Below the pieces are notes generated by a model. That model was not told the DNA's origin. It ran no database searches and was given only the letters and a program-made list of their open reading frames with translations. 64,000 bases of DNA from Natrinema amylolyticum (GTDB taxonomy: Archaea; Halobacteriota; Halobacteria; Halobacteriales; Natrialbaceae), in NCBI RefSeq assembly GCF_020515625.1, contig NZ_JAIWPJ010000001.1, positions 1,736,001 to 1,800,000 of the forward strand, given 5' to 3'. Of this stretch, positions 1-64,000 are shown one piece after another; position 1 is the stretch's first letter, and each line of letters begins with the position of its first letter. The position numbers were made by a program, and so were the translations under genes.

Positions 1-1
1 C

Positions 2-151
2 GGACTGGTCTTTCCCGACGGCTTCCGCACCAATCCGGCGGACATCCCGTGGTTCCTCGAGGGCGAGACGATGGTCGTCATCCTCCTCGCCTGGCTCGTC
101 GTGCCGATCGCACTGGGCATCTGGCAGTTCGAACGGACCGATCTCGGCTGA
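2..151 (+). CDS. C-terminal fragment of a membrane protein, probably an ABC-2 type permease
   Basis: Only the last 49 codons lie in the window; the reading frame is open from base 2 to a TGA at 149-151. The fragment contains one strongly hydrophobic helix (about MVVILLAWLVVPIALGIW) followed by a short polar tail ending QFERTDLG. A final helix followed by a short charged tail is typical of haloarchaeal ABC-2 permease subunits, but no diagnostic motif is visible, so the family call is an inference. It is convergent with the downstream G1P dehydrogenase gene, about 100 bases away. Confidence 0.55.
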   Translation, partial: GLVFPDGFRTNPADIPWFLEGETMVVILLAWLVVPIALGIWQFERTDLG

Positions 152-247
152 CGGGTCGCGCTCGTTCGATCATCGCGCTGGAGAACGGTTCGCGGTGGAA
201 ATCGCGACCGGCCCGCCATCGTTTGGCCGCCCGAAACCGACCGCCGA

Positions 248-1321
248 TCAGTCGATCACGCCCGTTTTCGTCGCCACGTCTCGAGCGGCCCGCTCGTTCA
301 TCCCGTTGCCCAGAATCGTGTAGCGGTCGCGGATCTCGTGGCAGGTGGTCAGCGACTCGATGACGGTCTCGTCGTCGATTCCGAGTTCGGCGGCGGTCGT
401 CGGCGCGTCGATGCTCGAGAGCGCGTCGCGAATGTCGCGCCAGATGCCCCGATCGCCGCCGTGGAGGTAGGCGGTCATGATCGAGCCGACGCCGACCTGG
501 TGGCCGTGGAGGGCCGCCTCGGGGGCCAACCGATCGAGCTGATGCGAGAAGAGGTGTTCGGCTCCGCTCGCGGGCCGCGAGGAGCCGGCGATGCTCATCG
601 CGACGCCGGAGGACATGAGCGCCTTGGTGACGACCCAGGCCGATTCCTCGAGCCCCGGTCGGATGAGGTCGGCGTTGTCCACGAGGATCTCGGCGGTCAT
701 CTCCGAGAGCGCGGCGGCGTACTCGGAGTATTCGACGTCCTTGAGTCGATTGGCGAGCCGCCAGTCCATCACCGCGGTGTAGTTCGAGATGATGTCGGCG
801 CAGCCGGCGGTCGTCAGCTCCCAGGGCGCGTCGGCGAGGATGCCGGTGTCGGCGACGACCGCGAGCGGCGGTTCCGCGGCGACGCTATGGCGTGAGTCGC
901 CGTCCGGAACCGAGCCGCGGTTGCTGACGATCCCGTCGTGGCTCGCCGCGGTCGGAACGGAGAGAAAGCCCATATCGAGGTGGTGACTGGCCAGTTTCGC
1001 GATGTCGATGGCCTTCCCGCCGCCGATCCCGACGAGATAGGAGACCTCCTCGGCCTCGGCGACCTCGATCACCCGCTCGACGGCGTCGAAGGTCGCTTTC
1101 TCGATCGTGACGATCGCGGGGTCGATCCCGGCGGCCTCGAAGTCGGCCGCGATGGGGTCCGCGGCGACCTCGCGGGGCGTCGGACTCGTGACGAACAGCG
1201 GCCGCCCCTGCAAGTGGAGATCGTCGACCACGTCGACGACCTCGCTGCGAACGTCGTGGCCGACGACGACGTTTCGCGGGAGGCGGATCCACGTCGATTT
1301 GTCGAACATAGTCTGACTCAC
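248..1321 (-). CDS. egsA: sn-glycerol-1-phosphate dehydrogenase
   Basis: This 357-residue cytoplasmic enzyme reduces dihydroxyacetone phosphate to sn-glycerol-1-phosphate with NAD(P)H. That is the step that sets the archaeal stereochemistry of membrane lipids. The nucleotide-binding signature GIGGGKAID is at residues 98-106. The metal ligands expected for the iron-containing-alcohol-dehydrogenase-like fold are present: Asp176 in CAD, His256 in GAEHLFSH and His274 in HGHQVG. Length matches the family. The ATG at 1321 is used; a second ATG four codons downstream (MFDKS) is an alternative. The gene is convergent with the truncated membrane gene on its left and stands alone. Confidence 0.93.
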   Translation of the reverse strand: MSQTMFDKSTWIRLPRNVVVGHDVRSEVVDVVDDLHLQGRPLFVTSPTPREVAADPIAADFEAAGIDPAIVTIEKATFDAVERVIEVAEAEEVSYLVGIGGGKAIDIAKLASHHLDMGFLSVPTAASHDGIVSNRGSVPDGDSRHSVAAEPPLAVVADTGILADAPWELTTAGCADIISNYTAVMDWRLANRLKDVEYSEYAAALSEMTAEILVDNADLIRPGLEESAWVVTKALMSSGVAMSIAGSSRPASGAEHLFSHQLDRLAPEAALHGHQVGVGSIMTAYLHGGDRGIWRDIRDALSSIDAPTTAAELGIDDETVIESLTTCHEIRDRYTILGNGMNERAARDVATKTGVID

Positions 1322-1475
1322 TCACCCGCGGACCATACGTGTTTTTCCTCGAGGAGGTTCCGACGACTGGACCGGCGACGCTGATCTCGACCGCCGGTCG
1401 TTCGACGGGCCGGAACCGGGTTGCGGGTTCAACGGGACGGGATCGGCCTGCGGGTTCGCCGGATCCGAACCCGAC

Positions 1476-2465
1476 TCAGAGCGTGTCCAGAATACTCAGC
1501 ACGCGCTCCTCGCCCTCTCGGTCCGGCCCGTTTTCGTCCCCGTCGCGATCGCTCTCGAGGTGGTCGTCGACCGATCGGGCCATCGCGTCCTCGATCGGCG
1601 TCGACTCCCACCCCAGCGCGGCGAGTTTCGCCGTCGAGAGGACGTGCGGGTACTCTCGGTAGAGCGGGTAGTCGTCGAGGTCGATATCGCTGGCAGCGAG
1701 CTCTCGAGGCCCGGCGTGGACGACGTCGACGTCGGTGTCCAGCGCGTCGGCGATCAGTTCGACCATCTCCTCGAGGGTGACGAGCCGCCGGTCGCCGACG
1801 TTGTAGGCCTCGCCGGCCGCGCCCCGTTCGGCGACGACCCGGAGCGCGCTGGCGACGTCTTCGACGTAGACGCGGTGGCGAAGGTTCGTCCCATCCCCGG
1901 GGACGACGACCCGGTCGAAGCGATGGATGCGGTCGATCCACCAGTCCAGACGTTCGGTGTAGTCGTGGGGGCCGTAGACGATCGGCGGGCGGACGGCCAT
2001 CGCGCGGACGCCGTCCTCGGCTGCGGCGAACACCGCGCGGTCGCCCTCGGCCTTCCGATTGCCGTAGGTCTCGAAGGAATCGTCGGTCGCCTGCTCGGCC
2101 GTACAGGCGTGGAGGGGCGTCTCGTCCTCGCGTTTCGGGATCTCCTCGCGGTCGTAAGCCGCGCCGCTCGAGACGTAGACGTAGGCCTCGCAGTCGTCGA
2201 AGAGTCGGGTCGCGGCGCGGACGTCCTTCGGGTGGTAGGCCACGCAGTCGAAGACGGCGTCGGGATCGACCGTCGTCGCGGCCGCCTCGAGCGCCGTGTC
2301 GTTCGTCCGATCGCCCTCGACGCGGTCGACCCGGTCGTCGTCCGCGAACGGGTTCTCGCTGGTCCCGCGGTTGAAGATCGTGACGTCGTACTCGTGGTCG
2401 AGCAGGTCGTCTACGAGGTGGCGACCGATGAAGCGAGTGCCGCCGATGACGAGTGCGCTGTCCAT
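1476..2465 (-). CDS. NAD-dependent epimerase/dehydratase family protein (extended SDR)
   Basis: A 329-residue Rossmann-fold protein. The N-terminal dinucleotide-binding motif GGTRFIG is at residues 8-14, and a YNVGD motif typical of sugar-nucleotide epimerase-like proteins is near residue 230. The ATG at 2465 puts the glycine motif at the usual distance from the N-terminus; the longer open frame up to 2531 adds a basic stretch atypical of halophilic proteins. The substrate cannot be read from the sequence. It may act on a nucleotide sugar or, like some single-gene haloarchaeal relatives, on another nucleotide-linked substrate. It is divergent from the KaiC-like gene at 2632. Confidence 0.85.
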   Translation of the reverse strand: MDSALVIGGTRFIGRHLVDDLLDHEYDVTIFNRGTSENPFADDDRVDRVEGDRTNDTALEAAATTVDPDAVFDCVAYHPKDVRAATRLFDDCEAYVYVSSGAAYDREEIPKREDETPLHACTAEQATDDSFETYGNRKAEGDRAVFAAAEDGVRAMAVRPPIVYGPHDYTERLDWWIDRIHRFDRVVVPGDGTNLRHRVYVEDVASALRVVAERGAAGEAYNVGDRRLVTLEEMVELIADALDTDVDVVHAGPRELAASDIDLDDYPLYREYPHVLSTAKLAALGWESTPIEDAMARSVDDHLESDRDGDENGPDREGEERVLSILDTL

Positions 2466-2631
2466 ACGGAGCCGATAGGGGCCTCGGAGAAAAACTCTGG
2501 CGACAGGGAGCGACGGGCCGCCGCTCGCCACCGAATGGCCGCGGAATTCGCGCGGCGACGACCGAACTCGGCGCGACCCACGTCGTTCAGGGGAGGGTTC
2601 TTTGATCCCGTTCGTGGTAGGGCGGTCCGGT

Positions 2632-3636
2632 ATGTCAGAACAGCTCCGGACGGATCGCGCTCGGGAACATCCACTCGAGTGCGATCACTGTCACTACCCG
2701 ATTCCGGGCGATCCCGAGGAGAGCGACGACGGGCGGTACTGTTCGACCGCCTGCCGCGAGGCCGCCGACGACGATTCGACGATGCCCGATCCCGACGCGT
2801 ACAAGCGGTTCGTCAGCGGCATCGAACCGCTCGACTCGCTCGTCCCGAACGGACTCCCCGCCGACTCGTTTCTCCTCCTCTCGGGCGACGAAGGGACCCG
2901 CCGCGCCGAACTGGGGACCGAACTCGCCTGGCGCGCGCTCGAGCGGGGCGAACCCGCCGTCGTCGTCTCCGTCGCGAACCCGCCGACGGCGACGCTCGAG
3001 CGGTTCTACGGGAACGGGTGGAACGTGCTCCCGGCGCTGGAAACCGATCGACTGCGGATCATCGACTGCTTCACCCACCGGCTCGACGACCGGGACGACT
3101 TCCTCGACGAGCGAAGCGACTGGGCAACGTTCGTCGGCGAGGCCGCCGAGGACGCGATCGTCGAGGTCCGCGACCCGAGCGACCGTCGCGAGCTGGCGAA
3201 CAGCATCCACCGCGCGCTCGACGACCTCGAGATGACCGAGACGGGACTGGTCACGATCGACTCGCTGGACGAACTCGAGTCGTTGCTTCAGGACCAGTTG
3301 GTCCACGACTTCATCAAGGACATTCGGGCGACGGTCTGTAAGGCGCGGTTCGTCCCGATCGTCGCCGGCGCGACGACGGCGGGCCAGGACGGCTATCCCG
3401 AGGAGGAGTACGTCTTCGACGGGATCGTCGATCTGCGACTAACGGATCGGCTGGCACCGGACGCCCGGCTCAAACAGCTCGCCGTTCGGAAACTCATCGG
3501 GGCCCAAATCCTCCCGCAGTGGGTGACCTACGAATACGAACCCGCCCGCGGGCTGTTCGCGTTCGGTCCGAACACGGATCCGCGACAGGTCTACGACCTC
3601 GGAAACGGCCCGTCACAGCCGACCCGCCCTCGGTAG
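2632..3636 (+). CDS. RecA/KaiC-superfamily protein with N-terminal zinc finger and degenerate Walker A (HTR-like)
   Basis: A 334-residue soluble protein. Residues 17-45 carry CDHC followed by CSTAC, a compact zinc-finger arrangement. A single RecA-like domain follows, starting KRFVSGIEPLDSLVPNGLP, which is the usual start of KaiC/GvpD/RAD55-type domains. The loop expected to be GxxGxGKT reads GDEGTRRAEL, so the P-loop lysine is missing and ATP hydrolysis is doubtful. Walker-B-like LVTIDSLDEL is retained. Such proteins are found widely in haloarchaea as HTR-like proteins of unknown role, and a signalling or scaffold function is possible. The ATG at 2632 was chosen over an upstream in-frame start at 2602 because the latter overlaps the promoter region shared with the divergent epimerase. 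Confidence 0.8.
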   Translation: MSEQLRTDRAREHPLECDHCHYPIPGDPEESDDGRYCSTACREAADDDSTMPDPDAYKRFVSGIEPLDSLVPNGLPADSFLLLSGDEGTRRAELGTELAWRALERGEPAVVVSVANPPTATLERFYGNGWNVLPALETDRLRIIDCFTHRLDDRDDFLDERSDWATFVGEAAEDAIVEVRDPSDRRELANSIHRALDDLEMTETGLVTIDSLDELESLLQDQLVHDFIKDIRATVCKARFVPIVAGATTAGQDGYPEEEYVFDGIVDLRLTDRLAPDARLKQLAVRKLIGAQILPQWVTYEYEPARGLFAFGPNTDPRQVYDLGNGPSQPTRPR

Positions 3637-3716
3637 CCGGGCCACGTGGCCGCTCGAGCGGAAACGGACGGACTCGGACCGCGAATCGGATCCGAGATCG
3701 GAATCCGGTTGTCGGA

Positions 3717-3752
3717 CATATTTTCCCGTTATATGGCCTCATATTTCCCGTA
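3717..3752 (+). promoter_or_regulatory. Direct repeats CATATTT(T)CCCGT upstream of the Gln/Gly/Arg-rich gene
   Basis: Two near-identical 13-base copies (3717-3729 and 3740-3752) stand 23 bases apart, about two helical turns, in an unusually AT-rich 50-base stretch. They lie roughly 150 bases upstream of the next start codon. Spacing and position suggest a promoter or tandem operator, but no known haloarchaeal site is recognised. Confidence 0.3.
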
Positions 3753-3897
3753 TTGGGCATGCACGCGAAATCACGCTCGGGTTTTAACCGCTCGTTCGCT
3801 CTACGTCCCAGCGCAGTACTACGACCACCAGCGGCCAGCGCGTCGATCGGACCGAATCGGGAATCGACCGACCTCGCCGATTACCACAGCCACACCC

Positions 3898-5301
3898 ATG
3901 AACGACCGATACGACAGCGACCGACGGACGGACGAACGGACCGAGCGATCGAACGATACCGGGTCCCACACTCGGAATCAGGGTCGAGAGCAGAGCGACG
4001 AGAGCGACCGGAATCGACAGGGCGGCGACCGCGGCTGGCTTCACGGGTTGTTCAGCCGCGGCGAGAGCGACGACCGCGGTTCGCAGGGGCCCGAACACCG
4101 CGGACGCGAGCGAGAGCGAACGGAGGGCCACCGAGAGACGACCGCCGACACGGGCTGGGGACGCGGGTCAGGGACGACGAGCGAGAGAGACCGCGAGCGC
4201 AGCCAGCAGTCGGAGCAACGCGGTGAACGCGGTCAACGGCGAGGGCGACAGGCCGGGCAGCAGCGTGGACGGCAGTCCGGGCAGCAACGGGGCCAGCAGA
4301 CCGGACAGCAACGGGGTCAGCAGCAGGGCGGCCAACAGCGCAGCGGGTTCGAAACGAACGCGATGGACGAAGCGAACCTCGCGTACGGTGGCGAAGCCCG
4401 ACACGAGGAACGTCGTGGCGGACAGCGCGGCCAGCAGGGCGGCATGCAGGGTCAGCAGGGCGGCATGCAGGGTCAGCAGGGTATGCAGGGCCAGCAGGGC
4501 GGTATGCAACGAGGCCAGCAAGAGGGCGACCGCTCGCAACGCGGCCAACAGAGCGAGCGCAGTATGCAGGGCGGCATGCAGGGTCAGCGAGACCGCATGC
4601 AGGGCCAGCGTGGAACCGGGGGGTCCGATCGCCAGCAGGGCGAGCAACAGCAGGGCGGCATGCGACAGGGGCAACACCAACAGGGCGAGAGCCGATCCCA
4701 ACGCGGCCAGCAGGGCACGCAGCGCGGCGAGGACCGACAGGGTGCCCAGCAGCGCTGGCACGAGAGCCGAGACACCGGCACCGAACCGATGGACCGCGAA
4801 CGGGACTACCAGGGCCGACAGCATCGCGGGCAACAGAACAGGATGCGAGACCAGCAGAGAGGCCGGTCCCAGCGAGGCAGCGAGCAACACGGCAGTCAGT
4901 ACCAGCAGGGCCAGCCCGAGTCCCGTCGCCACCAGCAGAGCGAAGGCCATCAGTCCGGCACCCAACGGGATCAGGGTAGCGGACAGCGCGACCGGCGAAC
5001 CGACCGCGACTATCAGGACAGCCAACAGTTCAGCCGGCAGGAGGACCGGCGAGACACCCAAGGCTCCTCGGGCGGTCGCATGAACCGCGAGCAGCAGTCC
5101 GGCGGCGGCCTCGAGTACCGCCAACAGGGACGACGGTCCGAGCAGGGCGACTGGACCGACACCCGCGAGTCGGAGCGGGGCTCGAGCGGTGACCGAAACC
5201 AGCAGTTACAGGACGACGACATGAGCAACCGTCGCCACGTCCACGAGCGCGATCCGACCGCAGACGAGGATCGCGCCCGCGACGAGGACTGGTCGAGCTA
5301 A
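3898..5301 (+). CDS. Low-complexity Gln/Gly/Arg-rich intrinsically disordered protein
   Basis: A 467-residue protein built almost wholly from Gln, Gly, Arg, Ser, Asp and Glu, with almost no aliphatic or aromatic residues. Near residue 155 is a short less repetitive segment (NAMDEANLAYGGEAR), and after it come repeats of the form GGMQGQQ. There is no signal peptide or membrane segment, so it should be cytoplasmic and disordered. I do not recognise a family. Composition resembles RGG-like RNA-binding or hydration/stress proteins, but that is analogy only. The ATG at 3898 is preferred because the open frame before it is of different composition. A long antisense frame exists here only because of the codon bias. 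Confidence 0.75.
   Translation: MNDRYDSDRRTDERTERSNDTGSHTRNQGREQSDESDRNRQGGDRGWLHGLFSRGESDDRGSQGPEHRGRERERTEGHRETTADTGWGRGSGTTSERDRERSQQSEQRGERGQRRGRQAGQQRGRQSGQQRGQQTGQQRGQQQGGQQRSGFETNAMDEANLAYGGEARHEERRGGQRGQQGGMQGQQGGMQGQQGMQGQQGGMQRGQQEGDRSQRGQQSERSMQGGMQGQRDRMQGQRGTGGSDRQQGEQQQGGMRQGQHQQGESRSQRGQQGTQRGEDRQGAQQRWHESRDTGTEPMDRERDYQGRQHRGQQNRMRDQQRGRSQRGSEQHGSQYQQGQPESRRHQQSEGHQSGTQRDQGSGQRDRRTDRDYQDSQQFSRQEDRRDTQGSSGGRMNREQQSGGGLEYRQQGRRSEQGDWTDTRESERGSSGDRNQQLQDDDMSNRRHVHERDPTADEDRARDEDWSS
4432..4510 (+). repeat. 21-base tandem repeats encoding GGMQGQQ
   Basis: Imperfect tandem copies of a 21-base unit, GGCGGCATGCAGGGTCAGCA plus one base, encode GGMQGQQ within the low-complexity protein. 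One copy is shortened by a codon (GMQGQQ). Related but more diverged units recur at 4560-4610 and 4640-4690, so the tract has grown by slippage or unequal exchange. Confidence 0.8.
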
Positions 5302-5382
5302 CGGCCTCGAGTCCCCGGAAGGCATCCGTCACCGCGATCCGAAATCACCTCGTTTTTGCCACCGCTGTCCGGACGAGCCGAT

Positions 5383-5793
5383 ATGAGCGGCACGTACGTC
5401 CTCGTCATCGACGTCCCGCGATCGACGAGTATCGAGGTCGGTGCGCTCGGTGACCGCGAGTTCCCTGCCGGCGCGTACGCCTACGTCGGCAGTGCGTTCG
5501 GCCCCGGCGGCTTCAGTCGCGTCGATCGCCACCGCGAACTCGCCGACGGCGACCGCGAGACGCGCCACTGGCATATCGACTACCTGCTCGGCCATTCCGC
5601 GACGCACCTCGAGACCGCGATTACGTTCCCGAACGCCGATCGGGAGTGCGAACTGGCGGATCGGCTGCCCGGCGAGTTCGTCTCCGGGTTCGGCGCATCG
5701 GACTGTGACTGCGAGGCGCATCTCCTCGCGGCTCCCGACGCGGCAGCGATTCGAGAGGCGGCGGTCGACGCGGGCGGCGTTCTCGACGACTAG
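5383..5793 (+). CDS. DUF123 / GIY-YIG-related nuclease family protein
   Basis: A 136-residue protein matching the DUF123 family, which is related to the GIY-YIG nuclease fold and is sometimes fused to endonuclease III. Visible landmarks are the start GTYVLVIDVP, the segment AYAYVGSAFGPGG (the degenerate YVG equivalent of GIY-YIG), a central RHWHIDYLLGH, and a late Cys-rich FGASDCDCEAHL. Length is that of stand-alone members. The ATG at 5383 places the first beta strand at residue 3; an in-frame start at 5356 is possible. A CGTTTTTGCC stretch about 30 bases upstream may be the TATA-like element. Its biochemical activity is unknown in the family. Confidence 0.8.
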   Translation: MSGTYVLVIDVPRSTSIEVGALGDREFPAGAYAYVGSAFGPGGFSRVDRHRELADGDRETRHWHIDYLLGHSATHLETAITFPNADRECELADRLPGEFVSGFGASDCDCEAHLLAAPDAAAIREAAVDAGGVLDD

Positions 5794-5847
5794 TATAGCA
5801 CGCGAGGTCCCCGCTGCGTTATTACGGCTGCTTGTGAAACGGTAGCT

Positions 5848-6468
5848 ATGGGCAACTCCGATTCCGAACCCGAGTCGACGTCCGAACCGACCCCGGAACT
5901 CAGCGACGACGCGATGGCCCGATTCTCCGTTCCGGCGTTCGACGACCTGCCCGACGACCTGCGGGACCGGATCGAAGCGGAGACCGAGCGCGCCGGATTC
6001 ACACCGAACGTGTTCGCCGCGTTCGCGTACAAACCGTCGCACTTCCGTGCCTTTTTCGAGTATCACGACGCGCTCGTCGAGGACACCGCCCTCGAGCGCG
6101 AGGAGATCGAAATGATCATCGTCGCCGTCTCCGGCGTCAATCACTGCTACTACTGCAACGTCGCCCACGGCGCGCTCGTCCGGATCTACGCCGACGATCC
6201 GACGCTGGCCGACCAACTGGTCGCCAACTACCGGACCGCGGATATCAGCGACGCCCACCGAACGATGCTCGACGTCGCGGTCACGCTCACCGAACGGCCG
6301 ACTGAGGTCGAGCCGGCGGATCTCGAGGCGCTCCGGGACGCCGGTTTCAGCGAAGAAGCGATCTGGGACATCGGCGCCGTCACCGCCTACTACAACATGA
6401 GCAATCGAATGGCGATGTTCGCCGAGATGCGGCCGAACGACGAGTTTCACACGCTCGGCAGAGCGTAG
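5848..6468 (+). CDS. Peroxidase-related enzyme of the carboxymuconolactone decarboxylase/AhpD fold
   Basis: A 206-residue soluble protein. A polar acidic N-terminal extension of about 30 residues is followed by an all-helical CMD/AhpD-type domain. The redox motif is HCYYCNVAHG (CxxC with a following His) near residue 93, the arrangement of AhpD-like alkylhydroperoxidases. The C-terminal segment ending YYNMSNRMAMFAEMRPN is typical of the 'uncharacterised peroxidase-related' subfamily. A role in peroxide or thiol redox defence is likely from the family, but the electron donor is not known. It stands alone, with about 55 bases separating it from the DUF123 gene on the same strand. Confidence 0.85.
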   Translation: MGNSDSEPESTSEPTPELSDDAMARFSVPAFDDLPDDLRDRIEAETERAGFTPNVFAAFAYKPSHFRAFFEYHDALVEDTALEREEIEMIIVAVSGVNHCYYCNVAHGALVRIYADDPTLADQLVANYRTADISDAHRTMLDVAVTLTERPTEVEPADLEALRDAGFSEEAIWDIGAVTAYYNMSNRMAMFAEMRPNDEFHTLGRA

Positions 6469-6623
6469 TCGTCCCGAGACGAACTCGAATGCAGCGGAGG
6501 ATCGTCCCCTCCCACTGCCTCGCTTCTGGAAGGTCGTTTCGTCCGAAACCCCTCCCTGACGGACAGGGAGTCGCGTTCGCACAGCGGCCGAAGACATTTG
6601 TCGCTCACGCGAGACGGACGGCT

Positions 6624-7271
6624 ATGTCCGACAGGGACGACGTCCGCCGCGCCTACGACGAAATCACGGCGACGTACGCGAACGAACGGACCACGACGCG
6701 GGACGACGAGGCGGCCGCGCTCGAGGCGCTGTTCGACGGCCTTCCGGACGAATATCGTCTCCTCGACGCCGGCTGCGGGCAGGGAACCCCGGCGCTCGAG
6801 TACGCCCTCGACCCGTCGAACGGATGCGATCCGGAGCTGGCCGTCGGGCTCGATCTCTCGCGGGGGCAACTCGAGACGGCGACGCGGCTCGTTCCCGATG
6901 CGGCGCTGTGCCAAGGTGAGATGACGCGGCTGCCGTTCGCCGCGAACGCCTTCGATGCCGTCACCGCACTGTACTCGCTGATTCATGTCCAGATCGACGA
7001 TCACCCGGCGGCGATCGAGTCGTTCGCACGCGTGCTCCGCCCGGGCGGACGGCTCCTCCTCACGGAAGGGTGGACCGAGTGGACCGGTTCGAACCCGAAC
7101 TGGCTCGAGACCGGCACCGAAATGCACTGGAGTATGGCCGGCGCGACGGCCACTCGTGCCCAACTCGAGTCGGCCGGGTTCGAACTGGTCGCGAGGGGAG
7201 AGTTCAGGGACGCGCTGGCCGACGAGGAGGACGCCCGATTCCCGTACTTCCACGCGCGGCTGGCGGAGTAA
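6624..7271 (+). CDS. Class I SAM-dependent methyltransferase
   Basis: A 215-residue protein with a standard class I methyltransferase fold. Motif I is LLDAGCGQGTPALE near residue 50, the acidic residue after beta 2 is in VGLDLSRGQLE, and motif IV/V is FDAVTALYSLIHV followed by LRPGGRLLLTEG. The start at 6624 gives the typical YDEITATYA N-terminus of UbiE/COQ5-like and ubiquinone-type methyltransferases. The substrate is not indicated by neighbours. It is convergent with gltB (62-base gap). Confidence 0.88.
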   Translation: MSDRDDVRRAYDEITATYANERTTTRDDEAAALEALFDGLPDEYRLLDAGCGQGTPALEYALDPSNGCDPELAVGLDLSRGQLETATRLVPDAALCQGEMTRLPFAANAFDAVTALYSLIHVQIDDHPAAIESFARVLRPGGRLLLTEGWTEWTGSNPNWLETGTEMHWSMAGATATRAQLESAGFELVARGEFRDALADEEDARFPYFHARLAE

Positions 7272-7333
7272 TCGATCGTCGGCGAACGGAACGTCTCGTC
7301 CGGTGCGAACCGAAGAAAGAAGCGCCGTCCGAG

Positions 7334-10300
7334 TCAGTCGTCGCTCGCAGCGAAACTGGTCGATTCGGCCTCGGCCGCTGCCTCGGGCGAGCCGGGCAGT
7401 TCGTTGCGGACGTCGTCGCTGCCCTGCTCGGTGATCGCCTCGTAGTAGGCCTCGGGCATGACCTTCACGAAGGCCTCGAGCGCGCGCTCCCAGTTCTCGA
7501 GCAGCAGTTGCCCGCGCTCGGAGCCGGTGTAGGCGACGTGATTCTCGACGAGTCGGCGGAGCATCCGCTCGTCTTTCTCCTCTAAGTCGTCGTGGAGCGA
7601 GACCATGCCGGTGTTGGCCTTGGCCTCGAACTCGCCGTCGGGATCGTAGACGTAGGCGACGCCGCCGGACATGCCGGCCGCGAAGTTCTTCCCGGTCTCG
7701 CCGAGGACGGCGACGACGCCGCCGGTCATGTACTCGCAGCCGTGGTCGCCGACGCCTTCGACGACGGCCTTGGCACCGGAGTTACGGACGGCGAATCGCT
7801 CGCCGGCGACGCCGTTGACGTACATCTGACCGTCGGTCGCGCCGTAGAGGGCGACGTTGCCGATCGAGACGTTCTCGGTCGGGTCGTAGGCCGCGGTCTC
7901 GGGCGTCCGGATCGTGAGTTTGCCGCCGGAGAGTCCCTTGCCGACGTAGTCGTTCGCGCTGCCGTCGAGATGCATCGAGACCCCGCTCGCCAGGAACGCA
8001 CCGAAGCTCTGGCCCGCGGTCCCCTCGAGGTCCACGGTAATGGTGTCCTCGGGGAGGCCGGGCTCGCCGTAGCGGTCAGTGATGCGGTTCGAGAGCATCG
8101 CACCGACGGTGCGGTCGACGTTGGTGACCTCGGTCTCGAGGCTGACCGGTTCCTGGTCCTCGATCGCGTCGGCCGCGGCCTCGATGAGGTCGCGGTCGAG
8201 CTGGTCCTCGAGTTCGTGGTCCTGCTCGCGGATCTTGCGGCGGACGTCGCTGCCGGGGTCCGCGAGGACTTCGGAGAGGTCGACGTTGCGGGCCTTCGGG
8301 TGGTCAACGTCGGTTCGCTGCTCGAGTGCGTCGACTCGGCCGATCATCTCGTCTATGGTCTCGAAGCCGAGTTCGGCCATGATCTCGCGCAGTTCCTGCG
8401 CGATGAAGGTCATGTAGTTGATGACGTGTTCGGGCTCGCCGGGGAACCGCTTGCGCAGGTCCTCGCGCTGGGTGGCGACGCCGACCGGGCAGGTGTTCTT
8501 GTGACACTGCCGGGCCATCACGCAGCCGCCGGTGACGAGCGAGGCGGTCCCGAAGATGTACTCCTCGGCGCCCAGCAGGGCGGCGACGGCGACATCGCGG
8601 CCGGTCTTCATCCCGCCGTCGGCCGAGACGCGGATACGGTCGCGGAGGCCGGTCGCACAGAGCATCTGGTTGGCCTCGGCGAGACCGAGCTCCCAGGGGA
8701 GCCCGGCGCTCTTGATCGAGGTCTTGGGCGATGCGCCGGTGCCGCCGTCGTGGCCCGAAATGTGGACCACGTCAGCGTTGGCCTTCGCGACGCCGGCGGC
8801 GACCGTGCCGATGCCGGCCTCGGAGACGAGTTTGACGTTGATGTCGGCCTCCTCGTTCGCGGCCTTGAGGTCGAAGATCAGCTGCTTGAGGTCCTCGATC
8901 GAGTAGATGTCGTGCAGCGGCGGCGGTGAGATCAGCCCCACGCCGGGCGTGGACTTGCGGACGTGGGCGATCATCTCGTTGACCTTCGAGCCGGGGAGGT
9001 GGCCGCCCTCGCCGGGCTTGGAGCCCTGGGCCATCTTGATCTGCAGCTCGTCGGCGTTCGAGAGATACGTCGAGGTGACGCCGAACCGTCCCGACGCGAC
9101 CTGCTTGACGTTGCACTCGCGTTCAGTGTTGAACCGCTCCGGCGGTTCGCCACCTTCGCCGGAGTTAGATTTGCCACCGATCCGGTTCATCGCGATCGAG
9201 TTGTTCTCGTGGGCCTCCGGCGAGAGACTCCCGAGGCTCATCGCGGCGGTCGAGAACCGCTGGACGATGTCCTTGATCGGCTCGACGTCTTCGACCGGGA
9301 TCGAATCGCGATCCGAATCGAACTCGAGCAGCCCCCGAAGCGTCTGGAGGTTCTGCTGCTGGTCGTTGATCTTTTCGGCGAACTCGCCGTAGCGCTCGTA
9401 ATCGTTCGAGCGGACGGCCTGCTGGAGCGCACCGACGGTGTCGGGGTTCCACTGGTGGTGGATCCCGTCCGAGCGGTGTTCGAACTCGCCGTGACGATCG
9501 AGGTCGGCGTCCTCGCCGTCGCCGTCGAAGGCGGTCGCGTGGCGCTCGCGGAGGTCCTCCTCGATCTCGGCGAGGCCGATCCCTTCGGTTCGGTTCTCGG
9601 TCCCCTCGAAGTACTCGGCGACGAGATCGCTCTCGAGCCCGACGGCCTCGAAGATCTGGGCGCCCTGGTAGCTCTCGACGGTCGAGATCCCCATCTTGGC
9701 CATGATCTTCAGGAGGCCGTCCTCGACCGCGCCGACGTAGGCGTCGATCGCGACCTCGGTGTCGGCACCATCGGGGCCGGCGGTGATGTCCTCGATCGTC
9801 TGGTAGGCGAGGTACGGGTTGACCGCGCCGGCACCGTAGCCGACCAGCGTCGCGAAGTGGTGGACAGTGCGCGGATCGGCGGACTCGACGACGAGTCCGA
9901 CGTGGTTGCGCAGCCCGTTGCGCACGAGGTGGTGGTGGACGCCGCCGGTCGCGAGCAGGCTCGGGATCGCGACCCGGTCCTCGTCGACGGCTCGGTCGGA
10001 GAGGACGATGACGTCGTTGCCCGCCTCGATGGCCTCGACGGCGTCCTCGCGGACGCGTTCGACGGCCGCCTCGAGGTCGGTACCGAGTTCGTCGTGTTCC
10101 GGTTCGTAGGTGATATCGATCGTCGCGGCCGTGATGTCGTTGGCCGAGCAGTCACGGACCGACTCGAGTTCGGCGTCGGTCAGGATCGGCGAGTCAAGCA
10201 CGAGCTGGCGGGCGTGCTCCGGCGACTCGTCGAGGAGGTTGCGCTGGAAGCCCAGTCGCGACTCCATCGAGGTGACGAGTTCCTCGCGGATGTAGTCCAG

Positions 10301-11890
10301 CGGCGGGTTCGTGACCTGTGCGAACAGCTGCTTGAAGTAGGAGAACAGCGGCCGGTTGAAGTCGGTCAGCACCGACAGCGGCGTGTCGTCGCCCATCGAG
10401 CCGACGGGGTCTTTCCCCTTCTGGGTCATCGGCTCGATCAGGTTCTCGAGTTCGTCGTGCGTGTAGCCGAAGGCGGCCTGATAGTCGCGCAGCCCGTCGA
10501 CTGCCCCTTGAGGCGAGCGGTCGTTCGTCGTCTGGATATCGTCCAGGTGGACCTGCTCCTGGTCGACCCACTCGCCGTAGCGGTCGTCGGTGAGGTCGTC
10601 GAAGACTTCCTCGTCGGGAATGACCCGCCCCTCGTTGGGATCGGCGAGGAAGAGCTGGCCGGGCTGGAGGCGACCGCGCTCCTCGATGTCCGCGGGGTCG
10701 GTCTCGAGCGCGCCGGCCTCGCTGGCCATGATCAGCTGATTGTCCGTCGTCACGTCGTACCGGCAGGGACGCAGGCCGTTGCGGTCCAGTACTGCGCCGA
10801 CGCGTTCGCCGTCGGTCGCCGCGACGAGGGCGGGACCGTCCCACGGCTCGACGAGCGAGGCGTGGAAGTCGTACCAGTCTCGGCGGTCCTCGTCCATCGC
10901 GTCGTCGCCGCGCCAGGCCTCGGGGACGAGCATCCGCAGGGCGTGCTCGAGGTCGCGGCCATCCTGCATCAGCAGTTCGAGGGCGTTGTCGACGCTCGCC
11001 GTGTCGGACTGTTCGGGATCGTCGATGATCGGCTTGACCGCCTCGAGGTCCGCTAAGACGTCGCTCTCGATGTCGGTCTCGCGGGCTCGCATCCAGTTGA
11101 TGTTGCCCTGAATGGTGTTGAACTCGCCGTTGTGGATGATGTTCCGGTATGGATGGGCGAGGTGCCAGGCGCCGAGCGTGTTGGTCGAGAACCGTTCGTG
11201 GACCATCACGAACGTCGACTCCATCCGCTCGTCGGTGAGATCGGGATAGTACGCGGGAACCTGAACGCCCTTCAACAGCCCCTTGTAGACGACCGTCTTC
11301 GAGTCCAGAGAGACGACGTAGAAGCGCTCCTTGTTCTCGATAGCCGCGTCTTCGACGGCGTTCTCGAGGGCGCGTCGGGCGACGTAGAGGCGGCGATCGA
11401 AGTCGTCGCCGGAGATATCGTCCTCGGGCGTGACGACGACCTGCCAGACGTCCGGTTCGGAGTCAACGGCCGTCTGACCGAGACCGTCGTTGTTCGTCGG
11501 AACGTCCCGCCACTCGAGGACGTCGAGATCGTAGGTGTCGAACGTCTCCTCGACGAGATCGAAGAGTTCCGCACGTGCCGCGCTGTCCTGTGGGAGAAAG
11601 AGCGAGCCGACAGCGTAGGTCTCGGGGAGGGAAGCGTCGAGAACGCTCTCGAAGAACGAATCGGGCGTCTGGAGCATAATGCCGGCCCCGTCGCCGGTGT
11701 TCTTCTCTGCGCCAGTCGTCCCGCGATGTTCGAGATTTTCGAGTAGTTCGAGTCCGTCGGCGACGATGTCGTGGCCCCCATCCCCATCGAGGTCCATGAC
11801 GACACCGACGCCACAGTTCGACCGCGCGTCCGCGGGGTCGGCGAGCCCCTCCGAACGCTCGGCGGATGACGCTATATGTGGCTGTGACAT
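7334..11890 (-). CDS. gltB: Glutamate synthase large subunit
   Basis: A 1518-residue enzyme that makes two glutamates from glutamine and 2-oxoglutarate. Order of domains: an N-terminal glutamine amidotransferase with the nucleophile in SNCGVGV (about Cys26, after a short propeptide that is removed in the family), a central domain, then the FMN/Fe-S synthase barrel. The barrel holds KSNSGEGGEPPERF, the AQGSKPGEGGHLPG loop and the cysteines of GGCVMARQCHKNTCPVG for a 3Fe-4S cluster. A GXGXG-type beta-helix C-terminal domain follows. No small subunit gene is adjacent, which is usual for haloarchaea. The start at 11890 was chosen because it gives the short propeptide and lies about 21 bases after a TATA-like box; the open frame continues 7 codons further. 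Confidence 0.96.
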   Translation of the reverse strand: MSQPHIASSAERSEGLADPADARSNCGVGVVMDLDGDGGHDIVADGLELLENLEHRGTTGAEKNTGDGAGIMLQTPDSFFESVLDASLPETYAVGSLFLPQDSAARAELFDLVEETFDTYDLDVLEWRDVPTNNDGLGQTAVDSEPDVWQVVVTPEDDISGDDFDRRLYVARRALENAVEDAAIENKERFYVVSLDSKTVVYKGLLKGVQVPAYYPDLTDERMESTFVMVHERFSTNTLGAWHLAHPYRNIIHNGEFNTIQGNINWMRARETDIESDVLADLEAVKPIIDDPEQSDTASVDNALELLMQDGRDLEHALRMLVPEAWRGDDAMDEDRRDWYDFHASLVEPWDGPALVAATDGERVGAVLDRNGLRPCRYDVTTDNQLIMASEAGALETDPADIEERGRLQPGQLFLADPNEGRVIPDEEVFDDLTDDRYGEWVDQEQVHLDDIQTTNDRSPQGAVDGLRDYQAAFGYTHDELENLIEPMTQKGKDPVGSMGDDTPLSVLTDFNRPLFSYFKQLFAQVTNPPLDYIREELVTSMESRLGFQRNLLDESPEHARQLVLDSPILTDAELESVRDCSANDITAATIDITYEPEHDELGTDLEAAVERVREDAVEAIEAGNDVIVLSDRAVDEDRVAIPSLLATGGVHHHLVRNGLRNHVGLVVESADPRTVHHFATLVGYGAGAVNPYLAYQTIEDITAGPDGADTEVAIDAYVGAVEDGLLKIMAKMGISTVESYQGAQIFEAVGLESDLVAEYFEGTENRTEGIGLAEIEEDLRERHATAFDGDGEDADLDRHGEFEHRSDGIHHQWNPDTVGALQQAVRSNDYERYGEFAEKINDQQQNLQTLRGLLEFDSDRDSIPVEDVEPIKDIVQRFSTAAMSLGSLSPEAHENNSIAMNRIGGKSNSGEGGEPPERFNTERECNVKQVASGRFGVTSTYLSNADELQIKMAQGSKPGEGGHLPGSKVNEMIAHVRKSTPGVGLISPPPLHDIYSIEDLKQLIFDLKAANEEADINVKLVSEAGIGTVAAGVAKANADVVHISGHDGGTGASPKTSIKSAGLPWELGLAEANQMLCATGLRDRIRVSADGGMKTGRDVAVAALLGAEEYIFGTASLVTGGCVMARQCHKNTCPVGVATQREDLRKRFPGEPEHVINYMTFIAQELREIMAELGFETIDEMIGRVDALEQRTDVDHPKARNVDLSEVLADPGSDVRRKIREQDHELEDQLDRDLIEAAADAIEDQEPVSLETEVTNVDRTVGAMLSNRITDRYGEPGLPEDTITVDLEGTAGQSFGAFLASGVSMHLDGSANDYVGKGLSGGKLTIRTPETAAYDPTENVSIGNVALYGATDGQMYVNGVAGERFAVRNSGAKAVVEGVGDHGCEYMTGGVVAVLGETGKNFAAGMSGGVAYVYDPDGEFEAKANTGMVSLHDDLEEKDERMLRRLVENHVAYTGSERGQLLLENWERALEAFVKVMPEAYYEAITEQGSDDVRNELPGSPEAAAEAESTSFAASDD

Positions 11891-11911
11891 ACACACCCTT
11901 AGCGGGAACAC

Positions 11912-11918
11912 CTATAAG
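11912..11918 (-). promoter_or_regulatory. TATA-like box of gltB
   Basis: On the minus strand the sequence CTTATAG sits 22-28 bases before the gltB ATG at 11890. This is the spacing expected for a leaderless haloarchaeal transcript, and it supports the chosen start. Confidence 0.55.
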
Positions 11919-12132
11919 AGACTAACCCATTATGACTAAGCGTATTATTAACACATATGTACCGGTATAAGGTGTACTATAATCCCTTAACCACTACTGC
12001 GGGCTCGATTCTACAGTTCGGTCTCTAATCGAATCGCTTCTCGAGACGTATCGATCGGTCCGCAGTATTGGTCAGCCAAAACCCCCTCCGGGACGGATAC
12101 CGTCCGGAAGTGGGGAATGTCAGAGGCACGTA

Positions 12133-12156
12133 GTGTTCACCCACCAGAGTGAACAC
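12133..12156. promoter_or_regulatory. Perfect inverted repeat GTGTTCAC-N8-GTGAACAC upstream of gltB
   Basis: An exact 8-base inverted repeat with an 8-base spacer lies in the 421-base non-coding gap between proS and gltB (11891-12311). It is 240 bases upstream of the gltB start. Arm length and symmetry look like a dimeric transcription factor site. Both flanking genes are on the minus strand, so it could alternatively sit in the 3' region of proS. The rest of the gap shows AT-rich patches (11930-11990) but no coding sequence or RNA gene that I can recognise. Confidence 0.4.
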
Positions 12157-12311
12157 CACATACTTCTAATTACTCTCCCCCCGTAAGGTACCTCGGGTTA
12201 AACAGTTAGGTGCGTGTGGAATAGTCACCCACGATCTAGTGCGGATAGTCCACGAAGTCGGCTCGAGTTCGATTCGAGTAGCGCCGAAAAGAACTGCCGA
12301 GACTGCCCCGT

Positions 12312-13793
12312 TCAGTACGACTTCGCGAAGTACGCGATCTCGTCAGCCGGATCGCCGCAGACTCCGCATTCGTCGCGATCGGGTTCGAGGACTTCGCCGG
12401 CCGACGAGCCGCCCTCGTCGGACAGGGGCTGCATGACGATCTCGGCCGCGATCTTCTCTTTGATGACCTCCTCGCAGGCCTCGTCACCGCACCACGGCGT
12501 CTTCACGTAGCCGCCGTGTTTGCCGATCGTTCCGAGGATCTCCTCGGGGCTGTGGGCCTCGCGGACGTTCTCGTCTAAGTTCTCCTCGGCTGCCTCGTAG
12601 AGCTTGTCGAAGATCTCGTCCAGATGCTCGTCGACGCGCTCGACGATCTCGTCGCGGTCCTCGACGGACTCCTCGTTGTCCGGCCGGTGGACCAGCGTGA
12701 CCTCGCCGTCGTCGACCTCGTGAGGACCGATCTCGAGTCGCAGCGGGATCCCGTTGAGTTCGTGTTCGTTGAACTTGAAGCCGGGGTTGCGCCCGTCGCG
12801 GTCGTCGAGTTCGACGCGGACGCCGGCGTCCTCGAGGTCCTCGGCGATCTCCTCGGAGTACTCGAGGACGTCCTCCTTGGTGTCCGCCTGCCAGATGGGG
12901 ACGATGACGACCTGCGTGGGCGCGACCGTCGGCGGGAGCACGAGCCCCTGGTCGTCGGAGTGGGTCATGATGAGCGCGCCCAGCGCGCGCCAGGAGAGAC
13001 CCCACGAGGTGGTGTAGGCCGTCTGTTCCTCTTCGTCTTCGTCGGCGAAGGTGATGTCGAAGGCCTCGGCGAAGCTCTGGCCGAGGTTGTGGCTGGTCGC
13101 GCCCTGCACGGACTTGCCGTCGGGCATCAGCGCCTCGACCGTCGTCGTCGTGTCCGCGCCGGGGAACTTGTCGTGTTCGGGCTTCTTGCCGCGCAGGACC
13201 GGAATCGCCAGCACGTCCTCGTAGACGCGCTCGTACTGGCCGAGGCGGGTCCAGACCTCCTCCCACGCGCCTTCGTTACTCGCGTGGGCGGTGTGGCCTT
13301 CCTGCCACATGAACTCCTTCGTCCGGAAGAAGGGCTTCGTCTCCGTGGCCTCCCACCGCACGACCGAACACCACTGGTTGAGCCGCATCGGCAGGTCGCG
13401 GTGGCTGCGGGTCCAGTCGGCCATGAAGGGCGCGATGATCGACTCGCTGGTCGGCCGGACGGCCAGTCGCTCCTCGAGTTCCTCGTGGCCGCCCTGGGTC
13501 ACCCACGCGACCTCCGGATCGAACCCTTCGACGATGTCCTTCTCCCGCTCGAGGAAGCTCTCGGGGATGAACATCGGGAAGTAGACGTTGTCGACGCCGG
13601 TCTCCTTGAACCAGCCGTCCAGCGAATCCTGAATGGCCTCCCAGAGGGCATAGCCGCGCGGTTTCGTGACGATGAACCCGCCCATCGGCGCGTAGTCGGC
13701 GATATTGGCCTTCTGGACGACCTCGGCGTACCACTCGCCGGGTTTGTGCGATTTGGACTCGGTGATGCCGAGTTCTTGACTCTCGTCGCTCAT
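12312..13793 (-). CDS. proS: Prolyl-tRNA synthetase (archaeal/eukaryote-type)
   Basis: A 493-residue class II aminoacyl-tRNA synthetase that charges tRNA-Pro. The catalytic core shows motif 2 in MRLNQWCSVVRWEATETKPFFRTKEFMWQEGH (residues about 137-168) and motif 3 in WGLSWRALGALIMTHSDDQGLVLPP. An anticodon-binding domain follows, beginning APTQVVIVPI. The C-terminal zinc-binding domain of the archaeal form is present, with CGDEACEE and CGVCGDPAD as cysteine pairs. Length fits the family. The gene is monocistronic, with a 64-base gap to the YihY gene upstream on the same strand. Confidence 0.97.
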   Translation of the reverse strand: MSDESQELGITESKSHKPGEWYAEVVQKANIADYAPMGGFIVTKPRGYALWEAIQDSLDGWFKETGVDNVYFPMFIPESFLEREKDIVEGFDPEVAWVTQGGHEELEERLAVRPTSESIIAPFMADWTRSHRDLPMRLNQWCSVVRWEATETKPFFRTKEFMWQEGHTAHASNEGAWEEVWTRLGQYERVYEDVLAIPVLRGKKPEHDKFPGADTTTTVEALMPDGKSVQGATSHNLGQSFAEAFDITFADEDEEEQTAYTTSWGLSWRALGALIMTHSDDQGLVLPPTVAPTQVVIVPIWQADTKEDVLEYSEEIAEDLEDAGVRVELDDRDGRNPGFKFNEHELNGIPLRLEIGPHEVDDGEVTLVHRPDNEESVEDRDEIVERVDEHLDEIFDKLYEAAEENLDENVREAHSPEEILGTIGKHGGYVKTPWCGDEACEEVIKEKIAAEIVMQPLSDEGGSSAGEVLEPDRDECGVCGDPADEIAYFAKSY

Positions 13794-13857
13794 TAGTACG
13801 ACATGCAGGCAGCGCGGGCTTAAACCATGCGAAGGGCGAACGCTCGCTCGCGAGCAC

Positions 13858-14634
13858 CTACGCCGTGTCCGTCGTCGCCCCCCGACGGACGGCGTTCACC
13901 GCTGCGCCCAGCAGTATCACGATGCTGCCGAAGTACAGCCACGTGACGAACAGCAGGACAGCCCCGATCACGCCGTACGCCGCATAACGGCCGGCGTTGG
14001 CCGCGTAGATCCGGAACCCGATCTGCAGAACGACCCAGCCGACCGCGGCGACGATCGTTCCCGGAAGCACGCCCCGCAGCGAGACGTCCATCGGCGGCAG
14101 CACGTAGTATATCGGCAGGAACGCGACCGTCAGGACGACGATCAACACGAGCGTTCCGATCACGTTGACGAACGGTATCTGCAAGTTCAGTATCGAGAGC
14201 GCAGCGCCGACGGCGACGACGAGCGCGACAGAGAGGGCGATTCCGACGACGACGACGATGCCGTCCCAGATCTGTCCCAGCAGCGACGCGTCGACCTCGT
14301 CCGCGTAGATCTCATCGAACGCCTGATCGAGGCCGCGAAAGAGTTTCAGCGCGCTCCACACCACCCCGAGAAACCCGATCACGGACGCGGCCGCCCGACC
14401 CGACGGGTTGGTGAGCGCCTGCGACACCATCTGCTGTCCCGAGGACGAGAGTTGCTGGCTGAGCATGCTGGCCACGCGATCGGCCAGCGCCTGCCCTCCG
14501 ACGAACGACGCGATCGTCACGGCGAGCAGTAGCAGCGGTATCGTCGAGACGAACGCGTAGTAGGCGATTCCCGCCGCCAGAAACGTCAGATTCCGATCCC
14601 TCGCGAGCGCGACGACGGACCCCACGGTCGACAT
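13858..14634 (-). CDS. YihY/BrkB-family inner membrane protein
   Basis: A 258-residue polytopic membrane protein with about six hydrophobic segments. Family landmarks are the N-terminal FLAAGIAYYAFVSTIPLLLL, the central AALSVIGFLGVVWSALKLFRGLDQAFDEIYA and the C-terminal YAAYGVIGAVLLFVTWLYFGSIVILLGAAVNAV. The family is widespread and its transport role is unproven. The start at 14634 gives the short polar N-terminus usual for the family; longer frames upstream run across the divergent promoter. It is divergent from the quinone oxidoreductase, and the shared intergenic region holds repeated GACAAC motifs. Confidence 0.87.
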   Translation of the reverse strand: MSTVGSVVALARDRNLTFLAAGIAYYAFVSTIPLLLLAVTIASFVGGQALADRVASMLSQQLSSSGQQMVSQALTNPSGRAAASVIGFLGVVWSALKLFRGLDQAFDEIYADEVDASLLGQIWDGIVVVVGIALSVALVVAVGAALSILNLQIPFVNVIGTLVLIVVLTVAFLPIYYVLPPMDVSLRGVLPGTIVAAVGWVVLQIGFRIYAANAGRYAAYGVIGAVLLFVTWLYFGSIVILLGAAVNAVRRGATTDTA

Positions 14635-14645
14635 AGGCGTCGTAT

Positions 14646-14752
14646 GACAACTGTCCTGTTGAACCCACTGGTGGCATTCGCAACCGTCTCGGTCGGTATC
14701 CTTTCCGACAACTATAAACGTTGTCTTAGTTTTGTCCGGTTCTGACAACGTT
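14646..14752. promoter_or_regulatory. Cluster of four GACAAC/GTTGTC motifs in a divergent promoter region
   Basis: The hexamer GACAAC occurs at 14646-14651, 14707-14712 and 14744-14749, and its complement GTTGTC at 14720-14725. The second copy and GTTGTC form an inverted repeat with a 7-base AT-rich spacer (TATAAAC) that itself looks like a TATA element. The region separates the divergent YihY-like and quinone-oxidoreductase genes, so one repressor could control both. The regulator is not identified. Confidence 0.4.
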
Positions 14753-14782
14753 ATGTGCCCGACTCCGGTATACGTATTCGGT

Positions 14783-15757
14783 ATGAAAGCGATCGAAGTC
14801 TCCGAATACGGTGACAGCGACGCCCTCGAGGTCGTCGACGCCGATCGACCGGAGCCGAACGCGGGAGAGGTCCGTATCGAGATCGAAGCGGCTGGGATCA
14901 ATTTCGCGGACATTATGCAACGGAAGGGGCAGTACCCGGGCGGTCCCGAAGCGCCGTACGTCCCCGGCATGGAAGCCGCTGGAACGGTCGATGCGGTCGG
15001 TGAGGGCGTGGACGATCTGTCGGAAGGCGACCGCGTCGTCGGCATGCTCGACGGCGGCGGCTACGCGGAGTACGTCACCGCCGCCGCGGACCTGCTCTTT
15101 CCGGTCCCCGAGGCGATGAGCTTCGACGAGGCCGCCGGCTTCCCCGTCCAGTTTCTGACCGCCCACGCCTGTCTCTTCGAGTGGGGCGGCCTCGAGGAAG
15201 GCGAGTCCGTCCTCATCCAGGCCGCGGCCGGCGGAGTCGGTACCGCGGCCGTCCAGTTGGCGTCCAACGCCGGCGCGGAGGTCTTCGGCACCGCGAGCAC
15301 GCAGGAGAAACTCGACCTCGCGGCCGAGTTGGGCTGTGACCATCCGATCAACTACACCGAGACGGACTTCCGAGAGGTCGTCGACGAGGAGACCGACGGC
15401 GAGGGCGTCGACCTCGTCTTAGAGAGCGTCGGCGACGACGTCTTCGAGCGCAGCCTCGACGCGATGGCCCACTTCGGCCGCATGGTGACCTACGGTGTCG
15501 CCAGCGGGGTCCCAGCCGAGGTCAGCAACCGGCGACTGCTCTTCGAGAATAAGACCGTCAAGGGGTTCCACCTCGGGCAGGCCACGTTCCGCGATCCGAG
15601 CCGAATCATGACGGCCGTCCCCGAGCTGACCGACGGGTTCGCCAGCGGCGATCTCGAGGTCATCCTGGGCGAGTCGTTCGCGCTCGAGGACGCGGCCGAG
15701 GCTCACCAGTACATCGAGGACCGGAAGAGTTCCGGGAAGGTCGTCCTGAAGCCCTGA
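14783..15757 (+). CDS. Zinc-independent quinone oxidoreductase (MDR superfamily)
   Basis: A 324-residue medium-chain dehydrogenase/reductase. The N-terminal GroES-like domain carries EAAGINFADIMQRKGQYP, and the Rossmann domain starts VLIQAAAGGVGTAAVQLA (residues about 143-160), the NADPH-binding motif of the QOR group. Catalytic and structural zinc cysteines are absent, as expected for the quinone oxidoreductase branch. It probably reduces quinones or enones with NADPH. The ATG at 14783 is preferred over 14732 because the domain begins directly after it (MKAIEVSEYG). Expression may be controlled through the GACAAC cluster upstream. Confidence 0.9.
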   Translation: MKAIEVSEYGDSDALEVVDADRPEPNAGEVRIEIEAAGINFADIMQRKGQYPGGPEAPYVPGMEAAGTVDAVGEGVDDLSEGDRVVGMLDGGGYAEYVTAAADLLFPVPEAMSFDEAAGFPVQFLTAHACLFEWGGLEEGESVLIQAAAGGVGTAAVQLASNAGAEVFGTASTQEKLDLAAELGCDHPINYTETDFREVVDEETDGEGVDLVLESVGDDVFERSLDAMAHFGRMVTYGVASGVPAEVSNRRLLFENKTVKGFHLGQATFRDPSRIMTAVPELTDGFASGDLEVILGESFALEDAAEAHQYIEDRKSSGKVVLKP

Positions 15758-15810
15758 ATCGAGAGGACGGGACTCCGTGTATCGCTTCCAGACGTGCCAG
15801 ACGATCCGCG

Positions 15811-15945
15811 GTGGCGCGCGCTGTCGACTGCTCTCACTATTGCGATCGAGCAGTCGACGACATTGTGCGAGGGATGAGCGAGGACGGGAGTCCGAGCGAA
15901 TCGGCTGGGGAGGGCGTGGCGATTCCCCGTTGCCACGATAACGGG
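15811..15945 (+). repeat. Structured non-coding repeat element, copy A (forward)
   Basis: The copy begins GTGGCGCGCGCTG and ends CGTTGCCACGATAACGG. Directly after the start is a perfect 11-base stem, GTCGACTGCTC (15823-15833) with GAGCAGTCGAC (15848-15858). The shared core GTGCGAGGGATGAGCGA and then GAATCGGCTGGGGAGGGCG follow. GTGGC at the start can pair with GCCAC at the end. It lies between the convergent 3' ends of the quinone oxidoreductase and NUDIX genes and is the forward partner of copy B. Confidence 0.85.
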
Positions 15946-15998
15946 ACATGTCCGAATAGTGTCGTCCCGATACCATCAGCGCGAGCAAGTACGATCCG

Positions 15999-16514
15999 TT
16001 ACTCGCCACCAGCGGCCTCGAGCGACACGCCCCACTCGAGGTTGTGAGCGACGAACTCGGCCTCGTCTAACGGCTCGCCGCCCTCGAACCGGAACTCCCC
16101 GGCGACCGTTTTCCCCTCGAGCACGCCGGGCAGCCACAGGTGATCGTCGTCCCACATCCGGTCGTAGGGCACGTCATCGACGGGCACCCACTCCGGATAG
16201 GCCTCCTCGGTCGCGGTCGGCTCGCCGGCGAACGAGCGCGTGCGGTAGACGTGACAGACGGTGTGGTCCTCGCCGTCGAGGAGAAAGGTGAGTTCGCCCG
16301 CCTTCTCGAGGTCTCGGACCTCGAGGCCGACCTCTTCCTCGGTTTCGCGGACGGCGCACTCTCGGGGCGTCTCGCCGGGTTCGCACTTGCCGCCGGGGCC
16401 GTTGTACCAGCCCTCGCCGAGCCCGCGGCGTTTCTCGATGAGGAGCACCTCGCGATCGGGGTCGGCATCGCTCTCGGCGTCCCGAAGCGGAAAACACAGC
16501 GTCGTCTCGGTCAT
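15999..16514 (-). CDS. NUDIX hydrolase, MutT/8-oxo-dGTP diphosphatase-like
   Basis: A 171-residue pyrophosphohydrolase. The NUDIX box is complete: it begins GGKCEPGETP and continues through RETEEEVGLE (residues about 41-64), with the catalytic REUxEExGU. The N-terminus (TLCFPLRD... VLLIEKRRGLGEGWYNGPGG) and a C-terminal DDHLWLPGVLEG resemble the MTH1/MutT-like group acting on oxidised purine nucleotides, so sanitising the nucleotide pool is likely. The gene sits alone between two inverted copies (A and B) of the structured repeat element. Confidence 0.9.
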   Translation of the reverse strand: MTETTLCFPLRDAESDADPDREVLLIEKRRGLGEGWYNGPGGKCEPGETPRECAVRETEEEVGLEVRDLEKAGELTFLLDGEDHTVCHVYRTRSFAGEPTATEEAYPEWVPVDDVPYDRMWDDDHLWLPGVLEGKTVAGEFRFEGGEPLDEAEFVAHNLEWGVSLEAAGGE

Positions 16515-16605
16515 ACTCGAGGATTCGCTCGGAACGGGAAAAGGGGTACGCTCGCTCGACTCACTCTCGAGTTCGTGAGGATGCGGTAGTCCGGAACGGC
16601 CGTTC

Positions 16606-16836
16606 TGCTATCGTGGCGGCAGGGAATCGCCACGCCCTCCCCAGCCGATTTCTGCTCACGGACGCGTAGCGCCCGTTCGCATGGTTCGCGGAACCGACGG
16701 TTCCGCGCTAACGCTCGCTCCGTTCGTCGCTCGCTCATCCCTCGCGCGGGGTTGTGCGACAGGTCGCCCTCGACTCCCGGTTCCTTCCAGTCACCGCTCG
16801 CGCTGACGACCTGTCGCTCAGCACGCGCCACTGCAG
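16606..16836 (-). repeat. Structured non-coding repeat element, copy B (reverse)
   Basis: On the minus strand it reads from CAGTGGCGCGTGCTG to CGCCACGATAGCA. The position-1 hairpin has a perfect 11-base stem, GCGACAGGTCG with CGACCTGTCGC (plus-strand positions 16756-16766 and 16807-16817), with a long loop. The core GCGCGAGGGATGAGCGA is intact. Two extra hairpins are inserted, one with GCGGAACC/GGTTCCGC arms and one with a GCGAACGGGCGC module shared with copy C. The 16515-16863 gap holds nothing else recognisable. Tail-to-tail partner of copy A across the NUDIX gene. Confidence 0.85.
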
Positions 16837-16863
16837 TACACCGACGGAGAACGAGCCGCCGGG

Positions 16864-17715
16864 TCACCCGTCGGCGTGTGAGAAGACGAACTCCCGAACC
16901 AGTTTCGCGGCCAGCGCCGCTGCTTGCCCGTCGTCGCGGTCGTTGACTTCGACCACGTCGAACCCGCCCGCGTGGGGTGCGACGGTTCGGACGACGTCGC
17001 GGAGTTCGCGGGGCTCGAGGCCGAACGGCTCCATCGTTCCGGTCCCGGGCGCGTAGCCGGGGTCGGCGGCGTCGATGTCGACGCTCAGGTAGACCTCGCG
17101 GTCCTCGAGCCGATCATCGGGCGTCCACTCTCCCACGGCTTCGGGCGGGACGACGGTCACGTCGTCGTCGGCCGCGCGCTCCCACTCGGGTTCGCTGCCG
17201 GTACGAGCGCCGAGAACGATCGCTTCCTCGACGGACTCGACGTCGTCGACGATCCGCCGCGTGACGGCGGCGTGAGAGAGCGAGGTGCCGTCGTATTCGT
17301 CGTACAGATCGAGGTGGGCGTCGAGGCAGACGAACACGTCAGGCTTCACTGCGCGTGCCCCCGCGAGGGAGACGGTGTGTTCGCCGCCCAGCGTCAGGGG
17401 AACGGCGTCGTTCCAGACGGCCTCGCGGAGCGCGCTCGTCAGATACTCGAGATACGCCGAAACGTCGTTCCACGCCCGAACGTCGCCGCGGTCGAAGACG
17501 CCCAGTTCCGAGAAGTACCGGTCCGTCCGGTGATCGTAATCGTCGAACGGTTCCGCAAAAGATCGAATCCGACGGGGACCGAAGCGAGTCCCCGGTTGAA
17601 AGGTCGTCGTTGCGTCCAGGGGCGCACCGACGACCACGAAGTTCGCGCCGCCACGGTCGGACTCGCGCCCTCGCGTGTCAGGTCCCTCGCGTTCGTCGGT
17701 CGCCCCGGGAAACAT
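16864..17715 (-). CDS. speB: Agmatinase/arginase family (ureohydrolase) protein
   Basis: A 283-residue ureohydrolase. Manganese-binding motifs are GGEHTVSL, DAHLDLYDEYDG and SVDIDAADPGYAPG, followed by the active-site glutamate in FDVVEVND. The ATG overlaps the stop codon of the aIF5A gene, so the two are almost certainly co-transcribed. Known biology: haloarchaea can use agmatine in forming (deoxy)hypusine, and a SpeB-like enzyme has been proposed to act on the modified aIF5A. This pairing agrees with that, but free agmatine as the substrate is equally possible. Confidence 0.9.
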   Translation of the reverse strand: MFPGATDEREGPDTRGRESDRGGANFVVVGAPLDATTTFQPGTRFGPRRIRSFAEPFDDYDHRTDRYFSELGVFDRGDVRAWNDVSAYLEYLTSALREAVWNDAVPLTLGGEHTVSLAGARAVKPDVFVCLDAHLDLYDEYDGTSLSHAAVTRRIVDDVESVEEAIVLGARTGSEPEWERAADDDVTVVPPEAVGEWTPDDRLEDREVYLSVDIDAADPGYAPGTGTMEPFGLEPRELRDVVRTVAPHAGGFDVVEVNDRDDGQAAALAAKLVREFVFSHADG

Positions 17716-18089
17716 CAGACGATCTTTCGCTGGTCTTCCATCTCGAGGTATTCGATGTTCTCGTCGGGGGAGACATCGACGTCGTCGGGGATGCGCATCG
17801 TGATGGTCTCGTAGGTCTCGAGGTCCATGATCTGCATGTCGTCGCCGTCGACGGAGACGACCTGTCCGTTTTTCCGCTCGATGATTGGGACCCAGATCTT
17901 CGCGTCGACGGGCTGGGAGAGCGAGCGCTTCTTGCCGTCGAAGACGCCCTCGGCCTCGACGCGAGCCTTGGCACTGCCGTGTTTGCCCGGCTTCGCCGTC
18001 GAGTAGGAGTTGATCTTACACGGCGTGTCGTCGATCATGACGTAGCTTCCCTCCTGGAGTTCGCGAACTTCGGTCTGCTGTTTCGCCAT
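17715..18089 (-). CDS. eif5A: Translation initiation factor aIF5A
   Basis: A 124-residue factor that helps peptide bond formation on difficult sequences. The N-terminal SH3-like domain carries the hypusine loop [12 protein letters not shown], in which Lys36 is the residue modified in the family. The C-terminal OB-fold follows from about residue 70. The gene precedes speB with a one-base overlap. A TATA-like TTTATGG lies about 25 bases before the ATG, giving a leaderless start. The modifying enzyme, deoxyhypusine synthase, is encoded elsewhere in this window (45473-46513). Confidence 0.97.
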
Positions 18090-18112
18090 GTCCCGGCGTA
18101 ATCAACCGACGG

Positions 18113-18120
18113 CCATAAAC
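18113..18120 (-). promoter_or_regulatory. TATA-like box of the eif5A-speB operon
   Basis: On the minus strand GTTTATGG lies 24-31 bases before the aIF5A ATG at 18089, the spacing of a leaderless archaeal promoter. Confidence 0.5.
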
Positions 18121-18310
18121 CGTTTGGAACGCCGTCGCGGCGTGTCACGTCGTCACGAAACGGCGGAACTGGCTATCGACGACGACCGCTCGGTCACGAT
18201 CGGACGCGCCGAACGTGACGCTGCTATCGATCGCGGACTGTCAGTATAGATATTACCCAACACCTACCGAAATGAATATGGTACGTCGGTTGACATAGGG
18301 TGAGATACAG

Positions 18311-20125
18311 ATGGAATTGGTTCGTGCGGGGGTGCTCTCGGTCGTGCTGATCGGTGGGGTGTTCGGTCTCGGTCGACTCCTCGCGATCGGGGTCAGGCGA
18401 ATCGGCTGGTTCGAGACGAGACTCGAGTCGACGGTCACAGGGTGTCGGTCGCTGTTCACGATGGTCTCGGTATTCGGTGCGTTCGCCGTCCACGCCGCTC
18501 ACTTCCGGGTACCGGGTCTGAGAGCGGTACTTCCGTCGGGACCGGTCGGGACGGTGGCGTGGATCGCAGTGGTCGTCACGGTCACGACGGCCACGGCCGT
18601 CGCCGCGGTGACGGCGTTTCACCGCGGGTTCCGACCGGCCGTCGAGGCGGTAATTAACCCCGAGTTCGAGATCGACGAGCGCGACCGGCGGCGCGGGACG
18701 ATCGCGGCCGTCGGAGGGATCGCACTGTTCGTCCTCACACCGTACGCGGCCATCGCACTCCCGATTCCGTGGGAGTGGGTCATGGTGGCATGCTACGGAG
18801 GCGGCGTTATCCTGTGGATCGGCTACGTCCAGTCGGTACAGACGCTCCCGCCGACGGGCTCTCCCCTCCGGTTCACCGTGATCTGGGCGCGAGAGCCGAC
18901 GGCCGACGAACGGGAACGCCTCGAGCGCTGTTACGATCGGTTCGACCGATCGCTCGGGCGGCCGATGATCGTCCGGAGCGAGCGACTCGACGGCGCACTC
19001 TACGTCATCGGTCGTGGTGACGATCGATTGCTCTGGCTCCGCGAACCGCTCCTCGAGGCGGCGAGCGACGACGAGCTCGCGGTCGCGCTCGCGAAGGCGG
19101 ACGAAGCGATGGGCGCTCTCCGCCCCATGCGCGCTGCCAGATACGTGTTCGTGCTGCTCTTTCTCGGACTCTCCGCCGTCGCGTTCGAGATACCGCTCCC
19201 GGGAACGACGCCGGAGTGGCTGCTCCTCGGCGGTGCGGCCGTCCTGCTCATCGCTGTCCTCGTATGGCGGACGCGGCAGATAATCTACCGCGCTGACGAC
19301 TTCGCGAGCAGGGAGTTGGGAGCCGATTCCGTCTACGAGACCTATCGTCGGTTGGGACTCGACATCGCGTTCTATGCCGTTCAGGACGCGGACGATCCCG
19401 GCCGCGGACGGGACGCGAAGTTCAGCGTCTTCGTGCCGACCGTGAGCAAGCGACTCGATCGCCTCGTCGATCGCAACTCGCTCGAGGGCGTCGACGCGAA
19501 ACCGACGCCGCAATCGGTCCTCGAGGCTCCCGACGACTCCGACGGCGATTCCGGGACGCCCGCGGACGAACTGACCGCCGATCCGCGGGGAGGCGACGAC
19601 GCGACGGGGGCCGGCCGATCGCGAACGGCCCCCGATGCGAGCCCCGGAACCGGGGCTGAATCCGACGCCACCGAACTGATCGCACGGCTCGAATCGCTGT
19701 CCGAGGACGAGTTCGTCCGGTTCGTCGCGGATTGCTGGGAAGCGGTCGGCTGGGACTGTACGCGCTCGTGGCACGCGGACGAACCGGGAACGGACGTGAA
19801 GGCGACGCGACACGAACCCGATGTCGAGACGGCGGCGATCCAGGCGATACGAGCGACGCCGAGCGGGGTCGTCGGACCCGACGAGATTCGGGCGTACGAC
19901 GACCTCGAGCGGCAGGTAGCGGTCGGCTCCGTCGATTCGGTGGTCCTCGTGACGACGGGGCGGTTCGCCTCGGAGATCGCGGCTCGAACCGAGAAACGGA
20001 ATATAACGCTCGTCGACGGCGACGAACTCGCCGCGCTCGCCGAACAGGTCGGAGCGGCTGAGCGGCCGACGTCTGATTCGAGCGGGACGTCGGAGTCAGA
20101 GCGAGCGGACGCGGGTTTCTTCTGA
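18311..20125 (+). CDS. Membrane protein with degenerate M48-peptidase and degenerate Mrr-like domains
   Basis: A 604-residue protein with five predicted helices in residues 1-170. It then has a region laid out like an HtpX/M48 protease: SDDELAVALAKADEAM stands where the family has SxDELxAVLAHELGH, two more helices follow (residues about 272-316), and then IIYRADDFASREL where the family has REYxADRFA. All zinc ligands (both His and the Glu) are replaced. After an acidic linker (about 385-450) the last 130 residues match the Mrr-type endonuclease fold: LSEDEFVRFVADCWEAVGW, GTDVKA, IQAIR and VVLVTTGRFASEIA. The catalytic QxK position reads QAI. It seems to be a pseudoenzyme fusion; function unknown. 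Confidence 0.75.
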   Translation: MELVRAGVLSVVLIGGVFGLGRLLAIGVRRIGWFETRLESTVTGCRSLFTMVSVFGAFAVHAAHFRVPGLRAVLPSGPVGTVAWIAVVVTVTTATAVAAVTAFHRGFRPAVEAVINPEFEIDERDRRRGTIAAVGGIALFVLTPYAAIALPIPWEWVMVACYGGGVILWIGYVQSVQTLPPTGSPLRFTVIWAREPTADERERLERCYDRFDRSLGRPMIVRSERLDGALYVIGRGDDRLLWLREPLLEAASDDELAVALAKADEAMGALRPMRAARYVFVLLFLGLSAVAFEIPLPGTTPEWLLLGGAAVLLIAVLVWRTRQIIYRADDFASRELGADSVYETYRRLGLDIAFYAVQDADDPGRGRDAKFSVFVPTVSKRLDRLVDRNSLEGVDAKPTPQSVLEAPDDSDGDSGTPADELTADPRGGDDATGAGRSRTAPDASPGTGAESDATELIARLESLSEDEFVRFVADCWEAVGWDCTRSWHADEPGTDVKATRHEPDVETAAIQAIRATPSGVVGPDEIRAYDDLERQVAVGSVDSVVLVTTGRFASEIAARTEKRNITLVDGDELAALAEQVGAAERPTSDSSGTSESERADAGFF

Positions 20126-20296
20126 ACGCCGGCGGCAGGATGCCTTCGATCGTCTCGTCCCACTAGATAGTAGTCCGATTTCTTTATTCAGACGAACTTG
20201 TGAAAATTGCGGTAAATATAGGCGGAGTACGTAGTACCGAAGCCACACTAAGCATGTAACAGCAGCATCGTTCTCTGACACAGGATTTTCCCGTTG

Positions 20297-21046
20297 TCAA
20301 TCCGAGGCGTGACTCGATTTGGGTTTGGTACGGCTCCGCCATCTCTCAGCAACTATTACAGACCAGGTTATTACTGCGAAGGCTGGAAGGTGCCATGATG
20401 GTAGTGAGATCTCTGTGAGCATGAGGAGATACGGATACGCAACTACTGCTGCAAAAAGGACAGCTCCGTATCCTACCATAGTGTCTGTTGGTTCAGGTGG
20501 GGTAACCGTCCACACTCGATAAATAAGGAAGAGAGCATATGGACCAAGAATTAATAGCTTGATCACGGTCTCGAATATCATATCAAGACCATCGGTATCC
20601 CAAGTTGCACCTCCTGCAGGCTGACCTACCTGTACAATATACGTTTCTCCGTTAGAATCTTCTACAAGGGTATACCTACTGTCATCACTGGAGGGGTTTG
20701 GAACTTCGTTATATTCGTCACAGAATATGAGCGTGCTATCACAGACTCTTATCTCCAAGTCTCGTTCCCCAGAGGGCCCGTATCTTCCTTCTTCTTGTGG
20801 TTGATCTTTTGCCTCTCGGAATGCCTTCTGTTGTATTTCAGACAACTCTTCTATAGAAGTGACTGATTCTGTGTTACTATTCTCTTGACTCGCCGTTTCA
20901 TTGAATGCTTCTGTTGATTCATGCGCGATAGAATAGGATTCACTATCTCCACTATATGGCTCCGTGAGTGCTCCAGGATAGAAGATGGCACCCGTGAGGA
21001 GAACCGCAACGACGAATGAAATCGCCAGAAAGGTTCGAGATTTCAT
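20297..21046 (-). CDS. AT-rich membrane protein of unknown function
   Basis: A 249-residue protein. It has an N-terminal signal-like helix (residues 5-24), a polar extracytoplasmic region with one Cys pair in VCDSTLIFCDEY (about 103-112) and at least two C-terminal helices near 160-180 and 190-235, ending in a basic tail RSRTKPKSSHASD. No family is recognised. Its GC content and codon use are clearly lower than its neighbours (many AAT, ATA and TTA codons), suggesting recent acquisition. It stands alone with AT-rich flanks (20160-20296 and 21047-21120) and no mobile element visible. Confidence 0.7.
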   Translation of the reverse strand: MKSRTFLAISFVVAVLLTGAIFYPGALTEPYSGDSESYSIAHESTEAFNETASQENSNTESVTSIEELSEIQQKAFREAKDQPQEEGRYGPSGERDLEIRVCDSTLIFCDEYNEVPNPSSDDSRYTLVEDSNGETYIVQVGQPAGGATWDTDGLDMIFETVIKLLILGPYALFLIYRVWTVTPPEPTDTMVGYGAVLFAAVVAYPYLLMLTEISLPSWHLPAFAVITWSVIVAERWRSRTKPKSSHASD

Positions 21047-21228
21047 TTAATTACAATTACAATCTTTCGGGTAAGTGTTTTCTGGAATGTCTGTGTTCAG
21101 TATGCACACGTGCGTACCGAATCGGGCGTACCAGTTTCGCGTTAAATTCGAGTGAAGAAGCCGTAGTAGCAACTACTAATACGGTTCGCCGGATCGCAAC
21201 CTCGAGAGGGTGGTGTCCGGCGGGTCGG

Positions 21229-22305
21229 TTACCAGCGAAAGCCCGCGGGGTTCGCAGGGGGCTCGAGCGGACTCTCCGGCAACCCGTCCCCGACGGCGGG
21301 ATCGTTGTACGCCCGCGGCGCGACGTCGTTCGGGCCGTCGGGGTAGCGAAGCGACGCCAACAGCTGAATCTGGCCGCGGCCGACCCCGAGTTCGAACTGG
21401 CCGCCGCCGTAGAGCCGAACGTCGCGCTCCTCGCAGTAGGCGAGGGTCTCGCACAGCGACTCGAGCGAGCCGAACCGAGAGGGTTTGACGTTGAGCCAGT
21501 CGGGCTCCCAGGGCAGCGCTTCGACGTCCGCGAGCCCGTGGATCGGGGCGTCCCAAGAGACCCGCTCCCGGACGGCGGGGTCCTCGAACAGCGGCCGCGT
21601 CTCGTCGGTCAGCGCGGGGTCCTCGATGACGGCCTCGGGGAACGCCTCGAGGACGCGTTCGTACAGGGCGGGATCCGCCGGCACGTCGACGTCGGTGCCC
21701 TCGTACCGCCCTTTCAGATCGAGGATGCGGACGGCGTCCGTCCCGACCGTCTCGCCGATGGCCGCGACGAGGTCGTCGTCCCACTCCGGGATCGGATCGA
21801 GCTTGAACTCGAGGGTGGGGACCCGCTCGCGCAACGACTCGAGCCGGTCGGTCGTCGGCGGCTCGCCGAGCCTGGTACTGGCGACGAACCGGACGGGATC
21901 GGCGGATCGGCCCAGTTCGCTCCCGAGATCGGTCTCCGCCTGCCGGAGCGCGAGGTCCAGCGCGGCGCTCTCGAGGCCCCAGCGCCGGTAGTTCCGGAAG
22001 ACCTCGCGGTCGGGCGCACCGCCCGGGAAGAGATCGACCGACTCGAGGCGGTCCGAGAACGAGTCGATCGTCCACTCGCCGGTCAGATCGGGCAGCCCCG
22101 TTTCCGCCAGTCGGTCGTGATCCGTGGTCTCGTAGGTGACGTCCTCGCCGCGTCCCGTGGCCGTCTCGTCGCCGTCCGGTCCCGGCCCCGAAAGGGAGAG
22201 TTCCGTCGTGACACGGGTGAATTCGCTCGAGGTCTTCCGTTCCAGGCGCTCGGTCGATACGTCGTCGATCGCTACCGACAGGTCGGCGATCCGATCGTAG
22301 TCCAT
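21229..22305 (-). CDS. Enolase-superfamily protein (muconate cycloisomerase/mandelate racemase-like)
   Basis: A 358-residue protein whose C-terminal half follows the enolase-superfamily barrel order: FKLDP, then ILDLKGRY, VIEDP, SWDAPIHG, LNVKPSRFGSL and YGGGQFELGVGRGQIQLLA. These correspond to the beta strands carrying the acid/base lysine and metal-ligand positions. The N-terminal capping domain is diverged and contains an acidic low-complexity insert (about residues 40-60). Substrate is unknown; o-succinylbenzoate synthase-like activity is possible but nothing nearby supports menaquinone synthesis. It lies downstream of the asparagine-synthase-like gene on the same strand. Confidence 0.75.
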   Translation of the reverse strand: MDYDRIADLSVAIDDVSTERLERKTSSEFTRVTTELSLSGPGPDGDETATGRGEDVTYETTDHDRLAETGLPDLTGEWTIDSFSDRLESVDLFPGGAPDREVFRNYRRWGLESAALDLALRQAETDLGSELGRSADPVRFVASTRLGEPPTTDRLESLRERVPTLEFKLDPIPEWDDDLVAAIGETVGTDAVRILDLKGRYEGTDVDVPADPALYERVLEAFPEAVIEDPALTDETRPLFEDPAVRERVSWDAPIHGLADVEALPWEPDWLNVKPSRFGSLESLCETLAYCEERDVRLYGGGQFELGVGRGQIQLLASLRYPDGPNDVAPRAYNDPAVGDGLPESPLEPPANPAGFRW

Positions 22306-22436
22306 ACCGATCGTTCGGGCCCGGGGAGGAAAGAGGCTCGGAGGGCGGACTCGCCGGCGTTACGCGAGGGAACTGCGGTGGCCTGCTCGGCCGTTCTCCG
22401 CCGGTTCCGAGACGACCGTCCCCGGTTCCGGCGCGG

Positions 22437-24110
22437 TTACACCCTCTCACCTTCGGACCGGGGCGTGCTCGAGGGAACGGACACGGTCCGGGTGTGAGAG
22501 ACTGGCTCGAGGTCGTCCGATCGCAGGACGCGGTCGCGCCAGACGGCGTAGCCGGCGAGGTTCCACGCGAGGCCTGCCGAACGGTCGACGATCGAACCCG
22601 AGATATCCGGCGCGAACTCGGGGACCTCGTAGCGGTCGAAGACCGACTCGAGCGGCCCCGACCTGAGGAATCGCTCCGCGGGGAAGTTCCCGTTCCCTTT
22701 CGGCTTGCTCCGGTCGTACTCGGGGTACCACTCGCCGAGCAGTTGCTTCGGGACGTGTTTGGGCTCGCCGTCGTGGACGTAGCGATCGGGCGAGGAGAGC
22801 CCGAGCGCGAGTTCGGCGACGGCCTTGCCGGCGAACGGCGTGTACATCTCGCGCCCCCGCGCGAGGCCGGCCTGCCGCCAGACGGTGACGGCGTCCTCGC
22901 AGAAGAAGTCGACCCACTGCCCGACGTGGACGTGCCGGGCGTACCGGTCTCCGGTCGCCGCGGGAACGCGATCCATCGCGTACTCGTAGCGCTCGCGCTG
23001 TCGTCGCTCGTACCGCCGGCGACCGATCGCATCGACGACCGACGGCACGTCCGTGTAGACCGCGAACTGGAGCGCCTGTCCGTCGGGATCGGACGGATGT
23101 CGTCGGAGCCCCTCGAGCACGTCCCGGTGCCGCTGCAGTTTCTCGACGACGGGCGGGACGTAGCCGAGGTGGCGCGTCCGCCAGACCGTGCGCGCGACCT
23201 CGAGCGAGCCGCCGAGGCCGAAGACGGCGTCCGCCCCCTGGCCGCTGACGAGCCGCTCGCTCCCGTCGAACTCGCGGTAGATCCCGTCGAACGTCGGCGT
23301 CTGGAGCTGATGGGGCGGCATCCCCAGCGCGTCGACGGCCGCCTCGAGCCGCTCGAGGTAGTTCGACTCGGTCATCTCGACGACCTCGCGATCGGTCTCG
23401 ACGAGGTCGTTGGCGCGGTCGGCGTACTCGCGTTCGAACGCCAGTTCGGGCGTGTCGAACGACGCGGTCACGCTCTCGGTGGGATTTGTCAGGTAGGGCT
23501 CGAGGACCGTCGAGTCGACGCCGCCGGAGAGCATGAGCGACGAGTCGTCCGCGATGGGCGCACAGACCGCCGACAGCACCTCGTCCAGCCGCTCGTGTGC
23601 GCTCGCAGGAGACAGTCCGGTTTCGGGCGCGAGTGTCTCCGTCAGTTCGGTTCGGGGCGTCGTCTCCCCGGGCGTCCAGGTGAGCGTCTCGCCGTGGCCG
23701 AGGCGGTGGATCCGCTCGACGTAGGAGTCGATCGGCGTCGTCCGGTAGAGCAGGTGATCGGCCTTCGCCCGGTCCGGGACCGTCCGATCGGCTGGCTCGA
23801 GCCGGGCGAGGGCGTTCCGAAACAGGTCGGTGAGCACCGGCTCGCCGCTCGAGTCGAGACAATAGAACACCTCGTAGGCCGACGTGATCCCGCGGTGGGC
23901 CCGCACCGTCGGTTCGTCCGCCCGCTCCGAGAGGACGACGACCGTCCCCTCGCCGGGCAGCGAGTCGTGGAGCGCTTTGATCTCCGCGAACCCCGCGCCG
24001 CGCTCGATCGCCGCCCGGAGTTCGCGCCGGTGTGTCCCACAGAGGATCCACCGTCGCTCGTTGCTGGTAACGATCGCAGCGTTCGGATTCGCGAGCAGCA
24101 CTGTCGCCAT
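22437..24110 (-). CDS. Asparagine synthase-related protein
   Basis: A 557-residue protein with an N-terminal domain related to the glutaminase part of AsnB, but without a cysteine at position 2 (it begins MATVLLANP). A C-terminal ATP-dependent amidotransferase domain follows. The PP-loop LMLSGGVDSTVLEPY is near residue 190, and SGQGADAVFGLGGSLE, GREMYTPFAGKAVAE and a KPKGNGNFPAERFL segment come later. Lack of the Cys nucleophile suggests use of ammonia or another amine, or an amide-forming role outside asparagine synthesis. The gene is followed on the same strand by the enolase-like gene after 131 bases. Confidence 0.82.
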   Translation of the reverse strand: MATVLLANPNAAIVTSNERRWILCGTHRRELRAAIERGAGFAEIKALHDSLPGEGTVVVLSERADEPTVRAHRGITSAYEVFYCLDSSGEPVLTDLFRNALARLEPADRTVPDRAKADHLLYRTTPIDSYVERIHRLGHGETLTWTPGETTPRTELTETLAPETGLSPASAHERLDEVLSAVCAPIADDSSLMLSGGVDSTVLEPYLTNPTESVTASFDTPELAFEREYADRANDLVETDREVVEMTESNYLERLEAAVDALGMPPHQLQTPTFDGIYREFDGSERLVSGQGADAVFGLGGSLEVARTVWRTRHLGYVPPVVEKLQRHRDVLEGLRRHPSDPDGQALQFAVYTDVPSVVDAIGRRRYERRQRERYEYAMDRVPAATGDRYARHVHVGQWVDFFCEDAVTVWRQAGLARGREMYTPFAGKAVAELALGLSSPDRYVHDGEPKHVPKQLLGEWYPEYDRSKPKGNGNFPAERFLRSGPLESVFDRYEVPEFAPDISGSIVDRSAGLAWNLAGYAVWRDRVLRSDDLEPVSHTRTVSVPSSTPRSEGERV

Positions 24111-24197
24111 TACCCGACCGAACCGGCAGACGGGACATTGTAATGGGATGGATACTCCGTTCGAACCGATATTCAGTCGGCGATGAACGCGCCGTCG

Positions 24198-25844
24198 CTA
24201 CTCCTCGCCGCGGCGCTGGCGCAGGTTCTGTCGCGTGAACTGCGGGCGCGCGCCGATCGACGTCGGCGAGCGGAACGATCGGTAGAGCTGGATCAGCACG
24301 ATCACCGAGAAGCCCGCCGCGACGATCGACGCCCGGGGTGCCTCAAGGGCGTACAGTACGCCCATCGAGAACAGCGACATCGTGAGGAGCATGCCGTAGA
24401 CCAGTCGCTTGGCGAGCTTGTCGAAGACCTGTTCCGAGTCCTCGACGCCGATACGGACGTAGAGGTCGTCCCGGTCGAGTCGGTCGAGCGCCCGTTCCGC
24501 CTTGGGCGCGAGCCGCGTCAGCGACTCGCCCGACCGGCGGAGCTGTCGGCCCGTCTCGTCGATGTACTGTCGGATGGATTCCTCGCGATACCCCTGCTCG
24601 GTCAGGTAGTCGGTCGCGACCGAGATGAAGTCGAAGTCCTCGTCGAGCGTGACGCAGACCCCCTCGACGACGGTCGCGACCCGGAGGACGAGCGCGAGAT
24701 TCTTCGGCAGCCGAAGGGGGAACTCGTAAATCGAATCCTCGATCTGGCCGATGATCTGGTTGACTCGGTACTGCTCGACGTCCTCGCCGCGGGCGTCCTG
24801 AATCGCGATCTCCATCACCTCGGCCATGACTCCGCGGTCCGCGTCGGGCGAGAGCGTCCCGATCTCGACGAGCGCGTCGAGAATGCCGTCGATGTCCTGA
24901 TTGGCGACGGCGATGTAGAAGTCGACGATCTTGTCCTGGACGAACGGGTCGACCCGCCCCGACATGCCGAAGTCGTAGAAGACGATCCGCCCCTCGTCGG
25001 TGACCGCGAGGTTCCCCGGGTGCGGGTCGGCGTGGAAGACCCCGTCGTCGATGATCATCTGCAGGTACGCACGCTCCAAGTTCTCCGCGATCTCGGTTCG
25101 GTCGATCCCCTCGCGCTCGAGTTCCGCGACGTCGTTTATCTTCGTCCCCTCGATGTACTCCATCGTGAGTACGCGCGGGCCGGAGTGGCTCTCGATCACG
25201 TCGGGGATCAGGAGGCTGTCGTCGTCCGCGAAGTTCGACCGGATCTCGGCGAGCATCGCCGCCTCGCGCTCGTAGTCCATCTCCTCGCGGATCGTCTTCG
25301 AGAACTCCTCGGCGAGATTCTCGAGCGAGAACGAGCGGGCGTCGTCGACGAAGTACAGCAGGATCGGTAGCGACCACCTGATGACCCGCAGGTCGGCTTT
25401 AACGAGGTTTTCGATGTCCGGACGGCGGACCTTCACCGCGACATCGGGGCCGACCTCACCGTCCGCGTCGGCCCGCGCCCGCTCGCTCTCGGGATCGAGG
25501 CGTGCCCGGTAGACCTGCCCTAGACTCGCGCCGCTGATCGGGTCGGTGTCGAACTCCGCGAAGCGCTCGTCGACCGGGCCGAGTTCGTCCTCGAGCACCC
25601 GTTTCGCCTCGGGCCAGGGTGCCGGCGGCACGTCGTCCTGCAGCGACGCGAGGACGTCGATGTACGCCGGCGGGAGCACGTCGGGACGGGTCGACAGCAA
25701 CTGGCCGAGTTTGATGAACGTCGGCCCGAGCGTCAACAGCGACTCGAGCAGCACCTCCGCCCGGTGGCGGTGCGTCTCCGGATCGACCCGGCGGCGGCGG
25801 CCGAACAGGAGGAACCGCCGCCGGTCGCGGGCGTAGGCGAGCAT
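24198..25844 (-). CDS. ABC1/UbiB-family atypical kinase
   Basis: A 548-residue protein of the ADCK/UbiB family, linked to isoprenoid quinone homeostasis. It has the family signature LGPTFIKLGQLLSTRPDVLP (KxGQ motif), the alanine-rich loop ISGASLGQVYRA, VAVKVRRP with the lysine, EMDYEREA, the catalytic GVFHADPHPGN and FYDFGMSGR, then two C-terminal hydrophobic helices (about 490-530). The first ATG at 25844 omits a conserved-looking in-frame stretch read directly upstream (LVSLRAYKRF...AWQFLPL) whose only possible initiator is a CTG at 25904-25902. It follows hsp20 on the same strand and is probably co-transcribed. Confidence 0.88.
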   Translation of the reverse strand: MLAYARDRRRFLLFGRRRRVDPETHRHRAEVLLESLLTLGPTFIKLGQLLSTRPDVLPPAYIDVLASLQDDVPPAPWPEAKRVLEDELGPVDERFAEFDTDPISGASLGQVYRARLDPESERARADADGEVGPDVAVKVRRPDIENLVKADLRVIRWSLPILLYFVDDARSFSLENLAEEFSKTIREEMDYEREAAMLAEIRSNFADDDSLLIPDVIESHSGPRVLTMEYIEGTKINDVAELEREGIDRTEIAENLERAYLQMIIDDGVFHADPHPGNLAVTDEGRIVFYDFGMSGRVDPFVQDKIVDFYIAVANQDIDGILDALVEIGTLSPDADRGVMAEVMEIAIQDARGEDVEQYRVNQIIGQIEDSIYEFPLRLPKNLALVLRVATVVEGVCVTLDEDFDFISVATDYLTEQGYREESIRQYIDETGRQLRRSGESLTRLAPKAERALDRLDRDDLYVRIGVEDSEQVFDKLAKRLVYGMLLTMSLFSMGVLYALEAPRASIVAAGFSVIVLIQLYRSFRSPTSIGARPQFTRQNLRQRRGEE

Positions 25845-25920
25845 GAGCGGGAGGAACTGCCAGGCGACGATGACGAATCGCTTGTATGCGCGGAGGGAAA
25901 CCAGCCTCGGTCACCCCAGG

Positions 25921-26283
25921 TTAGGCGTCCTCGTCGACGATATCGATCGTCGTCTCCCCGTGGGCACCGCGTTTCGGCAGCGTCAACTCGAGGACGCCCC
26001 GGTCGACCGTCGCCTCGGCACCGGCGTCGGACGCGTCGTCGGGCAGCGGGAGGTCGACGTCGAGGAAGAGCGACCGGTTCTCCTCGACGTACTGGTAGTC
26101 GCCGGCCGGCTCTTTCTCCCGGTGGGCGTCGATTGAGATGCGACCGTCGTCGATCGCGAGGTCGAGCGACTCGGCGGAGACGCCGGGGACGTCGAGTACG
26201 AGCAGGTAGGCGTCCTCGCTCTCGAGCAGATCGAAGAAGACGTCCTCGGAGAGGTCCCGCAACGCGTCGCGGAGCGCTGACAT
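25921..26283 (-). CDS. Small heat shock protein (Hsp20/alpha-crystallin family)
   Basis: A 120-residue chaperone. An N-terminal helix (ALRDALRDLSEDVFFDLLE) is followed by the alpha-crystallin domain with YLLVLDVPGVSAESLDLAIDDGRISIDA and ending GVLELTLPKRG, the conserved GVLxxxLPK motif. The start at 26283 was chosen because upstream frame sequence runs into the repeat-containing intergenic region. It is divergent from moeA and precedes the UbiB gene, leaving 17 bases to the possible CTG or 76 to the first ATG. Confidence 0.9.
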   Translation of the reverse strand: MSALRDALRDLSEDVFFDLLESEDAYLLVLDVPGVSAESLDLAIDDGRISIDAHREKEPAGDYQYVEENRSLFLDVDLPLPDDASDAGAEATVDRGVLELTLPKRGAHGETTIDIVDEDA

Positions 26284-26440
26284 GGATACAGGTTCGAACG
26301 CCGATACGAAAAACCCCGCGGTCGCGGCGATCCGTCGACGCCCCGCGAGCGGTCCGTGGACCATTTCGATGACGGCTGAAAGATGGAGGGAAAAGAGACG
26401 TCTCATGCCGAACTGACTACCTCCTCCCACCTCCCCCGTG

Positions 26441-26680
26441 CAGTGGCGCGCGCTGGGACGCGATGAGCGGACAGCGGACCGCGATCCGAACTCGTGCGAG
26501 GCCTTCGCGAACTTTGTGAGTGAAGGCTTGGAAGACGTGAGCGTCTTCCAGTGGATGAGCGAATAGTGCGGGACCTTCGGCCACGCATACCATGCGAACG
26601 GGCGCGGAGCGCCCGTGAGCAGACGCAGTGAGCGAATCGGCTGTGGAGGCTGAGGAAATTCCCTGTTGCCACGATAGCAG
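26441..26680 (+). repeat. Structured non-coding repeat element, copy C (forward, expanded)
   Basis: The longest copy. It begins CAGTGGCGCGCGCTG and ends GTTGCCACGATAGCAG. Its first hairpin is GGACGCG (26456-26462) with CGCGATCC (26480-26487), one bulged base. The conserved core is split by inserted hairpins: CCTTC/GAAGG, TGGAAGAC/GTCTTCCA, and ACGGGCGC/GCGCCCGT with a GGA loop. It lies in the 699-base gap between divergent hsp20 and moeA, tail-to-tail with copy D. Confidence 0.85.
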
Positions 26681-26768
26681 CACACTCTCACCCATCACGT
26701 CCTCTCTCTGGGCGGATAACTCCATACAGACGAATGGACAGCGTAATCGTCCGGAAAAGGCAGCGTCC

Positions 26769-26908
26769 TGCTATCGTGGCAACACGGAGGAGCCACGCCC
26801 TCCCCAACCGATTCGCTCATTCACTCCGTTCATTCGCTTCATCCCTCGCGCAATGTCATCGGCCGCCTTCGCTAGCGCTCAGACGGCCGACAGCGCGCGC
26901 CACCGCGG
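26769..26908 (-). repeat. Structured non-coding repeat element, copy D (reverse)
   Basis: Read on the minus strand it starts GGTGGCGCGCGCTG and ends GTTGCCACGATAGCA. The first hairpin is TCGGCCG with CGGCCGA (plus-strand 26859-26865 and 26884-26890) plus one G-T pair. The core ATTGCGCGAGGGATGA follows, then GAATCGGTTGGGGAGGGCG with a GGAGG/CCTCC hairpin. An 88-base spacer (26681-26768) with no coding content separates it from copy C. Confidence 0.85.
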
Positions 26909-26982
26909 GCTGCCCTCTCAATTTGCACGGTCGAGCCGCGGGTTCCCCCACGCTTTTGGCGTCCGGCGACTCGAGTTCTCCT

Positions 26983-28299
26983 ATGGAAGGTGCCGATCGC
27001 GAACGTACGGAGGCCGGGTTCAAGGTTCGGACGCCGGTCGACGAGGCGCGCCGGATTTTGCAGGAGGCAGTCGAGGGGACCGGGGACGCTGAGTCGGACG
27101 TACCCTGCGGGACCGAGACCGTCGATGTCGACCGCGCGGACGGCCGCGTCCTCGCCGCACCGGTCACGGCCGCTCGAGACGTGCCCCACTACCGGCGGGC
27201 GGCGATGGACGGCTACGCCGTCCAAGCCGCGGACACGTTCGGAGCGAGCGATCGCTCGCCGGAAGTGTTGCGGATCGCCGAGCCGGCCGGCGATACCGAC
27301 GGCGAGCACGCCACCGCCGACAGCATCGGGCCCGAGACGGCCGCACGGGTTCACACCGGCAGCGCGCTCCCGGAGGGGGCCGACGCCGTCGTCATGATCG
27401 AGCGAGTGACCGAACTCGAGTCGGTCGGCGAACTCGAGGTCGAGGACGCGGTCGCGGAAGGGGAGAACGTCGCGCCGGTCGGCGAGGACATCGAGGAGGG
27501 CCAGCACCTCTACGAGGCGGGCCACCGGCTCCGGCCGTCAGATTTGGGACTCCTGCGATCGGCGGGGTACGGCCGCGTCGCGGTGGCTCAGCAACCCAAA
27601 GTGGGCGTCGTGCCGACGGGCGAGGAACTCGTCGCGGGCGATCCGGATCCCGGCGAGGTGGTCGAGACCAACGGGCTGACGGTCTCGCGACTGGCCGAGC
27701 GCTGGGGCGCTCGCGCGACCTACCGGGACGTGGTCACGGACGATCCCGAGTCGCTGCGCGTGGCGATCCAGCGAGATCTGACGAAGGACGTCGTCGTCAC
27801 CACCGGCGGTTCCTCGGTGGGCGAACGCGACCTGTTGCCGGAAGTGATCGACGATCTGGGAGAGGTGGTCGTCCACGGTGTCGGGCTCAAACCCGGTCAC
27901 CCCGTCTGCCTCGGGATCGTACAGGACACGCCCGTCCTCGCGCTGCCGGGCTATCCCGTCGCCTGCATCGTCAACGCCGTCCAGTTCCTCCGGCCCGTCC
28001 TGCGATGGCTTGAGGGGACGACGCCCGATCCTCATCCGACCACGCGGGCCCGTCTCGAGCGCAAGATTCCGAGCGAACCCGGGACCCGGACGTTCGCGCG
28101 GGTACGACTCGAGGCACGCGACGCGGACGACCTCGGCACCGACGAGCCCCGATACGAGGCGATCCCGACGCGAGCGAGCGGGTCGGGCGTGCTCTCGAGC
28201 GTCGCGCTCGCCGACGGTTGGGTAGTCGTCGACGACGACCGCGAGGGGATTCCGGCGGGCGAGACGGTCGCCGTGGCGGACTGGGAGCCCAACGCCTGA
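26983..28299 (+). CDS. moeA: Molybdopterin molybdenumtransferase MoeA
   Basis: A 438-residue enzyme that inserts molybdate into adenylylated molybdopterin. Domain landmarks: PHYRRAAMDGYAVQAADTF (domain with the conserved DGYA), HTGSALPEGADAVVMIE, the MoaB/MogA-like domain with VGVVPTGEEL and VVVTTGGSSVGERDLLPE, the HGVGLKPGHPVCLG and LPGYPVACIVN substrate loops, and the C-terminal beta-barrel domain. The ATG at 26983 follows a haloarchaeal-type T-rich promoter (CGCTTTTGGC) by about 27 bases. The DedA gene converges with a 2-base gap. A second, longer MoeA paralogue lies at 32050-33915. Confidence 0.93.
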   Translation: MEGADRERTEAGFKVRTPVDEARRILQEAVEGTGDAESDVPCGTETVDVDRADGRVLAAPVTAARDVPHYRRAAMDGYAVQAADTFGASDRSPEVLRIAEPAGDTDGEHATADSIGPETAARVHTGSALPEGADAVVMIERVTELESVGELEVEDAVAEGENVAPVGEDIEEGQHLYEAGHRLRPSDLGLLRSAGYGRVAVAQQPKVGVVPTGEELVAGDPDPGEVVETNGLTVSRLAERWGARATYRDVVTDDPESLRVAIQRDLTKDVVVTTGGSSVGERDLLPEVIDDLGEVVVHGVGLKPGHPVCLGIVQDTPVLALPGYPVACIVNAVQFLRPVLRWLEGTTPDPHPTTRARLERKIPSEPGTRTFARVRLEARDADDLGTDEPRYEAIPTRASGSGVLSSVALADGWVVVDDDREGIPAGETVAVADWEPNA

Positions 28300-28301
28300 G
28301 T

Positions 28302-28928
28302 CTAGTACCCTCGCTCCGTCCGGCGCTGGCGCGCGACGAACAGGAGACCGACTGCGAGCCCGATGACCACGACGGCTGTAGTGAGAGCGGGACGATCGGT
28401 GGCGGCGGCTCCGGCGGCGGCGAACAGTGACCGTTGGCGGCCGTAGTAGACGACCGCGCCGACGGCGGCGTAGAACAGAACGGAGCCGACGGCCGTGTAG
28501 AGGCCGAAGCGAGCCGGCGACATTCGGGCGAGTCCGGCCGGAATCGAGACGACGGACCGGAGTCCTGGCAGGAACCGGCCCCAACAGACCGACGACGTTC
28601 CCCACCGACGGAACCACTGTCGGCCGCGTTCGGTCGCGTCCTCGGAGACGTTGATCCGCTCCCGGAGATGGCCGAGACCGCGGGAGCCGGGGCCGCGAAA
28701 CGCGTAGAAGGGGACGTAGGCCCCGACGGTTCCGCCGAGAGTCGCCGCCGCGACGAAGACGACGAACGAGATCGGATCGACGATCAATAGCGCGGCCGCC
28801 GCTGGAACGACGACCTCGCTCGGGAAGAAGGGGAAGAGCATCGACGTCTCGAGGAAGGTAAAGAGCAACAGTGCAAGCGGGCCGTACAGTTGAATGAATC
28901 GCAGCGCGGCCGTCCCGAACTCAGCCAT
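28302..28928 (-). CDS. DedA/VTT-family membrane protein
   Basis: A 208-residue integral membrane protein. Family motifs: ETSMLFPFFPSEVVVPAAAALL (the FxExxxPxxPGE equivalent), then GGTVGAYVPFYAFRGPG and WGRFLPGLRSVVSIPAGLARM, the [F/Y]xxR-G-R motif of DedA proteins thought to translocate lipids or maintain membrane potential. About five hydrophobic segments are visible. The ATG at 28928 begins directly before the first helix; a longer frame to 29060 is basic and probably not translated. Confidence 0.88.
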   Translation of the reverse strand: MAEFGTAALRFIQLYGPLALLLFTFLETSMLFPFFPSEVVVPAAAALLIVDPISFVVFVAAATLGGTVGAYVPFYAFRGPGSRGLGHLRERINVSEDATERGRQWFRRWGTSSVCWGRFLPGLRSVVSIPAGLARMSPARFGLYTAVGSVLFYAAVGAVVYYGRQRSLFAAAGAAATDRPALTTAVVVIGLAVGLLFVARQRRTERGY

Positions 28929-29098
28929 GGGCGGGACTAGGGAAGGCCGACGTATCACTGTTCGGTCAGCGACCGCGAGGCGATAAACGAGGGCGTGAGC
29001 GGCGATGCTGGCCTCGATCGCGGCCCGCACGAGAGGGGGTTGGGAGTTCCGACCGAGCACTTAGAGCCCCGGAACCGCTACTGCGACGGAACCGTCGC

Positions 29099-30760
29099 AT
29101 GCGCGAACTCCAGATCGAGGGGCTTCATCCGTCGGACTTGACGCGACGCCAGCGTCTGGTGCTCATCTACGCGGTCAGTATCGTCTCGATCGTCGTCTTC
29201 TACGCGGTGCTCTACAACGTAGGGATGCGGCGGCTCGAGGGGCGGCCCCAGTCGATCTTCCGCTCGTTGCAGACGGTCACCGAGACGATGACGACCACGG
29301 GATTCGGCGCGGGCGCGCCGTGGGCGACCCCCGCGATGAACCTGCTGATGATAACGATTCAGGTGACCGGGATCCTGATCGGGTTCGTCGCCCTTCGCAT
29401 CCTCGTCATCCCGCTGTTCGAGCGGACGCCGCTCAACCTCGACGACCGGCTCACGGCCAAGGACGATCACGTCGTCGTCGCGGAGTATCGGCGCGATACC
29501 GATATCCTGCTCGACGAACTCGAGGAACTCGATGTGGGATACGTTCTCCTCGAGTCCGACGAGGACGAGGCCAAGCGGCTCTCGGACGACGGCTATCAGG
29601 CCATCCACGGCGATCCCGAGAACGGATCGGACCTCGAGCGCGCGATGATCGAGCGCGCGTCGCTGCTGATCACCGACGCCGGCGACAGCACCGCGAGCAT
29701 CGTCCTGACGGCGCTGGAGGCGAACGAAGACCTGCGGACGATCAGCTTCACCGAATCAACGCGCCACGACGAGGCGCTCACAGAGATCGGCGTCGACCGG
29801 AGCGTCGCACCGCACGCGCTCATCGGTCGGCGGCTCGCCCAGAAGGCCACGACGCCCGTCGCGGTCGACGCGGCCGCCGACGGGGGCGCGGAGGCGATCA
29901 CCGTCCGCGAGATACTCGTCCGGCGGGAGAGTCCGCTCCACGGCGTTCGTATCGACGAGTCGCCGATCGCGGTCCACCCGGATCTGACGCTTGTCGGCGG
30001 CTGGTTCGACGGGACCCTCCGCCTGTCGCCGCCGGGCGACGTTCGGCTCACCCCGAACACCGTCCTGGTCGTCGCCGGTCCCGAACGGGCGATCGACGAC
30101 GTCTCAAGCGAGGTGTCCGGCGTCCGAACGCCGCGGGCGTCGGAGCGGTCTCGGATCGTCGTCGCCGGCGTCGGCGAGGGCGGCGCGGCCGCGACCGATA
30201 CGCTCCCGGACGATACCTCGGTCACGACCATCGACCGCTCCGCGGCGGCGGATCCAGACGTCGTCGGTGACGTCAGCGAACCGGGGACGCTGCGGGACGC
30301 GGATATCGGTGACGCCGACGCGCTGGTCGTCACCGTCGACGACGACGCGACCGCGCTGTTGACCGTGGCGACGGCCCGATCGCTCTCGGACGACGTCGAG
30401 ATACTCGCCCGCGTGACCGATACCGAGAAGGCGACGCCGGCGTTCAAAGCCGGTGCGGACTACGTCCTCTCCATCCAACGGGCGTCCGCGCGACTGGTCG
30501 CGGCCGAAGTGCACGGCGAGCGGGTGATGGACCCGACGAGCCAGATCCGCCTCGTTCGGACCGACGCGGAGCCGTTCGTCGGCGACTCGCTGGCAGACGT
30601 CCGCCGAAACACCGAGCGCGGCTGGACGGTCGTCGGTGTCGTGCGGGACGACTGCATCGTCACCGACGAACACACCGCGATCGAATCGAGCGACGAGGTG
30701 ATCGTCGCCGGCAGCGACGAGACGATCCGGGAGTTCGAACGGACGGTCGACGCATCGTGA
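29099..30760 (+). CDS. Two-helix potassium channel with tandem RCK (TrkA-N/TrkA-C) domains
   Basis: A 553-residue membrane protein. Residues 20-46 and 80-106 are membrane helices around a pore loop TETMTTTGFGAGAP, close to the K+ filter consensus. Two RCK units follow: a TrkA-N-like region (DHVVVAEYRRDTDILLDEL), a TrkA-C-like region, then a second TrkA-N (RIVVAGVGEGGAAAT) and a C-terminal TrkA-C. The first nucleotide-binding loop lacks the GxGxxG glycines, so only the second unit might bind ligand. It probably controls potassium flux, critical in a salt-in organism. Start at the first ATG. Confidence 0.85.
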   Translation: MRELQIEGLHPSDLTRRQRLVLIYAVSIVSIVVFYAVLYNVGMRRLEGRPQSIFRSLQTVTETMTTTGFGAGAPWATPAMNLLMITIQVTGILIGFVALRILVIPLFERTPLNLDDRLTAKDDHVVVAEYRRDTDILLDELEELDVGYVLLESDEDEAKRLSDDGYQAIHGDPENGSDLERAMIERASLLITDAGDSTASIVLTALEANEDLRTISFTESTRHDEALTEIGVDRSVAPHALIGRRLAQKATTPVAVDAAADGGAEAITVREILVRRESPLHGVRIDESPIAVHPDLTLVGGWFDGTLRLSPPGDVRLTPNTVLVVAGPERAIDDVSSEVSGVRTPRASERSRIVVAGVGEGGAAATDTLPDDTSVTTIDRSAAADPDVVGDVSEPGTLRDADIGDADALVVTVDDDATALLTVATARSLSDDVEILARVTDTEKATPAFKAGADYVLSIQRASARLVAAEVHGERVMDPTSQIRLVRTDAEPFVGDSLADVRRNTERGWTVVGVVRDDCIVTDEHTAIESSDEVIVAGSDETIREFERTVDAS

Positions 30761-30796
30761 CGGGCGGCCGCCGGCAGTAATGAGTTTCCGACTGCC

Positions 30797-31924
30797 TCAC
30801 CGGAGCGCCTGCCGGACCGCGTCCGCCAGTGCGTTCACGCGGGCGACGTGTTCGTAGGAGCCGTCGCGAACGCCGTTCGTCACGTAGGAGAAGGCGACGT
30901 TCTCCTCGGGATCGGCCCAGCCGACGCTGCTGCCCAGCCCGGCGTGTCCGAAGGCGTGTTCGGGCGAGAGCGAGCCGTACGGCGCGACCGTCGTCCCGCC
31001 CTTCCAGAACCCGAGCGCGAACCGCGCTTCCCGACCGATCGTCCCGTCCGATTCCGTCTCGGCCTCGAGTTGCGTCATCCGTTCGACGGTCTCTGGCTCG
31101 AGGAGCCGCGTCCCCTCGAGTTCGCCGCCGTTGGCGAGACAGGCGTAGAAGCGGGCCATGTCGCCCGCGGTCCCGATGCCGTTGGCGGCGGGGATCACGG
31201 CGCGGTGGATCTCCTCGGAATTGAACGGCGCTGCGACCTCGGTGTGATCACCCAGTCCCTCGCCGGGGTCGCGACAGCGGTCGAATTCGTCGAAGCCGAC
31301 CAGCGTCGCGACGTCGTCGTCCTCGTCGTCTCGCAGCCCGATGCCGGTGTCGTCCAGTCCGAGCGGGTCGAAGACCCGCTCTCGAGCGGCCCGCTCGATC
31401 GGCGTCCCGGAGACGCGGCGAACGAGTTCGCCGACCAGCCAGCCGAACGTCAGCGCGTGATAGGCCGGGGTCTCGCCCGGCGTGAAGTTGGGCTCCATCG
31501 CCTCGAGTTTCTCGACGACGGCGTCCCAGTCGCCCCAGAGGTCGGGGCGGTCGTCAATCTCGCCCCGATTGAGCCCCGATGTGTGGCTGAGCACCTGTCG
31601 AACGGTGATATCGGCCTTCTCCGTGCCCTCGTCGGCGAACTCGGGCCAGTGGTCGACCACCCGGTCGTCGTAGTCGAGCTTGCCCTCTTCGACGAGCGAG
31701 TGCAGCGTCACCGCGGCGTAGGGTTTCGTGCTCGAGAAGAGGATGTGCCGCGTCTCGCGGTTCTCGTCCGGGCCGTCCGGTGCCTCGACGCCGCCCGCGA
31801 GGTCGATCACCGGTTCGCCGTCGACGTAGACGGCCAGCTGTGCCCCGTGGTGGAGCCCGACCTCGAGGTGACGGTCGAAGAGATCGGCGATGCGCTCGCG
31901 GTCCGTATCGGAAAGCCGTGACAT
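30797..31924 (-). CDS. Serine hydrolase of the beta-lactamase class C/esterase family
   Basis: A 375-residue protein. The SxxK motif is FSSTKPYAA near residue 82, the Tyr motif PAYHALTFGWLVGEL near residue 152, and the third motif FGHAGLGSS near 330. This set is typical of EstB/LACTB-type esterases and D-aminopeptidase relatives rather than true beta-lactamases. No signal peptide is visible, so it should be cytoplasmic. The start at 31924 was chosen over 31978 because the family begins close to it (MSRLSDTDRERIADLFDRH). Divergent from the MoeA fusion gene. Confidence 0.87.
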   Translation of the reverse strand: MSRLSDTDRERIADLFDRHLEVGLHHGAQLAVYVDGEPVIDLAGGVEAPDGPDENRETRHILFSSTKPYAAVTLHSLVEEGKLDYDDRVVDHWPEFADEGTEKADITVRQVLSHTSGLNRGEIDDRPDLWGDWDAVVEKLEAMEPNFTPGETPAYHALTFGWLVGELVRRVSGTPIERAARERVFDPLGLDDTGIGLRDDEDDDVATLVGFDEFDRCRDPGEGLGDHTEVAAPFNSEEIHRAVIPAANGIGTAGDMARFYACLANGGELEGTRLLEPETVERMTQLEAETESDGTIGREARFALGFWKGGTTVAPYGSLSPEHAFGHAGLGSSVGWADPEENVAFSYVTNGVRDGSYEHVARVNALADAVRQALR

Positions 31925-32049
31925 GGGTCGCACCTCTTCGGGCGAACGCTTAATCGTTGTCGTACGAGAACATTCCACAGACGACAGACGGCGATCGGGA
32001 CTGCAGCGAGTCGACCGACGTTTTTAGCCTCGGCGTCCGAAGGACCGCT

Positions 32050-33915
32050 ATGAACCGCAAGGAATTCCGCGATCTCGCCTCCCCCGCGGAGGCGCGCGAG
32101 GCGATCGACTCGCTGGGCCTCGAGGGCGGCATCGAACGCGTCTCGCTCGAGGACGCGCGCGGCCGGGTGCTCGTGGCGCGACTCGACGCCGAACTCGACG
32201 TGCCGGGGTTCGACCGGGCGAGTCTGGACGGCTACGCCCTCCGGGCCCGGGACACGTTCGGCGCCGACGAGGCCGATCCCGCTCGTCTCGAGGTCGTCGG
32301 CGAGGTCCACGCCGGTGCGAAACCGGACGTGGCGCTCGAGGAGGGAGAGGCCGTCGAAATCTCGACCGGCGCGGTGATGCCCGACGGTGCGGACGCGATG
32401 GTCCCCGTCGAGCGAACTGATACGGACGCCGACGGCGACGCGGTTCTGATCCGGACCTCGGTCGCCCCCGGCGACAACGTCATGTTCGCGGGGGCGGACG
32501 TCGCCGCCGGCGAACGCGCGCTCGGTCCCGGCACGACGATCACGCCCCGCGATATCGGTCTGCTGTCGGCGCTGGGAATCGACGAGGTGCCCGTCCGCGC
32601 GAAGCCGACGGTCGGCATCGTCTCGACGGGCGACGAACTCGTGCGGCCGGGGGAGGACCTCGACAGCGAACGCGGCGAGATCTACGACGTCAACAGCTAC
32701 ACCATCGCCGCGGGCGTCGAAGACGCTGGCGGCGAAGCAGTCCTCTACCCCCACGCTGGCGACGAACAAGACGAGATGGAGGAGATTCTGCGGACCGCGG
32801 CCGACGAGTGCGACCTCGTGCTCTCCTCGGGGTCGACCAGCGCGAGCGCGGTCGACGTCATCTATCGGGTCATCGAGGAGCAGGGCGAGTTGCTGCTCCA
32901 CGGCGTGAGCGTCAAACCGGGGAAGCCGATGCTGATCGGTCGGCTGGACGATTCGGCCTACGTCGGCCTCCCCGGCTATCCCGTCTCCGCGATGATGGTC
33001 TTCCGAACCTTCGTCGCGCCGGCGATCCGCGAGGCGGCCGGGAGGCCGGAGCCGGCGTCCGCGACCGTCTCCGGCCGCCTCGCTCGGCAGGAGCGGTACG
33101 AGGAGGGCCGCCATCGGCTCATGCCGGTGGGGATCGTCACGGATGGCGACGGCGAGACGCTCGTCTACCCCGTCGACAAGGGCAGCGGCGCGACGACCAG
33201 CCTCGCGGACGCCGACGGCGTCGTCGAGGTCGGCCCCGAGACCGATTACCTCGAGGCGGGCGAACCCGTCACGGTCACGCTGTTCTCGCCGGACGTCCGC
33301 CCGCCGACGCTGTTCGGCGTCGGCGAGGACGACCCGGCGTTCTCGCGGCTGCTCGACGGCCTCGAGAACCCGCGCTATCTCTCGGTCGGAAGCCGACCCG
33401 GCCTGCGGCGACTCCGCGAGGGCGTCCCCGACATCGCCGTGGCCGCGGGACCGCTCGAGAGGGAAGTCGACGCGACCGAACTCGGCCGCTGGGATCGCGA
33501 GTGGGGGCTAGTCGTCCGGACCGGCAACCCAGTCGAGATCGAGGGGCTCGCGGACCTGGTCGATCGCGATCTGCGGTTCATCAATCGGACGACGGATTCG
33601 GGGCTTCGCTCGAGTCTGGGCGCTGCGGTCGCCGACCTCGCCGCGGAGCGGGACACGGACCGCCACGAGATCGTCGACGCGATCGACGGCTTCGATCTCG
33701 GGCTGCGCGCCCACGAGAGCCCGGCCCGCAAGGTCATCGACGGCGACGCCGACGCGGGCCTCGGCCTCCGCGAGACCGCCGACCGGCTCGATCTGGGGTT
33801 CGTCCCTCTCGGCGAGCAACCGGTGCGGGTGCTGGCGAATCCCGACCGGACGGAAAAGGACGGGGTGAGTGAGCTCGAGCGAGCACTCGAGGACGTGTCG
33901 TCGCAACAGAGATAA
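32050..33915 (+). CDS. MoeA fused to a C-terminal periplasmic-binding-protein-like domain
   Basis: A 621-residue molybdopterin biosynthesis protein. Residues 1-400 are a complete MoeA: FDRASLDGYALRARDTF, STGAVMPDGADAMVPVE, VGIVSTGDELV, VLSSGSTSASAVD, HGVSVKPGKPML and LPGYPVSAMM. The last 200 residues (from about FSRLLDGL) are a PBP-like domain related to substrate-binding domains (VGSRPGLRRL, VVRTGNPVEIEGL, FINRTTDSGLRS, DLGFVPLGEQPVRV). Such fusions may sense molybdate or tungstate, but that is inference. ATG at 32050 gives the usual start. A second MoeA lacking the extra domain lies at 26983. Confidence 0.9.
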   Translation: MNRKEFRDLASPAEAREAIDSLGLEGGIERVSLEDARGRVLVARLDAELDVPGFDRASLDGYALRARDTFGADEADPARLEVVGEVHAGAKPDVALEEGEAVEISTGAVMPDGADAMVPVERTDTDADGDAVLIRTSVAPGDNVMFAGADVAAGERALGPGTTITPRDIGLLSALGIDEVPVRAKPTVGIVSTGDELVRPGEDLDSERGEIYDVNSYTIAAGVEDAGGEAVLYPHAGDEQDEMEEILRTAADECDLVLSSGSTSASAVDVIYRVIEEQGELLLHGVSVKPGKPMLIGRLDDSAYVGLPGYPVSAMMVFRTFVAPAIREAAGRPEPASATVSGRLARQERYEEGRHRLMPVGIVTDGDGETLVYPVDKGSGATTSLADADGVVEVGPETDYLEAGEPVTVTLFSPDVRPPTLFGVGEDDPAFSRLLDGLENPRYLSVGSRPGLRRLREGVPDIAVAAGPLEREVDATELGRWDREWGLVVRTGNPVEIEGLADLVDRDLRFINRTTDSGLRSSLGAAVADLAAERDTDRHEIVDAIDGFDLGLRAHESPARKVIDGDADAGLGLRETADRLDLGFVPLGEQPVRVLANPDRTEKDGVSELERALEDVSSQQR

Positions 33916-33931
33916 CGCGAGAGACACGGAT

Positions 33932-33950
33932 CGCCGCCACGATAGCGGAA
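33932..33950 (+). repeat. Remnant of the structured repeat element (tail only)
   Basis: The sequence ATCGCCGCCACGATAGCGGA resembles only the 3' end (TTGCCACGATAGCA) of the repeat family described at 15811-15945. No start, core or hairpin is visible upstream, so this is at most a short remnant and could be chance similarity. Confidence 0.3.
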
Positions 33951-34044
33951 CGGTTCACTTTTGCTTCTTCCGTGCACACAGTCGCTCTCATCACACCTCT
34001 TATCGAGGCCGCCGTTTTTGGTCGCGCGCTCCCTACGACCGACC

Positions 34045-35019
34045 ATGCGAATCGTCACGACGCTCCCCTCGGCCACCGAAACGGTCGCCGCGCTCGGCCG
34101 CGAACCGGTCGGTGTCTCCCACGAGTGCGACTACCCGCCGGCGGCCGCGTCCGCACCCGCTGTCACCCGTTCGAGAATCGACGCCTCGGGCTCGAGCGGC
34201 GAGATCGACCAGCAGGTGCTCGAGACCGCCGACACCGAGGGCGGCGTCTACGACGTCGACGTCGAGACGCTCGCGGAACTCGAGCCGGACGTGATCGTCA
34301 CGCAGGGAATGTGCGACGTCTGTGCGGTCGACGTGGCGGTAATCGAGGACGCCGTCGACCGGATCGATGCGGATCCCGAAATCGTGCCGACCGACCCCCA
34401 CAGCGTCGGCGACGTGCTGGGAGACCTCGAACGGATCGGCCGCGCGATCGGCCGAGAGGAGCGCGCTCGCGAGGTCCGACGCGATCTCGAGTCGCGGATC
34501 GAAGCGATCCGGATCCGAACCGCCGATATCGCTGCCGAGGACCGTCCGCGCGTGGCGGTCTTCGACTGGACCGATCCCGTGATGGTCGCGGGCCACTGGA
34601 CCGCCGAACTCGTCGACTGGGCCGGCGGCGAGTACGGGCTGGCCGACGTCGGCGAGGCCTCGAGTCCGCGCGAGTGGGACGACATCCGCGACTACGACCC
34701 CGAACTCGCCGTCGTCGCACCCTGTGGCTTCGGCCTCGAGCAGACCGCGCGGAACAGAACCGATCTCACCGAGCGCGACGGCTGGGCGGATCTCACTGCA
34801 GTTCGAGAGGGCCGCGTCTGGGCGATGGACGGCGACCACTACCTCAACCGGCCCGGGCCGCGGCTGGTGGACACGCTCGAGGCGCTGGCACCGATCGTCC
34901 AGCCCAACCGGTTCGACGGGCCGGCCGCGGATATCGCGGTTCCGTTCGGGGAACTCGAGAACCTCGAGACGGCACGTGACAAATCGGAGTCTCGAACCGA
35001 GGTCGACTCGAGCCCGTGA
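34045..35019 (+). CDS. Cobalamin-binding protein-like (BtuF-type periplasmic-binding fold)
   Basis: A 324-residue protein matching the BtuF/FepB binding-protein fold: RIVTTLPSATETVAALG, VGVSHECDYP, LEPDVIVTQGMCDVCAVD, HSVGDVLGDLERIG and DYDPELAVVAPCGF. No signal peptide or lipobox precedes the domain, so unlike uptake components it appears to stay in the cytoplasm. No ABC permease or ATPase gene is adjacent. Its stop codon overlaps the GTG start of the JAMM gene, implying translational coupling. Similar unsecreted versions are common in archaea and may bind a corrinoid inside the cell. Confidence 0.85.
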   Translation: MRIVTTLPSATETVAALGREPVGVSHECDYPPAAASAPAVTRSRIDASGSSGEIDQQVLETADTEGGVYDVDVETLAELEPDVIVTQGMCDVCAVDVAVIEDAVDRIDADPEIVPTDPHSVGDVLGDLERIGRAIGREERAREVRRDLESRIEAIRIRTADIAAEDRPRVAVFDWTDPVMVAGHWTAELVDWAGGEYGLADVGEASSPREWDDIRDYDPELAVVAPCGFGLEQTARNRTDLTERDGWADLTAVREGRVWAMDGDHYLNRPGPRLVDTLEALAPIVQPNRFDGPAADIAVPFGELENLETARDKSESRTEVDSSP

Positions 35020-35459
35020 TCGTCCTCCCGACTGTCGTTCGCGAGGCGATCCTCGAACGCGCCCGCGACGGCGAGCCGGACGAAATCTGTGGCGTCCTCG
35101 GCGGCGAGTTCGAGCCCGACGGTCGGAGTCGCGTTCGATCGCAGTATCCGGCCGCGAACGTCGCCGACACGCCGCGGACGCGGTACGAGATCGATCCCGA
35201 GGAACAGCTGGCTATCTTCGAGCGCCTCGAGGACCGGGGCGAGGAAATCGTCGGCTTCTATCACTCCCATCCCCGCGGGCCGCCGCGGCCGAGCGCGACC
35301 GACGCCGCGCGGGCGACCTGGCCCGACCGGTCGTACGTGATCGTCTCGCTCGAGCCGCTCGAGGTGGGATCGTGGCGCTGGCGGACAGAGAACGAGGACG
35401 ATACCGATGGGAACGTGACGACTGACGAGGAATTCGAACAAGAACGGATAGTCGCCTGA
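35016..35459 (+). CDS. JAMM/Mov34-MPN metalloprotease family protein
   Basis: A 147-residue protein. The JAMM motif is complete: Glu in PDEICGVLGGEF (about residue 22) and HSHP followed by ten residues and Asp in HSHPRGPPRPSATDAA. It uses a GTG start that shares four bases (GTGA) with the stop of the BtuF-like gene. Family members in haloarchaea (JAMM1 type) cleave ubiquitin-like SAMP from proteins; whether this one is a desampylase or another amidase is undetermined. The C-terminal 20 residues are acidic and variable. Confidence 0.85.
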   Translation: MIVLPTVVREAILERARDGEPDEICGVLGGEFEPDGRSRVRSQYPAANVADTPRTRYEIDPEEQLAIFERLEDRGEEIVGFYHSHPRGPPRPSATDAARATWPDRSYVIVSLEPLEVGSWRWRTENEDDTDGNVTTDEEFEQERIVA

Positions 35460-35567
35460 GCGTCTTCACGAATCCGCACGTTCCCGATTACGATTTATCC
35501 CACTTACGGAGCGGGCCAACAGCTATCGGGAAGTGGGTCTGTAATATTCCATAACAGAGTCGTCAAA

Positions 35568-35690
35568 TCATCGATCAACCAGTCCCAGAGAGCGAAGTTG
35601 GGCACAGTTAGGGCACCATTCAGAACCTTCTGCCCGAGAAAATTTTCTCTCACCGCAATCGGGACATCGACCGTCGGGATACCGGACCAT
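35568..35690 (-). CDS. 40-residue zinc-ribbon micro-protein
   Basis: A short frame with two cysteine pairs, CPDCGERKF and CPNCAQL, separated by 13 residues, which is a compact zinc ribbon. The proposed ATG (MVRYPDGR) gives 40 residues ending SLGLVDR. An overlapping longer frame on the same strand (35504-35830) lacks sensible composition and is rejected. Small CPxCG-type zinc-finger proteins are frequent in haloarchaea and some act in regulation. The second pair reads CPNCA rather than CPxCG. The region has AT-rich flanks. In the 35460-35832 gap this is the only coding signal I see. Confidence 0.6.
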   Translation of the reverse strand: MVRYPDGRCPDCGERKFSRAEGSEWCPNCAQLRSLGLVDR

Positions 35691-35832
35691 ATCCAATTGA
35701 GACGAGGATCACAGTATAGGTCTTCTGTAATCCGACACGGGTTAGATCTAATTCTCGAATTCAGCCGTGATATAGGCGATAAACCCGTCCCGTGAGCTCG
35801 GGATCGGTCACGAGTATCTCCGCAGATCACTC

Positions 35833-36279
35833 TCAGTCGGTCGTCTCGTCCTCGAGTTCGTCGGCCTTCCGCCTCGCCTCGGCCGCTTGCTCCCGGAACT
35901 CCTCGATCCGCTGGCTGAGCTTCTTTCCGGCGGTGTAGGTGAACTCGTCGGGCATCATCCCGTACTCGATGTCGAGGGTGATCATCGTGTCACAGCCCTC
36001 GATGATCTCCGGTGCCCAGCTCCCCTGTGCCAGTTTCGACTCGTCCGTGACCACCGCCTCGCCGTCCTCGACGTCGATGAACGCGCTCACGATGTTCCAG
36101 ATGTTCGGATCGCTTGAGCTGACCTCGTCGAACAGCCCCTCGAGCCGCGAATCCTTGAGCTCCTCGTCGCGCAGTTCCGCGAGGAGGTCCTCGAGGCCGT
36201 CGGCTATCTCGTCGTATCTAGCGGCGTCCTCGCGGAGGTCGGCCGGGGACTCGTTCGGGTCGTTTCGCTTTCCCGTCAT
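35833..36279 (-). CDS. Conserved hypothetical acidic helical protein
   Basis: A 148-residue protein, strongly acidic and predicted mainly helical. It has charged helices at the start (DLREDAARYDEIADGLEDLLAELRDEEL) and end (LSQRIEEFREQAAEARRKADELEDE), with a more globular middle containing NIWNIVSAFIDVEDGEAVV and CDTMITLDIEYGMMPDEF. No known family is recognised. The start at 36279 is preferred because GGGGGAGAG lies directly upstream as a plausible ribosome-binding site; the frame is open to 36477. It may interact with a partner through its coiled coils. Confidence 0.65.
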   Translation of the reverse strand: MTGKRNDPNESPADLREDAARYDEIADGLEDLLAELRDEELKDSRLEGLFDEVSSSDPNIWNIVSAFIDVEDGEAVVTDESKLAQGSWAPEIIEGCDTMITLDIEYGMMPDEFTYTAGKKLSQRIEEFREQAAEARRKADELEDETTD

Positions 36280-36510
36280 CGTCTCTCCCCCGTCGCGTCG
36301 CTGTCGGCGATCATATCGGAAGGTATCGGCTTCGGAACCGTAAACGTACGCTTCCGGGACGATCATGCTCCCTGCTCGTACCGTCGCTCGTTCACTCCCC
36401 TCCTGTTCCGTCTCCGCTGCTGAACTATTTCGCTCGAGTTCGGCCAGCAAGTGAGTGCGTGTCGTCTCGTAGGACACTCGGCTAATGGCCGACCCAACAC
36501 GACACCATCT

Positions 36511-36521
36511 CTTAAAATTTA
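36511..36521 (+). promoter_or_regulatory. TATA-like box of the DUF4157 operon
   Basis: CTTAAAATTTA lies about 60 bases before the ATG at 36583 in an AT-rich stretch. A transcription start about 25 bases downstream would give a leader of roughly 35-40 bases. No other element is evident in the 303-base gap 36280-36582. Confidence 0.45.
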
Positions 36522-36582
36522 GCGTGTGTAGTAACAGTAAATACTATTGTTGCGGACCCAAAACGACCTGGATATCACAGCG

Positions 36583-37929
36583 ATGGGACGATATTCTTCG
36601 CGTTCGGGACGCTCGTCCGACGAGGAATCTGATTCCTCGTCCGCGGTTCAGCGACAACAGTCCACTGACTCGAGCGTATCAGTACACCGAACGAGTGACG
36701 AGGGGACGACATCAGCGGACTCAGCAGAGATGCCTGCGTCGCTGGGCTCGTTCGGGTCGACGGCAGAGCGAGTGCAGCGACTGAAAGAACACACCGACTC
36801 GTCACAATCGGAGACCGCTTCGGACTCGATCGGCGCACTGGATGCTGCGGCACGCCTCCAGCGCGCGAAGCAACGGACGGACTCGAGTCTCGGGCCGACG
36901 TCGACTAGCGGGTTGGGCGCTGCCGAGCGCGTTCATCGAATCAAAGAATCGATCGGAACAGGGCTGTCTCGGACAGCTAGCGGTCCCCGTCTCGGCAACA
37001 AATCGAGTCGCGGTGCCTCGAGCGCACTCCAGCGCAGTGCGGAAGGCGGGGCTCAGAGCGGCGCGGCCGGTGAGACACAGGTCCCGGAGGGCGTTCGGGA
37101 CGTCATCTCCTCACCCGGCCGGTCGCTGGATACGTCGATCCAGCGGGCGGTGGAAGACCGGATGGGTGATTCGCTGGGTGACGTGCGGATTCATACTGGT
37201 CCAAAGGCTGCCCAGGCATGTGAGCAGATCAATGCACGGGCGTTCACGGTCGGGAATCACGTCGCGTTTAATTCCGGCGAGTACGATCCGTCTTCGCCGG
37301 AAGGCCAGCACGTTCTGGCTCACGAGTTAGCCCACGTACGCCAACAGACTGGCGGTGCGGTGTCGATGCTTCCACAGGAGAATTTGGGGCTCGAGATCGA
37401 TCCGGATCCACAGTTAGAGCGGGAGGCGGAGGAAACTGCCCAGCGTGTGATGGAAGGTGGTGAATTGGGAATCCAGCGCTTGGGACAGACGGAAGTCCAC
37501 ATCCAGCGGTTGACCGAAGGTCGTTTGTCGTCGCTGAAGGAGGCGGTATTTGGGAGTAATGAGAAATCCGATCTGTCGCTGCAAGACATCGGTGAGAAAT
37601 CCGGTGTCGACGACCGCCTCTATGCATTAGCGGAAAATCAAAAGCAACTGCAGGCCAGAGTCGACGGATTATCATCCACGCTCGAAGGTAACCTTTTCCA
37701 GAAGATGGGTGATGCAGGAACTGGGGAAGCCCTCAAGATGGGAATGACCGAGGCCGGCAAAGAGTCCGGGCTGCCTTTCGGTAAAATTATTGGTTCCCTG
37801 TCCGGTGCTGCGCTTCGTAGGCGATATACAATAATCGCGAGAAGGTACTCGATATTCTCGGGCTCAAATCACAGACCAATGTCGATAAGTCACAGAAAAC
37901 AGGAACGGGTAGTGATCCGACTGGAGTGA
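36583..37929 (+). CDS. DUF4157 (eCIS-core) domain protein, likely frameshifted near its C-terminus
   Basis: A 448-residue protein. The Ser-rich N-terminus contains three degenerate repeats of the type AERVQRLKEHTDSS (about residues 60-135). A DUF4157 domain follows (VISSPGRSLDTSIQRAVEDRMG... VRIHTG... AFTVGNHVAFNSGEY), with the metallopeptidase motif HVLAHELAHVRQQ at residues 243-255 (HELAH 247-251). DUF4157 proteins are linked to extracellular contractile injection systems and toxins; no injection structural genes lie here. The last 35 residues are abnormally Arg-rich. Another frame reads AIYNNREKVLDILGLK... and ends TAATG with the next gene, so a one-base frameshift near 37820 is likely. 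Confidence 0.8.
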   Translation: MGRYSSRSGRSSDEESDSSSAVQRQQSTDSSVSVHRTSDEGTTSADSAEMPASLGSFGSTAERVQRLKEHTDSSQSETASDSIGALDAAARLQRAKQRTDSSLGPTSTSGLGAAERVHRIKESIGTGLSRTASGPRLGNKSSRGASSALQRSAEGGAQSGAAGETQVPEGVRDVISSPGRSLDTSIQRAVEDRMGDSLGDVRIHTGPKAAQACEQINARAFTVGNHVAFNSGEYDPSSPEGQHVLAHELAHVRQQTGGAVSMLPQENLGLEIDPDPQLEREAEETAQRVMEGGELGIQRLGQTEVHIQRLTEGRLSSLKEAVFGSNEKSDLSLQDIGEKSGVDDRLYALAENQKQLQARVDGLSSTLEGNLFQKMGDAGTGEALKMGMTEAGKESGLPFGKIIGSLSGAALRRRYTIIARRYSIFSGSNHRPMSISHRKQERVVIRLE

Positions 37930-37936
37930 GAGAATA

Positions 37937-38344
37937 ATGAATGGTACGGTTATCGGTGAAAATGAAGTGGGTATCGGGGTCGATATCAATGACAATAACG
38001 GCGTAATTCACGAAATATCGATTGAAAAGGGAAGTTGGGAAATCGTGTATCATGAACAAGAGGGCTATCCGGATGACCCAGACGACCGAACAGGTGAGGG
38101 GAACGAGATGGTTGATCAAGCGCGGGATTATGCCAAATGGTACGTCGCTCAGAACACCGAGTATGACACAGTCCCGTGGTACCTGCGGAGTGACCAGATC
38201 GAGCAGGTCGAAAATGTAGTCGCGGATCTCTCCGAAGACGACCTGAAGCACCACTTCCATCACTACTATCAGCAACTGGCCGGTGCGTACGACGCCACTA
38301 TCGCGCAACCAAACCCGATCCCGTGCCCGCAGGTGTGGCGATGA
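37937..38344 (+). CDS. Hypothetical protein in the DUF4157 operon, gene 2
   Basis: A 135-residue soluble acidic protein with a beta-rich start (GTVIGENEVGIGVDI, IHEISIEKGSWEIVYHE) and a helical second half (VDQARDYAKWYVAQ, IEQVENVVADLSEDDLKHHFHHYYQQL). The ATG at 37937 lies in TAATG, overlapping the stop codon of the alternative DUF4157 frame, and its own stop overlaps the next start (ATGA). This tight packing implies translational coupling. No family is recognised. A chaperone or immunity partner for the DUF4157 protein is a possibility only from context. Confidence 0.75.
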   Translation: MNGTVIGENEVGIGVDINDNNGVIHEISIEKGSWEIVYHEQEGYPDDPDDRTGEGNEMVDQARDYAKWYVAQNTEYDTVPWYLRSDQIEQVENVVADLSEDDLKHHFHHYYQQLAGAYDATIAQPNPIPCPQVWR

Positions 38345-38778
38345 ACGAATATCGAGAACACAAACTCGATATTTACCTCACCGACGACGGAAGTGAGATT
38401 GACGCCACCTCCGGAGTCCACGTGATATACTACGCCGATATCAACGACGATCGCATTATTCAGAGTGACGACCCTTATCCGGACCGCAAACCTGATACGC
38501 GCCTCGAGCACGTCGTCATCGACATCGACAGGGGCCAGTTCCGAGAGTTTCTGGTCTATCACCTTCGGTGCCAGATTCGGGATAGCTACCTCGCTCGCGG
38601 TGAGGAACCGCCCGAAGAATATCGCGTCCTCGGTCCGGGGACCGACCATATGATGGTTCGGTGTATGAACCGCGATTTCAATCCACAATATCACGATTAT
38701 AATGCCACTATCGAGGGCTACCGAGCAGAAGATACGTTCAACGCTGGCGTCTTCGGCCAGCTATTGAGTCTATTTTAA
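38341..38778 (+). CDS. Hypothetical protein in the DUF4157 operon, gene 3
   Basis: A 145-residue acidic protein (NEYREHKLDIYLTDDGSEID, HVIYYADINDDRIIQ) with many Asp, Tyr and His residues and no membrane segment. It overlaps gene 2 by four bases (ATGA), so it is coupled to it; a start 18 bases upstream (MPAGVAMN) is less likely. Base composition is lower in GC than the core genes around it. No family is recognised, so its function is unknown. Confidence 0.75.
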   Translation: MNEYREHKLDIYLTDDGSEIDATSGVHVIYYADINDDRIIQSDDPYPDRKPDTRLEHVVIDIDRGQFREFLVYHLRCQIRDSYLARGEEPPEEYRVLGPGTDHMMVRCMNRDFNPQYHDYNATIEGYRAEDTFNAGVFGQLLSLF

Positions 38779-38983
38779 ACTGAACTAACACTCACGTACA
38801 GACACGCACGGTCTCGCCCACATTCAACGGATGAGCACGACCGACGTGGATCAGCTCCGGGCGCGACTCGAGGAGCGCCCCAACTGCTCGAGTTCGCGGA
38901 GCGCCCTTCACGCGGTTGAGAACCCGAGACGGCCCGAACGGGACTCTCGAGGCACGCTCCGAAACTGCGACTTGCGGACGCGT

Positions 38984-39295
38984 TCAGTTCGCCGGTGGGT
39001 CGACGACGACACAGCCGTCGCTCGAGACGGTCACTCGACAGCCTTCGTAGGAGAAAGAAACGTCGATGGGGTGGTCTCGCGCAGACGTCACGAGATCGGT
39101 GAGCGCTTCGGGGTCGATCGTGTGGTAGAGCGGTGACATCGCGTCGGGCTCTTGATTCGTCACGGCCGCCACGGCTTCGACGATCTCGAGGACGACCGTG
39201 GTGGGACCGTCGTCGAACCGGCCGCGGATCTCCGAACTGTCGTCACCGACCGGTCGGGATGGGGAGGGACTGGAGTGAGCTGTATCGTTACTCAT
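38984..39295 (-). CDS. HalOD1 output-domain protein
   Basis: A 103-residue protein. After a Ser/Pro-rich start it carries a HalOD1-type domain: VVLEIVEAVAAVTNQEPDAMSPLYHTIDPEALTDLV, followed by VSFSYEGCRVTVSSDGCVVV. The domain is common at the end of haloarchaeal signalling proteins and also occurs alone, as here. Next to it, transcribed in the same direction and upstream, is a Bat-type regulator that could share a signalling pathway. Its biochemical role is not established. Confidence 0.82.
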   Translation of the reverse strand: MSNDTAHSSPSPSRPVGDDSSEIRGRFDDGPTTVVLEIVEAVAAVTNQEPDAMSPLYHTIDPEALTDLVTSARDHPIDVSFSYEGCRVTVSSDGCVVVDPPAN

Positions 39296-39341
39296 TGAAT
39301 CCAGTATCGCAGATGTCGTCGTAAGGAGTGACGCTGACTGG

Positions 39342-40499
39342 TCAGTGTCCGTCCGCGCCGGACTTCTCGAAGAGGTGCTGGAAGACGGTCCGCTCGGCCT
39401 TGCGGAGGTGCTGATTGAGGGTCTGGCGGGTGACCCCGAACCGGTCCGCCAACTCGTCGCCGGTGCTGGTCCGCGGTGTGTCGAAGTAGCCGCTGAAGTA
39501 GGCGGCATCGAGTGCGGCCAGCTGTCGGTCGGTGAGCGCGTCCGCGACGATGTCGTACAGCAGTTGGGGTGAGTAGACGAGTTCCTCGGCGACCAGTTCG
39601 GCCTCGGGGTGAAACCGCCGGATCTCGTCGCCGGCCTGCCGGTGGTCCACGTCGCCGGGGAGTTCGCCGCGGAACCTGACCTCGTCGGACGCGATAACGA
39701 TTTCGCGGGGGCGGCCGCCGAGCGCAGAGAACACGTGGGCGACCGTCTCCGAGTCCGAGTGGGCTTCGATGCGATTGTAGCCGTCGACCGAACTGAGCAA
39801 CCGCGCGTCGAGGTAGTGGGGCACCTCTTCGACGGCCGTAACGAACTCGCTCGCGGTGAGATCCGACGTCCCCATGTACTGAACGGTGGTCCCGTCGGGG
39901 AGTGAGACGACGGAATCGATGTCGATCCACATCCGTTCGTCCTCGACCCGCAGCGAGGGCGGAACCGCCGATTCGTCCGCGCGGAACTCGAGCAGTCTGA
40001 CGTGGTCGCTGGTCAGTCGCTCCTCGTGGCGCTTCAGCGCTGTTACGTCCTCGAACGCGAAGACGACGAACTCGACGCCGCCGTCTTCGTCGAACAGCGG
40101 TGCGGCGTTGCTCGAGAACCACCGTTCGGTGCCGTCCGGGAGTTCGATCCAGTGTTCGAACCCCGACTCGGGATCGCCCGACTCGAAGACGCGCGTGACG
40201 GGATGGTCATCCACGGAGACGGGTGTCCCGTCGTCGTAGCAGATGGTCCACTCGGACGAATCGTACGGACGGCCGACGAGCTCCTCGCGCGAGAGCCCGA
40301 GCGTCTCCGACGCGCGGTCGGTAGCGAAGGCGATACCGCCCGTCGAATCGATCACGAGGGCGGCGACCGGACACGCGTCGAAGAACCGTCGCGCGAGGTC
40401 CGCGGGAAGCGCCTGGGGAGAGGCGTTCTCGCGATCGCGCTCGTTCGTCTCCCGCTCCGACGAATCGTCGTGAAAGTCGCCCGTTGGCGAGTCCGTCAT
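39342..40499 (-). CDS. PAS-domain Bat-type transcriptional regulator (bacterioopsin-activator HTH)
   Basis: A 385-residue cytoplasmic regulator. Residues about 35-158 form a PAS domain (FFDACPVAALVIDSTGGIAFATDRASETLG... EHWIELPDGTERWFSSNAAPLFDEDG). A linker/GAF-like Bat domain covers about 165-320. The HTH_10 DNA-binding domain is LTDRQLAALDAAYFSGYF... ADRFGVTRQTLNQHLRKAERTVF, at the C-terminus. It lacks the zinc/redox cysteines of some Bat proteins. It lies just upstream of the HalOD1 gene (46 bases), suggesting an operon. The ligand and target genes are unknown. Confidence 0.88.
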   Translation of the reverse strand: MTDSPTGDFHDDSSERETNERDRENASPQALPADLARRFFDACPVAALVIDSTGGIAFATDRASETLGLSREELVGRPYDSSEWTICYDDGTPVSVDDHPVTRVFESGDPESGFEHWIELPDGTERWFSSNAAPLFDEDGGVEFVVFAFEDVTALKRHEERLTSDHVRLLEFRADESAVPPSLRVEDERMWIDIDSVVSLPDGTTVQYMGTSDLTASEFVTAVEEVPHYLDARLLSSVDGYNRIEAHSDSETVAHVFSALGGRPREIVIASDEVRFRGELPGDVDHRQAGDEIRRFHPEAELVAEELVYSPQLLYDIVADALTDRQLAALDAAYFSGYFDTPRTSTGDELADRFGVTRQTLNQHLRKAERTVFQHLFEKSGADGH

Positions 40500-40630
40500 T
40501 GCGCCGCTGTCCGCTCGCTGTCCGCGGGGGTCACCTCGAGGCGATCGCTCGCCGGTTCAGGGGATAGATACCGGTTCATAGCACCGATACGGTGCCGACG
40601 GATAAATGCGTACCACCGGTCCCGTTCCTG

Positions 40631-41611
40631 TCACGTCGATCGACGCCGTTCCGCCGGAAAGAGGCGCTCCGGAAGGTACGCGGAGACGACCCAGTTCGGA
40701 GCGTTGACCACCTCGTTGAGTTTCAGATCGACGGCGGCCGAGCACAGGATATAGGCGTCGCTCCGGTCGAGTCCGCGTTCGTCGTGCAGGTGGTCGACCA
40801 TGTTCCGGACGGCCGTTCTGGTCGCCGTCATCAGGTCGTCCGCGATCCCCGTCGTCCCGTACATCGGCTCGTCTCGGCCGCTCGGCGTGAACGGTCCCGC
40901 GGTCTCGAACTGGGGCTGGTCGATCGACAGGTCCGACCGGAGATCGAACCGACAGGTGACGTCCATCGGCGCCTCGATTCCGGTCCCGCAGACTTCGCCG
41001 TCCCCCTGCGCGGCGTGTCCGTCGCCGACGCTGAACAGGGCGTCGTCGACCGCGACGGGGAGGTACAGCGTCGCGCCCGCCGTGAGTTGTTTGATGTCCA
41101 CGTTCCCGCCGACCGACCGCGGCGGGAACGTCTCGTGGGTGCCGTCCTCGGCGGGTGCGACGCCGAGCACGCCGGGAAACGGATCGAGCGGGACCTCGAT
41201 GTCGTTCGCGAACCGAGCGACATCGCCGTCGAACTCCCAGACGTATAGCGCCGGCTCCGGGAACTCGTCGGCCAGGAGCCCGAGCTCCGCCTCGCCCGGG
41301 AGGACCAGCGTGTACCCCCAGCCCCGGTGGTCGACCTCGAGCAGTTCGATCTCGAGGACGTCGCCCGGCCGAGCGCCGTCGATCGCGACGGGGCCGGTCA
41401 GCGTGTGGACCCGGTCGACATCGAGGTCGGCGACGTCGGCGACGGTCGAATCGGGGCCGAGCTGCCCGCCCGTCGAATCCCTGCATGCGAAGCGGACGAT
41501 GTCGCCGGGCTCGATCGTCTGGACCGGCTCGAGGGTATTGTCCCACGCGCTGTGGATCGCCTCGTCGTCGGCAGCTATCTCGTACGTTGTCGCGTCGTGT
41601 CCGCTCGACAT
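40631..41611 (-). CDS. Acetamidase/formamidase family protein
   Basis: A 326-residue amidohydrolase of the FmdA_AmdA family. Landmarks: HSAWDNTLEPVQTIEPGDIVRF, THTGPV-like HTLTGPVAIDGARPGDVLEIELLEV, HETFPPRSVGGNVDIKQL, and the conserved FSVGDGHAAQGDGEVCGTGIE. It hydrolyses short amides such as formamide or acetamide to ammonia in characterised members; the natural substrate here is unknown. The start at 41611 is the first ATG after the upstream stop. It is convergent with nothing immediate and lies downstream of pdxT on the same strand. Confidence 0.9.
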   Translation of the reverse strand: MSSGHDATTYEIAADDEAIHSAWDNTLEPVQTIEPGDIVRFACRDSTGGQLGPDSTVADVADLDVDRVHTLTGPVAIDGARPGDVLEIELLEVDHRGWGYTLVLPGEAELGLLADEFPEPALYVWEFDGDVARFANDIEVPLDPFPGVLGVAPAEDGTHETFPPRSVGGNVDIKQLTAGATLYLPVAVDDALFSVGDGHAAQGDGEVCGTGIEAPMDVTCRFDLRSDLSIDQPQFETAGPFTPSGRDEPMYGTTGIADDLMTATRTAVRNMVDHLHDERGLDRSDAYILCSAAVDLKLNEVVNAPNWVVSAYLPERLFPAERRRST

Positions 41612-41687
41612 GTAACCTCAGCACATCGCGTGCCGGGATAAAACAGTCGCCCGCCTCGCCTCCCTGCCGCAGTCTCCGCTGGGCCGA

Positions 41688-42305
41688 CTACTGCGCGTCC
41701 TCGAGCGCCGGTACCGCTGCGGCCTCGTTCTCGAAGAAGGCCAACCCGTGGATCCGGCTGTCCGGGGTCAGTTCGGGGTGGAAGGAGGTCCCGACGACGG
41801 GACCGTCTCGGACCGCGACCGGGCGGTCGTCCCACGACGCGAGCACGTCGGCGTCGCCGACCGAATCGATGACGGGTGCGCGGATGAACACCGCCGGATA
41901 CGGGTCGTCGAGACCCGCGACCGCGAGCGGTGCTTCGAAGCTGTCCGTCTGTCGGCCGAAGGCGTTGCGCTCGACGCCAACGTCGAGCAGTCCAAGTTCG
42001 TCGACCCGGTCGTCGCCGGCGTCGCTCGAGGCGACGATCAGGCCGGCACAGGTCGCGAGCAGGGGTTTTCCGGCGGCGACGTGCTCCCGAATTTCGGGGG
42101 CGATCCCCTCGCTGTGGATCAGTCGGGAGATGGTCGTCGATTCGCCGCCGGGCATCGCGAGCAGGTCGCAGTCGGGGACGATCCCGGAGTCCCGGATTTC
42201 CCGAACCGTAATCTGGCGGTCGCGAGCCGCGGCGGCGCGTTCGATGGCGGCCGCGTGTTCCTCGACGTCGCCCTGGACCGCGACGACGCCGGCAGTCAGT
42301 GACAT
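41688..42305 (-). CDS. pdxT: Pyridoxal 5'-phosphate synthase glutaminase subunit
   Basis: A 205-residue class I glutamine amidotransferase that supplies ammonia to PdxS in the DXP-independent vitamin B6 pathway. Visible motifs: AGVVAVQGDVEEHAAAIERA, LAMPGGESTTISRLI, the nucleophile in LLATCAGLIV (Cys80) and the catalytic His and Glu in GTSFHPELTPD. The ATG at 42305 gives the normal short N-terminus. pdxS is not adjacent, as in many haloarchaea. The divergent neighbour is a pyridoxamine-oxidase-like protein. Confidence 0.94.
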   Translation of the reverse strand: MSLTAGVVAVQGDVEEHAAAIERAAAARDRQITVREIRDSGIVPDCDLLAMPGGESTTISRLIHSEGIAPEIREHVAAGKPLLATCAGLIVASSDAGDDRVDELGLLDVGVERNAFGRQTDSFEAPLAVAGLDDPYPAVFIRAPVIDSVGDADVLASWDDRPVAVRDGPVVGTSFHPELTPDSRIHGLAFFENEAAAVPALEDAQ

Positions 42306-42409
42306 GACCGCGGGTACGAACGGTGCGGTGAAAAAGTTCGCGCCACGGGACCGGCGCGCCGGCACCGCCATGGCGGTCGCTTTTGCCGTTCCCCGTCGGC
42401 GATACGACC

Positions 42410-42811
42410 GTGACGACGGTCCCACCGACGGCGGAACGGCTCCTCGAGAGCGAGCCGCTGATGGCGCATCTGGGAACCTGCGTCGAGGGGCGACCCCACG
42501 TCGCGCCGGTCTGGTACCGCTACGCGGACGAGACGGTCGAGATCGTGACGACGGGTCGGAAACTGGCGAACGTTCGACGGAACCCGCGAGTCGCACTCTC
42601 GGTACAGAGAGACGAGGCGGGGCACGCGCAGTGGACGGTGACGCTACTCGGGACGGCGACGGTCGTCGAGGACGAGGCCGAGACGGCAGCCGCCCGCCGC
42701 CGGATCAACGAGAAGTACGACGCCGACGCCGACGCCTACGCGGAAAACGCGCTGGTCCGGATCGACGTCGGGTCGGCGACCTACCGGACCTACGACGACG
42801 CGCTCGAGTGA
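42410..42811 (+). CDS. Pyridoxamine 5'-phosphate oxidase-like FMN/F420-binding protein
   Basis: A 133-residue split-barrel protein. Family segments: MAHLGTCVEGRPHVAPVWYRYADETVEIVTTGRKLANVRRNPRVALSVQ and WTVTLLGTATVVEDEAE. The likely start is GTG at 42410 (VTTVPPTAERLLE); a TTG at 42383 is less likely. Proteins of this size bind FMN or F420 and may reduce various substrates, so pyridoxamine is not certain. It is divergent from pdxT, which gives weak contextual support for a link to vitamin B6 metabolism. Confidence 0.8.
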   Translation: MTTVPPTAERLLESEPLMAHLGTCVEGRPHVAPVWYRYADETVEIVTTGRKLANVRRNPRVALSVQRDEAGHAQWTVTLLGTATVVEDEAETAAARRRINEKYDADADAYAENALVRIDVGSATYRTYDDALE

Positions 42812-42824
42812 TCACCGGGCGGCC

Positions 42825-43976
42825 TCACTCGCGTCCCCTGCCCGGCGACGGCTCGCGCAATCCCGGATGCGTCTCGAGTTCGCGGACGCGTCGCATCTGC
42901 GCTCGGAGGTCGGGCGGGCTTCCGGGTACCGAGCGCTCGAGGTCGCTCTCGATGCCGTCGCTGTCCGCACCGTCATCGTCCGCTTCGTCGCTCGCCTCGA
43001 GGTCGTCGAGCGACTTCGGGAACGGCCGGAGGTCCTTGTGAAGCGCGAGGCCGGCGTAGGCACCGTCGCCGATGGCGATGGTGGTCTGGTTCTGGCCGTG
43101 GGTGACGTCGCCGACGGCGTAGACGCCGTCGACGCTGGTCTCCCGGTCCTCGTCGACGGCGATGGCGCCGTCGTCGCGCAGGTCACAGCCGAGATCGGCC
43201 GCGAGGTCGGCGTTGTACGCGGAGCCGTACATCGCGAACCCGCCGAGGTAGTCCCGCTCGGTGCCGTCGGCGAAGGAGAGTCCGCCCAACCACGGCGGCT
43301 CGTCGTCGGGGATCGTGTCGTCCTCGTACGCCGAGACGACCGCCGTGTCGACGACGTCGACCGGATGGGCCTCGAGTTGCCGATCGGTCTCCTGGTCCCA
43401 CTCGGGCTCGCGGTCGTCGAGCAGGAGGTCGACGTCGGCGGTGAAGTTGAGCATCGTCATCGCGACGTGGGCCGCGCTTTCGGTGTGACCGAGCACGAAG
43501 ACCGGCCCGTCGCCCAGCGTGTACGCGTCGCAGTGCAGGCAGTAGTGCAGGCCGCGGCCGGTGAACCGCTCGAGTTCCGACACCTCGGGGCTCCGATCGC
43601 GAAAGCCGGTCGCGAAGACGACCCGCCGGGCGTCGACCGTGGCGTGGGTGGATTCGAGTCGAAATCGGGGGTCGTCGCCGCCGCCCGGAGTGCCGTCGCC
43701 GTCGTCACCCAGTTTCGCCACTGACTCGACGGCGTCCGGGAAGAAGTCTCCGCCGTAGTGCTCGAGCTGGTCGACGGCGTGGGTCGCCAACTGTTCGCCG
43801 GAGACGTTCTCGGAGACGCCCAGCAGGTTGTGGACGTGGGTGACTCTCGCGTGGCGACCGCCTTCCTTCTCGAAGAGCACGGTGCGGTGGCCCAGCCGGG
43901 TCGCGTACAGCGCTGTCGTCAGCCCCGCGGGACCGCCGCCGACGACGGCGACCTCGTACTCGAGTGGATCGCTCAT
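42825..43976 (-). CDS. Thioredoxin reductase-like FAD-dependent oxidoreductase
   Basis: A 383-residue flavoprotein. The N-terminal FAD motif is VAVVGGGPAGLTTALYATRLG, and the redox-active pair sits in GLHYCLHCDAYTLG (CxxC). A second glycine motif (VFVLGHTESAAHVAM) is in the NAD(P)H domain, and the C-terminal FAD motif GVYAVGDVTHGQNQTTIAIGDGA. A disordered acidic tail of about 70 residues follows (EASDEADDDGADSDG...), longer than in standard thioredoxin reductases. The start at 43976 was chosen because the FAD motif begins at residue 8. The electron acceptor is unknown; a thioredoxin gene lies at 54473. Confidence 0.85.
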   Translation of the reverse strand: MSDPLEYEVAVVGGGPAGLTTALYATRLGHRTVLFEKEGGRHARVTHVHNLLGVSENVSGEQLATHAVDQLEHYGGDFFPDAVESVAKLGDDGDGTPGGGDDPRFRLESTHATVDARRVVFATGFRDRSPEVSELERFTGRGLHYCLHCDAYTLGDGPVFVLGHTESAAHVAMTMLNFTADVDLLLDDREPEWDQETDRQLEAHPVDVVDTAVVSAYEDDTIPDDEPPWLGGLSFADGTERDYLGGFAMYGSAYNADLAADLGCDLRDDGAIAVDEDRETSVDGVYAVGDVTHGQNQTTIAIGDGAYAGLALHKDLRPFPKSLDDLEASDEADDDGADSDGIESDLERSVPGSPPDLRAQMRRVRELETHPGLREPSPGRGRE

Positions 43977-44127
43977 GGCAGTCTCGTCGGACGGCCAGCC
44001 GGTTGAGGCTACGCCGTGCATATGCGGCCGGGTCGATCCCGGTGTCACCGCACGCTCGTATCAGACGCAGTGGCAGTCTCGGCAGCGTCGAAAGGGGTTG
44101 AAACGGGCGCGCAGTGGAGGGAAATCC

Positions 44128-45015
44128 ATGAGCCAGTTCCGTGCCGCCGACATCGAGTTCCCGACGGCCGAGACGGACGACGCCGACCTCGAGAACGGAT
44201 CGATCTTCTTCGTTGGGACCGCGACGGTGATCATCGAGTACGCCGGCTTTACGATCCTCACGGATCCGAACTTCCTCCACAGCGGCGATCACGTTCACCT
44301 CGGCTACGGGATCACGTCCCGACGGCGGACCGATCCCGCCATCGAGATCGAGGAGTTGCCGTCGATCGACTTCGTCCTGCTCTCTCACTATCACGGCGAT
44401 CACTTCGACCGCGTGGTCGAAGAGAAACTCGACGAGGACCTGCCGATCGTGACGACCCACCACGCGGCCGAGGAACTCGACGAGAAAGGGTTTCACGAGA
44501 CCTATCCCCTCGAGACCTGGGAGGAGTGTCACCTCCGGAAGGGCGACGCGCGGCTCACGATCACGGCGATGCCCGGCCGCCACGGCCCGCCGGTCGTCTC
44601 GAAGGGGCTCCCCCCGGTGATGGGCAGCATGCTCGAGTTTCGGTCCGACGACGAGGCGGCGAGCCCGGACGAGCCGCCGCTCGTGCGGCTCTACGTCTCT
44701 GGCGATACGGTCGTCTACGACGCGCTCGAGGAGATCCCGGAGCGCTACCCCGAGATCGACCTCGCGTTGCTCCACCTCGGCGGGACGCGGATTCTGGGCG
44801 TTCTCCTGACGATGGACGCCGACCAGGGCGTCGAAGCGGTCGACCTGATCGACGCGGAGACGTCGATCCCGATCCACTACAACGATTACGAGGTGTTTCG
44901 ATCACCGCTCTCGAACTTCAAGGCGGCCGTCGAAAAGGCGGGGCTCGAGGATCGGGTGGACTACCTCGAGCACGGCGAGACCTACGAGTTCGAACCGCCG
45001 TCGGATCGTCGTTAG
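44128..45015 (+). CDS. Metallo-beta-lactamase fold hydrolase
   Basis: A 295-residue MBL-fold enzyme. The metal-binding motif HYHGDHFDRV (HxHxDH) is near residue 89, with later His and Asp ligands in MPGRHGPP, YVSGDTVVYDA and IPIHYNDYEVF. FFVGTATVIIEYAGFTILTDPNF is the typical start of UlaG/YddR-like and NAPE-PLD-like members. Likely a cytoplasmic phosphodiester or lactone hydrolase, substrate unknown. The ATG at 44128 is preferred over a much longer frame because it directly precedes the first beta strand and is preceded by GGAGGGAAAT, a possible ribosome-binding site. Confidence 0.85.
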   Translation: MSQFRAADIEFPTAETDDADLENGSIFFVGTATVIIEYAGFTILTDPNFLHSGDHVHLGYGITSRRRTDPAIEIEELPSIDFVLLSHYHGDHFDRVVEEKLDEDLPIVTTHHAAEELDEKGFHETYPLETWEECHLRKGDARLTITAMPGRHGPPVVSKGLPPVMGSMLEFRSDDEAASPDEPPLVRLYVSGDTVVYDALEEIPERYPEIDLALLHLGGTRILGVLLTMDADQGVEAVDLIDAETSIPIHYNDYEVFRSPLSNFKAAVEKAGLEDRVDYLEHGETYEFEPPSDRR

Positions 45016-45080
45016 ATGCCAGGTGAACGGGCAGTGCGGCAGACCTCTGTGTCACTTCGGCTTCGAGCAACCGGTGTGCG

Positions 45081-45204
45081 GTGGCGCGCGCTGAACCGCA
45101 GTGAGCGACCAGCGAACTGCGGTTCGATCTGTGCGAGGGATGAGCGAACGAAGTGAGTGAATCGGTTGGGGAGGGCGTGGAAATCCCCGTTGCCACGATA
45201 GCAG
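45081..45204 (+). repeat. Structured non-coding repeat element, copy E (forward)
   Basis: The most compact complete copy. It starts GTGGCGCGCGCTG and ends CGTTGCCACGATAGCAG. A perfect 9-base stem, AACCGCAGT (45094-45102) with ACTGCGGTT (45116-45124), is followed by GTGCGAGGGATGAGCGA and GAATCGGTTGGGGAGGGCG, the latter with a GGGGA/TCCCC hairpin. It lies between convergent gene ends (MBL hydrolase and deoxyhypusine synthase), 36 bases from copy F. Confidence 0.88.
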
Positions 45205-45240
45205 AGCCACTGTGTTCGTTTCAGTCTCACCGACGACGAG

Positions 45241-45390
45241 CGTCCTGCTCATGCTGGCAACACGGAGTAGCCACGCCCTCCCCAGCCGATTGCGGTCCTC
45301 GCTCCCGCTGGTCGCTGTGGTCCTCATCCCTCGCGCAGTTTCGGTCCGCGTCTCACTGATCGTTCGACGCGGCCCAGCGCGCGCCACTGC
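45241..45390 (-). repeat. Structured non-coding repeat element, copy F (reverse)
   Basis: Read on the minus strand it starts CAGTGGCGCGCGCTG and ends GTTGCCAGCATGAGCA, a slightly altered tail. The first hairpin is CCGCGTC with GACGCGG (plus-strand 45346-45352 and 45366-45372) and can be extended with one mismatch. The core CTGCGCGAGGGATGA and AATCGGCTGGGGAGGGCG are intact. Tail-to-tail partner of copy E. The remaining bases of the 45016-45472 gap show no coding sequence. Confidence 0.85.
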
Positions 45391-45472
45391 ACGTCGGTTA
45401 ACCAGTCTCGAGCCGATGCGGTACGCATCGAGGGCGAGCGCAGTGGTGTCGTCTCCCGCGAGCGCCGTGCGA

Positions 45473-46513
45473 TCAGTTTTCGAGTCGTTCGCGCGCGGCG
45501 GCGACCACCAGCGGGAGCGTAATCGTCGCGTCGGCGTAGACCGAGACGTTGTCGGCGTCCTTCTCGAGTTTGCCCCACGAGCGGGCCTCGTCGAGCGTCG
45601 CGCCGGAGAGGCCGCCGGTCTGCTTGGGATCCATGGTCAACTGGACGGCGTAATCGTAGGCGTCGGGCGAGACGAGCATCGTCTGGAGGGTGAAGTTCTT
45701 GGGGACGCCGCCGCCGACGACGAACGCGCCGGCCTCGTCGGCCTCGAAGGCGATATCGGTAAGCGGTGTCATGTCGGCCAGCGCGTCCAACGTGAACGCT
45801 CCGGTCTGGGAGTACATCCACGCCTGCAGGCCGAGCACGGAGTCTTGGACGGCCGGACAGTAGATCGGCACATCGTTCTCGTACGCGGCGGCAGCGATGC
45901 CGGCATCCTCTTCGATCTCGTCGCGCTCGTTGACCTCGGCGTTGGCTCGGCCGAGTTCCTCGGTGAGCCGCTGGATCGAGACCGCGCCCTCTTCTTCGCA
46001 CTCGGCCTCGAGCACCGGAAAGACCTCGTCGCGCAGGTGGGACTCGAACGTCGCGAAGAACTCCTGTGGGAGGTAGACGTTGTAGATGCGGTCGACGCCC
46101 TCGTCGCGCAGGGTCTCGTCGTGTTCGCGTTCGGTTTTCCCCTCGGCGTGGACCGCGCCGTGGTGGTGTTTGCCGCCGATGGCCTCGATGGCGTCGTGGG
46201 TGAGGTTCGCGCCGGTCGTCACGAGAACGTCGATGTGGCCGTCCCGGATCAGGTCCGCGACGATCGCGCGCATCCCCGTCGGGACCATCGCGCCCGCGAG
46301 GCCGAAGAAGACGGTCACGTCGTCGTCGAACATCGACTCGGTCACGTCGACGGCCTCGTGGAGGTCCGCCGCGCCGACGCCGGCGTTGCCGTACTCGCCC
46401 GCGAGTTCGCCGACCGTCATCCCCGCGCGGACTTCGGCGTGGCCGACCGGATCGTGCGAGAAGGTCTCCCGTTCGGGGTCGTGGTGGTCGTCGTGATCGT
46501 GGTCGTTGCTCAT
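45473..46513 (-). CDS. dys: Deoxyhypusine synthase
   Basis: A 346-residue NAD-dependent enzyme that transfers an aminobutyl (or, in haloarchaea, possibly an agmatine-derived) group to aIF5A lysine. Family motifs: FFGLAGAMVPTGMRAIVADLI, VLVTTGANLTHDAIEAIGG, IAAAAYENDVPIYCPAVQDSVLGLQAW and FVVGGGVPKNFTLQ, which includes the nucleophilic lysine. A His/Asp-rich N-terminus precedes the domain. The start at 46513 was chosen because the residues before it are basic. Its target aIF5A and a SpeB-like partner are at 16864-18089. Confidence 0.95.
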   Translation of the reverse strand: MSNDHDHDDHHDPERETFSHDPVGHAEVRAGMTVGELAGEYGNAGVGAADLHEAVDVTESMFDDDVTVFFGLAGAMVPTGMRAIVADLIRDGHIDVLVTTGANLTHDAIEAIGGKHHHGAVHAEGKTEREHDETLRDEGVDRIYNVYLPQEFFATFESHLRDEVFPVLEAECEEEGAVSIQRLTEELGRANAEVNERDEIEEDAGIAAAAYENDVPIYCPAVQDSVLGLQAWMYSQTGAFTLDALADMTPLTDIAFEADEAGAFVVGGGVPKNFTLQTMLVSPDAYDYAVQLTMDPKQTGGLSGATLDEARSWGKLEKDADNVSVYADATITLPLVVAAARERLEN

Positions 46514-46729
46514 GTTCACGCGTCCGCAAGCCAGCGGTTTCAACGTCGCGATTCCCTCGGTCCGTCGCCTCGCACATCGCGATACCGGGGACGCGGTGTC
46601 GCGACGATCAGTGCTACGAGCGTTCCGATCACGGGGATCCGCAATGCGACCACCGGCCGTATCGGCTCTTCAGCAGCGGTTCCACACTACCGAATGTACT
46701 CATCTTCGTGCCGGAAATTCCCACTACAT

Positions 46730-46903
46730 TCAATGATATACTATTCCAATGAAATTTATAATTGTTCCTATGATGGAGAATATGGCACCAAGTACAAAAA
46801 GAACGGCAAACTCATTAAGTAATATTAATATCTGGAAACAAATAACGCCCATAATTGTTATTTGTAGCCCGGCAAAATTGAGCCATCCGAATTTTGGACT
46901 CAT
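46730..46903 (-). CDS. 57-residue two-helix membrane protein (putative)
   Basis: A short frame, almost wholly hydrophobic (MSPKFGWLNFAGLQITIMGV, then FQILILLNEFAVLFVLGAIF, then a second helix ending IVYH). It begins 60 bases after the stop of the Tat-exported protein gene upstream on the same strand, so the two may form a unit. AT-rich codon use matches its neighbour. Chance hydrophobic frames occur in AT-rich DNA, so the call is uncertain, though an uninterrupted 57-codon frame with a charged start and end is suggestive. Function unknown; a small partner or immunity protein is one possibility. Confidence 0.45.
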   Translation of the reverse strand: MSPKFGWLNFAGLQITIMGVICFQILILLNEFAVLFVLGAIFSIIGTIINFIGIVYH

Positions 46904-46962
46904 CTATAGTAGATACACAGTCACTACGTCTATTTGTATTATAGTGCCCGAATATATTTATG

Positions 46963-47862
46963 CTATATTATCTCTGCTTGACTCATCTCCAAGTTAGTAC
47001 CATCATCAGAGGTTGTAATCGTGGAATCGTTCACCTGCCAGTCAGGAGAAAACTCGAGGGCAGGGCCGTCCGAACTGAATGATACCGATGGGTTAATCGA
47101 AATATTTGCCCAAGCGTGAGTGTATGCTACATTTATTACACGGTCTTCCGGATCCCAGTCTCCAACAGGTTCTAAATAAAGTCCGCAATTAGTACCATAA
47201 ACTTCATCTTCCTCCTCTTCATCAAGCCCCTTGTATACGGTGCAATTCGGTAGGGAATCCTCCCAATCAAGAAATGCTTCTTTGTCATCTATATTAAACC
47301 CGGTTCTACCCCTGCTGGGGTCGTGGACATCCTCATTCCATTCTGAATGCTTTGGTGTACTCATAGCGTTTTCCCCACCTCCAAATGCAAGTTCAAAAAA
47401 TTCGTTTTGGAAGGAGTTCCAAGCAATTCCTACTGCGTCGTTGGGGTCCGCTCCGGAGCTTTTGTTATTCCATCTCCCTCGCAGACATTTCACTCTGTAA
47501 TCGTACGAAGTTTCTACAAATATACCCACTCTGTCATTGAATCCTTCTTGTACCCCAAGAAGTTCTACTGTTATACCACCGTCTTGGGGGTCCTCTATTT
47601 TTTGGGTGCCAACACTACCACTCGTGTTAGCTTCATTGACACCTAATTTGATTGATTTCGTGAATTCTTTTGATCCAGTACGATAGCCATTGTCTTCGAG
47701 GAAATCCGTAGCCGCTTCTATTCCTTTTTTATCTCTGATTTCATTTGCTTTCTTCATGTCACCCTTTATATTGCTACTCTCACTGGATCTTGCAGTACTA
47801 ACTGTCGCTCCCATGCTGATAGTACCGACACCAATCGTTTGCAACAATTTCCTCCGTTGCAT
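46963..47862 (-). CDS. AT-rich Tat-exported protein of unknown function
   Basis: A 299-residue protein with a Tat-type signal, MQRRKLLQTIGVGTISMG, then a short Ser-rich linker. The mature part is acidic, with Asp/Glu-rich stretches (GLDEEEEDEVYG), and holds four or five cysteines (CLRG, PNCTVYKG, GTNCGLY). No known domain is recognised. GC content is far below the core genome. The gene follows an AT-rich promoter-like stretch, with ATTATATC about 25 bases before its ATG, so it should be leaderless. It resembles in length and style, but not clearly in sequence, the other exported protein at 58904-59803. Confidence 0.7.
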   Translation of the reverse strand: MQRRKLLQTIGVGTISMGATVSTARSSESSNIKGDMKKANEIRDKKGIEAATDFLEDNGYRTGSKEFTKSIKLGVNEANTSGSVGTQKIEDPQDGGITVELLGVQEGFNDRVGIFVETSYDYRVKCLRGRWNNKSSGADPNDAVGIAWNSFQNEFFELAFGGGENAMSTPKHSEWNEDVHDPSRGRTGFNIDDKEAFLDWEDSLPNCTVYKGLDEEEEDEVYGTNCGLYLEPVGDWDPEDRVINVAYTHAWANISINPSVSFSSDGPALEFSPDWQVNDSTITTSDDGTNLEMSQAEII

Positions 47863-47869
47863 ACATGCA

Positions 47870-47960
47870 ATATTTTCTTGATATAATGTAATATTTTATA
47901 TTTTATATATTTACATTTATTTAGACTTATTTAGTTCTATAATGTATTTTATGAAATACG
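47870..47960 (-). promoter_or_regulatory. AT-rich promoter region of the exported protein gene
   Basis: This 90-base stretch is almost pure A/T, with several TATA-like cores (AATATTTTATATTTTATATA). It lies directly upstream of the ATG at 47862 and differs sharply in base composition from the surrounding chromosome. Confidence 0.4.
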
Positions 47961-47984
47961 CTCCTATCTGCCAACGGATCGCCA

Positions 47985-48024
47985 TCAGAACCCCGTTGGG
48001 ACCTCGAGGTACATCGTCTCGAAG
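47985..48024 (-). repeat. Duplicated 40-base 3' end of nif3
   Basis: Bases 47985-48024 match 48494-48533, the last 40 bases of nif3 including its stop codon, at 33 of 40 positions by direct comparison. The stretch adjoins the AT-rich insertion. Partial duplication of a gene's 3' end is a classic mark of site-specific integration or of recombination at an attachment site. No integrase or tRNA is visible here. Confidence 0.7.
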
Positions 48025-48356
48025 CATCTGATCCGGTCACGAAGGTCACTCACCCGCTGTCGTCGCGGTGAATCACGACAGCAGCAAACGAAGCGCCACC
48101 GCGACAGCGCGACGAGCAGTCCGATCGCCGTCGCCCGCAGGACGATCGCTGATCGCCGCCGGTCCGTCTGCAACAGTTCCGCGACGCCCGACAGCCCCGC
48201 CGAGGTGGCGAAAACCAACAGCAGGATTGAGCCACCGGCACGGAGAAATTCGAAGTACGCGTACAGGGCGACGAACGCGAGCGATCCGCCGAGGAACGCT
48301 CGTGCAGCGCACCACCCCCTCGGTTCGTCCAAGACAGCCGTAAGATGAAGGCCCAT
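47985..48356 (-). CDS. Small membrane protein ending in a duplicated nif3 tail
   Basis: A 123-residue frame with two or three hydrophobic segments (ARAFLGGSLAFVALYAYFEFL, GSILLLVFATSAGLSGVAELL and IVLRATAIGLLVALS). It begins MGLHLTAVLDEPRG. Its last 16 residues, IRCFETMYLEVPTGF, are a diverged copy of the end of the adjacent Nif3 protein (LETRFLEVPTGL), so the natural C-terminus was probably replaced by the duplication. A CCAGTATACGAGG just upstream may hold the TATA element. Function unknown. Confidence 0.5.
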   Translation of the reverse strand: MGLHLTAVLDEPRGWCAARAFLGGSLAFVALYAYFEFLRAGGSILLLVFATSAGLSGVAELLQTDRRRSAIVLRATAIGLLVALSRWRFVCCCRDSPRRQRVSDLRDRIRCFETMYLEVPTGF

Positions 48357-48493
48357 AACCTCGTATACTGGCTGGTCGAAGTAGAAAGTGCGACCCACCC
48401 TCTCGGTCCGTCCCGACGGCCGTCCGCTCTCCAGCGAATCGCGAATTGGCTTCGGGGGAGCGAACCGATCGCCGGTCCGCTCGTGGACGGTCG

Positions 48494-49261
48494 TCAGAGC
48501 CCCGTCGGCACCTCGAGAAACCTCGTCTCGAGGCCCCACTCCTCGACCAGGTCCTGCAGCGATCGCACGCCGAAGGTCTCGGTCGCGTAGTGGCCCGCGA
48601 GGAAGACGTAGATTCCTGCCTCCTGGGCCTCGTGGTAGGCCTTCCCTTTCCCCTCGCCGGTCACCAGCGCGTCGGCGTCCGTTGCGGTGGCCTCGCCCAG
48701 CCAATCGACCCCGCTGCCGGTGACGATCGCCACGTCCTCGATCTCGTCCGGACCGAACGCGAGGTGCTGGACGGGCTGGCCGTCCGTGTCGAGGTTCTCC
48801 TCGAGGCGCTCACGCAGCTCGTTGGGCGCGTACGGTTCCGTCGCCGTTCCCCGCTGACCGATGTACTCGGGGCCGAGTTCGCCGAACGGGGTTCGGTCCT
48901 CGAGGCCGAGCAGGTCGGCGACGCCGGCGGCGTTACCGAGTTCCTGGTGGCCGTCCAGCGGGAGGTGCGAGACGTACAGCGCGAGGTCGTTCTCGATCAG
49001 AGGGGCGATCCGGTCGTAGGTCCGGCCCGTCACGCGGTCGAAGCCGCCCCACGAGAGCCCGTGGTGGACGACCAGCAGGTCCGCGTCGGCCTCGATCGCC
49101 CGATCGAACGTCTCGCGAACGCCGTCGACGGCGAACGCGACGCGCTCGATCTCGCCGTCGTCCGGCCCGACCTGTAGCCCGTTCGCGCTGGCGTCGAGAT
49201 CGGCGTAGTCGGCGGTTCGGAGCTCCTCGTCGAGTCGATCGACGACGCTCGAGAGTTCCAT
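48494..49261 (-). CDS. Nif3/DUF34-family dinuclear metal protein
   Basis: A 255-residue hexameric-type metalloprotein. Metal ligands: LLVVHHGLSWGG (HHG motif), YVSHLPLDGHQELGNAAGV (SHLPLD), and FLAGHYATETFGVRSL (HYATE). The central insert TGSGVDWLGEATATDADALVTGEGKGKAYHEA is typical of this family. The family is universal and its biochemical role is debated (GTP cyclohydrolase-like or metal trafficking roles have been suggested). The ATG at 49261 gives the normal MELSSVVDRLDEELR start. Its 3' end has been duplicated next to the neighbouring AT-rich insertion. Confidence 0.92.
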   Translation of the reverse strand: MELSSVVDRLDEELRTADYADLDASANGLQVGPDDGEIERVAFAVDGVRETFDRAIEADADLLVVHHGLSWGGFDRVTGRTYDRIAPLIENDLALYVSHLPLDGHQELGNAAGVADLLGLEDRTPFGELGPEYIGQRGTATEPYAPNELRERLEENLDTDGQPVQHLAFGPDEIEDVAIVTGSGVDWLGEATATDADALVTGEGKGKAYHEAQEAGIYVFLAGHYATETFGVRSLQDLVEEWGLETRFLEVPTGL

Positions 49262-49368
49262 AGCGGACCGTTCGAGGGGGGCCTCCTTGTATTCGGTTGA
49301 TCTCGTTCAGTCGAACGACCTCGAGTGACCCCTTGGCCGTCACACCCCGAAAAACGGCCTCGACCGCG

Positions 49369-51834
49369 CTACATGAGGTAGAACAGCGGGAACAGGATCA
49401 CCCAGACGATGTCGACGAAGTGCCAGTAGAGGCCGAAGAACTCGACGGGCCGACTGTCTCGGAGGTAGGCGTTGACGGTCACGATGCGGTATATCATGAA
49501 CGCGGCGATGAGCAGCCCGAGGATGACGTGGAGGGCGTGCAGACCGGTCGTCACGAAGTACATCGAGTACTGGAGCTCGGTAAACCAGTAGATGTCGTGG
49601 GCGAACTCCTGTCCCCACTCGTAGCCCTTGACTCCGAGGAACGTGAACCCGAGCAACAGCGTGGCTCCCATCGACGCCAGCAGCCCGCGCTTGTTCTCCC
49701 GTTCGGCCATTGTGAGCGCGATGATGACCGTGAAACTCGAGGTCAGGAGGACGTACGTGTTGAAGAGGCCGATGATCTCCGACGGCGGCACGGGTTCGAT
49801 CTCGCCCCAGCCGGTGTGAATCCGCATGAAGACGTACGCGCCGATGACTGCCCCGAAGACGACGACGTCCGAGGCCAGGAAGATCCAGACGCCGGTTTTC
49901 GTCGTTCCGACGCCGTCGAACGGCCAGCGTTCGGCGATGGCCATGTGGGGCGCGTTGAACCGTTCGCGTCCATACTGGAAGAGGGTGACTCCCAGGACGA
50001 GAACGCCGACGATCGAAAGCAGTGGATAGAGAATGTTGGTCGAGCCGATGCCCGACACCTCCGCGCCGCGTGCGGTGGCGAACTCGGCGACGTAGGGAGT
50101 CATCCCCGACAGTCCGAGGAACGTGACGAACATGCCGATCCCGATGCCGAAGGGCCAGATGCTCGCGTGATCCTCGTGGTCTCCCTCGAGCGACTCGGCT
50201 TCGCCGATCCGCTCGTGTGCGGCCGCACCGCCGTCGGTCGCGGTCGAATCGTCGACGAACCGGAGTTCCCCGCTGGCGTAGCTGGGCCGGTTCGGCCAGT
50301 TCTCGAGGGGGGGTGGTGAGGTCGTCGCCCACTCGGCGGTTCGCGAGTACGTCCACGGGTTGTCGGGTGCGTCGGGACCCGTGACGAAGCTCTTCGCGAG
50401 GGTGATGAAGACGAGCAGGAACGACACGGCGAGGACGTAGGCCCCGACGGTTGCCGCCTGGTGGTAGAGCTGTGCGCCCTCGCCGTAGTGGAAGACGCGG
50501 CGCGGCGTCTCCCAGGCGATGAACATCGGGAAGTACAGCAGGTTGAAGCCGAGGAAGTAGACCGCGAAGCTGAGCTTCCCGAGCCGCTCGGAGTACATTT
50601 TGCCGGTGATCTTCGGCCACCAGTAGTAGAGACCGCCGATCAGTGCGGTGACGCCCGCGACCATCACGTAGTGGAAGTGGGCGACGACCCAGTAGGTCCC
50701 GCGGAACTCGTAGTCGAGGACGACCGCACCGAGGAAGACCCCCGTAATGCCGCCGAGGATGAACAGGACGAGCGCGCCGAGGTTGAACAGGAACGGCGTC
50801 GTAAACCGGACGCGGCCCTTGACCATCGTGTAGATCAGCGAGAAGACCATCAGGTCGAACGGCAGCGAGATCCCGATCGTCGTCGCCATAAAGAGCGTCT
50901 TGATTGGCAGGTTGATCGTCGTCAGGAACATGTGGTGCATCCAGACGAGGAACGACTGCACCGCGACGAGGACCATCGCGATGATGACCCACTTCCGGCC
51001 GACGAGGCGTCGACCGGTAAACGTCTGGAACGTCTCGAACATGATCCCCAGCGACGGGAAGAAGACGATGTACACCTCCGGATGGCCGAAGAACCAGAAC
51101 AGGTGACCCCACAGCAGGCTCGAGCCCTGTGACGTCGAGGAGTAGTACTGGGTCAGCAGGATACGGTCGGTGAGTAACAGGAGTACCGCTGCCAGCAGCG
51201 CCGCGAAGGCGAACAGCATCATCCAGACGGTCAGCAGAATGCTCCACGTGAACAGCGGCATGTTCCACAGGCCGAGGCCTTCCGCACGACAGCGGTGGAT
51301 CGTCGTGAGGAAGTTCACCGAGCCGAGGGTGACCGACATGACGAATAAGGTCAACGCGAGGATGGTCGTGTTCCCGCCCATCGTCAGCGTGTACCCGGGG
51401 TTGTAGATCGGGACGTTCAGCGGCGCGTACATGTACCAGCCGTTAGCCCACGAGGTTCCCTGGAAGAACGAGAGCAAGACGAGAATGCCCGAGAACAAGT
51501 AAAACCAGTAACTCAACGCGTTCAGGCGCGGGAACGCCAGATCCTTCGCACCGATCTGTAAGGGGACGAAGTAGTTCGCGAAGCCGAACCCGAACGGGGA
51601 GAGAAACCAGAACACCATCAGGAGGCCGTGGATCGAGACCGACTGATTGTACTCGGTGTTCGTGAGCAGTCCGGTGCCGCCGGCCTCCCACAGATGGGCG
51701 CGGAACAGCAGCGCGAGAACGCCGCCGGCGATGAGGAAGAACAGCGCCGTCCCCAGGTACAGGATGCCGACATCCTTGTGATTGGTCGTCACCAACCACC
51801 GTTTGATCGTCGTCCGTGGCGGAAAATCACTCAT
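49369..51834 (-). CDS. coxA: Cytochrome c oxidase subunit I-III fusion
   Basis: An 821-residue fused terminal oxidase. Residues about 1-565 are subunit I: low-spin haem ligand SIHGLLMVFWF, CuB and Tyr crosslink in FGHPEVYI, CuB histidines WMHHMFLT, and high-spin and low-spin haem ligands in AHFHYVMVAG. A hydrophilic linker (about 566-640) joins it to a subunit III domain with TKTGVWIFLASDVVVFGAVIGAYVF, TGLHALHVILGLL and YWHFVDIVWVILFPLFYL. It reduces oxygen to water and pumps protons. The ATG at 51834 precedes MSDFPPRTTIKRWLVTTNHKDVG. No subunit II gene is adjacent. Confidence 0.96.
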   Translation of the reverse strand: MSDFPPRTTIKRWLVTTNHKDVGILYLGTALFFLIAGGVLALLFRAHLWEAGGTGLLTNTEYNQSVSIHGLLMVFWFLSPFGFGFANYFVPLQIGAKDLAFPRLNALSYWFYLFSGILVLLSFFQGTSWANGWYMYAPLNVPIYNPGYTLTMGGNTTILALTLFVMSVTLGSVNFLTTIHRCRAEGLGLWNMPLFTWSILLTVWMMLFAFAALLAAVLLLLTDRILLTQYYSSTSQGSSLLWGHLFWFFGHPEVYIVFFPSLGIMFETFQTFTGRRLVGRKWVIIAMVLVAVQSFLVWMHHMFLTTINLPIKTLFMATTIGISLPFDLMVFSLIYTMVKGRVRFTTPFLFNLGALVLFILGGITGVFLGAVVLDYEFRGTYWVVAHFHYVMVAGVTALIGGLYYWWPKITGKMYSERLGKLSFAVYFLGFNLLYFPMFIAWETPRRVFHYGEGAQLYHQAATVGAYVLAVSFLLVFITLAKSFVTGPDAPDNPWTYSRTAEWATTSPPPLENWPNRPSYASGELRFVDDSTATDGGAAAHERIGEAESLEGDHEDHASIWPFGIGIGMFVTFLGLSGMTPYVAEFATARGAEVSGIGSTNILYPLLSIVGVLVLGVTLFQYGRERFNAPHMAIAERWPFDGVGTTKTGVWIFLASDVVVFGAVIGAYVFMRIHTGWGEIEPVPPSEIIGLFNTYVLLTSSFTVIIALTMAERENKRGLLASMGATLLLGFTFLGVKGYEWGQEFAHDIYWFTELQYSMYFVTTGLHALHVILGLLIAAFMIYRIVTVNAYLRDSRPVEFFGLYWHFVDIVWVILFPLFYLM

Positions 51835-52149
51835 ACGCGGAGTACACCTCCTCCCTGAGCTGACGCCGCGGCTCGAGTCGATATCGCTTCGAGCCGCAGC
51901 CGGCCGTCCCGCTCGCGACTCGACCGTCGAGACGGTTCCTCGGAGAGACGACGAAATCCATAAGCACCACATCCTCCGACGATTCTCTGTATCAAGGTGT
52001 CCGGTGCAGTTGCAGGCGATACTTGTCCGGCCGCCAATTCTCTCGTCTCGAATATGGCACTTATCTCCCCATATAGTGCTTCTACTGCCTATTCTCTCGA
52101 AACCATGACAACCGGGAACACTCCCTCTCACGAGAGGGCGCTTTCTCGC
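51835..52149. other. Non-coding gap upstream of coxA
   Basis: The 315-base stretch between the oxidase start and the glycerophosphodiesterase stop shows no credible gene. It contains the oxidase promoter, probably within 51840-51990, and a short inverted repeat GCACT...AGTGC near 52040-52065. I see nothing else. Confidence 0.4.
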
Positions 52150-52995
52150 TCAGTTCGAGCGCTGCACCCGGTCGCTCGAGCCCTCGCCCAATCCGGGGTA
52201 GTCCGCGATGATCCCGTCGACGCCGGCCGCCGCGAGCGCGTCGAACTGGACCCAGTTCGTCACCGTCCAGACGTTGACCGCTCGCCCCTCGTCGTGAGCC
52301 GCTGTGACGACGTCGATATCGGGTTCGGTATCTGAACCCCCGATTTCTGCCATCTCGACCCGATCCGTACCGGAAATCGCGGTTCGCGGCGGATGGATCG
52401 CCTCGCAGTCGTAGCGGCGTGCGATCTCGAGGCCGGCAGCGAGATCGTCTCGGAGCAGCGGGGCGGCGGCGTAGTCGGCGGTCTCGCGCAGCGCCGCGAT
52501 GGCCCCCTCGCAGAACGACGAGAAGAGCAGGTCGCCGTTGAAACCCGCACAGTCGGCGACGACCCGTTCGACGAACGCCTGCCAGACCTCGCGGCGCTCG
52601 TCGCGCTCGTCCGATGGGAGCGACTCGCCGGCTCGCAGATCCCGGGTTCCGGGATTCTTCAACTCGACGTTGACGCCGATCGTCTCAGGGACGGCCGCGA
52701 GCAACTCGGCCAGCGTCGGAACCGTCGCGTCGGTGCCGAGCACTCGCGTCTCTCGGAGCGTCTCGAGCGGCGTCTCCCAGACGAACCCGGTCGCGTCGGT
52801 CAGCGGTCGGCCATCGCGGTCCCCCTCGAGGCGCTCGTCGTGGACGACCACCGGGGTTCCGCAGGCGGCCGGCTGGACGTCGATCTCGATCATCGCGGTC
52901 TCGTCGCGCTCGGCGGCGCGCGCGGCCGCGGTGACAGTGTTTTCTGGTGCGACGCCGGCGTAGCCGCGGTGGGCGATGACGGCAGGGCTGGGCAT
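52150..52995 (-). CDS. Glycerophosphodiester phosphodiesterase family protein
   Basis: A 281-residue GDPD-type enzyme. The N-terminal catalytic segment is VIAHRGYAGVAPENTVTAA (His-Arg and Glu-Asn), followed by MIEIDVQPAACGTPVVVHD (Glu and Asp metal ligands, then catalytic His) and later VNVELKNPGTRD. The barrel ends with AVNVWTVTNWVQFDALAAAGVDGIIADYPGL. It cleaves glycerophosphodiesters to glycerol phosphate. No signal peptide, so cytoplasmic. The start at 52995 begins directly before the first strand. Confidence 0.93.
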   Translation of the reverse strand: MPSPAVIAHRGYAGVAPENTVTAAARAAERDETAMIEIDVQPAACGTPVVVHDERLEGDRDGRPLTDATGFVWETPLETLRETRVLGTDATVPTLAELLAAVPETIGVNVELKNPGTRDLRAGESLPSDERDERREVWQAFVERVVADCAGFNGDLLFSSFCEGAIAALRETADYAAAPLLRDDLAAGLEIARRYDCEAIHPPRTAISGTDRVEMAEIGGSDTEPDIDVVTAAHDEGRAVNVWTVTNWVQFDALAAAGVDGIIADYPGLGEGSSDRVQRSN

Positions 52996-53102
52996 ACCGG
53001 ATCGACGGGGGGCCGAGTAATGGAAGCTGTGGCGGCCACTCGAAACGGCCACGTGGCGCTTCCCGGCCCGTCTTTGATCCGTCTCCCCCGCGAACCGCCG
53101 CT

Positions 53103-53360
53103 ATGACCGAGACCACGCTCACGGACGTCGAACGCGCCCTCGACCGCGCCGCCGATCTCGAGACCGAGGAGGCCGTCTCCGTGTTGCGGACCGCCCGGCA
53201 GGACGTTCAGGGTCTGGCGAACAACCCCGACGTCGACGAGGACCGCCGACGGGAACTCGAGACCCGACTCGAGCAGCGGATCCGCGAGGTAACCGAGCGC
53301 GACGCCTACGACAGCGGGCTGGGATCGGCGATGAACCCGACTGAAGACGACGCGCCGTAG
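53103..53360 (+). CDS. Conserved small helical protein
   Basis: An 85-residue acidic, fully helical protein (TLTDVERALDRAADLETEEAVSVLRTARQDVQGL..., DEDRRRELETRLEQRIREVTERDAYDSG). The first half resembles the helical-bundle proteins found next to metabolic genes in haloarchaea, but I cannot name a family. It starts 107 bases from the glycerophosphodiesterase start, divergently, preceded by TTTGATC about 30 bases upstream as a possible TATA-like element. Function unknown. Confidence 0.75.
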   Translation: MTETTLTDVERALDRAADLETEEAVSVLRTARQDVQGLANNPDVDEDRRRELETRLEQRIREVTERDAYDSGLGSAMNPTEDDAP

Positions 53361-53419
53361 AACGTCTCTCGAAGTCGCGATCGTCATTCCTCGTTGCCAC
53401 GTGAGCACGAGTCCCCGTT

Positions 53420-53468
53420 CGTGTCCCAGCGATTCACTCGTCGTTCATCGCTGGAAAGCGCGCCACCG
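53420..53468 (-). repeat. Structured non-coding repeat element, truncated copy G
   Basis: On the minus strand it begins GGTGGCGCGC and has the position-1 hairpin CCAGCGAT with ATCGCTGG (plus-strand 53426-53433 and 53447-53454), perfect over 8 bases, with a GAACGACGAGTGA loop like those of copies E and F. The conserved core is missing. A separate CGTTGCCACG at 53391-53400 may be the remnant of a forward partner tail. Confidence 0.6.
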
Positions 53469-53615
53469 CGCGTTGATTCGGTCGCCGTTCGCAGTGAGAT
53501 TACCGTCGATCGCTCCGGAGATCCGCTCGACGTTGCCGTTCGAGCGTCTCCGAGAACCCGGCGAGTTCGGCCGATCTCCGGCCCTTTTATTCGGGTGCCG
53601 TCCCGAGAGGTGGGT

Positions 53616-54284
53616 ATGCGAATTGCACTACTGGGCGGCACCGGCGATATCGGCGAAGGACTCGCGCTGCGGTTTGCACGCGATACGGGCCACGAGATTC
53701 TCATCGGCTCGAGAGATCCCGAGAAGGCCCGCGACGCGGTCGCGGAGTACGAGGAGGAACTCGCGGACCGCACCGACGAGGTCGACATCAAGGGCTTCGG
53801 CAACGAGATGGCGGCCGATCGCGCGGACGTCGTGATACTCAGCGTCCCGCCGTACTACGTCGGCGACACCGTCGAAGCGGTTTCCGACAGCCTCGATTCG
53901 GACTCGGTCCTGGTCACCCCCGCCGTCGGCATGCAGGGCGACGAGGACGGGCTGCACTATCATCCGCCCGAGGCCGGCAGCGTCACCCAGCTCGTCGCGC
54001 AGCGGGCCCCCGACGAGGTGCCGGTCGTCGGCGCCTTCCACAACCTCGCGGCCGACGCGCTGTCGAACCTCGAGAACGACCTCGACCTCGATACGCTCGT
54101 CGTCGCCGACGATGACGACGCCAAAGACACCGTCCTGACGGTCGCCAACGAGATCGAGGGGCTGCGCGCGCTCGAGGCCGGGCCGCTGGCCAACGCCGCC
54201 GAAGTCGAGAGCGTCACGCCGCTGGTCATCAACATCGCGAAGTACAACGACGACATGCACGACGTCGGCGTGAAGTGGATCTAG
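53616..54284 (+). CDS. npdG: NADPH-dependent F420 reductase
   Basis: A 222-residue enzyme that shuttles hydride between NADP(H) and coenzyme F420. The N-terminal NADP-binding motif is ALLGGTGDIGEGLALRFA with ILIGSRDPEKA after beta 2. The F420-side segments ILSVPPYYVGDTVEAV, PVVGAFHNLAADALSNLEN and GPLANAAEVESVTPLVINIAKYN follow the family pattern. The ATG at 53616 lies about 30 bases after CTTTTATTC, consistent with a short leader. In haloarchaea F420 supports DNA photolyase and F420-dependent reductases. Confidence 0.93.
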   Translation: MRIALLGGTGDIGEGLALRFARDTGHEILIGSRDPEKARDAVAEYEEELADRTDEVDIKGFGNEMAADRADVVILSVPPYYVGDTVEAVSDSLDSDSVLVTPAVGMQGDEDGLHYHPPEAGSVTQLVAQRAPDEVPVVGAFHNLAADALSNLENDLDLDTLVVADDDDAKDTVLTVANEIEGLRALEAGPLANAAEVESVTPLVINIAKYNDDMHDVGVKWI

Positions 54285-54472
54285 GCCGGGCTGACGACGC
54301 TTCGGACGGTCTTTCGTGCCGATTTATCGGAGCAACCGCAGGTCGGTCGCGGGTATACCGGCAATGACTTCCAACGATCCGTATCAGATCGAACGTATTC
54401 AGTCGCGTTGCCGGACGCCGACCGGAGTCAGGACTGCCCGGCGATCGAAAACCGCGAAAAGCTGGTGGTCGT

Positions 54473-54742
54473 CTACGCCCCGGCCGACTCGAGGGCGTCC
54501 TCGATGTCGTCGCGCTGGGTGACGCCGACGAACCGTTCGACGATACCGTCGTCGTTCTCGATGATGAGCGTCGGCAGCGATCGAACCTGGTACTCGTTGG
54601 CGATGTCCTGTTGTTCGTCGACGTTTACTTTCTCGACTTCGAATCGGCCCTCCCAGTCGTCCTCGAGCTCCTCGAGGATCGGATCCTGGGTCTTGCAGGG
54701 GCCACACCAGTCCGCGTAGAAGTCCTTAAGTGTGACAGTCAT
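54473..54742 (-). CDS. trxA: Thioredoxin
   Basis: An 89-residue thioredoxin with the active-site motif FYADWCGPCKTQDP near residue 9, the cis-proline segment VRSLPTLIIE and FVGVTQRDDIEDAL at the end. It is shorter than most thioredoxins because the N-terminal extension is nearly absent (MTVTLKDFYADWCG), as in several haloarchaeal paralogues. Protein disulphide reduction is expected. It is divergent from the Sec61-beta gene. Confidence 0.92.
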   Translation of the reverse strand: MTVTLKDFYADWCGPCKTQDPILEELEDDWEGRFEVEKVNVDEQQDIANEYQVRSLPTLIIENDDGIVERFVGVTQRDDIEDALESAGA

Positions 54743-54860
54743 GCGGTCAACGCTAGTTGCCCCGCGCCGCGCATAAGGGTTTCCCACTGCCAACCAATTG
54801 CCGTGATCGAGGACACGGCCCGGTCGAAAGGTTTAGTTTGAGGGGCCCATAGGAACGACT

Positions 54861-55022
54861 ATGGATAAAGGACAGAACACCGGTGGCCTGATGTCCAGTG
54901 CCGGGCTAGTCCGGTACTTCGACTCCGAGGACTCGAACGCCATCCGTATCGATCCCAAGACGGTCATCGCGGTCGGCGTCATGCTGGGCGTGCTGGTCCA
55001 GCTGCTGACGTTCGTCTCGTAA
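54861..55022 (+). CDS. Preprotein translocase subunit Sec61-beta
   Basis: A 53-residue tail-anchored membrane protein of the Sec translocon. It reads [20 protein letters not shown], then [16 protein letters not shown], then a single C-terminal helix ([15 protein letters not shown]). The [12 protein letters not shown]...IDPKTV pattern is diagnostic of archaeal Sec61-beta. A TATA-like GGTTTAGTTT lies about 30 bases before the ATG. The partner SecY and SecE genes are not in the window. It is divergent from the thioredoxin gene. Confidence 0.93.
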
Positions 55023-55100
55023 CGCGGCTACCGGCGACCTTCTTTCACTATCGCCTCGAGTAGCGGCAGCATTGGCTCCGTCTCACCCGAACGCGACGGT

Positions 55101-55790
55101 TCAGTAGTCCGCGCGGAGCCGTTCGACGTCCAGCCGGAGATAGTGCCACAGGGTCCTCGTCAATCCCGCGTCGGCGATCCGCCGGCCCGAACTCTCGACC
55201 AGAACCGTCGGGCAGTAGGCCGTCGGAAACCGCCCGGCGAGCGATCGGCTGAAGGCCGTATCCTCGTTCGCCACGTCGGGAAAGCCACCGATTTCGGCGA
55301 AGGCTCGCCGGTGGACGAGACAGTTGAACCCCGGCATGATCGGCCGCTCGAGCCGCGAGAAGGCGTGGTTGATGGTTAACTCCATGGCTTTCGCTCGTCG
55401 CGGCCCGGTGATCCGACAGTAGGAACTCGCGGCCGCGAGCCCCTCGGCTTCGACGAAGCCGAGCAGTTCGGTCAGGTAGTTCGCTCGCACCCGCGTGTCC
55501 GCGTCGATGAACGCGAGCCACTCGCCGGCCGCGCGGTCGGCCCCGAGGTTTCGGGCGGCGGCGATGCTCGAGCCGTCCTCGCGAAGGACTGTCGCGCCGT
55601 ACTCGCGGGCGATCGCCGGCGTCCCGTCGCTCGAGTCGCCGTTGACGACGATCACCTCGTAGGCGTAGTCCGTGTCCAGTGCGGCGAGACTCGCCAGCGC
55701 TCCCCGGAGGTACTCGGCTTCGTTTCGCGCCGGCACCACGAAACTCACGTCCGGCCCGTCGGCGTCGCCGTCTCGATCGTCGCTCGCCAT
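55101..55790 (-). CDS. Family 2 glycosyltransferase
   Basis: A 229-residue GT-A fold protein. Motifs: VSFVVPARNEAEYLRGALASLA, VIVVNGDSSDGTPAIA, then the DxD equivalent AFIDADTRVR and the acceptor-side segments GFNCLVHRRAFAEIGGFPDVANEDTAFS. It lacks C-terminal membrane helices found in some dolichol-phosphate mannosyltransferases. The product may be a cell-surface glycolipid or glycoprotein; the neighbours do not tell. The start at 55790 is the first in-frame ATG. Confidence 0.87.
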   Translation of the reverse strand: MASDDRDGDADGPDVSFVVPARNEAEYLRGALASLAALDTDYAYEVIVVNGDSSDGTPAIAREYGATVLREDGSSIAAARNLGADRAAGEWLAFIDADTRVRANYLTELLGFVEAEGLAAASSYCRITGPRRAKAMELTINHAFSRLERPIMPGFNCLVHRRAFAEIGGFPDVANEDTAFSRSLAGRFPTAYCPTVLVESSGRRIADAGLTRTLWHYLRLDVERLRADY

Positions 55791-56141
55791 CGTGTTACCG
55801 TGAGAACTCGGCCGCGGGTTCTCAAGGTATCGGAGTCGCGACGGCTCTCGACGGATGGCGGCCGATTGGGCGAGTGCGAGGATTCAGTGGTGAACCGGCA
55901 CCTCGAGTCATTGAAACCCGCTACGACGGATGCGCCTCCGGCGATCGCATCGCTGTTCTATGCTACCTTTTCCCATGGTATTTGTTTTCAGACACCTGTT
56001 CCCAGGGACGATATCCATCATGAACTTTTATAACCTAGCAGCGGATAGGGGTGAGTACAGATGTCGGTCGTACACGTAGCAGTCTGAGTTCGCCGCTGAC
56101 GACGAGTACCGATTTTCGACGATATCCACATCCCGACCGAC
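55791..56141. other. Non-coding gap
   Basis: The 351 bases between the glycosyltransferase start and the small gene at 56142 contain short overlapping frames with no recognisable protein features. A T-rich stretch and ACTTTTATAACC at about 56020-56032 may be a promoter. Nothing else is seen. Confidence 0.4.
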
Positions 56142-56354
56142 ATGAGTACACAACGCCTGCAGCCCACGACCGACGCCGAACCGACACGAACCACCACCCG
56201 CACGCGAACGACCCCCTCGAGCGCAGCCGCGGACCCGCGAACGGCCACCGATCGCGCCCAGCGGATGTTCTCGCATGGGAATACGGACCGACTCGAGAAC
56301 CTGATCGACGAGTGGAACGCGGCGTTCGCGAACGAGGACGGACGCGGTTCGTAA
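56142..56354 (+). CDS. Small hypothetical protein
   Basis: A 70-residue protein: a disordered Thr/Arg/Ser-rich first half (QRLQPTTDAEPTRTTTRTRT), then a short helical, acidic segment (RAQRMFSHGNTDRLENLIDEWNAAFANEDG). No family is recognised. It has GC-rich codon use like core genes, a clean ATG, and an upstream AT-rich promoter-like segment. Function unknown; its basic, disordered start suggests nucleic acid or partner binding. Confidence 0.55.
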   Translation: MSTQRLQPTTDAEPTRTTTRTRTTPSSAAADPRTATDRAQRMFSHGNTDRLENLIDEWNAAFANEDGRGS

Positions 56355-56725
56355 GGCCCGATTCGGCGCGCGTTTCACCGGTGAATCCAAACCGTCTTTT
56401 GAGCGACGGCGGTAGCTAGACGTGGCCGATGACGATGCACCCGCTCCGAGCCGGACTCGGCATCCGGCGGTGACGAGCCCTATGAGTGCCGAGGCCACCG
56501 ATTTACTGATACACCAGATAAAATTTAAGAATATTATTAATAAATATCCCAAGAGTATCGAGGTAGCAGACTCAAAATTCCGTAGACTAAGGAATATCGT
56601 TCCCACAGCTGTCTGGTTACGTAACCGAAATCAAGAATGTGATGAGAAGGAACAGTTTCGCACCCTTGTTATTCCAGTTCTGATACTGGCTAATGGTTCC
56701 ACCAGAGCGAGCAGGTTCGGACGTG
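56355..56725. other. AT-rich stretch without a convincing gene
   Basis: About 370 bases at the left edge of the decayed accessory region. The segment 56510-56600 is very AT-rich (AAATTTAAGAATATTATTAA). Frames here on both strands have mixed, non-protein-like composition. I see no gene, RNA or mobile element. Confidence 0.4.
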
Positions 56726-56926
56726 TCACTCACGTTCGAGTGGTTTGGAATACCACATGCACAGCACGCTGTCAGCAACCAAGTTGACATCGTTGGATTC
56801 GCAGTTAGAACACTGATACGATTCGCTGTTGTACTCAGTCGTCCACTCGATAGCGACTTCACCGTTTGCTATGCTGCGCGCGACCTGCTGTAGCGGCCGT
56901 GGAATCGCCTGGAAAAGCGGTGTCAC
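56726..56926 (-). CDS. Small zinc-ribbon-like protein with one cysteine pair degenerate
   Basis: A 66-residue frame using GTG at 56926 (MTPLFQAIPRPLQQVARSIA, then VAIEWTTEYNSESYQCSNCESNDVNLVADSVLCMWYSKPLERE). The first pair is intact (CSNC), whereas the second is degenerate (CMWY rather than CxxC). It starts three bases after the stop of the truncated gene upstream, so the two were an operon. Low conservation of the second pair suggests decay. Role unknown. Confidence 0.45.
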   Translation of the reverse strand: MTPLFQAIPRPLQQVARSIANGEVAIEWTTEYNSESYQCSNCESNDVNLVADSVLCMWYSKPLERE

Positions 56927-56929
56927 CGA

Positions 56930-57169
56930 CTAGTACTTTGGGCCCTCGACCGACTCGGCAGTACTGCAGTAGGAGTCTGCTGCATCACGGTACGCGCTGG
57001 ATGCGCCGTCAAGTCCACCAGCGAGCTTGGTTTCTACAACCAGTTCCTGCAAACAAGCTTGCTGTGCAAAATGCTCGAGAGTCGTCTGGAGATCAGTCCA
57101 AACGGCACTGGCCCCGGTCCCTCGATACCCAGTCCGATCCGGACGACCAGCGACGCGATAATAGATACA
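56930..57169 (-). pseudogene. 5'-truncated remnant of a conserved helical protein gene
   Basis: The minus-strand frame has no start codon and begins right at the edge of an AT-rich patch (57170-57230). It reads coherently (DLQTTLEHFAQQACLQELVV, then ETKLAGGLDGASSAYRDAAD, then ESVEGPKY) and stops three bases before the zinc-ribbon gene. Lack of an N-terminus and loss of context point to a fragment left by a deletion or insertion. The parent family is not recognised. Confidence 0.5.
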
Positions 57170-57214
57170 TCAGAGTAACTCTTTTCCACAAATATATAAT
57201 GGACTAATATAATA

Positions 57215-57710
57215 TTAACTATTCGATCGTCGATTTGCGGTGGTCGGTGTCGGTAGGTTCGTTGTCAAAAGACAGTACGAGGGTGCCGACGTCCGCGACG
57301 AGAGGACACATCTGTCTGCGACCGGTGATACCGAGGGCTTCTTCGGCGTGGCTGTCGAGCGGGCAAACAGTAAGTCCAGATTCGCCCGTTCGCAGTTCGG
57401 TGGCGTACGCTGCATAGCGCTGTAGGCTTCTTCCATCGTCTCAGTTACATCGATCACTGCGTCGTTTACGACAGGTGCGTAGGAGTCGATCACGTCGGCT
57501 GCGGCGGGGGTCGACACAGCCAGACAGACGAGATCGAACGAGTCGAGTTCGTCCTCGATCACAGCCTACCTGTCGACTGTCCCGGCTGCCTGGCATGCAG
57601 TGGCTCCCTCTGTATCCAGAAAGGAGACGCTGGTCTTCTTGAGACCGTTTTTTGAGCGCGGATCCAAGCCAGCGTCCCATCGCACTAACACCGACGACGA
57701 GTGTCTCAAT
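57215..57710 (-). pseudogene. Broken prephenate dehydrogenase (tyrA-like) gene
   Basis: Pieces of a TyrA N-terminal domain are spread over several frames on the minus strand. Frame one gives TLVVGVSAMGRWLGSALKKR (Rossmann start). A frameshift leads to SVSFLDTEGATACQAAGTVD, then an in-frame stop, then ELDSFDLVCLAVSTPAAADV and VIDVTETMEEAYSAMQ, followed by ERANLDLLFARS. The order matches the haloarchaeal prephenate dehydrogenase, but the gene has at least one frameshift, one stop and no intact C-terminal domain. Nearby DNA is AT-rich. A functional tyrA must lie elsewhere if the cell makes tyrosine. Confidence 0.55.
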
Positions 57711-57815
57711 AGGGCGTTGCCAACCCGGCTGCCGACAAAAACAGTTCGATGCGGGGAGGTTTCTTTCGGGCTATGTGGAGTGGTCGGCGCTGATGCAGGT
57801 CAAATGGTGTGGCGA

Positions 57816-58646
57816 TTATCGAGATGAATTGAATGAACTGCATGTCTCGGTTACCTCCCGACTTGAGCCGTCATCACTGTCAACGCGAACAGGATCTCCA
57901 CTGAGACTATATGTGAATGTGTATGAAACAGTCCCCCCGGGCGATTGTACGAGACCGATCTCTCCGGTATGCTCTGAACCATCACATGCAGTTTCAGATT
58001 TATCGCTCGAAAATACAAAAGGACGATACGTAGTTTCTAATTGGGTAGTTTCGTCCGGGCCAACGACGAGATATTCCCTCTGTGAGTTAGATTCCTGGCG
58101 ACGGCCAGAGCCAACGACACTCGGTCCCTGTTCAAAAGAGTCAATATCAAACGAGTCGCTCTGAATATCAACCGTTGGGTTTGGTACATCCCTATAGATT
58201 CCGACAAACCGAATCAGAAGGGAAGCAGTGCCTGTATTGTGAACCTCAAAAGAAGCCCTTCCGTCTGATAACATTTCTATATTTTGCATGGCCCCATGAG
58301 CGGGTTCCCACACCCACTGCTTAATCCAACCGTCAGCAGTCTTAGCCTCCACGTAGAGATCTTTGGAGATATATGACTCTAGTCTATCAGGGAACACGAC
58401 GTTGAACCGAACACTATCCTCCGGCCGAGTGATCTGTTGATATTCTTCGTCAGTGGCGTGGTTGACTAACGCCGCCTTCTCAATTTCTACGTTATCTTGG
58501 AATTCCACTACCAATTCTGTACCGTCGTAAGTATAACTCTGAAAAACTTCGCTTTTAGAGGGAGGTGATGTTGAGTTCAATGCTCCACAGCCACTTATTA
58601 ATATCGCACTGCTACAACATAACGCAGCAAATTCTCTCCTTCTCAT
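57816..58646 (-). CDS. Tat-type lipoprotein of unknown function
   Basis: A 276-residue protein beginning MRRREFAALCCSSAILISGC: twin-arginine-like start, hydrophobic stretch and a lipobox ISGC, so the mature protein should be lipid-anchored at Cys20. The mature region is beta-rich and acidic with a Ser-rich C-terminus (DDGSSREVTETCSSFNSSR). No domain is recognised. GC content is low. TTTATAT lies about 20-28 bases before the ATG, implying a leaderless transcript. It lies in the same low-GC cluster as the exported protein at 58904. Confidence 0.7.
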   Translation of the reverse strand: MRRREFAALCCSSAILISGCGALNSTSPPSKSEVFQSYTYDGTELVVEFQDNVEIEKAALVNHATDEEYQQITRPEDSVRFNVVFPDRLESYISKDLYVEAKTADGWIKQWVWEPAHGAMQNIEMLSDGRASFEVHNTGTASLLIRFVGIYRDVPNPTVDIQSDSFDIDSFEQGPSVVGSGRRQESNSQREYLVVGPDETTQLETTYRPFVFSSDKSETACDGSEHTGEIGLVQSPGGTVSYTFTYSLSGDPVRVDSDDGSSREVTETCSSFNSSR

Positions 58647-58903
58647 AAATTCAAATCACCACACAGAAATATAAATCTGTTGCTCGAATGGATTGTGAAA
58701 CTGACTTTCGATACTTCGGCAGTATTGATCACTAGGTGGTAGCGGAGGTGGTGAAATAGCTTCGCCAACTACGTCTTTTATTTTCGATTCAGAAGATAAC
58801 AATCTGGATCAGGAACGCGAGCACATCCAGATCCAGATATTTTATCGTAGTCGATCCAGCGGACCAATTTGATCGATTACTCGCTCGTGAAGTACTGACT
58901 TTA

Positions 58904-59803
58904 TTAGTAACCCACTCTGGTGTAATAGTCCCAAGTCATGGGTGTCCAGTCGTCGAAATCGATCTGAGATTCGGAGCCGATATCGACAAATGCGATCATA
59001 TCCACAACGGTGCGATCTTCGCCCTCCCAGGACACGACATAATCACCACCTGGCCCGGGAGTCCACTCGTCTGGCCCAAAGGTCCCGTCGTCGTATTCTA
59101 CAACCTGATCTGCACCAAAGGCTACACCGTTGACCTCAGCGTATTGTCTGACAGTAAGTCGTTCATCGTTAACGTCGTAAGTGGTACTGGGATCGCGGTC
59201 GTGGAACGTTATATCATCGTACTGGTTGTCGTGTATCTCCGACTTCAGCTCTTTTACCTGTGCACTGCTACACCAGGTGGACTCATCGGTTACTTCAGCC
59301 TGCTCCCACAGCTCAACGATGTATCGGTAGTCACCGTTACTGTCTTGAACGATGTTATTATCGCTGTCAACCGCTTTGTAGACCGTACAGAGATGTTCAA
59401 TATCAAAGTCTGCATCATCTCCAGGCTTACAGTCAGGAGAGAGTTGTGCAGTGTCCTTCCAGTGATCCACATACGTGAGATTCTGGAGGTTTCCAGCTTC
59501 ACCCTCCTGCGCTATTTGCACGGAGTCACCAGATTCGAGCGATGAAGAGGGGTTTCGACCCCTCTGCTCCATCGTCTCCTTCCACTCTTGTTTAGTCCCA
59601 CCATTCTCCGCTTTTAGTTTAACACTCCCACTAAGTGTGGCATCGGCCGATTGGCCTTTTCCTTTCCCACCACTCTTTCCTGGGTGTTCATCATCGTGCT
59701 TCTTACCACTTGCTCCCTGGACGCCTGCAATGCCGGTGAGAGCGAATGCACCCGTAGTTGATAGTACTTTTCTCCTGGACGTTTTGTTATCTTTCTCCGT
59801 CAC
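58904..59803 (-). CDS. AT-rich Tat-exported protein of unknown function
   Basis: A 299-residue protein with a Tat signal (TSRRKVLSTTGAFALTGIAG) followed by a Lys/Gly/His-rich low-complexity segment (KKHDDEHPGKSGGKGKG). The mature domain is acidic and contains a few cysteines (SPDCKPG, EHLCTVYK, STWCSSAQ) that could form disulphides. It ends MTWDYYTRVGY. No known family is recognised. The upstream region (59810-59900) is very AT-rich, with TATATATTAAA just before the ATG. Its length equals that of the Tat protein at 46963, yet the sequences do not align over any long stretch. Confidence 0.72.
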   Translation of the reverse strand: MTEKDNKTSRRKVLSTTGAFALTGIAGVQGASGKKHDDEHPGKSGGKGKGQSADATLSGSVKLKAENGGTKQEWKETMEQRGRNPSSSLESGDSVQIAQEGEAGNLQNLTYVDHWKDTAQLSPDCKPGDDADFDIEHLCTVYKAVDSDNNIVQDSNGDYRYIVELWEQAEVTDESTWCSSAQVKELKSEIHDNQYDDITFHDRDPSTTYDVNDERLTVRQYAEVNGVAFGADQVVEYDDGTFGPDEWTPGPGGDYVVSWEGEDRTVVDMIAFVDIGSESQIDFDDWTPMTWDYYTRVGY

Positions 59804-59956
59804 GATCTAATTTTGATAAGCATATATATTAAATCTTTATATTAGCTATATACTATATTTGATATCCAAAATATAATTAAAAATCAATAAAATAGTGGTA
59901 ATATGGGTGCAGAGATGGGTCCATCAGTATACTAATATATAGTCATCCTACTGAAT

Positions 59957-60091
59957 ATGGCCGGTTCATCTACCCGCCTTGCCCTCTGCCTCACCATCAG
60001 TCTCTTCACTGGAAGCACACGTGGTTTCCTGTTTGTCCCTACCCCGACCACCATTCCTGCACTCGTCTTTGCGATCGGTTGGTACTGGTAA
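59957..60091 (+). CDS. 44-residue putative small membrane protein
   Basis: A short frame, MAGSSTRLALCLTISLFTGS, then TRGFLFVPTPTTIPALVFAI and GWYW: two short hydrophobic segments with a central Pro/Thr-rich turn. A TACTAATATATAG element ends about 14 bases before the ATG, consistent with a leaderless or very short-leader transcript. It is divergent from the Tat-exported gene. Small frames like this can be chance, so the call is moderate. Function unknown. Confidence 0.4.
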   Translation: MAGSSTRLALCLTISLFTGSTRGFLFVPTPTTIPALVFAIGWYW

Positions 60092-60160
60092 ACCGTCCGG
60101 GTTCGAGTGCCGAGGCCGACTTTCTACACACAATTGCTCGAGGAGAAGTGACGCAGCAAA

Positions 60161-61102
60161 TCACTCGATCGCCTGCTGCCAGTGCTGATCGGACTGTCGG
60201 GTATCGCCTCCGAGAAGGACGTTTTCGATGGCGTACGCGTCGGCCTCTGCCGGTGTCAACTTCTCAGACCAGCTCACCCGTTCGTCCGCCGGTTTCGCAC
60301 CGGGGCCGTGGTTATCGTACTCCGCGTATGTGACAGTGTCCTCCGCGTCCGGACGGGACCAGTTGTGCCACCCGGCCAGGTGAATGTGCGGGTCCATCCG
60401 TGACTCGATAAACGCGACGTGCGCATGGTCTCGCCAGGGTCGGCCCAGGTACACTTCCGAAACCGCCGGATCAGCGGTCAGCGTACAGTCTCTGAAAACG
60501 TACCCGAACGGTTCGCTCTGGGGCGTGGAAGCCGCCGTAATATACGAATCGGCTTTCGAATGGATATCGCACCGTTCGAACACGGCGGTGGACCCTCCGA
60601 ATACGAAGTCAGTCGTCCCTTCGATATGGCACCCGTCGAAATACTGTCGACAGCCGTCACCAGCGGCGTAGACCGTGTCTTGATTCCCGACGAACCGACA
60701 GTTTTCGAAGACGGCTTGATCGCTCTCTACGTGCAGTGCGACGGCCTGCCCCTTGTCCGGTCCGGCGCTGTTCCGCACCGTCAGGTTGCGCGCACGGAAA
60801 TCGTTCCCGCAGACCTTCAGCGTATACGTGAAGAACGTACTGTTCCGGCCTCTCCCGATTTTCTCGAAGTGGTCGTCGTGAGTGACGATCGTCCCGTCCT
60901 CGCTCTCTCCGACCAAGTCGATCTTCGGATTCCACGAGTGAACCGTCACTTTCTCCGTATATACGCCGTCTCTCAGGAAGATCGTGATCCGATCCGAGGG
61001 GAACGATTTCGCCCCGTCGATCGCTGCTTGAACGCTCTCGTAGTCTCCGTCCCCCGCCGGATCGACGACGTAGTCGTACCGATCACTCTCACCAGAACCC
61101 AT
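60161..61102 (-). CDS. Pectinesterase (CE8 family)
   Basis: A 313-residue right-handed beta-helix enzyme that demethylates pectin. Conserved blocks: VAxDGxGDY-like VVDPAGDGDYESVQAAID, ITIFLRDGVYTEKV, GPDKGQAVALHVESDQAVF (Gln), GNQDTVYAAG (catalytic Asp), GTTDFVFGGSTAVFERC (second Asp), YLGRPWRDHAHVAFIES (Arg/Trp) and the C-terminal WHNWSRPDAEDTVTYAEYDNHGPGA. The start at 61102 is supported by GGAAGGTG upstream. No signal peptide is visible from this ATG, so it would be cytoplasmic and act on imported oligomers; the frame stays open to 61240 without adding a clear signal. Confidence 0.9.
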   Translation of the reverse strand: MGSGESDRYDYVVDPAGDGDYESVQAAIDGAKSFPSDRITIFLRDGVYTEKVTVHSWNPKIDLVGESEDGTIVTHDDHFEKIGRGRNSTFFTYTLKVCGNDFRARNLTVRNSAGPDKGQAVALHVESDQAVFENCRFVGNQDTVYAAGDGCRQYFDGCHIEGTTDFVFGGSTAVFERCDIHSKADSYITAASTPQSEPFGYVFRDCTLTADPAVSEVYLGRPWRDHAHVAFIESRMDPHIHLAGWHNWSRPDAEDTVTYAEYDNHGPGAKPADERVSWSEKLTPAEADAYAIENVLLGGDTRQSDQHWQQAIE

Positions 61103-61427
61103 TCGTACACCTTCCCATTCGCCACCGACTCGTATGCTCTTCGGCTCTCGTCCGCGCCTCACTGGCGGAGACGCCGGTATCGGGGACCGAACGGGTCGCC
61201 CCCACACCGACTCGGAACCACCGACCCCACGTTCCGACATGCTCGGCGGACGACGGCGGAATCGAGTCAGAAAGCCGCCCCGTCCGAACCGCAGTGGCCC
61301 GGTTCCTCGATCAGAGCGGTCGTCCGCGAGACCGGACTCGAGTAGACGGGTATTTTCCGCTGGAGCCCATCTATCTGATAATGCACTCGGAAACCGATTA
61401 TACTAGCTTGCTCGAGAGTTTCACCCA

Positions 61428-62123
61428 ATGAACCCGACTCGCGTCGACTTCGCGGTTGACCTCGCGTACGGGATTATGATTTTCGCTGCGGTCGCGCTCA
61501 TCGTCGCGGTAGAAACCGGGATCGGCATCGCGTTCGGACTCGGTGTATTGGCCTCCTACGTCATCCACGTCGCGTGGAAGATGGCCCGATTCGACCCCGA
61601 CTGGATGACGACCGAGGTCGCCGAGCGGGTCGAAGAGACGGTCAGCGATACGGTCAGCAGAGAGGTCGAAGAGACGGTTAGCGATACAGTCAGTAAGGAA
61701 GTCGGAGAGACCGTCAGCAAAGAGGTCGAGGAAACGGTCAGTGATACCGTTAGTAAGGAAGTCGAAGAGACGGTCAGTGATACGGTCAGCAAAGAGGTCG
61801 AAGAGACCGTCAGCGATACAGTGAGCAAAGAAGTCGAAGAGACCGTCAGCGACACGGTCAGTAAGGAAGTCGACAACGTGGCCGAAAAAGTCGGGGAGAC
61901 CGTCAGTGAGGACGTGACCAAGACGGTCGAAGAGACGGTTACCGACACGGTCAGCAAGGAAGTCGAGGAGACGGTCAGTGACACTGTCAGCGAGGAGGTC
62001 GAAAAGACGGTCAGCGAAGCAGTCGACGAGTCGTCCGACGACGACTCGGTCGAGACGGACGACGACGATTCGGAGTCCGATGGACGAAAAGAACCGCGTC
62101 CCTCGAGTTCGGGAGCGAAGTAA
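61428..62123 (+). CDS. Membrane-anchored protein with tandem 12-residue VEETVSDTVSKE repeats
   Basis: A 231-residue protein. Two hydrophobic helices (residues about 10-50) anchor it, ending in WKMARFDPDWM. Then come roughly nine imperfect tandem copies of a 12-residue unit, VEETVSDTVSKE (about 68-200), and an Asp/Ser-rich disordered tail (DDDSVETDDDDSESDG). Val recurs every fourth residue, giving an amphipathic helix that could form a long helical stalk or oligomer. One unit is shortened by four residues, showing in-frame length change. No known family; a membrane-shaping or cell-surface spacer role is speculative. Confidence 0.75.
   Translation: MNPTRVDFAVDLAYGIMIFAAVALIVAVETGIGIAFGLGVLASYVIHVAWKMARFDPDWMTTEVAERVEETVSDTVSREVEETVSDTVSKEVGETVSKEVEETVSDTVSKEVEETVSDTVSKEVEETVSDTVSKEVEETVSDTVSKEVDNVAEKVGETVSEDVTKTVEETVTDTVSKEVEETVSDTVSEEVEKTVSEAVDESSDDDSVETDDDDSESDGRKEPRPSSSGAK
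61629..62015 (+). repeat. 36-base tandem repeats encoding a 12-residue unit
   Basis: Imperfect copies of a 36-base unit (encoding VEETVSDTVSKE, starting GTCGAAGAGACGGTCAG) run head to tail. Synonymous changes are frequent while the amino acids are kept, pointing to old duplication under selection on the protein. A shortened copy and a diverged central unit (VDNVAEKVGETVSEDVTKT) break the register. Confidence 0.85.
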
Positions 62124-62184
62124 CCCGGAACTGGGTCGGCTGGATCCGGATCCAGCGACCGCCTCGAGACGCCAAGCGGACGGA

Positions 62185-62817
62185 CTACTCCTGTGACGTG
62201 CGGAACGCGCGGACGGTATCTCGCTTCCCCGACTCGGCGTCGACCTCGTGGAGGCCCAACTCGGTGAACACGCGGTTCCAGTCGCGGTGATAGAGCGGAA
62301 AGTCGTCGTTGACGTAGCTCACGTCGGGCTCGGCCGACTCCGACTGACCGCTCTCGCCTTCGTTCTCGACGGTAACGAGGAGGTCGTCGGTGATCCGGGT
62401 CAGTTCCTCGAGCACCCACTCGGCGTCCGGGTGGATGTGCTGGAGCGTTTCCACGGAGTAGACGACGTCGAACTGACCGTCCTCGAAATCGCCGACGACG
62501 GCTTCGATCGTGTCGTGGTAGAACGTCCCGTCGGCGGCGAGGTCGGGATAGGTCTCGTCCATCACGTCGAACGCGTCGTCGTTGACGTCGATTCCGTGCA
62601 GGTTCTCGAACCCGTTATCGTGGAGGTGTGCGAGGTGACGACCCGAACTACAGCCGAGTTCGAGGACGGCCGCGTCTCGATCGACGAACCGCTCAAGTCG
62701 ACTGCGGACCGCCTCGCTGCGCTTGTCGGGGCCGTAGTAGGCGTAATATTCCGGTGAGTACGCGCCGGTCCGCTCTGCCCACTGGCGACGGACCTCGTTA
62801 GAATTCACGTGTGTCAT
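62185..62817 (-). CDS. Class I SAM-dependent methyltransferase
   Basis: A 210-residue methyltransferase. Motif I is AVLELGCSSGRHLAHLHDNG near residue 54, the next acidic residue is in LHGIDVNDDAFDVM, and FDVVYSVETLQHIHPDAEWVLEEL corresponds to motif IV. An N-terminal YSPEYYAYYGPDKRSE segment resembles Tyr-rich caps of small-molecule methyltransferases. The start at 62817 was preferred to a frame extending to 62895. Substrate unknown. The gene is convergent with the repeat protein (61-base gap). Confidence 0.87.
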   Translation of the reverse strand: MTHVNSNEVRRQWAERTGAYSPEYYAYYGPDKRSEAVRSRLERFVDRDAAVLELGCSSGRHLAHLHDNGFENLHGIDVNDDAFDVMDETYPDLAADGTFYHDTIEAVVGDFEDGQFDVVYSVETLQHIHPDAEWVLEELTRITDDLLVTVENEGESGQSESAEPDVSYVNDDFPLYHRDWNRVFTELGLHEVDAESGKRDTVRAFRTSQE

Positions 62818-63042
62818 TCCCGGCGGACACCTAAAGGCTAGTCGACTCCGCCCGGACCGCACGGACAGTCTCGGAAACGTCCCTCTCGTCGCCACCGAAA
62901 GCCACTGACACCTGATCGCATTCGAGAAACGGCCCGCGGATCGGGCCGGTGAGCGACCGGCTGAGCCGGACGCGTCGAGACCACACTTTCCGGCCGAGAA
63001 CCCGAGAATCTACGTGTCCCCCTCGAGGAATGGGAGTGTCGA

Positions 63043-63879
63043 ATGTCCACTGATTCGTCGCGCGGCGGCCGCGATCGACGCGAACTCGTCCGCTTCTACT
63101 TACTGGACCACCGGACGCCGCTGGGGAAGGCGATCGACATCGCACTGCTGACGTTGAATCTGGTGTTCGTCGCCGTCTTCGTCGCGGAGACGTATCCGCT
63201 CTCCGAGGGGCTTCGGTCGACCCTCTGGCGACTCGAGGTCGCGATCGCGGTCGTGTTCCTGGCGGAGTACTTCCTTCGGCTGTACGGCGCTGCCGATCGC
63301 CTCGCGGAGTTCTTCAGCGCGTACACGATGGTCGACCTGGTCGCGATTCTCCCGACGTTCCTCGTACTGCTTCTGCCCGGAGCGACGGTCGCTAACGTCG
63401 GCTTCCTCCGCGTGATCCGGGTCGTTCGAGCCCTCCGGTTCTATCGCTTCACGCAGGACGCGGAGTTCTTCTTCGGAACGATCTCGGACAACGCCTTGCG
63501 CGCGTTGAAGTTGCTGTTGACGGTGCTGGTCCTCCTCTTCGTCTCCGCCGGTCTATTCTACAGCGCGGAACACGCGGTTAATCCCGACGTCGGGACGTTC
63601 GGCGACGCCTTCTACTACGTCGTCGTCGCGCTGTCGACCGTCGGATTCGGCGACATCGTCCCGATCACGGTCGCGGGGCGGTGGGTCACGGTGGCGGCGA
63701 TCCTGGCCGGCATCATCGTCATCCCGTGGCAGGCGAGCAAGATCGTCCGCGAGTGGAGCCGGCGGGAGAAGATCGACGTCACGTGTCCGAACTGCGGGCT
63801 CTCGTCGCACGACCGCGACGCGTCACACTGCAAGGCGTGCGGCCACGTCATCTATCAGGAGTCCGACTCCGGCCAGTAG
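63043..63879 (+). CDS. Voltage-gated-type potassium channel with C-terminal zinc ribbon
   Basis: A 278-residue six-helix ion channel. S1 to S3 lie at residues about 30-110. S4 contains regularly spaced arginines (RVIRVVRALRFYRF, about 126-139). The pore has the filter TVGFGD (about residue 200) between S5 and S6 (IVIPWQASKIVREW ends S6). The cytosolic tail carries a zinc ribbon, CPNCGLSSHDRDASHCKACG. Voltage-gated K+ flux is the likely function; the zinc ribbon may gate or assemble it. The ATG at 63043 is the first in frame. The last 121 bases of the window hold no visible gene. Confidence 0.9.
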   Translation: MSTDSSRGGRDRRELVRFYLLDHRTPLGKAIDIALLTLNLVFVAVFVAETYPLSEGLRSTLWRLEVAIAVVFLAEYFLRLYGAADRLAEFFSAYTMVDLVAILPTFLVLLLPGATVANVGFLRVIRVVRALRFYRFTQDAEFFFGTISDNALRALKLLLTVLVLLFVSAGLFYSAEHAVNPDVGTFGDAFYYVVVALSTVGFGDIVPITVAGRWVTVAAILAGIIVIPWQASKIVREWSRREKIDVTCPNCGLSSHDRDASHCKACGHVIYQESDSGQ

Positions 63880-64000
63880 TCCGACCGTCGCTGCCGATGC
63901 GGGCCGAAACCGATCACCCGACTACGGATGTCGTCGGTGGAGTTTACAATTTCCATGCAGTTCCTTCCCGTTTCACCGGAGCGCCGACGAGGTATCACAG

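Follow-up and report, generated by a model that had tools for sequence, protein, structure and literature searches.

The window analysed here, a 64,000-nucleotide stretch of the Natrinema amylolyticum genome (contig NZ_JAIWPJ010000001.1, positions 1,736,001 to 1,800,000), carries two related elements, called C and D, in the gap between hsp20 and moeA. Gene calling and Pfam searches confirm that the two genes diverge around the pair, and sequence reading together with a repeat search confirms that C lies on the forward strand and D on the reverse strand in a tail-to-tail arrangement, both as proposed in a preliminary description of this DNA. The genes and features of the gap are as follows.

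25921-26283, reverse strand: hsp20, neighbour outside the element (Pfam HSP20)
26437-26690, forward strand: copy C, expanded element and left arm of the pair, head to tail
26441-26453, forward strand: head motif of C, GTGGCGCGCGCTG, with 28 exact copies in the genome, mostly element heads
26501-26527, forward strand: inserted hairpin of C, GCCTTCGCGAACTTTGTGAGTGAAGGC, first half of module 1
26529-26550, forward strand: inserted hairpin of C, TGGAAGACGTGAGCGTCTTCCA, second half of module 1, arms TGGAAGAC/GTCTTCCA
26598-26616, forward strand: inserted hairpin of C, ACGGGCGCGGAGCGCCCGT, module 2, arms ACGGGCGC/GCGCCCGT, common to copy B
26635-26655, forward strand: core of C, AATCGGCTGTGGAGGCTGAGG (family consensus AATCGGYTGGGGAGGGYGTGG)
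26666-26680, forward strand: tail of C, TTGCCACGATAGCAG
26681-26767, no strand assigned: spacer between the tails of C and D, 87 nt
26759-26907, reverse strand: copy D, unexpanded element and right arm of the pair (covariance model 155.1 bits, E 1.2e-46)
26858-26890, reverse strand: variable stem P3 of D, TCGGCCG.../...CGGCCGA
26891-26903, reverse strand: head motif of D
26983-28299, forward strand: moeA, neighbour outside the element (Pfam MoeA_N/MoCF/MoeA_C)

The spacer, previously given as 88 bases, measures 87 nt by the boundaries used here. Both hairpins that had been placed in the core of C (TGGAAGAC/GTCTTCCA and ACGGGCGC/GCGCCCGT) are found, the module sequence GCGAACGGGCGC is present in both C and copy B as claimed, and the TCGGCCG/CGGCCGA stem of D does occupy the same place as the equivalent stem in other copies. 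Beyond these features, C holds further inserted hairpins, namely GCCTTCGCGAACTTTGTGAGTGAAGGC (26501-26527), whose module recurs at the same position in loci L009, L019, L024 and L025, and GTGCGGGACC...CACGC.

The repeat family in the window and across haloarchaea

A covariance model was built from an alignment of 14 copies of this genome, with D among them and C left out. The model recovers all six copies in the window (A to F), and splits C into two matches (26439-26575, 40.4 bits, and 26593-26689, 41.9 bits; E about 1e-11) because of its inserted modules. The four copies outside the hsp20-moeA gap are listed here.

15807-15953, forward strand: copy A, single insertion between adh and nudix genes
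16596-16835, reverse strand: copy B, expanded single insertion between arginase-family and nudix genes
45077-45213, forward strand: copy E, left arm of another tail-to-tail pair (124.2 bits)
45236-45391, reverse strand: copy F, right arm of the pair with E (124.1 bits)

A composite unit made of A, the nudix gene and B was considered and rejected, since species lacking A or B still have the nudix gene at this position; every species compared has it there, so A and B inserted separately. An Rfam search of the window returned a single match, an sR-tMet C/D box small RNA (RF02163; 56424-56496, forward strand). Two other repetitive tracts were noted in the window: direct repeats with a 12/36-bp period at 61575-62060, probably inside a gene for a repetitive protein, and repeats of the GGCATGCAGGGTCAGCAG type at 4403-4741, probably a Gly/Met/Gln-rich protein stretch.

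The genome as a whole yields 60 model matches at E values up to 0.01, which correspond to roughly 50-55 copies, since several expanded copies are split in two and a few matches are weak. Among 60 relatives, many genomes of the same genus hold about 40-60 matches (listed values 43 to at least 51), whereas some hold 0-2 copies, a scarcity confirmed when twelve low-copy genomes were searched again with higher sensitivity. In two genomes from other families the model finds 45-48 matches. When 295 genomes sampled from the phylum were searched, 18 gave matches, and all 18 fall within the same order. Carriers include Natrinema, Natronococcus, Haloterrigena, Halopiger, Halostagnicola, Natronorubrum, Natribaculum, Halogranum, Salinigranum and Salinarchaeum. 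No Rfam family matches above its gathering score (the best match, at chance level, scores 22.7 bits where the gathering score is 68), and a search of open-access papers for the sequence motifs found none. The family to which C and D belong thus consists of real, strongly structured and dispersed repeats of haloarchaea that are apparently undescribed so far.

Weak conservation also extends into single-copy flanks, for example at L160, L170 and L181, where it reaches about 25-45 nt beyond the head on the upstream side (ATCAACCGGCATGCG) and about 45 nt beyond the tail on the downstream side (CCATCAGAA...CTGTTCCATT). Given such flanks on both sides, the original element may have been about 220 nt long.

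Conserved fold and the chemistry of the folding strand

The head-to-tail strand of the element has a conserved branched fold, in which the CGCGC stem P2 carries the variable stem P3, and stem P4, opened by GAGGGATGAG and closed by AATC, is followed by the almost invariant GGYTGGGGAGGGYGTGG. In an alignment of 101 copies taken from other genomes, pairing holds in 92.7% of cells, and covariation in the same copies is 0.371, compared with 0.156 (s.d. 0.005) for shuffled alignments and at most 0.103 for slid structures; for 39 mostly distant copies, other families included, the value is 0.336 against 0.155 shuffled. Both alignments were fitted to the covariance model and hence lean towards it, and kinship can lift scores above those of shuffles, yet the slid controls preserve relatedness and also lie far below the observed covariation. 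The sequence of P3 changes almost freely with its pairing kept, as both-sided changes occur in 11 of 11 P3 pairs across the family. Both GAGGGATGAG and CGGYTGGGGAGGGYGTGG are near-invariant across families. Stem P1, which would join the head with the tail, is weakly supported: its changes are mostly one-sided, and conservation of the tail does not extend to other families. Since the helices are kept by compensating changes, the earlier view that these are not neutral repeats stands.

All helices together contain 580 G.T pairs and 62 A.C pairs, an excess which indicates that folding takes place on the modelled strand. Whether it folds as RNA or as DNA had been left as a choice between structured RNA and folding-based mobile DNA, and both remain live. 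The G.U pairs in the consensus and the G.U excess favour RNA, whereas the loop types favour DNA. Specifically, a hairpin of the form GA-NN-loop-NN-GA occurs in 85 of 89 elements, with 169 such hairpins against 15 in shuffles. GNA triloops make up 43 of 78 loops, and the GNNA tetraloops are GNYA in 31 cases versus GNRA in 11, mostly closed by C-G, all these hairpin and loop counts being non-independent because the copies are related. RNA would be expected to favour GNRA loops. GNA and GNNA loops on G-C pairs, on the other hand, are exceptionally stable DNA mini-hairpins (PMC4686876).

The four GG tracts of the core are intact in 130 of 134 copies, the last loop varying somewhat; this conservation is biased in the L140-L219 set, whose loci were fetched with a core-containing pattern, but the A3 set, fetched independently of that pattern except for L198, L213 and L219, agrees. 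The four tracts would possibly suit a two-tier G-quadruplex. A protein site would also fit the core, because a T and an A in the loops are invariant too.

Paired arms, exchanged modules and the age of the insertions

All 25 close pairs are tail-to-tail (7 in this genome, 15 at other loci and 3 in other families), a count from which A and B were left out, as a gene lies between them, and in which a few pairs are mutually orthologous. Between model ends, most spacers measure 18-81 nt. Single elements score like pair members (medians 115.5 against 126 bits; Mann-Whitney p 0.62), and being as well conserved, they indicate that the pair is not clearly the unit. In the hsp20-moeA gap of G004 (Natrinema mahii) and G005 (loci L076 and L082), the arms are separated by a spacer that includes an inserted palindrome of about 75 bp, with CTATAGTAGCCG.../...CGGCTACTATAG at its ends, resembling a MITE that landed between the two tails.

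Extra hairpin modules sit at fixed joints of the element. The module-1 consensus hairpin GGAAGACGCGAAGCGTCTTCC has five exact copies in the genome, all five at element positions, and at one orthologous single copy G004 carries a module of about 59 nt that is missing from G005. The modular gain of hairpins with retention of ends, described initially for C, therefore recurs in many copies and differs between species at one site. The arms of the pair have also exchanged stems. The P3 stems at the C/D site are C-type on the left and D-type on the right in G000, the reverse in G018, C-type in both arms in G015, and D-type in both in G004 and G005. The spacer at this site scores 0.47 between G000 and G008 when aligned directly and 0.77 when inverted, and the corresponding values for G018 and G008 are 0.54 and 0.86; by these values, the spacer is inverted in G008. 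For two G004/G005 pairs, an inversion that looked clear by eye was dropped, although one spacer weakly prefers the inverted alignment (0.67 versus 0.54). Stem exchange and spacer inversion are the expected products of recombination or gene conversion between inverted arms, and such recombination may explain the modular look that was first remarked on.

The insertions are old; some species share them and others lack them. The hsp20-moeA gap measures 102 nt and holds no element in three relatives (G016, G002 and G011), and spans 584-973 nt in many others. The pair occupies it in G000, G015, G018, G008, G010, G004 and G005; G007 (N. thermotolerans) and G006 have one arm each, G012 retains a remnant of a head, and the gap of G003 is filled by other DNA. 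In G007 (L081) the left arm stands alone, and the rest of the gap consists of several hundred unrelated bases that may be another mobile element; G006 and G003 (L084 and L087) both have a related additional insert in the gap, possibly with a small open reading frame. Most relatives lack an element at site A, the gap being 4-27 nt in G015, G013, G004, G014, G016 and G008. Seven species have an element at site B, G013 keeps a remnant there, and the site is empty in G016, G009 and G012; the remnants in G012 (hsp20-moeA gap) and G013 (site B) are heads only. Across the seven filled sites, the motif boxes are 89-96% identical, compared with 64% and 58% for the flanks and a shuffled baseline of 46%. 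Part of this in-place conservation could come from concerted evolution between copies. In the stretch compared between G004 and G005, all nine copies are shared at about 92% identity, and no transposition is seen between the two genomes among these nine. No terminal inverted repeats are evident in single elements, and the empty sites are too diverged to define target duplications.

Several kinds of helper and carrier were looked for. Neither Y1 transposases nor TnpB are linked to copy number: no Y1 match exists in G004, G006, G008, G021 (N. zhouii), G027 (N. salsiterrestre), G041 or G043, each with about 45 or more copies, and up to 5 Y1 transposases are present in genomes with 0-1 copies. IscB (RRXRR) was matched in none of 61 genomes, a search that also gave no match in control genomes. 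An autonomous copy beside the sole element of low-copy genomes was rejected as a candidate, as the neighbours there look like ordinary genes. Phages gave no match to the element and IMG/VR gave none with the core pattern; four IMG/VR hits of a looser pattern were rejected as chance. Plasmid carriage was likewise rejected, as the records are few and the best one has ribosomal-protein and RNA polymerase genes. A 987-kb record from Natrinema thermotolerans A29 (L277, CP031304.1), labelled plasmid unnamed6, is probably a piece of the chromosome because genes for ribosomal proteins and RNA polymerase, and also moaA, lie on it.

Explanations for the pair and comparison with known repeats

The suggestion that the pair influences hsp20 or moeA is not supported by comparison with relatives and with other copies, although a side effect on their expression may exist. 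Among 79 copies with both neighbouring genes called, 30 lie between convergent genes, 20 run with and 18 against co-directional genes, and 11 lie between divergent genes. No head lies closer than 64 nt to a facing start codon, but stop codons are approached to 12 nt. This pattern has the look of tolerated insertions and argues against a cis role on hsp20 or moeA. Furthermore, the sequence blocks beside both start codons are similar with and without the pair, including where the empty gap is 102 nt. A cis-acting UTR element or terminator, tuning hsp20 or moeA at this site, would draw on the intergenic location of the copies, often soon after stop codons (median near 85 nt), and on the somewhat T-rich stretch after the tail. 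Such a role is unlikely, because the copies have no orientation bias relative to genes (20 ++ versus 18 -- contexts), and in the three relatives without the pair the promoter-proximal sequence is little changed.

Instead, the pair has the appearance of an ancient element that spread by itself and is under selection, and not of a switch for hsp20 or moeA. The reading we favour, with somewhat better than even confidence in this analysis, is that C and D form the two arms of a single copy from a haloarchaeal repeat family, which is dispersed, modular and non-autonomous and works in the manner of BOX or REPIN elements. Copies would have spread long ago via a trans-acting activity that recognises the folded strand, either as single-stranded DNA at replication or as a transcript, and selection on this recognition would keep the family. 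Modules would be swapped by recombination or gene conversion between copies, aided by the inverted arms. The hsp20-moeA position would be incidental, in a gap that tolerates insertion and with the sequence beside both start codons intact. This reading is supported by covariation, strand specificity, the tail-to-tail pairs, in-place motif conservation, empty sites, patchy copy number, module differences, arm exchange, spacer inversion, the recurrent GA-NN-loop-NN-GA hairpins and the placement relative to genes. Against it stand the lack of transposition between G004 and G005 and of any helper among those looked for, the absence of definable target-site duplications, the equal conservation of singles and a possible share of concerted evolution in the in-place conservation. 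More tentatively, and with less than even confidence, the family may form a new class of folded mobile or domesticated archaeal element, with a strand-specific branched structure, a near-invariant GG-tract core (possibly a G-quadruplex), recognition by a factor, dozens of copies, and tail-to-tail arms that recombine and trade hairpin modules.

A different, less probable account is that the copies are multi-copy genes for a trans-acting structured RNA, transcribed head to tail, whose branched fold binds a protein or ligand, with dozens of copies retained by the cell because they serve a cellular function. The RNA-like tolerance of G.U, the G.U pairs of the consensus, the near-invariant core across families and the conservation in place all suit such genes, but other species of the genus manage with 0-2 copies, the weakly conserved stretch before the heads has no obvious promoter motif, and the GNA/GNNA loops are of a DNA-stable kind, with GNYA exceeding GNRA (31 to 11). 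Strand-specific folding and DNA-type hairpin loops would suit a PATE-like derivative of IS200/IS605, moved by a Y1 transposase on single-stranded DNA, and PATEs are common in another haloarchaeon (PMC3119063). This origin is quite improbable, given the seven genomes that combine about 45 or more copies with no Y1, the 0-1-copy genomes with up to 5, and the finding that none of the loci read has a larger transposase element with the same ends. If the copies were neutral, decaying relics and their hairpins a by-product of repetition, the fragments in G012 and G013, where only heads are left, would be accounted for. We consider this very improbable, as covariation lies far above the shuffled and slid controls and the motif boxes stay conserved at their site between flanks that have diverged.

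Returning to the favoured reading, the C/D family is placed among modular, paired, non-autonomous interspersed repeats, but not within BOX, REPIN or PATE. With the BOX elements of Streptococcus (boxA-boxB-boxC; PMC3049150), it shares dispersal, fixed ends with variable inner modules, extensive predicted structure, and an old spread with slow current turnover. It differs in being archaeal, in its covarying branched core, in its tail-to-tail pairs and in having hairpin modules at fixed joints; the likeness lies in the way of working and is an analogy, with no sequence homology claimed. Like REP/REPIN sequences with RAYT (PMC3116915), the family forms extragenic inverted doublets with a short spacer, singles are common, and hairpins carry compensatory changes. 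However, its arms are about 140 nt long with a branched fold, unlike the 20-40-nt REPIN palindrome, its singles are no more degraded than pair members, and it has no Y1/RAYT link. The PATEs and SMRs of Haloquadratum walsbyi (PMC3119063) are also transposase-free mobile haloarchaeal repeats, and PATEs carry palindromes. The present family differs in showing no visible dependence on Y1, and in a conserved branched fold and module exchange that the account of PATEs and SMRs does not mention. HEARO elements, which are associated with IscB omega-RNA, exist as many ORF-less copies of a structured RNA. The C/D family shares this feature, but has neither an Rfam match nor an IscB match in the 61 genomes, where the controls were also blank.

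These findings mean that haloarchaeal intergenic gaps carry dozens of copies of a structure matched by no Rfam family. The family offers a rich natural alignment for studying how folded repeats persist, through compensatory changes, module differences and arm exchange. Its strong strand bias makes the question of RNA or DNA directly testable, and comparing genomes that have about 50 copies with congeners that have none offers a ready way to screen for the recognising factor.
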